Source of the DNA: an uncultured Actinomycetes bacterium
Lineage (GTDB): Bacteria; Actinomycetota; Acidimicrobiia; Acidimicrobiales; RAAP-2
Length of the DNA stretch: 36,156 nucleotides
Direction: 5' to 3'
Assembly: GCA_903870905.1 (NCBI GenBank)
Contig: CAIQEU010000019.1
Coordinates: forward strand, 1-36,156
This document shows positions 1 to 36,156 of this stretch, piece by piece. Numbering within the stretch: position 1 is the first letter of the stretch; each line of letters starts with the position of its first letter. The notes under the pieces were generated by a model. It made no database searches, had not been told where the DNA came from, and saw nothing but the letters and a program-made list of their open reading frames with translations. The position numbers were made by a program, and so were the translations under genes.

Positions 1-2
1 TG

Positions 3-1217
3 GTGATTGGAGCAGGCTTTGGTGGCATTGCTGCCGCTCGAGCACTGCCCAGAGACGCCAACGTCACCATTGTCGACCAACACAACTACCAGACCTTCCT
101 TCCGCTGCTCTACCAAGTTGCCTCCTCGGGACTGGCAGCGGACCAAATCGCCTACCCGGTTCGCGGTGCGCTTCGAGGAACGAGTGCAAACTTTCGCCTC
201 GGCACTGCAGAGCATGTGGATGTGGCCAATCACGTGGTCAAACTCGCCGATGGCTCTTCCCTTCACTACGACCACTTGGTGCTCGCTGCTGGTTCAGTGT
301 CCAATGACTACGGGGTGACCGGGGTCAGTGAGTTTGCCTTTGGCATGAAGTCACTGAAAGAAGCCCTCACCATTCGAGCCACGTTCTTGCGCAGATTCGA
401 AGAGTTGGCTTCGGCCATTGACGATGGCCGCGAAGTCGTGCCCTTGTCGGCTGTGGTCATTGGTGGGGGCCCAACGGGAGTTGAGATGGCCGGTGCGCTG
501 GCCGAGCTCGCTGCTGGCCCCTTGGCCAAGGACCGCAGAGATGCAGCGTCGATGATCTCAGTTGAGTTGATTGAACTGGGCGACCGAATCCTTGCAACGT
601 TTGCCCCCGAACTGTCAGCCCGAGCAGCGAAGGACCTCGAGTCACTTGGGGTGCACATCCACCTCAACACGCCGGTCGAGTCCGTGAGCGAACGAGCGAT
701 TGGCGTGACCGGAGCTCCCTCGATTCCGGCGAACATGACCATCTGGGCTGCTGGGGTTCGCGGGGTTGACCTCGGCGCAGTCGGTGGAGCCGTTGGCGCC
801 AATGGTCGCCTTCGGGTTGATGCGACGCTCCGTATTGATGGAGCCGACAACATCTGGGTCATTGGCGACCTCTCTGGCGCCATTGGTCCAGGAGGTCGAC
901 CACTTCCAATGGTCGCACCCGTTGCCATCCAACAAGGCCGCTACGTCGCGCGCCAAATCACAGGACTCCAGCGTGGCGCAACTGTTGAGCCGTTCGTGTA
1001 CAAGGACAAGGGCTCGATGGCAACCATTGGTCGACACAAGGCCATTGTTGAGACCAAGCGCCTTCACTTTGGTGGATTTATGGCTTGGTTTGCTTGGCTT
1101 GGGTTGCACCTCGTCCAACTCATGGGTGGGAGGAACCGGATCGGCACCCTGGCTGACTGGTCGTGGAACTATCTGACCTTTGATCGCGGGAATCGCCACA
1201 TCATTGACGTGGAGTAG
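3..1217 (+). CDS. ndh: Type II NADH:quinone dehydrogenase (5' end cut by window)
   Basis: This is a single-subunit flavoenzyme that passes electrons from NADH to membrane quinone without pumping protons. The visible reading frame opens directly on the FAD-binding motif GAGFGG, which normally lies about 10 residues into the protein. The true start is therefore upstream of the window, and the GTG at position 3 is an internal valine. The second dinucleotide-binding motif (GGGPTG, around visible residue 154), the WAAGV segment and the late FAD-contact motif (IWVIGDLSG) are all present. The C-terminus has a hydrophobic amphipathic stretch (around MAWFAWLGLHL) of the kind that holds NDH-2 enzymes on the membrane. 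About 400 visible residues fit the family length. A short gene-free stretch separates it from a membrane transporter gene. The related alternative is another pyridine nucleotide-disulfide oxidoreductase, but the whole pattern favours NDH-2. Confidence 0.9.
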   Translation: MIGAGFGGIAAARALPRDANVTIVDQHNYQTFLPLLYQVASSGLAADQIAYPVRGALRGTSANFRLGTAEHVDVANHVVKLADGSSLHYDHLVLAAGSVSNDYGVTGVSEFAFGMKSLKEALTIRATFLRRFEELASAIDDGREVVPLSAVVIGGGPTGVEMAGALAELAAGPLAKDRRDAASMISVELIELGDRILATFAPELSARAAKDLESLGVHIHLNTPVESVSERAIGVTGAPSIPANMTIWAAGVRGVDLGAVGGAVGANGRLRVDATLRIDGADNIWVIGDLSGAIGPGGRPLPMVAPVAIQQGRYVARQITGLQRGATVEPFVYKDKGSMATIGRHKAIVETKRLHFGGFMAWFAWLGLHLVQLMGGRNRIGTLADWSWNYLTFDRGNRHIIDVE

Positions 1218-1284
1218 TGGAGGCTCAACCGGTGGTTCGCGGTTCCCTTCAATCCACCCTTGGTTCCAACGTGTGGTGCCTCTA

Positions 1285-1353
1285 GCGCTCCGAGTGCGTT
1301 GCGCGGTGGCCGTAAGCGTCGCGAACTCGTGCTGCTCGATCAGCTCGGAGCGC
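1285..1353. repeat. 10-bp perfect inverted repeat between ndh and the efflux gene
   Basis: GCGCTCCGAG at 1285-1294 is the exact reverse complement of CTCGGAGCGC at 1344-1353, leaving a 49-base loop. It lies in the 216-bp gap 1218-1433, which has no convincing gene. It could be the closing stem of a structured leader RNA for the following transporter gene or a remnant of a lost element. No known riboswitch consensus was recognised. Confidence 0.4.
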
Positions 1354-1433
1354 CGGTGCGCGTCATGGTCAGTCCACAACCTGAAGTGGTGTGGTCCCGA
1401 TGCGTACCGGTCGTCCATGGGAGACTTGGTCAC

Positions 1434-2123
1434 ATGGGTGATGCCGACAACCGATCCTTGCTCAGTCTCGGACGAGGGCTCGAGGGCGCGACGCTGGCGT
1501 GGAACGTCGCTGGCGTCGTGGTGCTCGCGCTCACCGCACTCAGGGCGCATTCGGTGGCCCTCGGTGGCTTCGGCCTCGATTCGGGAGTGGAGATCGCAGC
1601 ATCGATCGTCGTCTTGGCGGAGCTCGGCGGGAGCGACGAACACCGACAGCGGCGGACACTCCGACTCATCGGCTGGGCGTTCATCGTTCTCGCGATCTAC
1701 CTCGCCCTGCAGAGCACGGCGCTCCTCGTCCTCGGGATCCATCCGCACCACTCGCCCCTCGGAATTATCTGGACGGCACTAACGGCGGTCGTCATGTTTT
1801 CGCTCGCAACGGCCAAGTTCCGCGTGGGCCACGCCATGGGCAGTCAACTCCTCATGACCGAGAGTCGGGTGACCTTCGTCGACGGCTTGCTCGCCACCTT
1901 CGTCGTCCTTGGCCTCGTGGCCAATGCCGGCCTTGGTTGGTGGTGGGCGGATCCAGCGTGCGCCTACCTCATCGTCATCTACTCCGTCCGTGAATCAATG
2001 GAGGCACTGAAGCTCGGGCGAGCCGTCCAGCCTGATGCTGACCTTGGGGCCTGCGGGCAGAGCTGCTCGGCGTGCACGAATCTCTGCGAGGTGCCGAACG
2101 GTGGAGTGAGCGACGCGCCCTAG
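1434..2123 (+). CDS. Short cation diffusion facilitator-like membrane protein
   Basis: The product (229 aa) resembles the membrane domain of cation diffusion facilitator (CDF) transporters, which exchange divalent metal ions for protons. There are about five to six hydrophobic segments. Acidic residues sit where CDF proteins bind metal: FGLDSGVE in an early helix, and TESRVTFVDG followed by WWWADP in later ones. I chose the ATG at 1434 because GGGAG lies 10 bases upstream; longer in-frame extensions to 1260 have no family-like sequence. The usual cytoplasmic C-terminal domain of about 80 residues is absent. Instead the protein ends in a short tail with four cysteines spaced C-X3-C-X2-C-X3-C (codons 2052-2087), a possible metal site. 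Its stop codon shares a CTAG with the convergent gene. The metal is unknown, and a truncated or degenerate CDF cannot be excluded. Confidence 0.7.
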   Translation: MGDADNRSLLSLGRGLEGATLAWNVAGVVVLALTALRAHSVALGGFGLDSGVEIAASIVVLAELGGSDEHRQRRTLRLIGWAFIVLAIYLALQSTALLVLGIHPHHSPLGIIWTALTAVVMFSLATAKFRVGHAMGSQLLMTESRVTFVDGLLATFVVLGLVANAGLGWWWADPACAYLIVIYSVRESMEALKLGRAVQPDADLGACGQSCSACTNLCEVPNGGVSDAP

Positions 2124-3811
2124 AGGATGACGCGCTTGCCTGAGGTGGTCTCGAGCGTTGCCGTTCGGCGGTCCCACGACACCGTGAGTCGCAGGTGCTC
2201 GCCAGCAACGGTGACCTCAGATGCGAAGGGATCGACGAGGTCGAGCACCGTGTCCGCTTCTGGCTGGAGCTCGATGAGGCGGTTGAGGAGCGACCACTCC
2301 TGCTCGGTGTAGGTGGAGAGGTCATCGGAGACGATGAGGTACGCCCCGGTGCCGAGGATCGAGGTCGCGAGCGTGATTCGCTCAGCACTCGTGAGTTCGG
2401 TGTCGGTTGGTCGCAGCAGCAGGCAGTCAGGATCGTTGAGGAACCACCGCCGGTGCATGGGGGCTCGGAGCACGCTCTGCTCGATGGCGTTGCGTGCCGC
2501 GACGGAGCACTCCTGCCAGCCGGGGACGAACGTGGTGGGCTCCCAAAACGGTGCGACGTCTTCGGAGACCCGCATCGCGTCGACGATGCCAACGGCGGAG
2601 AGGAGCGGAGCACCGCAACCGAGGAGGTAGGCATCGTCGCCAATGCCGGCCCGAACGGCTTCGAGGCCTCGACGCAGCGCTTGACCACGGGTCATGGTGC
2701 CATCGCCGGAGCGTCGTCCTGGGATTCCTGCAGCGAAGCAGAAATCGATCTTGTGGTATTCGAAGCCTTGGGCGAGGAGCGCCGCGTAGGTGGCGGTGAG
2801 GTGCGCACAGACGTCGTCGCGGGTGGTGTCGAGCGCGTAGACCTTGCCGCCCCACACCGGATGGGTGAGCGCGGTCACCGGTCGACCGTCGTCGTGGGTC
2901 ACGAGCCATTCGGGGTGCTCGGTGGCGAGGGTTCCCCCCTCGACCGCGAGGAACGGCGCCGTCCAGATGCCAGCCACGCCGCCGTCGTTGACGATGGACG
3001 TTGCGAGCTCCTCGACGGGAGCACCGAACCGAGGAGCGGTTCCCGACCATACGCCGATGGACGGCTGCCAGCCATCGTCGATCTGGATGAGGCCGAGGCC
3101 GTGGGCGGCGGCGAGTTCGGCATTGAGGACCACGTCGGCAGCGGTCACGTCGCCGAAGTAGTGGTACCAACTGCACCATCCGGTTGGGGCTCCTCGGTCG
3201 ACTCGAGCCGCTGAAGCTGCGCCAGAGGCGGCGCAGTACTTGGAGTAGTTCTCTCCGGCCCCACCATCTCGTCCCCACAGGTCGTCGAGGACGAATTCTT
3301 CCCCTGGGCTGAGCACGAGGCCGTCGAGTAGGCAGCGAACGACGAGGAGGTCGCCATCGACGATGAAGGTGGTGAGGTTGCGCGCCGCGGTGAGGGCGCC
3401 GAGGACGTAGGCGTCGGTCAAGACGAAGGTGTCAACGACGAGGTGGTTGCCGGGGGCTGAAGGGTCAGCCGCCATCTCGGCGAGCAACCACCGGGGTGCT
3501 TTCCCCCGTTCGGGGCGAACGTCGGCGAACTTGGCTCGACGAACCGTGGACCATGACTGCCACCCATGCTCGAGGACCTTGGCCGCTGGGGCGTGGAAGG
3601 TCATCTCGACGGCGTCGAGGATGATGGCCTCGGTGCCGACGTTGCGGATGGTGGTCGTGAAGCGGTGACCGTCGTCGTCGGTGGCGATCAAGAGCGACGG
3701 GGCAACCGTGTGGCGAGTGAACTCCGCCAATGCCTCGTCATCGAGGGGACCAGCTCCCTGGTCGCGCCGTGCGTGGATCTCTACCTCGTCGAAGGTCAAC
3801 ATGGTAACCAT
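2120..3811 (-). CDS. GH36-type alpha-galactosidase-like glycoside hydrolase
   Basis: The product (563 aa from the chosen start) belongs to the clan GH-D alpha-galactosidases, which remove alpha-linked galactose or related sugars with retention. An N-terminal beta-rich domain (about residues 1-200) precedes a TIM barrel that begins at GWCSWYHYFGD (about 211-221). The barrel then shows IQIDDGWQ (about 243), the nucleophile segment YHKIDF (Asp about 356) and the acid/base segment MRVSEDVAPFW (Asp about 418). There is no signal peptide, so a cytoplasmic enzyme is likely. ATG 3811 was preferred over the longer ATG at 3868, which would abut the divergent gene and leave no promoter; ATG 3802 is also possible. 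No clear ribosome binding site is visible. The neighbour is a divergent sulfatase-fold hydrolase. The actual sugar specificity cannot be read from sequence. Confidence 0.85.
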   Translation of the reverse strand: MVTMLTFDEVEIHARRDQGAGPLDDEALAEFTRHTVAPSLLIATDDDGHRFTTTIRNVGTEAIILDAVEMTFHAPAAKVLEHGWQSWSTVRRAKFADVRPERGKAPRWLLAEMAADPSAPGNHLVVDTFVLTDAYVLGALTAARNLTTFIVDGDLLVVRCLLDGLVLSPGEEFVLDDLWGRDGGAGENYSKYCAASGAASAARVDRGAPTGWCSWYHYFGDVTAADVVLNAELAAAHGLGLIQIDDGWQPSIGVWSGTAPRFGAPVEELATSIVNDGGVAGIWTAPFLAVEGGTLATEHPEWLVTHDDGRPVTALTHPVWGGKVYALDTTRDDVCAHLTATYAALLAQGFEYHKIDFCFAAGIPGRRSGDGTMTRGQALRRGLEAVRAGIGDDAYLLGCGAPLLSAVGIVDAMRVSEDVAPFWEPTTFVPGWQECSVAARNAIEQSVLRAPMHRRWFLNDPDCLLLRPTDTELTSAERITLATSILGTGAYLIVSDDLSTYTEQEWSLLNRLIELQPEADTVLDLVDPFASEVTVAGEHLRLTVSWDRRTATLETTSGKRVIL

Positions 3812-3822
3812 CGTGCCACTTG

Positions 3823-3835
3823 GCGACACCGTCGC
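3823..3835. promoter_or_regulatory. Candidate operator in the GH36/sulfatase divergent promoter
   Basis: A perfect inverted repeat, GCGAC-acc-GTCGC, sits in the roughly 59-bp space between the two divergent starts. The site is short and GC-rich, so it could occur by chance. No dedicated regulator gene is adjacent. It lies upstream of the GH36 start only if that gene starts at 3811 or 3802. Confidence 0.25.
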
Positions 3836-3870
3836 GAAGTCGTCACGGATGAATCTGCCATGATGCACCC

Positions 3871-5316
3871 ATGAACGTCCTGTTCGTCACGCTGGACCAA
3901 TTTCGGGCTGACTGCTTGAGCGCAGCTGGCCATCTCGTTGTGAAGACCCCCAATCTCGACGCACTCGCCGCTCGCGGCGTGCGATTCGCACGGCACTTCA
4001 GCCAAGCAGCGCCATGTGCTCCGGGTCGGGCATCGCTCTACACCGGCACGTACCAGATGAACCACCGGGTCGTCGGGAACGGCAGTGCATTGAGCGATGG
4101 CTTCGACAACATCGCTCGGGCTGGTCAGCGAGCTGGGTATGCGCCCGTCCTGTTCGGCTACACCGATCAAGGCATCGACCCCAAGGTGGCGAGTGGTCCA
4201 GAGGACCCCTGGCTCGATACCTATGAGGGTGTGCTCCCTGGGTTCACGGTCGGTGTCCACCTCGACGAACGGCAATCGGCGTGGGTGGAGCACCTCCGAG
4301 CACTCGGCTACGAGGTCGCCTCCGGACTCGAGGCGCTCGCCAGCGAATCGTCGCGCCCAGCAAACCTGTCGCTCGCGAGTTTCATGACGACGAAGGCGCT
4401 CGAGTGGCTGGAGCACCACAGCGGCGAGTGGTTCGTCCACTTGAGCTACCTCCGCCCACACCCGCCCTACGCCGCTGCAGGCGACTACGCCTCGATGTAC
4501 GACCCAGCGTTCTCTCCAGCGCCCCATCCGGTTGGCGAGGGACTGCACCCGCTCCATGAGATCGCGCTCACCCTTCCTGGAATCGCCGCTCCGACCGACC
4601 CCGAAGCCATGGCAGCGTTGCAAGCCCAGTACTTCGGCATGATCACCGAAGTCGACGCGCAGTTCGGACGGGTGCTCGACGCCCTCGACGAGCGTGGCGA
4701 TCTCGACGACACGATCGTCATCGTGAGCTCTGATCACGGCGAGCAGCTCGGTGATCAAGGCCTCTTGGAGAAGCTCGGATTCTTTGAGTCGAGCTACGCC
4801 ATTCCGTGCATCATTTCCGACCCGAGGCATCCCGAGGCACACGGCACCGTGGTCGAGCACTTCACCGAGAACGTCGATGTCTTCCCGACCCTCCTCGAAC
4901 TCCTCGACCTTGAGCCATCCACCCAGGCCGATGGCCAGTCACTCGTCCCCTTCTTGACCGCAGGGGAGCCGCGGGCGTGGCGAACTGCTGCGCACTGGGA
5001 GTGGGACTGGCGCTACCTCCTCGTTGGCGAGCACCGAGAAGGCGGACCCATCAACGCCGCACTCGAGACCTACAACGTGGCAGTCCTGCGCACCGAAACC
5101 CATGCCTACGCCCACTTCGGCGATGGGGACTTCCGATGCTTCGATCTCGCCGCTGATCCGTCCTGGGCGACGACCACCAACGACCCCGCAGTGATCCTCC
5201 CACTGGCCCAGGAGATGCTGACGTGGCGATCCACCCACCTCGGTGGCGACTACACCGGCTTCCTCCTCGGCGCAGAACGTCAGGGTCGGTGGCCCCGGGA
5301 CCTCTTCAGCTCGTAG
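3871..5316 (+). CDS. Sulfatase-superfamily hydrolase, phosphonate monoester hydrolase-like
   Basis: The product (481 aa) is an alkaline phosphatase-superfamily enzyme that hydrolyses sulfate or phosphate/phosphonate esters. The activation signature CAPGR (Cys49-X-Pro-X-Arg53) predicts conversion of Cys49 to formylglycine by a maturase. Metal ligands are seen in the N-terminal VTLDQ (Asp9) and in SSDHGEQLGDQ (Asp288, His289). The middle segment LRPHPPYAAAGDY, the conserved C-terminal stretch around SDHGEQLGD and the final WRSTH region resemble, from memory, phosphonate monoester hydrolases more than arylsulfatases. There is no signal peptide, which also fits a cytoplasmic phosphonate or diester hydrolase. 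The ATG at 3871 starts immediately with the typical MNVLFVTLDQ. The gene is divergent from the GH36 enzyme, and its last 11 bases overlap the end of the tetR gene. The substrate is not certain. Confidence 0.85.
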   Translation: MNVLFVTLDQFRADCLSAAGHLVVKTPNLDALAARGVRFARHFSQAAPCAPGRASLYTGTYQMNHRVVGNGSALSDGFDNIARAGQRAGYAPVLFGYTDQGIDPKVASGPEDPWLDTYEGVLPGFTVGVHLDERQSAWVEHLRALGYEVASGLEALASESSRPANLSLASFMTTKALEWLEHHSGEWFVHLSYLRPHPPYAAAGDYASMYDPAFSPAPHPVGEGLHPLHEIALTLPGIAAPTDPEAMAALQAQYFGMITEVDAQFGRVLDALDERGDLDDTIVIVSSDHGEQLGDQGLLEKLGFFESSYAIPCIISDPRHPEAHGTVVEHFTENVDVFPTLLELLDLEPSTQADGQSLVPFLTAGEPRAWRTAAHWEWDWRYLLVGEHREGGPINAALETYNVAVLRTETHAYAHFGDGDFRCFDLAADPSWATTTNDPAVILPLAQEMLTWRSTHLGGDYTGFLLGAERQGRWPRDLFSS

Positions 5317-5914
5317 GGCGAACGGCGAAGCCGAGGAGCGTCCGATCGAGGAACTGCTCGAAGTCATCCTCGGCAGCCTCGATCTTCGAGATGCCGGCGT
5401 GGCCGAGTGCGACGTAGCCGTGGATCATGGACCACAGGTGCTGCGCCAGCACGTTGGCATCCCCGCCCACGATGATGGACGCCTCTTGGCATCGCTCGAG
5501 GATCGTGACCAGGGTGGAGAAGGAGCTCACGGTGTCCATGAGGGCGTCAGACGATGGCGTGAACTCTGGAATGACGTGGCTGAACATCACCTTGTAGACC
5601 GCAGGACGGTCGAGGGCGAACTGCCGGTACGCGCGCCCGCTGGCCCGCAGTGCCACGAAGGGATCAGCGATGGCGTTGGCCGCTTCCATGGCGTCGTGCA
5701 ATGCAGTGAACCCCGAACGGAACAGCGCTTCGACCACGCCGCCCTTGTCACCGAAGTGGTTGTAGACGCTCATGGGTGCCACGCCAGCGACGCTGGCGAT
5801 CCGACGAATGGTGAGGGCCTCTGGTCCGTGCTCGCCGAGAAGTGCTGCCGCAGCTCGGAGAATCTCGTTGGCCACGTCGCCACTCGGCGTGCGGTGGGAT
5901 CGGGCAGCATCCAT
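5306..5914 (-). CDS. TetR/AcrR-family transcriptional repressor
   Basis: The product (202 aa) has the TetR layout: an N-terminal helix-turn-helix (LTIRRIASVAGVAPMSVYNHF, about residues 36-56) and a helical ligand-binding domain with a WHG-like C-terminal region. Such repressors leave DNA when they bind a drug-like or metabolite ligand. The gene is transcribed away from an MFS exporter 62 bp away, and the space between holds two matching palindromes, so repression of both itself and the exporter is a strong inference. ATG 5914 was chosen; an in-frame GTG at 5920 would add two residues, and neither has an obvious Shine-Dalgarno sequence, so the message may be leaderless. The 3' end overlaps the convergent hydrolase gene by 11 bp. 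Confidence 0.88.
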   Translation of the reverse strand: MDAARSHRTPSGDVANEILRAAAALLGEHGPEALTIRRIASVAGVAPMSVYNHFGDKGGVVEALFRSGFTALHDAMEAANAIADPFVALRASGRAYRQFALDRPAVYKVMFSHVIPEFTPSSDALMDTVSSFSTLVTILERCQEASIIVGGDANVLAQHLWSMIHGYVALGHAGISKIEAAEDDFEQFLDRTLLGFAVRPTS

Positions 5915-5927
5915 AGGCACAGTGTAG

Positions 5928-5942
5928 TAGAACGGTGTTCTA
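5928..5942. promoter_or_regulatory. TetR operator 1 (TAGAAC-GGT-GTTCTA)
   Basis: This is a perfect 15-bp inverted repeat with 6-bp arms and a 3-bp centre, located between the tetR gene and the divergent MFS gene. The core GAAC-N3-GTTC is repeated in the neighbouring site. An AT-rich TAGTAT/TATATG stretch that could be a -10 element lies between the two sites, so a bound repressor would block RNA polymerase. Confidence 0.75.
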
Positions 5943-5947
5943 GTATA

Positions 5948-5962
5948 TGGAACAGCGTTCTA
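5948..5962. promoter_or_regulatory. TetR operator 2 (TGGAAC-AGC-GTTCTA)
   Basis: This is a second copy of the same palindrome with one mismatch in the outer left arm. Its centre is 20 bp from the centre of operator 1, about two DNA turns, which would place two repressor dimers on the same face of the helix. It ends just before the MFS ribosome binding site GAAGGAG (5964-5970). Confidence 0.7.
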
Positions 5963-5975
5963 CGAAGGAGATGCC

Positions 5976-7502
5976 ATGACGACGACCCATGACCACGACC
6001 GCCGGTGGACGACCCTCGGGGTGCTCTGCCTCTCGGTCTTCCTCGTGGTCGTCGACAACACCATCGTCAATGTCGCACTCCCATCCTTCGCTCGTGACCT
6101 CCACAGTTCGAATGCCGGACTGCAGTGGATCGTCGATGGCTACAGCCTCCCGTTCGCGGCGCTGTTGCTCGCTGGAGGAGCAGTGGCGGACCGCCTCGGG
6201 CGAAAGCCGGTGATGCAGATTGGCCTCGTGGGGTTCATGGCCACGTCGCTGTGGGCGGCGCTGGCGACGTCAACGGCTTCCCTGATTGCCGCTCGAGCGT
6301 CGATGGGTGTGGCCGCCGCCTTCATCTTCCCGGCCACCTTGGCCATCTTGACGACGGTGTTCACCGACCCGACTGAGCGAGCCAAGGCCATTGGGATCTG
6401 GGGTGCGACCTCTGGCGCATCGGTTGCCGTTGGTCCCATCGTCGGCGGCGCGCTCCTCGAGCACTTCTGGTACGGATCGGTGTTCCTCGTCACCGTGCCC
6501 ATCGCTGCGGTAACGCTCCTCCTCGGCATCTTCCTCGTCCCGAACTCCAAGGTGCACACCGGCCAGCGCTTCGACTGGCCGGGCCTCGTGGTCTCGGCCA
6601 CTGGCCTCACGCTCTTGGTGCTGACCATCATCGAAGGCCCGACCTGGGGATGGGGGTCGCCACGCACGATTGGGGGGTTCGTGCTCTCGGCTGTGGTCCT
6701 CGGCATCTTCTGCTCGATTGAGCTCCGACGGTTGGCACCGCTCCTCGACGTCCGGGTCTTCGGCGTGCCGAGATTCACTGCCGGGGCCGCGTCGGTTGCC
6801 GTTGGATTCTTCTGCCTCTTTGGGTTCATCTTCTTGATCACGGAGTACTTCCAACTCGTGCGGGGCTACTCGACCTTGTCGGCGGGTGTGCACACCCTGC
6901 CCTTCGCCATCGCCACCGGTATTGCGACCCCCATTGGCGCCTTGCTCGCCATCAAGTTCGGAGCCCGTTTCGTCATCAGTGGCGGCCTCACGCTGTTCGC
7001 AGCCGGACTTCTCATCTGTGCAGTGATGCCGGTTGACGCGTCCTACTTCTCGGTGATCATCCCGTCGATGGTGCTCATGGCAGCGGGTCTCGGTTTCGTG
7101 ACCGCACCGTCGACTGAAGCGGTGATGGGGAGCCTGCGGCCTGACCAAGTGGGCGCTGGGGCTGCGGTGTCGAACACCACTCGTGAACTCGGCGGAACGC
7201 TCGGCGTCGCCGTCCTCGGATCCGTCTTCGCGTCGGGATTCGCCACTCGGGCCATTGCTGCGCTCGCGGGGTCGGGAATTCCTGATGTCGCCGCGCACGT
7301 CGCCTCGCGATCGGTCGCCGCCTCGTTGGCGGTGGCCTCGCACGCACCGCAGGCACCGGTGGCGATCGCTGGAGTGGAGCACGCGTTCCTCATTGGACTG
7401 CACTGGGCCTGCTTCAGCGCAGCAGGGGTCGCCGTGGTTGGCGCACTCGTTGCGGTGACGCTGCTCCGAGGGACGGCATCGCACCAGAACGTCCTGCAGT
7501 AG
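5976..7502 (+). CDS. MFS drug exporter, DHA2 (EmrB/QacA) family
   Basis: The product (508 aa) has the length and hydrophobic pattern of 14-helix drug:proton antiporters. The first helix carries VVDNTIVNVALP, typical of the DHA2 group, followed by QWIVDGYSLPFAALLLAGG. The loop motif GRKPVMQIG (motif A) and the antiporter motif C region GPIVGGALLEH are present. The ATG at 5976 is preceded at 5 bases by GAAGGAG. The gene is divergent from tetR, and the shared promoter holds two operator palindromes, so expression is probably induced by the exported compound or a related ligand. The protein should be in the cytoplasmic membrane. The substrate cannot be deduced. Confidence 0.92.
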   Translation: MTTTHDHDRRWTTLGVLCLSVFLVVVDNTIVNVALPSFARDLHSSNAGLQWIVDGYSLPFAALLLAGGAVADRLGRKPVMQIGLVGFMATSLWAALATSTASLIAARASMGVAAAFIFPATLAILTTVFTDPTERAKAIGIWGATSGASVAVGPIVGGALLEHFWYGSVFLVTVPIAAVTLLLGIFLVPNSKVHTGQRFDWPGLVVSATGLTLLVLTIIEGPTWGWGSPRTIGGFVLSAVVLGIFCSIELRRLAPLLDVRVFGVPRFTAGAASVAVGFFCLFGFIFLITEYFQLVRGYSTLSAGVHTLPFAIATGIATPIGALLAIKFGARFVISGGLTLFAAGLLICAVMPVDASYFSVIIPSMVLMAAGLGFVTAPSTEAVMGSLRPDQVGAGAAVSNTTRELGGTLGVAVLGSVFASGFATRAIAALAGSGIPDVAAHVASRSVAASLAVASHAPQAPVAIAGVEHAFLIGLHWACFSAAGVAVVGALVAVTLLRGTASHQNVLQ

Positions 7503-7555
7503 GTCGAGGTGGCGCGATGTGCGAGAATGATGGAACACCGACTAGGAGGATTGCC

Positions 7556-8464
7556 ATGTCCCGTCCATTCGTGAAGATCGCTGCGGGTCTCGCTGCAGTT
7601 GCCCTTCCATTGTCTGCCGTCACGGCCGTGGCCGGAGCGGCCGGTAACGGTGGGTATGGCGGCCTTGGTGCCATTAACAAGCAGAATGCGATTGCCAACG
7701 AAGTGCCGAGCGCCATCAAGACTGCTGGCAAGCTGCGCGTCGCTTCTGACGCCACCTACGCCCCCATGGAGTACCTCGCCCCCGATAACACGACCGTGAT
7801 CGGCGTCGACGCCGACCTGGCCAAGGCGGTTGGCAAGGTACTCGGTCTCCCCGTACAGATCGACAACGTGACCTTCGACAGCATCATTCCGAAGCTGCAG
7901 TCGAACACCTACGACTTGGGCTTCTCATCCTTCACCGACACCAAGGCTCGTGAGCACTCGGTCAACTTCGTGGACTACTTCTCTGCTGGGGAGTCCTTCT
8001 ACATCAAGAAGGGTCACAAGGCGCTCTCGGGGAGCGGCCTGACCCAGATGTGCGGCCTCACCGTCTCGGTGGAGGCAGGAACCACGGAAGAGTCCGATGC
8101 CAACTCGGCAATTGCCGCCTGCGCCAAGATCCACAAGACGGGCCCGACCGTTCGGTCCTTCAACGACCAGGCGACGGCCAATCTGGCCGTCTCGTCGGGT
8201 CAGGCTGATGTTGGCTTCGCCGACCAGCCCATCTCTGGCTACATCGTCGCCACCTCGAAGGGCGTGTTCGTGAACTCGGGCAAGCCCTTCGCCGCTGCGC
8301 CCTACGGCATTGCGGCGGGCAAGACCTACAGCGGCCTCGACAAGGCAGTCCTCGACGCCATGAAGTACCTCGTCACCAAGGGGTACTACTCCTCGATCCT
8401 CAAGTACTGGGGTCAGAGCTCGGGTGCTGTGAAGACCATCACGGAGAACAAGGCGATCTTCTAG
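7556..8464 (+). CDS. Polar amino acid ABC transporter substrate-binding protein
   Basis: The product (302 aa) is a family 3 periplasmic-type binding protein. After an N-terminal export signal (MSRPFVKIAAG then a hydrophobic run ending near AVAGAAG) comes GKLRVASDATYAPMEYL, then DADLAKAVGKVLG and FDSIIPKLQSNTYDLGFSSFT, the classic amino acid-binding fold. The ATG at 7556 is preceded by AGGAGG (7544-7549); a longer frame from 7517 lacks this site. There is no lipobox cysteine after the signal, which is unusual for a binding protein in a single-membrane cell. Two cysteines near the middle (about residues 163 and 190) could pair. It is followed by its permease and ATPase genes, so it delivers the substrate to that importer. 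The exact amino acid is unknown. Confidence 0.9.
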   Translation: MSRPFVKIAAGLAAVALPLSAVTAVAGAAGNGGYGGLGAINKQNAIANEVPSAIKTAGKLRVASDATYAPMEYLAPDNTTVIGVDADLAKAVGKVLGLPVQIDNVTFDSIIPKLQSNTYDLGFSSFTDTKAREHSVNFVDYFSAGESFYIKKGHKALSGSGLTQMCGLTVSVEAGTTEESDANSAIAACAKIHKTGPTVRSFNDQATANLAVSSGQADVGFADQPISGYIVATSKGVFVNSGKPFAAAPYGIAAGKTYSGLDKAVLDAMKYLVTKGYYSSILKYWGQSSGAVKTITENKAIF

Positions 8465-8495
8465 TCGTTCTCGGTAGTCCGGCGGGCGGAGTACG

Positions 8496-9503
8496 GTGCA
8501 TCTCGTGGATGCTCCGACTCCGCCCGTTTCGCATTCCGGCGAGGCTCGTACCGCGCCGCCGGCCCTCGACGTCGTTCCCGTCCGCCACGTCGGTCGATGG
8601 ATCGCGAGCGGTGTCCTCCTCATCGTCGTGGCGATGTTCCTCCACACGCTGTTCTCCCACATTCCTCGAAACGGCAACCCACACGATTCTCGATTCGAGT
8701 GGAACGTCGTGGGGCACTACCTCTTCCAGTGGTCCATCGTCCACGGAGCGATCGTCACCCTGGAGATCACCGCGATCTCCATGGCAGCAGGTGTCCTCCT
8801 CGGCATCGTGCTGGCGTCGATGCGCTTGTCGGCCAATCGACAGCTGCGCTGGGTGAGCTGGTCCTACCTCTGGTTCTTCCGGGGGACGCCGGTCTACGTC
8901 CAGCTCATCTTCTGGTCGAACTTGGCCTGGATCTACCCCCGACTCTCGGTGGGCGTTCCCTTCGGGCCGTCGTTCTGGTCGATGGACACGAACTCGCTCA
9001 TCACGAACTTGTTCCTCGTTGCCGTGATCGGTCTGTCGCTCAACGAAGCGGCCTACATGGCCGAGATCGTTCGAGCTGGGATCATCGCCGTTGACCACGG
9101 CCAGAGCGAAGCAGCCCAGGCCCTCGGGATGCGACGGGTGCAGACGCTCGTGCGCATCGTGTTGCCACAAGCCATGCGGGTCATCGTGCCGCCGACGGGG
9201 AATGAGACCATCTCCATGCTCAAGACCACCTCGCTCGTTGGTGCGGCGCTCGGTGGCGGGGGAGAGCTCTACCGTGCCGTGCAGAACATCTACGACCTCA
9301 ACTACCTCATTCCGCCGCTGCTCATCGTTGGGTGCCTCTGGTACTTGGCGATGACGTCGGTGCTCTCGATTGGGCAGTTCTACATCGAGCGCTACTACGG
9401 CCGAGGCATCGGCGTTGGACCTGCCCCGCTCACCTTGTCCCAGACCATTCGTCGGAGCCTCCGCCGCACGCAACGTCCGCCGATGCCGGGAGCGCCGTCA
9501 TGA
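8496..9503 (+). CDS. Polar amino acid ABC transporter permease
   Basis: The product (335 aa) is a membrane-spanning permease of the His/Glu/Gln family. An N-terminal hydrophilic part of about 35 residues and a first helix precede the conserved core, which starts at [14 protein letters not shown]. The segment [12 protein letters not shown] is the family hallmark. The ATPase-contact loop (EAA motif) reads [13 protein letters not shown] within the stretch from EIVRAGI to [11 protein letters not shown]. The GTG at 8496 has GGCGGA just upstream (about 8485-8490); an in-frame GTG at 8505 is an alternative. Its TGA overlaps the start of the ATPase gene (ATGA), so the two are translationally coupled. 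Only one permease gene is present, which implies a homodimeric channel. The protein is longer than the usual 220-250 residues because of the N-terminal extension. Confidence 0.9.
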
Positions 9504-10264
9504 GTGAACCCATGGTGAGAGCGGAGAACGTCCACAAGTCCTTCGGGCACTTGGAGGTGCTGAAGGGCATCGACTTGGAGGTGCGAGCGGGCGAGGTCGC
9601 CTGCCTGCTCGGACCATCGGGTTCGGGCAAGTCGACCTTCCTGCGGTGCATCAACCACCTCGAGAAGATCACCGCTGGACGCCTCTCGGTCGACGGCGAG
9701 CTCGTGGGCTACGAGGAGCGACGTGGGCGGCTGTATGAGTTGACCGAGCACCGAGTCTGCGCCAAGCGTGCCGAGATCGGCATGGTCTTCCAGCGGTTCA
9801 ACCTCTTCCCGCACTTGACCGTGCTCGACAACGTGCTCATCGGTCCGAGAACGGTGAAGAAGGATCGGTCAGCGGCAACCGTCGATCGTGCTCGGGCCCT
9901 CCTCGACAGGGTTGGGTTGGCGGCCAAGGAATCGGTCTATCCGGGGCAACTCTCTGGTGGCCAACAGCAACGAGTGGCGATCGCTCGAGCGCTCTGCATG
10001 GAGCCGAAGCTCATGCTCTTCGACGAGCCCACCTCGGCGCTCGATCCCGAGCTCGTCGGTGAGGTCTTAGACGTCATGCGGCAACTCGCCGCTGATGGGA
10101 TGACGATGGTCGTGGTCACCCATGAGATTGGATTCGCCCGTGAGGTGGGCGACACCGCGTACTTCATGGATGGTGGCGTCATCCTCGAATCGGGTGATCC
10201 ACGCCAGGTGCTCGTCCAACCCACCCACCCGCGCCTGCAGGACTTCTTGTCGAAGGTGCTCTAG
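9500..10264 (+). CDS. Polar amino acid ABC transporter ATPase
   Basis: The product (254 aa) is the cytoplasmic ATPase that powers the importer encoded by the two preceding genes. It shows Walker A GPSGSGKS (about residues 38-45), the Q-loop [10 protein letters not shown], the signature LSGGQQQR, Walker [13 protein letters not shown] and the switch histidine in VVVTHE. This pattern and length match GlnQ/GltL-type ATPases. The ATG at 9500 lies in an ATGA overlap with the permease stop; longer in-frame readings run through the permease in another frame and are not real. The CoA-transferase gene follows after only 2 bases, so it may share the transcript although its function is unrelated. Confidence 0.93.
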
Positions 10265-10266
10265 GG

Positions 10267-11433
10267 GTGCCGTGGCCCGCTGATCATGCCTCCAACGAGC
10301 ACCTTCCCCTCGCGGGGATCAAGGTGCTCGATTGCTCTCGGGTCCTCGCTGGCCCCTTCGCCAGTCAGATCCTCGGTGACCTCGGTGCTGACGTGATCAA
10401 GGTGGAGCAACGCGAGACCGGAGATCCGGTCCGCCAACTCGGCCCCCCCTTCGTCGGCGATTCCGCCGCCTACTTCTTGGCCACCAACCGCAATCGACGG
10501 TCCATGGTCGCTGACTTCACGAGCGACGCAGATCGGTCGGTGATCGCCGAACTCGCGGCCGAAGCCGATGTCCTCATTGAGAACTTCCTGCCCCACCAAG
10601 CCGCAGCGTTCGGGTTCGACGAGTTGCGTGACGCGCTGCCGGGCCTCGTGTGGATCTCCGTGCGACCTGCTCGGACCGGTGGACCCCTCGCCAGCCAACC
10701 AGCCTTCGACCTCTTGGCCCAGGCGAGGTCGGGCATCATGGCGGTCACGGGCAGCGTGGGTGGACCACCAACCAAGGTTGGCGCGCCCATCGCCGACGTG
10801 CTCGCCGGCCTCTACGCAGCGGTGGCGGCACTCGCTGGGCTGCAGGCGACAGGGAGGCGAGGCGACAGGTTCCACGCCGAGGTGCCCCTCCTCGAGTCGG
10901 CGATCACCGGTCTCGTCAACCAGACGCAGAACGTCCTTGTGACCGGTCATGAGCCACAGCGACTCGGGAACGACCATCCATCGATCGCTCCCTACGGTCC
11001 CGTTGCCTGCAGCGACGGACCACTGCTCCTCGCCGTCGGCACCGAGCGACAGTACCGAGCGCTCCTCGGCGTGCTCGACGACGCAACCCTTCGCAGCGAT
11101 CCCCGCTTCGCCACCAACGGTGATCGGGTGGAGCACCGTGATGCGCTGGCGCAGGTTCTCGACGGCATCTTCGGGTCAGCAACCCGAGCGCAGTGGATGG
11201 AGCTCCTCGGCCGAGCGGGAATTCCCTCGGCGCCGATCAATACGGTGGCAGAGGCGCTCAGTGACCCCCAGGTTCGCGACCACGGCCTCCTCGTCGACGC
11301 CACCTACGACGGCCAACCCGTCCGAATCGTCGGTTCGCCCATCACGATCAACGGCGCCGTCCTCCCGCTGCGGAGGATGCCGCCGGCACTCGGGGCGGAC
11401 GATGCCGCCATTCGACGGGGGATTGAGGAGTGA
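10267..11433 (+). CDS. Class III CoA-transferase (CaiB/BaiF family)
   Basis: The product (388 aa) moves CoA between carboxylic acids through an aspartyl-CoA intermediate. The family opening LAGIKVLDCSRVLAGPFAS and LGADVIKVEQ are clear, as are NRNRRSMVAD and FLPHQAAAFGFD. The segment PAFDLLAQARSG carries the predicted catalytic aspartate, and GAPIADVLAGLYA follows. Length fits the family (about 380-430). The GTG at 10267 lies 2 bases after the ATPase stop. The stop overlaps the next gene (GTGA), so the two are co-transcribed. The acid substrate is not evident; the nearby nitroreductase, EthD-like and acyl-CoA synthetase genes suggest catabolism of an organic acid, but that is inference. Confidence 0.9.
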   Translation: MPWPADHASNEHLPLAGIKVLDCSRVLAGPFASQILGDLGADVIKVEQRETGDPVRQLGPPFVGDSAAYFLATNRNRRSMVADFTSDADRSVIAELAAEADVLIENFLPHQAAAFGFDELRDALPGLVWISVRPARTGGPLASQPAFDLLAQARSGIMAVTGSVGGPPTKVGAPIADVLAGLYAAVAALAGLQATGRRGDRFHAEVPLLESAITGLVNQTQNVLVTGHEPQRLGNDHPSIAPYGPVACSDGPLLLAVGTERQYRALLGVLDDATLRSDPRFATNGDRVEHRDALAQVLDGIFGSATRAQWMELLGRAGIPSAPINTVAEALSDPQVRDHGLLVDATYDGQPVRIVGSPITINGAVLPLRRMPPALGADDAAIRRGIEE

Positions 11434-11900
11434 GTCGACGACTCCCGACCGAACACCGCTTCGACGCCGGTGATGGCACCGCCGTTGCTGGGCTCGTGGA
11501 GGGGGTGCTCACGCGTGGTGGATGGGTGAACCTGACTCCAGGTCTCGGCGAGGATTTGGCGCAGTTCGTGCCTGGGAAGGGGATCTTCTCGCTCCTCGCC
11601 GGCGCCCCGGCGAAGCCCTTCGCCGAGGTGAGCATCGTGCCCGGCAAGGTGTTCCAGATCGGCGTGCAGCACGGCCTCGGTCGCCTTGGGTTGGCGGGCC
11701 TTGCCGAGCGGGGATGTTCCCTTCCTGAGGGGTGGCGCCTCCTCCAAGACCACGCTCGTCGAGGCCTCATCGTCGCCCCAAGTGTCAACCCGCAGCACAT
11801 TGCCCAGTGGGTCGTCGACGCACTGCGTGGCCTCTCGGCAATCCCGGCTCAAGCCACCTGGACTGCGATGGTCTTCAGCTCGTCGGAGAAACCTTCGTGA
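11430..11900 (+). CDS. Protein of unknown function, coupled to CoA-transferase
   Basis: I do not recognise this 156-residue protein. It starts with GTG in a 4-base overlap with the CoA-transferase stop, so translation is probably coupled. The composition is that of a normal soluble protein: no signal peptide or membrane helix, one cysteine, and glycine-rich segments around LTPGLGEDLAQFVPGKG and GVQHGLGRLGLAGL. The C-terminal half (PEGWRLLQDHARRGLIV and onward) has the alternating pattern of an alpha/beta domain. Its last 26 bases overlap the 3' end of the convergent nitroreductase gene. It may be an accessory protein of the CoA-transferase step, but only position suggests this. Confidence 0.6.
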   Translation: MSRRLPTEHRFDAGDGTAVAGLVEGVLTRGGWVNLTPGLGEDLAQFVPGKGIFSLLAGAPAKPFAEVSIVPGKVFQIGVQHGLGRLGLAGLAERGCSLPEGWRLLQDHARRGLIVAPSVNPQHIAQWVVDALRGLSAIPAQATWTAMVFSSSEKPS

Positions 11901-12579
11901 ACGGTTGACCATCGAGGCGATCGATGGTGGCGAACGCCTCAACGGGCTGTCGCCGGAGCTTGGTCGGTTGGTGCTCGGGGTAGCCGAGGGCGATGAGGCC
12001 AGCGATGGCGTGGTGGTCCTCCATGCCGATGAGCGGTCGAACGTCGGCTTCGACCCGGGCCAGCATCGTCGTGAGCACCCCGCCGAGGCCGTGGGCTCGA
12101 GCGGCGAGGAGGAGCGACCAGGCGAAGGGGTAGATCGACCCACCTCCGACCATGGTGTAGCGGTCGAGGTCGCGGTCGGTCGTGGCCAGACACCGGAGGT
12201 CGGCAACCAGCATGAGGAGCACTGGAGCGGTGTCTAAGTGCTCGGCGAAGCCGCCTGGTCCGGCTTGCAGTGCCGCAGCGAGGGCGGGCGCTTCAGCAAT
12301 GGCGGCTGCTTCTGCCGGACGATTCGTGATGGGGGCGAACGCCGTGAGGCCAGCGGCCCCCATGGAGAGGTACTCGTACCAGGGGCCGAGGTAGAGGTCT
12401 CGCAGTTGAGCTCGCAGCGTGGAATCCTCCACGACGACCACTCGCCAGCCCTGGCGATTGCCGCCGTTGGGAGCGAATCGGGCGGTCTCGAGGAGGTCGT
12501 ACACCGTGGAGGGATCGACCGGCTGGTCGGTGAAGGCCCGAACAGCGCCTGTGCTTCGAAGTCCGTCGAGGAGTTCCAT
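11875..12579 (-). CDS. Nitroreductase-family FMN oxidoreductase
   Basis: The product (234 aa) belongs to the FMN-dependent nitroreductase fold, whose members reduce nitro groups, quinones, enones or halogenated rings using NAD(P)H. The N-terminus ELLDGLRSTGAVRAFTDQPV and LLETARFAPNGGNRQGWRVVVV are the usual flavin-binding segment, although the first arginine motif is slightly altered (STGAVR instead of R-S-x-R). The C-terminal part has AARAHGLGGVLTTM and the terminal GYPE turn typical of the family. A roughly 50-residue helical insertion follows LYLGPWYEYLS. The ATG at 12579 leaves a 55-bp divergent promoter region shared with the EthD-like gene, so the two may respond to the same signal. Its natural substrate is unknown. 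Confidence 0.85.
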   Translation of the reverse strand: MELLDGLRSTGAVRAFTDQPVDPSTVYDLLETARFAPNGGNRQGWRVVVVEDSTLRAQLRDLYLGPWYEYLSMGAAGLTAFAPITNRPAEAAAIAEAPALAAALQAGPGGFAEHLDTAPVLLMLVADLRCLATTDRDLDRYTMVGGGSIYPFAWSLLLAARAHGLGGVLTTMLARVEADVRPLIGMEDHHAIAGLIALGYPEHQPTKLRRQPVEAFATIDRLDGQPFTKVSPTS

Positions 12580-12634
12580 GGACGTACCCTACGGGTGCTG
12601 TCGTTGTGGCAGGCTCACATTGGGGGAGGGGATC

Positions 12635-13369
12635 ATGGAGAAGTTGATCTACGTGTGCTGGCTGCCGGAAGGCACGGCGCCCGAGCAGGTTGGGGCAACC
12701 TTTCGAGGAACGGTGGCGCCTGCGCTCATCGACCTCGGCGTGCTCGGACTCGAGTTGCACGTCGACGATGAGTTCGCCGACACCCGGGCACCGGTCCCAC
12801 CACCAGCCGATGAGCGATTGCCCAACGCGGTGGTGTCGATCTGGGTGGATGCCTACGACTTCCGAGCCCCGGTTGAGGCCGTGATCGCCAAGGCCTGCGA
12901 GCGATTCGCTGGGTATCAAGTGGTGGAATCGCTCTACGGCGACTACGGCCGCAATCCCCATTCGAGCCCGAGGGACTGGGCGGACGGCGAGCGCTCGCCG
13001 GGCATCGTCACCATGGCGCTGTTCCCGAAGAAGCCGGGAATGGAGACCGAAGCGTTCTGGTCCTTCTGGCACGGGCACCAGAGCCCGATGTCCGAGGCCA
13101 TCCAGCCCCGGTGTCGCTACGTGCGGAACTTGGTCGTTCGCCCCTTCACCGCCGATGCGCCGGACTTTCAGGGCATCGTGGCCGAAGCATGGCCGTCCAA
13201 AGAGCACGTTGAAGACCCCATGTTGTTCTTCGAAGCGTACGGCGACAAGGACGTCCTCATGGCCAACATCACGACCATGATCGAGCACGGCCAGGCGTTC
13301 ATGGACATGGAGCGACTCCGCAGCGTGACCATGAGCGAGTGGATCATGAAGACCATTGGGGTGAACTGA
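12635..13369 (+). CDS. EthD-like dimeric alpha/beta-barrel protein
   Basis: The product (244 aa) appears to hold two ferredoxin-like (dimeric alpha/beta-barrel) repeats, the fold of EthD, a small protein needed for ethyl tert-butyl ether degradation, and of some polyketide cyclases. The second half carries the most recognisable segment, GIVTMALFPKKPGME followed by EAFWSFWHGHQSPM, where the W-x2-x-H pattern is typical of EthD. The first half (KLIYVCWLPEGTAPEQVGATF) looks like a degenerate copy. The ATG at 12635 has GGGGAGGGG upstream; longer frames from 12419 run through the antisense of the nitroreductase. Its stop overlaps the next start by one base (TGATG). No catalytic role can be assigned with confidence. 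Confidence 0.7.
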   Translation: MEKLIYVCWLPEGTAPEQVGATFRGTVAPALIDLGVLGLELHVDDEFADTRAPVPPPADERLPNAVVSIWVDAYDFRAPVEAVIAKACERFAGYQVVESLYGDYGRNPHSSPRDWADGERSPGIVTMALFPKKPGMETEAFWSFWHGHQSPMSEAIQPRCRYVRNLVVRPFTADAPDFQGIVAEAWPSKEHVEDPMLFFEAYGDKDVLMANITTMIEHGQAFMDMERLRSVTMSEWIMKTIGVN

Positions 13370-13836
13370 TGCTGAGCCCAGCAGAACTTCGGGCTGCGCA
13401 CGATCGATTCGTGGCCGTTGCTGGCGAGTGTGCCCGCACCCAGCAGTGGCGGGCATGGGCTGACCTCTTCAGCGACGACGCCACCTACGACGAGCACGTC
13501 TTCGGGCACTTCGAGGGTCCAGAGGAGATCTACCACTGGATCCAGCCCCTCATGTCGAGGTTCCCCAATTCAGAGATGCACGCCTTCCCGCATGAGTGGT
13601 GCGTCTTCGACGACGAGCGGAACTGGTCGATCTGTTGGATTCAGAATCGATTCGACGACCCGGGTGACGGGGTTCTCTACCAGGCACCCAACGTGACGGT
13701 GCTCCACTTCGGTCCCGATGGCAAGGTCACCCACGAAGAAGACGTCTACAACCCCATGACGTTCGCACCCATCGTGACAGCGTTCATGGAGGCCTACGCA
13801 GCCCATCACGGAAGCGAAGGGTCGAGCGATGCCTGA
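13369..13836 (+). CDS. SnoaL-like (NTF2-fold) protein
   Basis: The product (155 aa) has the length and pattern of SnoaL-like NTF2-fold proteins, a cone-shaped fold used by polyketide cyclases, ring hydroxylase beta subunits and small isomerases. Visible cues are the N-terminal helices (AAHDRFVAVAGECARTQQWRA), then WADLFSDDATYDEHVFGHFEG, a stretch found in many family members, and the strand-rich second half with FDDERNWSICWIQNRF. The start ATG overlaps the stop of the EthD-like gene by one base. Its end overlaps the redoxin gene by 8 bases. The three genes therefore form one tightly coupled operon. A ring-closing, isomerising or ligand-binding role is possible, but the substrate is unknown. 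Confidence 0.75.
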   Translation: MLSPAELRAAHDRFVAVAGECARTQQWRAWADLFSDDATYDEHVFGHFEGPEEIYHWIQPLMSRFPNSEMHAFPHEWCVFDDERNWSICWIQNRFDDPGDGVLYQAPNVTVLHFGPDGKVTHEEDVYNPMTFAPIVTAFMEAYAAHHGSEGSSDA

Positions 13837-14845
13837 GATCACCGTGCTCACGAGCGACGTCCACCTGGTCGAAGGGACGGTGAGCGAGTCCAGCGCCACG
13901 TTGCCGCTCGCCGACCTCGAGCGAGTCACGGGTTTCGTGCTCAAAGAGGTTGGGCTCTGCAGCGGCCCGACCTGCATTCCGCTGATGGGCCGAACGGTCG
14001 TGACCGACGAGGTCGTCGATCTCGTGGCACTGGCTGCAGTGCTCGGTCGGACGCTCGTCCTCGACGCAGATGCCGAGATGGTTGCCATGAGCGATGACGC
14101 GCAGCTGCGGTCACAGGTGCTCAACGACAAAGTGGCACCGGAGGTTGTGCTCCCTGACCTCGACGGCACGCTCCACGCACTCTCGGCGTCGCGTGGCAAG
14201 AAGACCCTCCTCGTGACCTTCGCGACGTGGTGCGGGTGCCGCTACGACCTTCCGGGTTGGCAGGCGCTCCTCGATGAACTCGGCGACGACAACCTCGCCA
14301 TCTACGCCGTCGCCGTCGACGAATTCCCCGAGAAGGTCCGGAAGTTCACCGGTGGGTTCGATGGGCCGGTGATGATCGACCGCCACCACGTGCTCTCTGA
14401 GGTCTACGCGATGAGCAACGTGCCAACGGTCGTGTGGATTGACGAAGAGGGCACCATTGCCCTGCCGAACTCCTTGGCCTTCGGCACCGACACCTTCGCC
14501 GAGTTCACCGGGGTCTCCTCAGGTCCACACTTGGACGCCGTTCGGGCCTGGGTGCGTACGGGCGCGGTCCCCGAGGCCGCCAACGAAGCCGTCGCCGACC
14601 TGTCGCTCGATGAGGTTGAGGCTCGGCTCCACTTCCGCATCGGCGCTGAGCTCGCCCGCCGAGGAGCAGCGGACTCGGCGAGAGCACACTTCGATGTGGC
14701 GTCAGCCTTGGCGCCCTACGACTGGACGGTCCGCCGTGCGGCGATGCCGCTGTCGGGCCGAGATCCTTTCGGTCAAGAATTCCTCGACCTCTACGACCAG
14801 TGGCAGAAGGACGGCGCCCCCTACCACGGAGTCACCGCGCTCTGA
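13829..14845 (+). CDS. Thioredoxin-fold protein with a CGC motif and C-terminal helical region
   Basis: The product (338 aa) contains a TlpA/AhpC-TSA-like thioredoxin domain from about residue 100 to 230: APEVVLPDLDGTLHAL, then TLLVTFATWCGCRYDLPGW, VAVDEFPEKVRKF and NVPTVVWIDEEG with the cis-proline. The active site reads W-C135-G-C137-R instead of the usual W-C-x-x-C, so one residue is missing between the cysteines. An N-terminal region has another pair, C44 and C49 (GLCSGPTCIP). The last 80 residues look like helical hairpins (RIGAELARRGAADSARAHFD), similar to a TPR-like repeat. There is no signal peptide or anchor, so it is likely cytoplasmic, unlike most TlpA/ResA proteins. The ATG at 13829 overlaps the SnoaL-like gene by 8 bases. 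It probably performs a thiol-redox step for its operon partners. Confidence 0.78.
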   Translation: MPEITVLTSDVHLVEGTVSESSATLPLADLERVTGFVLKEVGLCSGPTCIPLMGRTVVTDEVVDLVALAAVLGRTLVLDADAEMVAMSDDAQLRSQVLNDKVAPEVVLPDLDGTLHALSASRGKKTLLVTFATWCGCRYDLPGWQALLDELGDDNLAIYAVAVDEFPEKVRKFTGGFDGPVMIDRHHVLSEVYAMSNVPTVVWIDEEGTIALPNSLAFGTDTFAEFTGVSSGPHLDAVRAWVRTGAVPEAANEAVADLSLDEVEARLHFRIGAELARRGAADSARAHFDVASALAPYDWTVRRAAMPLSGRDPFGQEFLDLYDQWQKDGAPYHGVTAL

Positions 14846-14856
14846 GGGGTTCTCAG
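14842..14856. terminator. Weak hairpin between convergent redoxin and ABC permease genes
   Basis: CTGAG (14842-14846) and CTCAG (14852-14856) form a 5-bp stem with a 5-base loop, spanning the stop codons of both convergent genes. There is no T-run, so it would be a weak terminator at best. Confidence 0.25.
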
Positions 14857-15740
14857 GCGTCTCGGCGAACGGCGAAGAAGATGCCGGCACCAACGAGGAC
14901 AACGGCGTAGAGCGCCATGGCGATCACGCCGTGCCACATCGACATCGAGGTGGCCGACACCACAGGCTTCGACACCACGACGGTCTGTTGGATTTCCAAG
15001 GGCAAGAACTTCTGCAGGTGATCTTTGAAGGTGGTGGGAAGCAGTGCCACGATGAGGAAGAGTGGGAACAGCACGCCGACGAAGGCGGAGATTGCCCCGG
15101 CCGTGTGGCGGATGAGGATCCCGAGTCCCAAGGTCACGATCGCCAGGGTCGTGAGGTAGCAGTCGGTGGCGAGGAGTCCTGCGAGGACACCATGGCTCCC
15201 GAGGCTGACCGTTGGGGGTTTGCCGATGTGCGTGGCCGGGAACTGCCCGATGAGCGTCGCCGCGTGGCCGGTGGAGAGGATCGCTTGGCCGAGGAAGAAG
15301 GCGATGAGCTCTGCGACCGCAGCGGTGATGAAGAGCACCGTTGCGAGCACGAGAACCTTGGCCAGCATCACCGTCGAGCGGTGGGGAATGGCGGCGAACG
15401 TGGCTCGGATGGACCCGGTGGAGTACTCCGCACTCACCACCATGACGCCGAGAACGCCAATGGCGAGCGATCCCATGGTGACGCCGGCGAGACTTGCGGT
15501 CAGCGGATCGAAGCCGAAGACATCTTCGGGGTGCTTGCCCCACTGGTTGACGGTGACGGCGCAGAACAGCGCCGAGAACCCCACCATGATGATCGTGAAG
15601 ATGCCGAGGCACCATAGCGAACTGCGGACCGTGCGGAACTTCATCCACTCCGCTTTGATGGCGTCGAGGAGGGAGTAGGAGCCTGCAGGAATGGTTCGTG
15701 CCGATGGCGCCGGGGGAGGTGGCAGCAGGTTGGTGGTCAT
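14853..15740 (-). CDS. ABC-2 type exporter permease
   Basis: The product (295 aa) is an integral membrane subunit with about six hydrophobic segments. A proline-rich N-terminus leads into LLDAIKAEWMKFRTVRSSLW, the typical start of ABC-2 permeases paired with small drug or peptide resistance ATPases. The segment VVSAEYSTGSIRATFAAIPHR is a strong family motif found after the second helix. Its ATG overlaps the ATPase stop (ATGA, 15737-15740), so the two subunits are made together. With one permease and one ATPase the exporter would be a heterotetramer. The transported molecule cannot be inferred. Confidence 0.87.
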   Translation of the reverse strand: MTTNLLPPPPAPSARTIPAGSYSLLDAIKAEWMKFRTVRSSLWCLGIFTIIMVGFSALFCAVTVNQWGKHPEDVFGFDPLTASLAGVTMGSLAIGVLGVMVVSAEYSTGSIRATFAAIPHRSTVMLAKVLVLATVLFITAAVAELIAFFLGQAILSTGHAATLIGQFPATHIGKPPTVSLGSHGVLAGLLATDCYLTTLAIVTLGLGILIRHTAGAISAFVGVLFPLFLIVALLPTTFKDHLQKFLPLEIQQTVVVSKPVVSATSMSMWHGVIAMALYAVVLVGAGIFFAVRRDA

Positions 15741-16651
15741 CGTGCGTCCTCAATTTGTCCGTGGTACTCGACGTCGTCGCGGGTGAGTTCCATGAAGGCT
15801 TCCTCGAGGGACGCAACCATGGGGCTCAGCTCGTGCAGGGTGATGTTGCTTGCGGAGCACAGTTCGCCGACTCGATCGCTCACGACGTCGTAGACGATGA
15901 GGCCGTGCTCGTCGGCGGCAACCTGGAGGCCCTCGCCGGACAAGGTGGCGGACAGGCGATCGGCATCAGGCGTGCGAACGCGGACCCGCTGGCGGGAGTT
16001 GGTCGAGATGAACTCGTCCACGCTCATGGCCGCTTTCAGGCGACCTTGTCCAATGACGATCAGGTGATCGGCGGTGAGCGCCATCTCGGCCATGAGGTGA
16101 CTGGAGACGAACACGGTCCGGCCTTCAGCCGCCAAGGATCGGAGGAAGGTGCGCACCCACACGATGCCTTCGGGGTCGAGCCCGTTGACTGGTTCATCGA
16201 AGAGCAGCACTTCGGGATCCCCGAGCATGGCTGCGGCGATGCCGAGTCGCTGCCCCATGCCAAGCGAGAACCCTCCAGTTCGCTTCTTGGCCGTCTCCTC
16301 GAGACCAACCAAGCGGAGGACTTCGTTCACGCGAGAGGTTGGGATTCGGTTGGCGACCGCCAAGGTGCGGAGGTGGTTGTAGGCGGTTCGGCCAGGGTGG
16401 ATCGAGCGAGCTTCGAGCAGTGCCCCCACCTCTCGAAGCGGCCAGCGAGCGTCTCGGTAGGGCTTGCCGCCAATGGTGGCGGTGCCTGAGGTCGGGTGGT
16501 CAAGGCCCAAGATCATCCGCATGGTCGTGGACTTTCCTGAACCATTCGGTCCAAGGAATCCCGTCACGCTGCCACGGGCGACGCTGAAGGAGAGGTCGTT
16601 GACCGCCACCTTGGTGCCGTAGCGCTTCGTGAGGTTGGTCACGTCGATCAC
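15737..16651 (-). CDS. ABC exporter ATPase (DrrA/BcrA-like)
   Basis: The product (304 aa) is the ATPase partner of the ABC-2 permease. It has Walker A GPNGSGKST, the Q-loop region GALLEARSIHPGRTAYNHL, a signature reading FSLGMGQRLGIA in place of LSGGQ, Walker B VLLFDEPVNGLDPEG and the switch segment VFVSSHLM. The SLGMGQR variant is normal for BcrA-type exporters. A C-terminal domain of about 85 residues follows, ending in SLEEAFMELT. The GTG at 16651 was chosen because VIDVTNLTKRYG is the usual start and GAGGG lies 5 to 9 bases upstream; an in-frame TTG at 16672 would add seven residues. It is transcribed divergently from the cytochrome b cassette. Confidence 0.9.
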   Translation of the reverse strand: MIDVTNLTKRYGTKVAVNDLSFSVARGSVTGFLGPNGSGKSTTMRMILGLDHPTSGTATIGGKPYRDARWPLREVGALLEARSIHPGRTAYNHLRTLAVANRIPTSRVNEVLRLVGLEETAKKRTGGFSLGMGQRLGIAAAMLGDPEVLLFDEPVNGLDPEGIVWVRTFLRSLAAEGRTVFVSSHLMAEMALTADHLIVIGQGRLKAAMSVDEFISTNSRQRVRVRTPDADRLSATLSGEGLQVAADEHGLIVYDVVSDRVGELCSASNITLHELSPMVASLEEAFMELTRDDVEYHGQIEDAR

Positions 16652-16726
16652 GGCACCCTCAACTTTCCCCAATGAGGGTAGGGCAAATCCCCACGAATCA
16701 CTTGAATCTTCATCCTATCGGCGTAC

Positions 16727-16744
16727 GGTAAGGAACAGGTAAGG
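16727..16744. repeat. Direct repeat GGTAAGG x2, 11 bp apart, before the cytochrome b cassette
   Basis: GGTAAGG occurs at 16727-16733 and again at 16738-16744, one helical turn apart, in the 125-bp divergent region. A possible promoter (TTGAAT at 16702-16707, TACGGT at 16724-16729) overlaps the first copy. The pair could be an activator or repressor site, but no binding protein is known. Confidence 0.3.
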
Positions 16745-16776
16745 CGACGTCGTTGCCACCGAGAAGGAGGAGCGCA

Positions 16777-16977
16777 ATGCGTGGAATCTCCACCGCACCG
16801 TTTCGGTTGCATGCCCTCGTCAACTTGAACCACCCCAATCACTTCCTGCAGTGGGGATGGCTCTCGATCTCCCGATCGAACGCCATCGTCGTTGGCCTGA
16901 TGGTGGTGACGTTCATGGCAGCAGTTGCCATTCCGTTCCCCGGACACGGCGACGCAGATCAGGAAGAGGTTCGATGA
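16777..16977 (+). CDS. Small single-helix membrane protein of the cytochrome b cassette
   Basis: This 66-residue protein has a polar N-terminus rich in His and Asn (LHALVNLNHPNHFLQWGWLSIS) and one clear membrane helix (AIVVGLMVVTFMAAVAIPF), followed by a short acidic tail. The ATG at 16777 has an excellent ribosome binding site, AAGGAGGAG. Its stop overlaps the cytochrome b start (ATGA), so it is made with that protein and is probably a small subunit of the same complex. The HPNHF-WGW segment looks constrained rather than random. I have a vague memory of similar small proteins next to actinobacterial cytochrome b genes but cannot verify it. Its role, such as assembly or quinone-site shaping, is unknown. 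Confidence 0.7.
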   Translation: MRGISTAPFRLHALVNLNHPNHFLQWGWLSISRSNAIVVGLMVVTFMAAVAIPFPGHGDADQEEVR

Positions 16978-17600
16978 CGAGCACGCCGAACGCCACGAAC
17001 TGGACCGGAGCGCTCCGACGCAGCGCCGAGCGGGCGCTGCCACCCGAGAAGTTGCTCCCTGAATCCCAGCCGTCCTACGTCGCCTCGTGGATCTACGTCT
17101 TCGGCGCATTGACGATGGCAGCGCTCGGCATCATCATCGCCACCGGGTTCGTCCTCGCCATCATGGGGCCGACCTGGTGGCACCACTCGAGCACGGGCCA
17201 CTTCATCAACTCGATGCACCTGTGGTCGGTGGAGTTGTTCTTCGCCTTCATGGTGATCCACCTCTGGGGCAAGTTCTTCATGGCGGCGTGGCGAGGCAAT
17301 CGGGTCTTGACCTGGGCGAGTGGCGTGGTGACCTTCGTGATCTCGATCGCCACCGCGTTCACCGGTTACCTCTCTCAGACCAACTACGACTCGCAGTGGA
17401 TCGCTACGCAGGCCAAGGACGGCATCAACGCCACCGGTGGTGGAGCGCTCTTCAACGTCCTCAACTTCGGGCAGATGTTGATGTGGCACATCACCTTGCT
17501 GCCCCTCGGTGTCGGCATCCTCGTGGTGCTCCACGTGCTCCTCGTTCGACACCGGGGTGTCGTTCCTCCATTCGCCGAGACGAAGGATGGCGCCAAGTGA
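16974..17600 (+). CDS. Cytochrome b6-like diheme membrane subunit (N-terminal domain only)
   Basis: The product (208 aa) matches the four-helix, heme-binding half of cytochrome b. Two histidine pairs are visible: His82 and His96 (SMHLWSVELFFAFMVIHLW) in one helix and His172 and His187 (MWHITLLP to VVLHVLL) in another. The 14 and 15 residue spacings are those of the cytochrome b6 type, so two b hemes crossing the membrane are expected. A b6-like GYLSQTNYDSQW loop follows helix three. The ATG at 16974 is in an ATGA overlap with the small membrane protein, and the stop overlaps the next gene (GTGA). The protein would accept electrons from menaquinol or donate to it. No Rieske or cytochrome c1 gene is visible nearby, so the partner is unclear. 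Confidence 0.88.
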   Translation: MTSTPNATNWTGALRRSAERALPPEKLLPESQPSYVASWIYVFGALTMAALGIIIATGFVLAIMGPTWWHHSSTGHFINSMHLWSVELFFAFMVIHLWGKFFMAAWRGNRVLTWASGVVTFVISIATAFTGYLSQTNYDSQWIATQAKDGINATGGGALFNVLNFGQMLMWHITLLPLGVGILVVLHVLLVRHRGVVPPFAETKDGAK

Positions 17601-18556
17601 CCAAGGCCCCAAAGCGATTCAATCCCGACCGAGACGTCGCCCCGTGGACCGGACCAATGCGCCGCTACGACATCGCCAAGGAGGTCACCATCTGCTTCCT
17701 CGTGGTGGCCGTGCTCACCGTGGGGCTCGCCGTGGTGTTCTCCTCCCCTGACGACAAGGCCGTGACCCTCCAGCAGTGGGCGAGCGCAACGCCGGTTGAC
17801 TTCGCGACCACCGCAATTGCCGAACTCGATGGAACCTCGGGAACTGCTGGGTATGGCGGCCCCTACAACACCGCCAGTCCAGGCCAATCCATCCTCGGCG
17901 TCTCCCCGTCGACGATCATCGGCGTCCACATCCCCGTCGACGCCGCCAAGGACTTCGTGCTCTCGCCGGTTGCGGCGTTGCCCGATGATCCCCTGGCCCA
18001 ACAGGCACTGCGGAGCTACCGCAGCGCCACCTCAACCCAGCGCGCCACCTGGGACGCTGCCTACGAGACGGCGATTGCCAGCCAGGCGGCGTCGTATCGA
18101 GATGGACACCTCGTCGTGCCGTTGGGGAACTACGGACCTGTTGGCGTGATCGTCAACGCGCTCACCCAGATGGCGCGTTCGGGGGCGCTCGACGCCACGA
18201 TGCTCACCGAGCAACGGTTCTTCTCGACGGACTTCACGAAGCCGCTGCTGTTCCTCAGCGACGGGAACTACCTCGCCAACAAGGCGGCGATCGATCACCT
18301 CCAAGGTGACCAATGGGGAATGATGAACGAGACCGGCAGCTGGCCAGGTCAGGCGTGGCTCTGGCTCTACACCATGTGGTACCAAGTTCCTGGGCTGTCG
18401 ACGTCACCGAACGCTGACCTCCAGGTCTGGGCGATCATGATGGTGTTGACCGTGGTGCTCGCCTGTATTCCGCTCATTCCGGGTCTTCGCTCCATTCCGA
18501 GGTGGACGCGGGTCTACCGACTCATCTGGCGAGCGCACTACGCAGCGAAGCCCTAG
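17597..18556 (+). CDS. Cytochrome b-associated membrane protein with large extracytoplasmic domain
   Basis: The product (319 aa) begins with GTG in a GTGA overlap with the cytochrome b gene. It has a cytoplasmic N-terminus (PWTGPMRRYDIAKE), a first helix at about residues 29-48, then roughly 225 residues that are probably outside the membrane, and a last helix at about 277-296 followed by a basic tail. It sits where subunit IV or the C-terminal half of cytochrome b would be, yet lacks the PEWY quinol-site motif; the nearest tryptophan-rich stretch is WLWLYTMWYQVPG. The outer domain has conserved-looking segments (ELDGTSGTAGYGGPYN, GVHIPVDAAKDFVL, DQWGMMNETGSWPGQAW). There is no heme c motif (CXXCH) and no Rieske cluster motif. 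I recall similar actinobacterial proteins beside cytochrome b genes, but no established function. Confidence 0.75.
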   Translation: MTKAPKRFNPDRDVAPWTGPMRRYDIAKEVTICFLVVAVLTVGLAVVFSSPDDKAVTLQQWASATPVDFATTAIAELDGTSGTAGYGGPYNTASPGQSILGVSPSTIIGVHIPVDAAKDFVLSPVAALPDDPLAQQALRSYRSATSTQRATWDAAYETAIASQAASYRDGHLVVPLGNYGPVGVIVNALTQMARSGALDATMLTEQRFFSTDFTKPLLFLSDGNYLANKAAIDHLQGDQWGMMNETGSWPGQAWLWLYTMWYQVPGLSTSPNADLQVWAIMMVLTVVLACIPLIPGLRSIPRWTRVYRLIWRAHYAAKP

Positions 18557-18561
18557 GGCAT

Positions 18562-18582
18562 CCACCGTCCACCGTCCACCGT
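18562..18582. repeat. Three tandem copies of CCACCGT
   Basis: A 7-bp unit is repeated exactly three times just after the cytochrome b cassette, followed by an imperfect continuation. It lies in the 130-bp space before msrA. A short repeat like this could vary in copy number between strains. Confidence 0.6.
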
Positions 18583-18686
18583 CCCCCGTGCACGAGTGCC
18601 GGCATCTTCGAGGTCGGTGGGTGCCGCCGCACCGCGGATTCACCCGATGGGTCTCGCCGTAGAGTGGTCCTGAAGGAGGTCGTGGC

Positions 18687-19337
18687 ATGTTTGGACTGCA
18701 CAAGAAGACCGAGATGGTGACCGAAGCGGATGCGATGCCGGGTCGGACGACGCCGATTCTTCCGACTCGCCCGCACCTCGTGCTGGGCACGTCGATGATC
18801 CCACCGTTCGCTCACGGTCTCGAGGTGAGTTACGTGGCCATGGGCTGCTTCTGGGGTGCTGAGCGCGCCTTTTGGACGCTGCCAGGTGTCGTGACGACCG
18901 CAGTGGGGTACGCCGGCGGATTCACCGAGAACCCCACCTACGAAGAGGTCTGCTCCGGTCGAACGGGCCACGCTGAAGTCGTGCTCATTGTCAGCGACCC
19001 CTCGGCGATCTCCTACGCCACGTTGCTCTCGGCGTTCTTCGAGAACCACGATCCGACCCAAGGGATGCGGCAAGGGAACGACATTGGTACCCAGTACCGC
19101 TCGGCGATCTACGCCACGAGCGACGAGCAGTTGGCGATGGCGACCAAGGCCGCTGCAGCGTTCACCGATCGCCTCAGCTTTGCTGGGCTTTCGGCAGTGA
19201 CGACGGAGATCGCACCGGCGGGCACCTTCTACTACGCCGAGGACTACCACCAGCAGTACTTGGCTGCGAACCCCAATGGGTACTGCGGACTCGGTGGCAC
19301 TGGGGTGAGCTGTCCCATCGGCGTCTTCGCCGAGTAG
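18687..19337 (+). CDS. msrA: Peptide methionine sulfoxide reductase A
   Basis: The product (216 aa) repairs oxidised methionine by reducing the S-form of methionine sulfoxide in proteins. The catalytic motif GCFWGAE (Cys54) is intact, followed by the VGYAGG turn, GRTGHAEVV and [16 protein letters not shown]. The C-terminal cysteines needed for recycling by thioredoxin are visible in [14 protein letters not shown]. An N-terminal extension of about 40 residues before the catalytic domain matches the longer class of MsrA. The ATG at 18687 has AAGGAGG upstream (about 18673-18680). A thioredoxin-fold gene and two flavoenzymes are within 5 kb, so a general oxidative-stress theme is possible but not proved. 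Confidence 0.95.
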
Positions 19338-19338
19338 C

Positions 19339-20304
19339 TCAGACGAAGCGGTAGATCGCCTGCAGGCGAGCTTCTGCCTCGACGACCATGCTCCGCACGA
19401 GGTCGCCAGCGGGAACGAGTGCGTCGATCGCTCCCACTGCCTGACCTGCTGGGTAGCCCTCACGATCAGGGTCCACACCATCGGTCTCTGGTCCGCCGCC
19501 GAGGTGGAAGGTGCCGTTGCCGAAGGAGATTCCGAGCTGCTCAGGGAAGGGCCGGAGCTCTTCTGGGTGGGCTTCGAAGTGTGCGGTCGTGGCGTTCTTG
19601 AGGACGCGCATGGTCTTCCCCGAGAACGCTCGAGAGATCGCGGTGCCGTCTTCGGCGGTGGCGAGAATCCGTTCCTTGAAGTGGGGGAGTCCTCGCGCTT
19701 CGGGGGTGGCGATGAAGCGCGTCCCAATCCATACGCCATCGGCGCCGAGGGCCAGTGCTGCAGCCAAACCCCGCCCGTCGAAGATGCCTCCAGCGGCGAC
19801 CACGGGAACTTGGCCGTTCACGACGTCGACCACCATGGGCACGAGGGGCATGGTCGCGACCGTGCCCGTGTGGCCACCGGCTTCAGTGCCCTGGACGATG
19901 ATGACGTCGCACCCGGCATCGAGCGCTCGCCGCGCGTGGTCGACCTTGCCGCACATCGAACCGACGAGCACGTTGTTGGCATGGCAGAGGTCGACGACTT
20001 CTGCGGGGACGCCGAGGCCGGCGACGAACATCTTCGCTCCACCGTCAATCAGGAGCTCGGTCTGGTGGACGAGGCTTCCGGGCATGGCCGTCAGCAAGTC
20101 CACGCCGAAGGGCTTCGTGGTGAGGGCTCGGGTGGCGGCGATCTCGCTCACCATGGTCTCGACCGACATCGTCGATGCGCCGAGGCATCCGTAACCACCA
20201 GCGTCACTGACTGCAGCAGCGAGGGCGGCGTAGCTGACGCCGCCCATACCGGCCAGCATGATGGGGTGCTCACAGCCAAGCGTTTCGGTCAAGAACGTCT
20301 TCAT
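19339..20304 (-). CDS. Nitronate monooxygenase / 2-nitropropane dioxygenase-like flavoprotein
   Basis: The product (321 aa) is an FMN-dependent TIM-barrel enzyme of the NPD/nitronate monooxygenase family. It begins TETLGCEHPIMLAGMGGVSY, as members do, and carries the FMN and active-site segment VQGTEAGGHTG with the conserved histidine, plus AAGGIFDGRGLAAALALGADGVWIGTRF. Such enzymes oxidise alkyl nitronates such as propionate 3-nitronate, and relatives include enoyl reductase-like proteins. The ATG at 20304 has GAGGAGG at a good distance upstream. Its stop lies one base beyond the msrA stop, so the genes converge almost without a gap. It may share a transcript with nhaA upstream, which ends 29 bp before it. 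Confidence 0.88.
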   Translation of the reverse strand: MKTFLTETLGCEHPIMLAGMGGVSYAALAAAVSDAGGYGCLGASTMSVETMVSEIAATRALTTKPFGVDLLTAMPGSLVHQTELLIDGGAKMFVAGLGVPAEVVDLCHANNVLVGSMCGKVDHARRALDAGCDVIIVQGTEAGGHTGTVATMPLVPMVVDVVNGQVPVVAAGGIFDGRGLAAALALGADGVWIGTRFIATPEARGLPHFKERILATAEDGTAISRAFSGKTMRVLKNATTAHFEAHPEELRPFPEQLGISFGNGTFHLGGGPETDGVDPDREGYPAGQAVGAIDALVPAGDLVRSMVVEAEARLQAIYRFV

Positions 20305-20333
20305 GGTGGATCCTCCTCGGGGCGTTCCGAAGG

Positions 20334-21563
20334 CTAGTGAAGGTTGGCGACTCCTGCCGGCGATGCTCCACGAGGTCGAATCGTGAGTATCACGACGCCG
20401 ACGGCGAGGTCGATGAGCGAACCGATCAGCAGCCCAACCTTGGTTGCGGTGACGAGGCCTGGATCGGTGCCGAATTGGACGTCAGCGAACAGCAGCGGGA
20501 CGGTGAATCCGACGCCGCAGAGAATGGCAGCCCCGATGAGGTGGCGCCGGTGGATGGAGGGGAGCAGTCGCCCGAGTCCCAATCGGACGGTGAGGGCAAC
20601 TGCTGCGGTGATGCCGATGACCTTGCCGATCGTTCGAGCGACCACGATCGCGACCACGACGACTGCGACCCGATGGCCAGCGAACGTGGAGCTCGTGAAG
20701 GTCACACCGGTGTTGGCGAAGACGAAGAGGGGGAGGACGACTGCACTGGCGAGTGCCGCAGTTGGCACCTCGAGGCGTTCTGCAGTTGCCAGGAGTCGCG
20801 GGTCATCTGCGGTCGGGACGAGGACGCCACAGAGCACGCCGGCCAAGATGGGTTCAATGCCCGCAATGGCCATGGTGAGCCAGAGGGCGGCGGTCATGAG
20901 CACGTAGGGCCACCGAGCCTTGACCGAGCGACGCAGGAGCGCGATCACGCCGACGAGACCCAGGCTGACTGCGGCTGCGGTGATCGTGATGGTGCTCGAT
21001 GCCGTGATGCCGAGAACGATGACGGCGAAGATGTCGTCGGCAACCGCCAAGGCCAGCACGAACGCCCGAAGTTCTGAAGGGATTCGGGCCCCGAGCACCT
21101 GGAGCGCAGCGAGCGCGAAGGCGATATCGGTCGCCATCGGAATGCCCCAACCGCCGAGCAGATGGGAGCTGCCTCCGAGCACCCCGACCGTTGCAGTAAA
21201 GGAAATGGCGGCTCCCGCCATGCCACCGAGCGCAGCGATGATGGGGAGGAGTGCTGCGTCTCGGTGCTGCAGGCTGCCGTGTCGGCGTTCGAAGCCGATT
21301 TCTAAGCCCACGCCGAGGAAGAAGATCGCCATGAGGCCGTTGTTGATCCACTCCTGCACCGTGTGGAGCGGCGTGATGGTGGACACCGGGAACTCAAGGT
21401 GGTGGTGCACGACGGCAAGGTAGGTCGAGGGGGAGAGGTTGGCCCACACCATTGCCACCACCAGCGATCCAACGAGGAGGACGCCGGTGAACGACGAGGG
21501 AACCTCCGGAGATTGCAGTTCCTCAGACGAGTGCACGGTCCAAGTATTGCCGGGGCACCACAT
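20334..21563 (-). CDS. nhaA: Na+/H+ antiporter NhaA
   Basis: The product (409 aa from the chosen start) is a secondary antiporter that exports sodium in exchange for protons and helps with pH and salt balance. The NhaA hallmarks are visible: GLMAIFFLGVGLEIGFE after the first helices, GIPMATDIAFALAAL with the helix IV TD motif, and ALAVADDIFAVIVLG with the double aspartate that carries the ions. The C-terminal half has the LPLFVFANTGV segment and GAAILCGVGFTVPLLFA. The start is uncertain: ATG 21563 was preferred over GTG 21581 or GTG 21536, and none has a clear ribosome binding site. The gene is transcribed away from the marR gene. Confidence 0.92.
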   Translation of the reverse strand: MWCPGNTWTVHSSEELQSPEVPSSFTGVLLVGSLVVAMVWANLSPSTYLAVVHHHLEFPVSTITPLHTVQEWINNGLMAIFFLGVGLEIGFERRHGSLQHRDAALLPIIAALGGMAGAAISFTATVGVLGGSSHLLGGWGIPMATDIAFALAALQVLGARIPSELRAFVLALAVADDIFAVIVLGITASSTITITAAAVSLGLVGVIALLRRSVKARWPYVLMTAALWLTMAIAGIEPILAGVLCGVLVPTADDPRLLATAERLEVPTAALASAVVLPLFVFANTGVTFTSSTFAGHRVAVVVVAIVVARTIGKVIGITAAVALTVRLGLGRLLPSIHRRHLIGAAILCGVGFTVPLLFADVQFGTDPGLVTATKVGLLIGSLIDLAVGVVILTIRPRGASPAGVANLH

Positions 21564-21611
21564 GATGGGTGAGGGGTGCACGGTCAGCAGGGGATTGCTT
21601 CTAAACTAAAA

Positions 21612-21625
21612 CTGTTGTGAAACAG
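21612..21625. promoter_or_regulatory. Inverted repeat over the marR start codon
   Basis: CTGTT (21612-21616) and AACAG (21621-21625) flank the GTGA of the marR start, a 14-bp inverted repeat in an AT-rich stretch. MarR regulators often bind such short palindromes in their own promoter, so this may be an autorepression site. It could equally affect translation. The arms are only 5 bp. Confidence 0.35.
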
Positions 21626-22127
21626 AAGAAATTGGCTGCAGCAGATCACTTCGCACGGTCCTTCCTCCTCGACTCCTTCCGCATTCGCGGGGTCGAGCGG
21701 AAAGAGACGCCCCCTGCTGGACTCGTCGCGGCACTGCGGTCCAACGATCACCTCGCCCCTCGACACCTCGTGGCCTTCGCCGTCATCGCCATGTTGGGCG
21801 AGACGACGGTGTCTGAACTCGCCGAGCAAGAGGGCATTGCCGTATCGACCGCGTCGCTCCTCATCACCCAGCTCGTCGACGCTGGCGTCGTTGAACGTCG
21901 TGAAGACCCCACCGACCGACGACGGTCCGTGGTGTCGGTGCGAGAGGGCCTGCGCGCCGAGAGCGAGGCACTCCTCGAGGCTCGGCTCGCACCACTCCGC
22001 CGAGTCTTCGACCGTTTCCACAAAGAGCAGATGGATCTCGTCCTTGAGATCTTCCATGCCCTCACCGAAGAAGTTGTCCACGCAGCACGCAACGAATCCA
22101 CGCCCATCCCCATTGAGGAGCCCAAGA

Positions 22128-22135
<8 letters not shown>
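21617..22135 (+). CDS. MarR-family transcriptional regulator
   Basis: The product (172 aa) is a winged helix-turn-helix regulator. The recognition region TVSELAEQEGIAVSTASLLITQLVDAG is followed by the wing VVERREDPTDRRRSVVSV, which carries the D-x-R-R motif of the family. MarR proteins usually repress neighbouring efflux genes until a small phenolic or drug-like ligand binds. The GTG start at 21617 has no Shine-Dalgarno sequence, and the AT-rich region just upstream suggests a leaderless message. Its last 8 bases overlap the mmpL-like gene, and the MFS gene follows that, so the regulator and both exporters form one operon under likely self-control. Confidence 0.9.
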
Positions 22136-27579
<5,444 letters not shown>

Positions 27580-27606
27580 GCCCCCACCTTTCGTCGGCTC
27601 TTCTCT

Positions 27607-27618
27607 ACCACGTGTGGT
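27607..27618. promoter_or_regulatory. 12-bp palindrome before the acyl-CoA synthetase
   Basis: ACCAC-GT-GTGGT lies about 28 bp upstream of the start codon, in the 76-bp gap between this gene and the membrane protein gene upstream. Its position fits an operator for a repressor of fatty or cyclic acid use. No regulator gene is adjacent. Confidence 0.35.
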
Positions 27619-27655
27619 CGATGGCGAGCCAAGATGGCGTGAGGCAGGGGACGGC

Positions 27656-28837
27656 TCAGCGAGCGGCTCGGAGCAGGAGTCCGTGGAGGATGGCGAGTGC
27701 GGCCACCACAATGACCACCGTGGCGATGATCACCGTCGGTGAACTGGTGAAGAGCACGACGAGAGCTCCGATGCCAACGACAACCGTGGTGATTGCGGCA
27801 TGGCGTTCCTCGGCCTTCATCGCCCAGCCACGAGATGCAGCCTCGTCGAGCGCGTGGGCGTCCTGGGCCCTCGATGCTGTACTGAGTCGCTTGGCCTGTG
27901 CACGAATCCAGCGTGCGGCTGAACTCTCGCCGGCCACCCACGCACCGAACCCAATGAGCGCGGTGACGATGGCGGCGATCCGCAGATCGAAGATCAACTG
28001 GCGGAGCAGGATGCGCCACACGGCGGTTGCGAATGCCGCACCGTCAGGGCCGGCTCCGTGAATGAAGGTGTGACGACCGAACGCCAGTGCTCCAGCGAAC
28101 ACGGTGATTCCAATGAGGATGGCTCCCGAGAGTCGGACGACTCCTCGGCGGCGATTGGGGGCGATGGCAATGGCGGCGGCCAAGAGGGCGAGCGTCGCCC
28201 ACGGGAGGATGGCCTTGAACGTGATGGCGAGGTGGAAGATGGTCTGTGCGGTGTGGAGCTGCTGGGTGGTCATGAGGACCACGCCGTTCTTGTTGAGCTG
28301 CGAAATGGCGATCACGATGGGATCGAAGAAGGTGATGCCCTTGGCATCAAGCGCAGCGATGACCTCCACGACGAGCTTTTGCAGCTTGACCTGGAGTTGG
28401 CCGGCGGTAGTGCTCGCATGAGTGTTGGAGAGGACGGAGATGGCGATCGCGTGGGTGGCCCGATTCTCGAGGTTCCAGATCTTCTGGAAGGCCGGTGAGC
28501 TGATCACGGTTCGAACGACGCCCGTCACGGTGCTGCGAAGTTGGGCCGTGATGACGGGAGCGAGCGCCTTTGAGGCACCTGGGAGATGATCGGCAATCTT
28601 GCCCTCAACGTCCACGGCGTTGAACAGGTCGGTCGTCGTCACGGTGGCGAGTGTGGTCTGCACGGCTGGGTCGGCGATGAGCGGCGCCATCGTGGCCACG
28701 TAGCGATCAGTGTTGGTGACCGTTCGCAGAGCCCACGTCGAGGTGATGGTGAGGGGGACGAGGAGCGCCAGCACGACGGTGAGCACCCACGTGATGGGTG
28801 TGCGGACGCGGTGGTGGGTCGTTGGCAGTGCGGTCAC
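27656..28837 (-). CDS. Actinobacterial integral membrane protein of unknown function
   Basis: The product (393 aa) starts with a short cytoplasmic part and one helix (PITWVLTVVLALLVPLTITS). A region of about 190 residues that probably faces outside follows, with the segment TNTDRYVATMAPLIADPAVQTTLA near its start. Four or five more helices come after it in the C-terminal half, ending at LLLRAAR. I recognise the pattern W-x-TVT-x-TDRYV-x-T-x-APL-x-x-DPAV as one seen in many uncharacterised actinobacterial membrane proteins, but no function is established. GTG 28837 was chosen because upstream in-frame sequence is cysteine- and serine-rich and not protein-like. The gene is divergent from DUF3040, with 109 bp between. 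Confidence 0.7.
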   Translation of the reverse strand: MTALPTTHHRVRTPITWVLTVVLALLVPLTITSTWALRTVTNTDRYVATMAPLIADPAVQTTLATVTTTDLFNAVDVEGKIADHLPGASKALAPVITAQLRSTVTGVVRTVISSPAFQKIWNLENRATHAIAISVLSNTHASTTAGQLQVKLQKLVVEVIAALDAKGITFFDPIVIAISQLNKNGVVLMTTQQLHTAQTIFHLAITFKAILPWATLALLAAAIAIAPNRRRGVVRLSGAILIGITVFAGALAFGRHTFIHGAGPDGAAFATAVWRILLRQLIFDLRIAAIVTALIGFGAWVAGESSAARWIRAQAKRLSTASRAQDAHALDEAASRGWAMKAEERHAAITTVVVGIGALVVLFTSSPTVIIATVVIVVAALAILHGLLLRAAR

Positions 28838-28893
28838 AGTCTCACAGTAGTTCGTGGTGCCTTGCGTTGCCGGCTTCTCGCGCTGCACGCTCC

Positions 28894-28905
28894 GCCATGC
28901 ATGGC
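28894..28905. promoter_or_regulatory. Perfect 12-bp palindrome GCCATGCATGGC upstream of DUF3040
   Basis: The sequence is identical to its own reverse complement and lies in the 109-bp divergent gap. It is followed at 4 bp by a second inverted repeat. It could be a regulator site for one or both genes. Confidence 0.45.
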
Positions 28906-28909
28906 TAAC

Positions 28910-28927
28910 GTGGTGGGCGGACACCAC
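28910..28927. promoter_or_regulatory. Inverted repeat GTGGTG/CACCAC upstream of DUF3040
   Basis: Six-base arms (28910-28915 and 28922-28927) enclose a 6-base loop, ending just before the GGGAGGAGG ribosome binding site of the DUF3040 gene. If transcribed it would fold as a leader hairpin; otherwise it is a second operator next to the 12-bp palindrome. Confidence 0.4.
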
Positions 28928-28946
28928 CGACGCGGGAGGAGGGTGT

Positions 28947-29342
28947 ATGCCACTGTCAGAGCACGAGCAGAAGATCCTCCAGCAGCTTGAAGCATCGCTG
29001 TCTGCACAAGACCCGGCGTTTGCCAGCAAGGTGCGCAACGAGACGGTCTACCGTCACGCCGGTCGACGGCTCAAATGGTCCGTCGTGGGATTCATCGCCG
29101 GACTCGTCGTGCTCGTGGTTGGGTTCACCGTCAACGTGTTCCTCGGCTTCCTCGGGGTGTGTGCGATGTCCGCTGCCGCGTGGGTGGCGGTCATGAGCGT
29201 TCGCTCAATGGGCAAGGCCTCGTGGCACGATCTGACTCGGTCACTCCGAGAGGACGAGCCATCCGGCGTCGATGGCATGGAGAGCAAGATCCACGAAGCC
29301 AAGGATTGGTTCAAGGATCGATTCGGTCGCGACGACCGCTGA
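28947..29342 (+). CDS. DUF3040 small membrane protein
   Basis: The product (131 aa) opens with MPLSEHEQKILQQLEASLSAQDPAFAS, the defining N-terminus of the actinobacterial DUF3040 family. Two adjacent membrane helices (about residues 47-62 and 65-85) follow, then an amphipathic charged C-terminus. The function is unknown. In mycobacteria a DUF3040 gene lies just upstream of mraZ, and here it lies about 4 kb upstream of mraZ, separated by an HNH gene and an ABC exporter. ATG 28947 has GGGAGGAGG upstream. Two palindromes precede it. The next gene follows after 6 bases, so the three genes 28947-30184 are probably one transcript. Confidence 0.88.
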   Translation: MPLSEHEQKILQQLEASLSAQDPAFASKVRNETVYRHAGRRLKWSVVGFIAGLVVLVVGFTVNVFLGFLGVCAMSAAAWVAVMSVRSMGKASWHDLTRSLREDEPSGVDGMESKIHEAKDWFKDRFGRDDR

Positions 29343-29348
29343 GGTGCT

Positions 29349-29651
29349 GTGACGATCGTGGCGAGACCGAGACACCGTGACGATCGACCGGCCGGGACAC
29401 TCGGGCCGGTCCTGCGTATCGCGGTCGTGGTGCTCCTTCGGCCCCACCTTTGGCTGACTGGCCTTCGAGCTGGATGGCATCTCGCCCCGAGACGGTGGTG
29501 GGCTCGTTCTCCGTTCCTCCCGGTTCCCGATCCGAACTACTGGCACTTCCGCATGGTGACGATGTTCGGCGGTGATGGCGACGGATCGCTCAGCACTGAA
29601 CAGATCGTCGACTACCTCCACTGGTCCGCATCGTTGGACGCACGGAGGTAG
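29349..29651 (+). CDS. Small conserved-looking protein before HNH endonuclease
   Basis: This 100-residue protein has a basic N-terminus, a hydrophobic patch (LRIAVVVLLRPHLWLTGLRAG), then RRWWARSPFLPVPDPNYWHFRMVTMFGGDG and a helical end, IVDYLHWSASL. The tryptophan-rich centre and the FGGDG turn look conserved, and I recall similar short proteins in actinobacteria, often next to HNH nuclease genes; no function is known to me. GTG 29349 lies 6 bases after the DUF3040 stop with GAGGT in front. The downstream gene begins 5 bases after its stop, and the ribosome binding site of that gene (GGAGGT) lies inside its last codons. Confidence 0.65.
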   Translation: MTIVARPRHRDDRPAGTLGPVLRIAVVVLLRPHLWLTGLRAGWHLAPRRWWARSPFLPVPDPNYWHFRMVTMFGGDGDGSLSTEQIVDYLHWSASLDARR

Positions 29652-29656
29652 GTGAC

Positions 29657-30184
29657 GTGGGGGACGAGGTGCTGCTACTCAACGCCACCTACGAACCCCT
29701 CGGCGTCGTCAGCGCTCGGCGAGCCATCGTGATGCTGCTCAGCGAGCGGGTCGACGCCATTGGCGAGCGAGAGCGCCCCGTGGTCTTCCATAGTCCGTCC
29801 CGTTCGATCGAACTGCCCGCAATTGTTCGACTCCGGGCGATGGTGTCCATCAACCGATCTCGGAAGGTCCCACCACCCACTCGCCGAGGCGTGCTCCGCC
29901 GAGACGGCGGGCGGTGCGCGTACTGCAACGCTGCGGCCGACACGGTGGACCACGTCATTCCGAAGAGTCGTGGGGGAGGATCGACCTGGTCCAATCTCGT
30001 CGCCGCGTGCCGGTACCACAACGCCGTGAAGGGTGATCGCCTCCTCGATGAACTCGGCTGGACCCTTTCGGTGCAACCGAAGATCCCCCTCGGCCTCACG
30101 TCCCTCGGTGGGGTGCACTCCATTGAGTCTTCGTGGCTGGACTACCTCCCAACCGGCGGCGATCGACGATCCAGGGTGGCCTAA
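29657..30184 (+). CDS. HNH endonuclease-like protein
   Basis: The product (175 aa) has the HNH nuclease domain at about residues 78-128: RRDGGRCAYC (Cys87, Cys90), then DHVIPKSRGG (catalytic Asp98-His99) and NLVAACRYHNAVKGDR. In most relatives the last zinc pair is C-x-x-C-N; here it is Cys118 and His121 before Asn122, so one zinc ligand is changed from Cys to His. The N-terminal 70 residues (LLNATYEPLGVVSARRAI) form the domain usually found in the actinobacterial version of this protein. The GTG at 29657 is preceded by GGAGGT. It is not near any restriction or phage gene, so a housekeeping DNA-processing role is more likely than defence; the true target is unknown. Confidence 0.87.
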   Translation: MGDEVLLLNATYEPLGVVSARRAIVMLLSERVDAIGERERPVVFHSPSRSIELPAIVRLRAMVSINRSRKVPPPTRRGVLRRDGGRCAYCNAAADTVDHVIPKSRGGGSTWSNLVAACRYHNAVKGDRLLDELGWTLSVQPKIPLGLTSLGGVHSIESSWLDYLPTGGDRRSRVA

Positions 30185-30188
30185 CGCC

Positions 30189-31796
30189 TCAGTGGTGGAT
30201 GAGGTCTCGGCGGCTGAAGGTCACCGCGCTCAGGAGGATGCCGAGCCCACCGAGCGCCGCCATCGTGCCGGCACTCGCCATGTTCACGCGGGCCGCTGGA
30301 GCTGCGCTCAGGTGGTGGAAGACCGACGTGGCGAGGAGGGTGGTGCTGACCGAGCCCACCACGGTGACGAGCACGAGTCCAGCTGACCAGATGAGGAGGC
30401 CCCAGCCCAGAGCAACGGTGTGGCGAGGGCTGACCCCGTAGATGGTGGCGACGAGTCCGACGAGTGCCAGCGCGGGGGTGGCATCGTCGCAGCCCGCGGC
30501 CACGAGCGCTCCGACCGAGACGCCGCTGTGCTCGAGGGCTGCACCAGCCCACATTGCGAGACCGGCCAAGGCTCCACCGCCGATGATGGCAACGGCGATC
30601 AGCGCCAACCGACCGAGGAGCCACCGTGACCGTCCCACTGGAAACATGAGGACGAGGTCGACCCGAGCCATCGCCTCGTCGCTCCGAAGGGCAGCGAGCT
30701 GACTCACGCCGAAGGCGCTCAAGGTGATGGCCACCATCAGCGAAGTCAACGAGAGGACGACCGCTGTTCCACTCCCGGATGCATCGAGTCCTCCCGTGAT
30801 GTGGGCCAACGAGCCAGCGCGCAAGGTGGCACCAGCGGACTTCGCAACGAGTCCGTAGAGGAAACTCGCCAGACTCACGATGACACCCCAGAGCATTGCG
30901 CTCGCCCCAAGGGAGCGCAGGGAGAAGGCGAGGGGAGAACGCATGAGCAGTCGCCGTGGCGATCGCGTCGTTCGACGAGTGAAGCGGCCAGCACCAACGT
31001 CACGGCTTCCCGAGAGCAAGAGGGTGATCGTTCCGAGGAAGACCGACGCCGCGGCAATGGCAATCCATGGAGCCCCCCAGCCCGAATCAGGCTGTTCGAG
31101 TTGCTCGACCCAGCCGAGCGGCGTGAACCATAAGAGCCAGTGAAGGCCGAGTCCAGCATCGGCGACCGCCCTGAGCAGATAGCTGAGCGCGAGGGTGCAC
31201 GCAGCGGCACTGGCGGCACCTCGACGACTGGCGACGAGCTGACTCGCGACGGCACCACTGCCGAGGAACACCACGAACGGAGCAAGCAGGATGGTGGTCG
31301 CCTCCATGATGCGCTGAAGGGACAGTTCGTGGCTGAAGACAGTGGCGACGGCCGAAGCGGTCACCCAGGCAGCGAGCGCAGCGACGGTGAACATTGCCAT
31401 GGTCGTCCCGGTCCACCGCTTGAGCGAGGTGGAGCCGGTGAGCAGGAGCGCGGTTCGCCCAGCATCCTCACTCCCGCGGAGCAGTCGGGTGCTCGTGAGG
31501 AGCCCCCAGATCGCAGCGAGGATCGCACAGGTCATCTGCGCCTTGAACATCGTGAATCCCGCCACGGTGTCGAGGTGGTGCGCTGGGCCGAACAGCATCA
31601 CCATTGCGGTGTTGTGCTCGTAGGCCAGCGCCAAGCTCCGCCGGGCACTGGTCGTTGGGTAGAGCGAGGCGTAGGCACGAGCAGACGTCCCGACGAGGCC
31701 GCCGACGATCGCTCCGAGCAGCGCCCCAGAGCGGAGGCAGGATCGAGCGATCAGCGAGGTCCCCGATACTCGACGGTGGGGCAGCGCCTTCTTCAC
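30189..31796 (-). CDS. ABC-2 exporter permease, large fused type
   Basis: The product (535 aa) has about 12 hydrophobic segments in two halves, the layout of a permease with two membrane domains in one chain. The N-terminal half includes a segment (LYPTTSARRSLALAYEHNTAM) and WGLLTSTRLLRGSEDAGRTALLLTGS that recall the actinobacterial polyketide-antibiotic exporter permeases. Similarly, SDEAMARVDLVLMFPVGRSRWLLGR appears in the second half, in line with an internal duplication (RGSEDAGR versus RSDEAMAR). Its ATG overlaps the ATPase stop by 4 bases. With the ATPase it should form an efflux pump for an unknown lipophilic compound. The 3' end lies 4 bases from the convergent HNH gene. Confidence 0.85.
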   Translation of the reverse strand: MKKALPHRRVSGTSLIARSCLRSGALLGAIVGGLVGTSARAYASLYPTTSARRSLALAYEHNTAMVMLFGPAHHLDTVAGFTMFKAQMTCAILAAIWGLLTSTRLLRGSEDAGRTALLLTGSTSLKRWTGTTMAMFTVAALAAWVTASAVATVFSHELSLQRIMEATTILLAPFVVFLGSGAVASQLVASRRGAASAAACTLALSYLLRAVADAGLGLHWLLWFTPLGWVEQLEQPDSGWGAPWIAIAAASVFLGTITLLLSGSRDVGAGRFTRRTTRSPRRLLMRSPLAFSLRSLGASAMLWGVIVSLASFLYGLVAKSAGATLRAGSLAHITGGLDASGSGTAVVLSLTSLMVAITLSAFGVSQLAALRSDEAMARVDLVLMFPVGRSRWLLGRLALIAVAIIGGGALAGLAMWAGAALEHSGVSVGALVAAGCDDATPALALVGLVATIYGVSPRHTVALGWGLLIWSAGLVLVTVVGSVSTTLLATSVFHHLSAAPAARVNMASAGTMAALGGLGILLSAVTFSRRDLIHH

Positions 31797-32677
31797 GAGC
31801 GCTCGCCGTAGTGCTCAAGGAAGACCTCCTCGAGGGATGGCTCGCGAACGTCGAGGGTGATCACGTCTGACGCGGCGAGTGCATCGAGGATGGGGTGGAG
31901 CGCGCCGCGGACTTCGAATCGAGCCCGATTGGCCTGCACGGTGAAGTTTGCGACGCCGGGAAGACGTGAGAGGTCGGGGACGATGCCGTTGAAGCGCACG
32001 TCGAGGTGGCGACCGCCGAGATGGTGGAGTTCGTGGAGGGCGCCCACCTCAATCAGTTCGCCGCTACGCAAGATCGCCACTCGATCACAGAGCGCCTCCA
32101 CCTCGCTCATGATGTGGCTTGAGAGGAAGACCGTCTGCCCTCGGTTCGCTGCTTCGGCGATGCTGCTGCGGAACGCCTGCTCCATGAGGGGGTCGAGACC
32201 CGTCGTTGGTTCATCGAGGATCAACAGGTCGGCTCTGGTCATGAGCGCTCCGATGAGGAGCACCTTCTGGCGGTTGCCCTTGGAGTAGGCCCGCACCTTC
32301 ATGGTGGGGTCGAGCTCGAACCGGTGGGTGAGGAGGTCTCGGTACGCCGAGTCCACTGCGCCGTGGAGGTTGGCGAAGAGGTCGAGGGTTTCTCCACCCG
32401 TGAGGTTCGGCCACAAGGTGACGTCACTCGGCACCGCGGCGAGGCGTCGGTGGACGCGGGCAGCTCTTCTCGTGGAGTTCTCGCCGAAGATCGTGGCCAC
32501 TCCGCTCGTCGGCCGGGCGAAGCCGAGCAACACGTTGATCATGGTGCTCTTGCCCGCACCGTTCGGTCCGAGGAATCCCATCACCTCTCCTCGGCGGACG
32601 GAGAGGGAGCAGTCCTTCAGGGCAGTCGTGCGTCCGTACCGCTTGGTCAGGTTGGTCGTCTCGATCACTGCATCCAC
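31793..32677 (-). CDS. ABC exporter ATPase paired with the fused permease
   Basis: The product (294 aa) has Walker A GPNGAGKST, a signature YSKGNRQKVLLIGAL instead of LSGGQ, Walker B LLILDEPTTGLDPLM, and the switch VFLSSHIMSE. The YSKGNRQK version is common among exporter ATPases that pair with large ABC-2 permeases. The C-terminal 75 residues end in EPSLEEVFLEHYG. The GTG at 32677 is preceded by GAGGAAGG at a suitable distance. The gene is divergent from mraZ across 234 bp that hold the MraZ-box-like array. It differs from the ATPase at 15737 in signature motif and C-terminal domain, so the two ABC systems are not recent copies. Confidence 0.9.
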   Translation of the reverse strand: MDAVIETTNLTKRYGRTTALKDCSLSVRRGEVMGFLGPNGAGKSTMINVLLGFARPTSGVATIFGENSTRRAARVHRRLAAVPSDVTLWPNLTGGETLDLFANLHGAVDSAYRDLLTHRFELDPTMKVRAYSKGNRQKVLLIGALMTRADLLILDEPTTGLDPLMEQAFRSSIAEAANRGQTVFLSSHIMSEVEALCDRVAILRSGELIEVGALHELHHLGGRHLDVRFNGIVPDLSRLPGVANFTVQANRARFEVRGALHPILDALAASDVITLDVREPSLEEVFLEHYGERS

Positions 32678-32777
32678 AACGGCGCCCTTCCTCGATCAAC
32701 TCCACGCACTCATGGCGAGTCTTCCAGAGCACTTCGGGAGAGTGGGTCGACTCCTGACTACGGATTTCGGGCCATTT

Positions 32778-32812
32778 TGGGTCAAATTGAGACCCAGATG
32801 GGAGAGAATGGG
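32778..32812 (+). promoter_or_regulatory. MraZ-box-like array of TGGG repeats
   Basis: TGGG occurs at 32778, 32799 and 32809, with a near match TGAG at 32788, giving spacings of 10, 11 and 10 bp. MraZ is known to bind TGGGN repeats separated by 5 bases in its own promoter and to repress the dcw operon. The array lies 100-130 bp before the mraZ start, so self-regulation is a strong inference. Confidence 0.7.
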
Positions 32813-32820
32813 CGAAAAGA

Positions 32821-32840
32821 GCGCGAAGTGGCGCGAAGTG
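32821..32840 (+). repeat. Tandem 10-bp repeat GCGCGAAGTG in the mraZ promoter
   Basis: Two perfect adjacent copies continue the 10-bp period of the TGGG array: TGGC at 32829 and TGGT at 32839 fall in phase with it. As I recall, the AAGTGG form is the usual look of actinobacterial mraZ promoters. The repeat is probably part of the MraZ binding region. Confidence 0.65.
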
Positions 32841-32911
32841 GTAAGTTGTGTCAGGAAAGAGCGATTCTCGGGACGAAATTCCGTGAATTGGAGAGCGGGG
32901 GCGGATTCGTC

Positions 32912-33322
32912 GTGCTGGTTGGAACGTATGAGCACAACTTGGATGCCAAGGGGCGCCTCGTTCTGCCTGCGAAGTTCCGCGATGCCTTCGAATCGAAGAA
33001 GGGATTTCTCTCCCCCCTGCCCCAAGGCGGCATCGCGCTGCGGACCGATGCCGAGTTCAAGCGGATGTCCGACGTGATCTCCGTGACGATGTACGAGAGC
33101 CCCGAAGCCGAGAACGCTGCCCGCGCGTTGGCGGCGAACTCGTACCCCGTCGACTTCGAGGGATCGCAAGGTCGCATCGCCATCCCTGAATCGATGCGGC
33201 GCGAGTTCGGCCTCGAAGGCCAAGTCGTCGTGTCCGGATTCTTCGACCACGTTGAGATTTGGGCTCCTGAAGTGTTCCGTCGTGTCCTGGGTCGACCCAG
33301 CGCAGTACAAGGAGGCAATTGA
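32912..33322 (+). CDS. mraZ: Transcriptional regulator MraZ
   Basis: The product (136 aa) is the first gene of the division and cell-wall cluster and a DNA-binding ring protein that controls it. It begins GTYEHNLDAKGRLVLPAKFR, the family start, and has a second matching half (GSQGRIAIPESMRREFGLEGQVVVSG followed by VEIWAPEVF), each half forming a swapped-hairpin AbrB-like fold. The GTG at 32912 is chosen by alignment to the usual M-x-x-G-x-YEH start, with GGGGGCGG at 32897-32904 as ribosome binding site. TGGG repeats upstream are its likely own operator. The rsmH gene follows after 164 bp that contain a hairpin. Confidence 0.93.
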   Translation: MLVGTYEHNLDAKGRLVLPAKFRDAFESKKGFLSPLPQGGIALRTDAEFKRMSDVISVTMYESPEAENAARALAANSYPVDFEGSQGRIAIPESMRREFGLEGQVVVSGFFDHVEIWAPEVFRRVLGRPSAVQGGN

Positions 33323-33388
33323 GCGTGCGCCAGGTGATGGCCACGCCACAACATCACCAATCACTCACCGTTGAGGCCATGCGCAGCC

Positions 33389-33409
33389 CTTCGACCGGAC
33401 GTGTCGAAG
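33389..33409 (+). promoter_or_regulatory. 7-bp stem hairpin between mraZ and rsmH
   Basis: CTTCGAC (33389-33395) and GTCGAAG (33403-33409) form a perfect 7-bp stem with a 7-base loop, in the 164-bp space between the genes. A pyrimidine-rich but not T-only stretch follows, so it is not a standard terminator. It could limit read-through, stabilise the message or mark a processing site. Confidence 0.5.
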
Positions 33410-33486
33410 ATCTCTCCTCCGCCCTCTTCTCCGCGTGTCGCTGGCGGCTCCAACCCGCAACGACCATGTCGGTCGAGGGGCTGCAG

Positions 33487-34464
33487 ATGGACTCAGCCTT
33501 CTCCCACCGCTCCGTGCAGCTCTCCGAGGTGCTCGACTTCTTCGCCCCGGTACCCGCCGGGGTGATCGTCGACTGCACCCTCGGGGGGGCGGGTCACGCC
33601 CAAGCGCTCCTCGAGCAGCGCGACGATCTCGCGATCTGCGGCATCGACCGCGACCCCGTCGCTCGTGAAGCGGCGGCTGAACGACTCGCACCGTTCGGCG
33701 ATCGAGCGGTCATCGTTGCGTCGACCTTCGATCGGCTCGGCGACATCGTGGCATCGGGACTCGCTGGCTTCGCTGCATGGCCGAGTCTGCCTGGGGTCGA
33801 CCGCCCGCCCGTCGTTGGCGTGCTCATGGACTTAGGTGTGTCCTCGCCGCAATTCGACGTCGCAGAACGAGGGTTCTCCTACCGCGCCGATGCACCGCTC
33901 GATATGCGGATGGACCAGACGACTGGTCAAACGGCAGCTGAACTCCTCGAGGCCATTTCGCTCAACGACCTGACGGATCTCCTTCGGGCCAACGGCGAAG
34001 ACCGCCTCGCTCGTCGAATCGCGCAGGCCATCATCAATGCCCGACCGCTGTCGACGACGGGTCAGCTCGCCGACGTGGTGAGCAGTGCGGTGCCAGCTGC
34101 AGTTCGTCGACGCGGGCACCCTGCCAAGCGAACGTTCCAGGCGTTGCGGATCGCGGTCAACGGGGAACTCGACCAACTTCGCCCAGCACTCGAGGCGGCA
34201 CTCGACGTCCTCGTCTCTGGAGGGCGCCTCGTTGTCCAGAGCTACCACTCTGGAGAGGACCGGATCGTCAAGCAGGTCCTCGCAACTGCGGTGACTGGTG
34301 GGTGCACGTGTCCGCCCCAGTTGCCGTGCGTCTGCGGGGCGGCTCCGATCGTTCGCCGACTCCACGGTGGTTCGGTCCCTGCGAGTGCCAGTGAACGCCA
34401 CGACAACGGTCGAGCCGAGAGCGTGCGGCTTCGTGCCGTCGAGAAGATCAGTCAGGGGGTGTAG
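33487..34464 (+). CDS. rsmH: 16S rRNA (cytosine-1402-N4) methyltransferase RsmH
   Basis: The product (325 aa) methylates C1402 of 16S rRNA in the ribosomal P site. It begins SAFSHRSVQLSEVLDFF, then the AdoMet motif VDCTLGGAGHAQALL, the ICGIDRDP strand, the family sequence DLGVSSPQFD-x4-GFSYRADAPLDMRMD and the late SYHSGEDRIVKQ. The ATG at 33487 was chosen because GAGGGG lies 6 bases upstream and the family N-terminus aligns there. The frame is open back to a TTG at 33319, but that extension contains the mraZ-rsmH hairpin and has no family match. ATG 33466 is a second possibility. The C-terminal region holds a small cysteine cluster (GGCTCPPQLPCVCG), common in actinobacterial RsmH. Confidence 0.95.
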   Translation: MDSAFSHRSVQLSEVLDFFAPVPAGVIVDCTLGGAGHAQALLEQRDDLAICGIDRDPVAREAAAERLAPFGDRAVIVASTFDRLGDIVASGLAGFAAWPSLPGVDRPPVVGVLMDLGVSSPQFDVAERGFSYRADAPLDMRMDQTTGQTAAELLEAISLNDLTDLLRANGEDRLARRIAQAIINARPLSTTGQLADVVSSAVPAAVRRRGHPAKRTFQALRIAVNGELDQLRPALEAALDVLVSGGRLVVQSYHSGEDRIVKQVLATAVTGGCTCPPQLPCVCGAAPIVRRLHGGSVPASASERHDNGRAESVRLRAVEKISQGV

Positions 34465-34466
34465 GG

Positions 34467-34976
34467 ATGGCATCCATTCCATCAACGAGACGGGCGGCAA
34501 ATCGGCCACGCCATGGTGCGAGCCAACGTCGGCCTCCGCTCACCGTCGTTGCGCCCCCGCAGCGAAAGCGTCGACGCACCCTCAGCCCCACCGTGGTCTC
34601 CATTGCCGCGGTGGCGATCACGCTCGGGGCCATCGTGTTCACGAATGGGAACGTCATCGCCGCACAGTTCCACCTCCAAGGCGTCCAAGCGAGCGTCGCA
34701 GCCGCGAGTGCGCTTCACGATCAAGAACTCCTCCAGCAAGAGAGCATGGAGTCGCCGCTTCGCATCACGCAGCAGGTTGCCCACGCAGCGCGCCTCGTCA
34801 CCCCTGTCGCAGAGACCCAGATCGCCCCGGTTTCCCTCAATCAACCGGTTCGGACCATTGAGGTTGGTCCGGCGCCGGTCGCCGTCGCTGCCACCCCACC
34901 CCCGGTTCAGCCGACCGCGAAGCCCACGACCCCTCGCGCAGCCACGCGCTCGATCGCCCCTGCTCCGAAGCGATGA
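34467..34976 (+). CDS. FtsL-like division protein (by position and topology)
   Basis: The product (169 aa) is a bitopic membrane protein in the ftsL position, between rsmH and ftsI. A basic, disordered N-terminus of about 40 residues (ending in RKRRRTLSP) leads into one helix (TVVSIAAVAITLGAIVFTN). A coiled-coil-like stretch follows (QFHLQGVQASVAAASALHDQELLQQE), as expected for FtsL, which pairs with FtsB in the divisome. The last 45 residues are rich in Pro, Ala and Thr and likely disordered. Sequence similarity alone would not identify it; the assignment rests on position, size and topology. ATG 34467 lies 2 bases after the rsmH stop and the gene ends in an ATGA overlap with ftsI. Confidence 0.75.
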   Translation: MASIPSTRRAANRPRHGASQRRPPLTVVAPPQRKRRRTLSPTVVSIAAVAITLGAIVFTNGNVIAAQFHLQGVQASVAAASALHDQELLQQESMESPLRITQQVAHAARLVTPVAETQIAPVSLNQPVRTIEVGPAPVAVAATPPPVQPTAKPTTPRAATRSIAPAPKR

Positions 34977-36156
34977 CCAAGATGGCGGCGCCGACTCGAC
35001 CGCGACGGTCGCCTGCCCGGGCGGATGCTCGACGCTCGACAGGACGGCGTTCGCCAGTACCGCCCACAACGCCTCGAGTTCTCGGGAAGCAAGCCCGTCG
35101 CCGCATGCTCGGAATCGTGGCGTTCATGGCGGTCGTCTTCGCACTCGTCATTGCCCAGCTCGTCAATCTCCAGGTCGCTCGGTCCTCGTACTTCTCAGGG
35201 CTCGCCCGCCGAGAGCTCCTGACGACGGTCACGGTCCCATCCCTCCGCGGCGGCATCTTCGATCGCAACGGGCAGATCCTGTCGCTGTCGGTTCCCTCAA
35301 TTCGTCTGCAAGCTGACGACGCCCAGATCAAAGATCCCGTGCACGAGGCTGCAGCGCTCGCGCCCCTCCTCGGCATGACGGCACCCGACCAAGTCGCAGC
35401 GCTGACTGCCAAGCTTTCGGAACACGGTCCCGGCAGTGGGCAGGTCGACTTGGCGGACAACATCTCGCAGGCCACGGCCACCAAGGTGCTCCATCAGCTC
35501 TACAACTTGGGGCTCGCGACCACGACCCAATACCCGCGCTCTTCGCCCAATGGGGCACTCGCGACGTCGATTCTCGGAACGCTCGACTGGCAAGGTGCTG
35601 GCAGCGGTGGGCTCGAGTACGCCTACAACCATGAACTCGCTGGACACCCCGGCCTCACGCGGGTGTTCCAGAGTCCCAATGGACTCAACATTCCCCAAGC
35701 GTCACCCGTGATCCTCCGTCACGCACGACCCGGACGCGGCCTTGAGCTCACGATTGACCTCCCACTGCAGTTCCAAACGGAACGAGCGTTGGCTGCAGAA
35801 ATCCTGAGCGCTCACGCGCTGTCGGGGACAGCGATCATCATGGACACCCGAACGGGTCAGATCCTCGCCCAAGCGAACCTGGTGAACTCTTCGCTTCGTG
35901 GAGCGACGGGAGCCTTGTCGCTGCCGCCGTACCTCCCGTCGAAGAACCCGATTCTTCCTGGCGTCCAGCAGTCGATGAACAACCTCGCGCTGACCCAGAC
36001 CTACGAGCCAGGGTCGGTGTTCAAACTCGTGACCTTCGCTGGAGCGCTCGAGGCGAAGGCGATTCAGCCGACGAAGGTCTTCACAGTGCCCGATCACTTC
36101 ACACTCGATGGCCACCTCTTCCACGACGCTGAGACGCACCCCGTCCTCAAGATGAA
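34973..36156 (+). CDS. ftsI: Peptidoglycan transpeptidase FtsI / PBP3 (3' end cut by window)
   Basis: The reading frame starts at ATG 34973, in an ATGA overlap with the FtsL-like gene, and stays open to the end of the window, so only 394 residues are visible. A basic cytoplasmic tail of about 45 residues precedes one helix (MLGIVAFMAVVFALVIAQLV). The PBP dimerisation domain follows, with the start segment VPSLRGGIFDRNGQIL of class B penicillin-binding proteins. The active-site serine motif S-V-F-K (Ser348, Lys351, in YEPGSVFK) is present near the end; the SxN and KTG motifs lie beyond the window. The enzyme cross-links septal peptidoglycan with FtsW. The length and gene order match the cell division PBP. 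Confidence 0.93.
   Translation, partial: MTKMAAPTRPRRSPARADARRSTGRRSPVPPTTPRVLGKQARRRMLGIVAFMAVVFALVIAQLVNLQVARSSYFSGLARRELLTTVTVPSLRGGIFDRNGQILSLSVPSIRLQADDAQIKDPVHEAAALAPLLGMTAPDQVAALTAKLSEHGPGSGQVDLADNISQATATKVLHQLYNLGLATTTQYPRSSPNGALATSILGTLDWQGAGSGGLEYAYNHELAGHPGLTRVFQSPNGLNIPQASPVILRHARPGRGLELTIDLPLQFQTERALAAEILSAHALSGTAIIMDTRTGQILAQANLVNSSLRGATGALSLPPYLPSKNPILPGVQQSMNNLALTQTYEPGSVFKLVTFAGALEAKAIQPTKVFTVPDHFTLDGHLFHDAETHPVLKM

Follow-up and report, generated by a model that had tools for sequence, protein, structure and literature searches.

A 36,156-nucleotide stretch of DNA from an uncultured Acidimicrobiales bacterium, referred to here as the window, harbors a cassette of three overlapping genes that encode a small single-helix protein (P3), a cytochrome b6-type diheme subunit (P1) and a membrane protein with a large extracytoplasmic loop (P2). 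In the explanation that we favor, and to which we give somewhat better than even odds, the cassette would specify a separate menaquinol oxidoreductase of the b6/subunit IV type that lacks its own Rieske protein and, in part of its family, is linked to low oxygen. This reading builds on features established computationally, namely the gene set, heme ligands, topology, natural fusions, coexistence with QcrCAB, a regulatory box in relatives and neighboring genes of the dormancy type. Literature searches returned no description of the cassette, which by its distribution appears to be an old, conserved and unannotated unit. Its features, all on the forward strand, are as follows:

16673 to 16776, forward strand: intergenic region from a divergent ABC-transporter gene to P3, without a DevR/OsdR-type box
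16777 to 16977, forward strand: P3, small single-transmembrane subunit of 66 amino acids (coordinates include the stop), an open reading frame with a GGAGG ribosome site
16974 to 17600, forward strand: P1, cytochrome b6-type diheme subunit of 208 amino acids, above the PF13631 and PF00033 cut-offs
17597 to 18556, forward strand: P2, predicted two-transmembrane subunit occupying the position of subunit IV, 319 amino acids, GTG start, extracytoplasmic loop of about 215 residues
17663 to 17755, forward strand: helix E-like transmembrane stretch of P2 (residues 23-53), from hhalign
18305 to 18385, forward strand: P2 hallmark GxQWG[MV][MT]NE...PGQ[A/P/S/T]WLWLYTxWYQ (residues 237-263), conserved in relatives

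The initial annotation had described an overlapping operon of a one-helix protein, a b6-type diheme subunit and a membrane protein with a large outer domain, and the starts, stops and overlaps bear this out: P3 begins at the ATG at 16777, P3 and P1 share an ATGA (16974-16977), P1 and P2 share a GTGA (17597-17600) and P2 ends in the TAG at 18554-18556. A single scan recovered 219 relatives of the cassette, and its genes are therefore not chance open reading frames. Purifying selection acts on all three, with pN/pS values against two close relatives of 0.21-0.24 for P1, 0.28-0.29 for P2 and 0.49-0.52 for P3. P1 and P2 had no match in a plasmid collection searched in protein mode.

P1 scores above the Pfam cut-offs for PF13631 (46.9 bits) and PF00033 (38.5 bits), and its family profile finds cytochrome b6 as the best PDB match, the axial histidines being in register (E 1.2e-14). 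These ligands, H82, H96, H172 and H187, are invariant in all 52 aligned sequences. On the strength of these matches, P1 is taken to be a homologue of cytochrome b6. Cytochrome b6 attaches heme c_n through a cysteine; unlike b6, P1 has valine or isoleucine at the position aligned with it in the PDB match (52/52). The top NCBIfam match is ExtP, the b-type cytochrome of a selenite/tellurite reduction operon (NF040969, E 1.1e-12), but the score of P1, 48 bits, falls far short of the 290-bit cut-off, and neither P2 nor P3 passes any model in that library.

P2 and P3 likewise fall below every Pfam cut-off. Two transmembrane helices are predicted in 53 of 54 P2 relatives and one in 34 of 35 P3 relatives; lysine plus arginine amounts to 18.7 and 24.6 per 100 residues at the two ends of P2 versus 4.5 in its loop. 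CxxCH, CxxC and Rieske-like motifs are absent from the aligned sequences of P1 (52), P2 (54) and P3 (35). No P2 sequence (0/54) has a PxWY-type Qo motif, the expected place being occupied by Q-[A/P/S/T]-W-L in a register against [AP]PWY that was set by eye; a distant subfamily has GPWY there. A PQWY string does occur in 3 of 52 P1 rows, although around residue 66, early in the chain and away from the Qo place. The claim that the cassette has no Rieske protein, no cytochrome c1 and no PEWY thus agrees with the alignments. In 30 loci obtained from searches free of any DNA pattern, of which all but L108 were readable by pattern, QWG[MV][MT]NE and PGQ[APS]WLWLY are kept in 29/29, and the first residue of the DQWG string varies, being D in 14 of the 29. 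The invariance of GDQWGMMN across 81 scanned loci is partly an artefact, as DQWGMMNE was among the peptide patterns used to fetch the 80 kept loci.

Residues 23-51 of P2 align by hhalign with helix E of the C-terminal half of cytochrome b (E 5.6e-4, probability 30%), where six control membrane families gave E values of 0.15 or worse; the distant subfamily alone gave E 0.12, with no match shown. Helix E was the only part matched in a profile comparison with subunit IV, the C-terminal half of P2 giving none. A PDB profile search with P2 returned a single match at E 1.3, which we took as chance. The AlphaFold2 model of P2 (mean pLDDT 82.1, pTM 0.69) retrieved nothing by Foldseek at E <= 0.001, and its best VIA score was Z 3.1 over 53 residues. 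A P1-P2 fusion was modeled poorly (pLDDT 69.3, pTM 0.55), such that the P2 domain could not be placed over heme b. Its Foldseek matches are headed by cytochromes b and b6 (E 0.06-0.34), and in VIA many unrelated long helices scored above the cytochrome b/b6 chains (Z 5.8-7.4). Hydrogenase-1 cytochrome b is also among the weak Foldseek matches of this model, which could suggest a b561-, hydrogenase- or formate dehydrogenase-type cytochrome b anchoring a periplasmic enzyme. However, Pfam, NCBIfam and PDB profiles all pick cytochrome b6/bc1, and no catalytic-subunit gene was recognised in the neighbor clusters of 80 loci, which were profile-scanned in part; we find this reading barely credible.

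The genes of the cassette are tightly linked. Both P1 and P2 were found in all 80 kept loci (P1 being partial in L042, L046 and L063, and P2 in L076), and P3 lies upstream of P1 in 77, the remaining three being cut by contig ends. Natural fusions join P1 to P2 (L071/L073 and 8 of 296 class genomes), P3 to P1 (L045) and, in one of those eight class genomes (G276/L126), P3, P1 and P2 together, which indicates that the three proteins belong to one complex. Position, together with the fusions and the weak helix E match, would indicate that P2 is the second half of cytochrome b. Four of the matches (L052, L067, L070 and L085) come from MAGs labelled as Acidobacteria and are possibly mis-binned. Like b6f and split bc complexes, the cassette pairs a four-helix diheme cytochrome b6, its histidine ligands in register, with a putative second half that is encoded by a separate gene and has a helix E-like start, and in both families the two halves are found naturally fused. 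It differs from them in that the set lacks a Rieske protein, a cytochrome f/c and PEWY. Subunit IV has three transmembrane helices, whereas P2 has two and an outer loop of about 215 residues.

Given this resemblance, we considered whether the cassette could be the usual bc complex divided between separate genes. The initial annotation had called for a search of the rest of the genome for a complete qcrCAB set, and had allowed that Rieske and cytochrome c genes elsewhere, in a genome with no other cytochrome b, would make the cassette the ordinary complex. Another contig of the same genome encodes QcrB (634 bits to NF050120, whose cut-off is 500), which has a PDWY motif of its own, along with the Rieske protein QcrA, an aa3-type oxidase subunit I and QcrC (196 bits, slightly below the cut-off of 200). 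The cassette therefore does not encode a split version of the ordinary bc complex. Actinobacterial QcrB, the cytochrome b of the bcc complex, is homologous to P1 and occurs in the same genomes, but is one long chain, with PDWY in this genome, and has QcrA and QcrC as partners. Canonical cytochrome b accompanies the cassette in 30 of 33 genomes, this one included, and in 8 of 8 with fused cassettes (38/41 overall); the exceptions, G002, G006 and G035, are 91, 91 and 74% complete. Of the earlier proposal of a separate quinone-linked complex, separateness is thus borne out, and the quinone link would follow from homology.

Borrowing of a Rieske protein and a cytochrome c, from QcrCAB or elsewhere, might still make the cassette a working split bc complex. 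P1 is truly homologous to cytochrome b6, and the genome has five Rieske-domain matches, all away from the window's contig. Against this stand the presence of a complete QcrC-QcrA-QcrB set whose own cytochrome b has PDWY, the replacement of the Rieske-head docking loop in P2 and the loss of PEWY in 54/54 sequences, such that borrowing is mostly refuted and in our estimation extremely improbable. Open frames in 3 of the 80 loci contain a string resembling a Rieske motif; one of these is not Rieske-like, and the other two belong to DoxD/DoxX-Rieske genes. The Rieske partner could then be a separate membrane protein of the DoxX/DoxD type whose C-terminus forms a Rieske domain. In these two of 80 loci the gene is close to the cassette, at about 0.6 kb in L080 and 2.2 kb in L045, the window's own genome carries one (C39:95555-96733), and among 61 relatives the DoxX part occurs in 21 of 33 cassette genomes versus 4 of 28 without the cassette. 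Nonetheless, the association vanishes inside the window's own family (21/31 versus 3/6), none was seen in 12 of 33 cassette genomes, and this genome and several relatives have the gene on the QcrB contig instead. We regard this partner as very unlikely.

The link to low oxygen comes from the DevR/OsdR box GGGMCNNNNGKCCC, which was fixed beforehand from PMC5069765. Among 55 non-redundant loci (P2 identity < 80%), which are not independent events, the box occurs upstream of the cassette with at most one mismatch in 32 and perfectly in 16, compared with means of 4.1 and 0.27 for 78 control palindromes in the same loci. The near-identical control palindrome GGGCMNNNNKGCCC gave 22 and 4, respectively, and other genes of these loci had the box at 19 of 338 (at most one mismatch) and 8 of 338 (perfect). 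In a second set, chosen without any DNA pattern (28 loci parsed out of 30, neither the window's own locus nor L120 being among them), the box was present in 13 of 28 loci, four of them perfect, against control means of 2.0 and 0.05 and maxima of 5 and 1. It is the Acidimicrobiales-type genomes that account for the signal (26/39 loci; control mean 2.2, with one control at 19). By contrast, other Actinomycetota had the box in 4 of 13 loci (control mean 1.5, maximum 6), which is not beyond controls; one of their genomes, G418, has a perfect site. Among laboratory isolates, the cassettes of Actinocrinis puniceicyclus (L081) and Streptomyces sp. BK340 (L091) each have a box-like site that differs at one position. 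When 17 loci were tested singly, a box with no more than one mismatch lay within 350 bases in six, and just two (L066 and L080) clearly outdid their shuffled sequences.

Several cassettes are without the box. In the 300 bases before the window's cassette there is no site with two or fewer mismatches. The box is also missing upstream of the L012-L014 cassettes, G420, L128 and both G426 cassettes have none within one mismatch, and the genome richest in boxes (G027) has none before its own. Inside the window the box pattern is rarer than chance (5 versus 13.1). As the box is absent in the window's own genus, the evidence for a low-oxygen link comes from relatives and not from this organism. The strict 15-mer GGGACYTTYGGCCCT occurs 16 times in nine genomes versus once for its reversed control, with none in the window's own genome. 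Ten proteins around these 16 sites were picked by eye and profile-scanned. Strict sites precede cydAB by about 100 bases and PPDK by about 350 bases, and the remainder adjoin genes of other or unassigned kinds; Usp, Hsp20 and pyridoxamine-oxidase-like genes are near strict sites without being directly behind them.

Outside Acidimicrobiales, the cassette's neighbors are often dormancy-type genes. Raw counts over 16 loci were Usp 6 (three of them from one locus), CBS 3, nitroreductase 3, PPDK 2 and ADH 2 among 110 hand-picked proteins (128 listed); the 110 include 14 from L174/L175, and short or doubtful open reading frames and loci L020 and L045 were left out. The Usp, nitroreductase, PPDK and ADH kinds belong to the OsdR regulon or its region, and CBS goes unnamed in the main text on that regulon. 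Many Acidimicrobiales-type relatives therefore share the palindromic box of the DevR (DosR)/OsdR regulon and other actinobacteria share its companion gene types near the cassette, whereas the window's cassette has no box and the main text of the OsdR paper contains no occurrence of the word "cytochrome". We infer that in part of the family, chiefly the Acidimicrobiales type, the cassette is tied to low oxygen and would be induced by it.

In one Acidimicrobiales lineage the neighbors are instead heme A and oxidase assembly genes, with which aerobic respiration fits as well, and this counts against the low-oxygen reading. They also suggest that the cassette might serve the assembly or maturation of heme-copper oxidase, or of its heme A, rather than act as a quinol enzyme. 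A ctaA-type gene occurs in 27 loci, directly upstream in 20, together with UbiA/CtaB-type (26 loci), thioredoxin-like (24) and CtaG (13) genes, one representative of each having been profile-scanned. However, this linkage looks like a single synteny block, in the window's own genome ctaA and the cassette sit on different contigs, and two cassette genomes (G420 and G426) out of 16 tested have no CtaA match; we consider such a role improbable.

In the menaquinol oxidoreductase that we favor, P1 would be a four-helix diheme cytochrome b, P3 a small one-helix subunit and P2 the second half of cytochrome b, encoded separately; its PEWY loop would have become an outer domain of about 215 residues and the motif would have degenerated. 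The complex would add to QcrCAB without replacing it, exchanging electrons between menaquinol/menaquinone and an extracytoplasmic partner; the two b hemes would carry them, with no Rieske protein belonging to the complex. This partner would dock on the P2 domain, and the DevR/OsdR-type box would place the cassette under low-oxygen or dormancy control in part of the family, chiefly the Acidimicrobiales type. P2 has no cofactor motif and the second electron acceptor is thus missing, which speaks against this explanation. A device of the quinone pool that has no partner, and that would pass electrons between quinones at both faces via the two hemes so as to keep the pool poised or draw on the proton motive force once oxygen is exhausted, would have just the two membrane-spanning hemes expected of P1 and no further visible cofactor, and pool poising fits the box found in part of the family. 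It leaves the conserved 215-residue outer domain unexplained, and we hold it to be unlikely.

To our knowledge, bc-family cytochrome b is usually taken to function only together with a Rieske protein. It is tempting to speculate, though we think it rather doubtful, that the cassette represents a new class of cytochrome b whose inserted outer domain caps the quinol-oxidation site in place of the Rieske protein, opening a second transmembrane route, independent of Rieske, for electrons from menaquinol at oxygen depletion within a DevR/OsdR-type dormancy program. A widespread b6-type complex that has lost PEWY, whose gene set includes no Rieske protein, and that has kept both its heme sites and gained an outer domain would be a natural test of what share of the Q-cycle machinery can be dispensed with. 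Cultured Streptomyces such as S. sioyaensis (L079), along with Amycolatopsis and Actinocrinis, offer a testable gene set, and the link to the dormancy box bears on how non-growing actinobacteria may energise their membrane without oxygen.

The cassette comprises three genes on the + strand with a four-base overlap at each junction (P3/P1 and P1/P2), which bears out the fully overlapping operon described in the initial annotation:

16777-16977, + strand: P3, one-helix protein, 66 aa
16974-17600, + strand: P1, diheme cytochrome b6 homologue, 208 aa
17597-18556, + strand: P2, two-helix protein with a large outer loop, 319 aa, GTG start

P1 scores above the Pfam cut-offs for Cytochrom_B_N_2 and Cytochrome_B, and in the PDB its family profile matches a solved cytochrome b6 (E 1.2e-14), with bc1-type cytochromes b next. 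Residues H82, H96, H172 and H187 align with the b6 heme ligands and are invariant in 52/52 sequences, so its earlier reading as a b6-type diheme subunit holds. A fifth invariant His in split forms of P1 is H70, where the fused protein of relative locus L071 has Q by eye. No Pfam or NCBIfam model matches P2 or P3 above cut-off, and a PDB search with the P2 profile gave no credible match. The cassette genes are under purifying selection, with pN/pS of about 0.2 (P1), 0.3 (P2) and 0.5 (P3). Downstream and co-directional lies msrA (18687-19337, + strand; TIGR00401, 207 bits), a homologue of which is also close to the cassette in L012-L014 and L038.

Scanning 84,980 species genomes by pattern yielded 219 relatives, of which the best 80 were kept. 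These 80 are labelled chiefly as Acidimicrobiaceae and unplaced actinobacterial MAGs, and also include Streptomyces, Amycolatopsis, Actinoplanes, Actinocrinis, Pedococcus, Solirubrobacterales and some Chloroflexi. P1 and P2 occur in 80/80 loci (P1 is partial in L042, L046 and L063, and the P2 match in L076 reaches residue 270) and P3 in 77/80; the three loci where P3 is missing lie at contig ends. Of 396 genomes sampled from the phylum, 10 carry P2. Genome G310 has two P2 copies (C8:7008-7919 and C17:16751-17668), the second match with one internal TAA. G426, a 2.0 Mb phylum member, has two cassettes (L172, L173) and a single weak Rieske match, and CtaA gave no match there; by eye a heavy-metal P-type ATPase gene sits directly behind one of the two cassettes. 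In Streptomyces sp. BK340, genes for V/A-type ATP synthase subunits lie upstream of the cassette (L091:1148-4862).

P2 probably stands in the place of the second half of cytochrome b. P1 and P2 form a single open frame in L071 and L073, one frame covers the fusion query in 8 of 296 class genomes, P3 is fused to P1 in L045, and G276 encodes a P3-P1-P2 triple fusion (L126:8745-10631). A profile built from the C-terminal halves of 29 canonical cytochromes b, picked by [PAG][EDPA]WY motifs, aligned with P2 at helix E alone (P2 residues 23-51; E 5.6e-4, probability 30%), and six unrelated membrane families used as controls gave E 0.15 or worse. A distant subfamily (G097, G119; identity 33% for P1 and 27-28% for the fusion query) retains DQWGM, has GPWY at the site of Q-[A/P/S/T]-W-L in the window's family, and carries Cys at the b6 Cys position, which is V or I in 52/52 main-family sequences. 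In a register that we infer by eye, these sequences suggest descent from a b6/subunit-IV ancestor through enlargement of the Qo loop and decay of the motif. Two hydrophobic helices are found in 53/54 relatives of P2, and because basic residues crowd both ends (18.7 and 24.6 per 100 aa) and are scarce in the intervening loop of ~215 residues (4.5), the loop is placed outside, in agreement with the large outer domain first proposed. Its AlphaFold2 model is mostly helical and fairly confident (mean pLDDT 82.1, pTM 0.69). The hallmark in the window's P2, GDQWGMMNETGSWPGQAWLWLYTMWYQ, lies immediately ahead of the second helix; among loci found without DNA patterns, QWG[MV][MT]NE and PGQ[APS]WLWLY are kept in 29/29 readable sequences and the hallmark D in 14/29. 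Across 54 relatives P2 has no cofactor-holding Cys or His pair, its sole near-invariant His being H234 (53/54).

The cassette does not encode the ordinary bc complex. The window's own genome (2.1 Mb, 97.7% complete) encodes a QcrCAB set on a different contig, comprising QcrB (634 bits, cut-off 500) with PDWY, the Rieske protein QcrA with CTHLGC/CPCH, and QcrC slightly below its cut-off (196 bits against 200), so the scenario in which the genome had no other cytochrome b fails. Also encoded on that contig is an aa3-type subunit I, which matches two NCBIfam models at E 2.4e-198 or better and scores under their cut-offs. Canonical cytochrome b is likewise present in 30/33 cassette genomes, own included, and in 8/8 fused-cassette genomes; the three cassette genomes without it are 91, 91 and 74% complete. 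A search for Rieske-like strings among open frames in the 80 loci found three matches, one of which is not Rieske-like; in L045 and L080, DoxD/DoxX plus Rieske domain genes lie 2.2 and 0.6 kb from the cassette, respectively. The proteins concerned are:

L008:5556-6734 (own genome C39:95555-96733, QcrB contig): DoxX/DoxD membrane protein with C-terminal Rieske domain
L045:9214-10431 and L080:7660-8760: DoxX/DoxD membrane proteins with C-terminal Rieske domain

Such proteins are common in the window's family, frequently on the QcrB contig. Among 61 relatives the DoxX part occurs in 21/33 cassette genomes versus 4/28 others, a link explained by shared ancestry because within the window's family the counts are 21/31 with the cassette versus 3/6 without. 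As it was not seen in 12 of 33 cassette genomes, the DoxX-Rieske protein is a possible partner in some species and not a general one.

One Acidimicrobiales lineage has a ctaA-type gene ahead of the cassette, together with UbiA/CtaB-type and thioredoxin-like genes, and ctaG downstream, an arrangement that would fit a role in oxidase assembly. As a general explanation this is unlikely, because the own ctaA is on another contig than the cassette and 2/16 tested cassette genomes have no CtaA match. The window also encodes a ResA-like protein (13829-14845, + strand; WAxxUGC family NF041054, 191 bits, under the cut-off of 300), whose motif by eye is WCGC, with Cys and not selenocysteine. At the window's left end (3-1217, + strand) is a pyridine-nucleotide oxidoreductase (top NCBIfam match TIGR03169, under cut-off), possibly a type II NADH dehydrogenase and a candidate quinone-pool enzyme.

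Among 110 hand-picked neighbor proteins from 16 loci outside Acidimicrobiales, raw counts included Usp 6 (3 from one locus), response regulators 6, CBS 3, nitroreductase 3, and PPDK, ADH, PfkB and Pyridox_ox 2 each. For the OsdR regulon of Streptomyces coelicolor, PMC5069765 lists several of these kinds (Usp, PPDK, alcohol dehydrogenase and nitroreductase) as well as nitrate reductase genes, and OsdR is functionally orthologous to DevR, the dormancy regulator of mycobacteria. We therefore searched upstream of P3 for the palindrome of that paper, taken as GGGMCNNNNGKCCC. In 77 loci this box was perfect in 23 and had at most one mismatch in 44; shuffles and random windows predict 0.5-1.1 and about 8-9, respectively. 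Restricting the search to 150 bases upstream and to the 55 loci with P2 identity below 80% gave 16 perfect sites and 32 with at most one mismatch. The means for 78 control palindromes were 0.27 and 4.1, and one of these controls, near-identical to the box, reached 4 and 22. For the other 338 genes of these loci the upstream counts were 8 and 19. The unspecified spacer is T/A-rich, like the predicted OsdR site AGGGACCTTCGGCCCC. For loci found without DNA patterns, 13/28 had at most one mismatch and 4 were perfect (control means 2.0 and 0.05, maxima 5 and 1). By lineage, the box occurs in 26/39 of the Acidimicrobiales-type remainder (control mean 2.2), 4/13 other Actinomycetota (control mean 1.5, maximum 6) and 2/3 Chloroflexi, and it is therefore established for Acidimicrobiales-type loci alone. 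Outside this group single sites are suggestive: L066, L080 and G418 have a perfect one, and the sites of Actinocrinis (L081) and Streptomyces (L091) each deviate at one position. No box lies upstream of the window's cassette or those of its three nearest relatives.

Genome-wide, the strict pattern GGGACYTTYGGCCCT occurs 16 times in 9 genomes, versus once for the reversed pattern, and is absent from three genomes, the window's own included. Of the eight strict sites in G027, three are some 5-12 kb away from its cassette, which has no box upstream; one site lies about 40 bases ahead of a GNAT gene that precedes a Usp gene, another about 320 bases ahead of a CBS gene. A G418 site is about 100 bases ahead of cydA-cydB, and a G014 site has PPDK on one side (350 bases) and a divergently oriented pyruvate:ferredoxin oxidoreductase gene on the other. 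The triple-fused cassette of G276 has a perfect box 145 bases upstream, and an apparent narGHJI nitrate reductase cluster, assigned by eye, converges on it (L126:10645-16917).

Homology and the conserved heme ligands support transmembrane electron transfer via two b hemes. By the established Q cycle, the parts of the cassette, which include no Rieske protein, c-type heme or PEWY, do not by themselves allow ordinary quinol bifurcation (PMC9162462). Against its main rival, a quinone-pool device that works without a partner, we consider the cassette most likely to be a menaquinol/menaquinone oxidoreductase, with a putative outer redox partner that would dock on the P2 domain.
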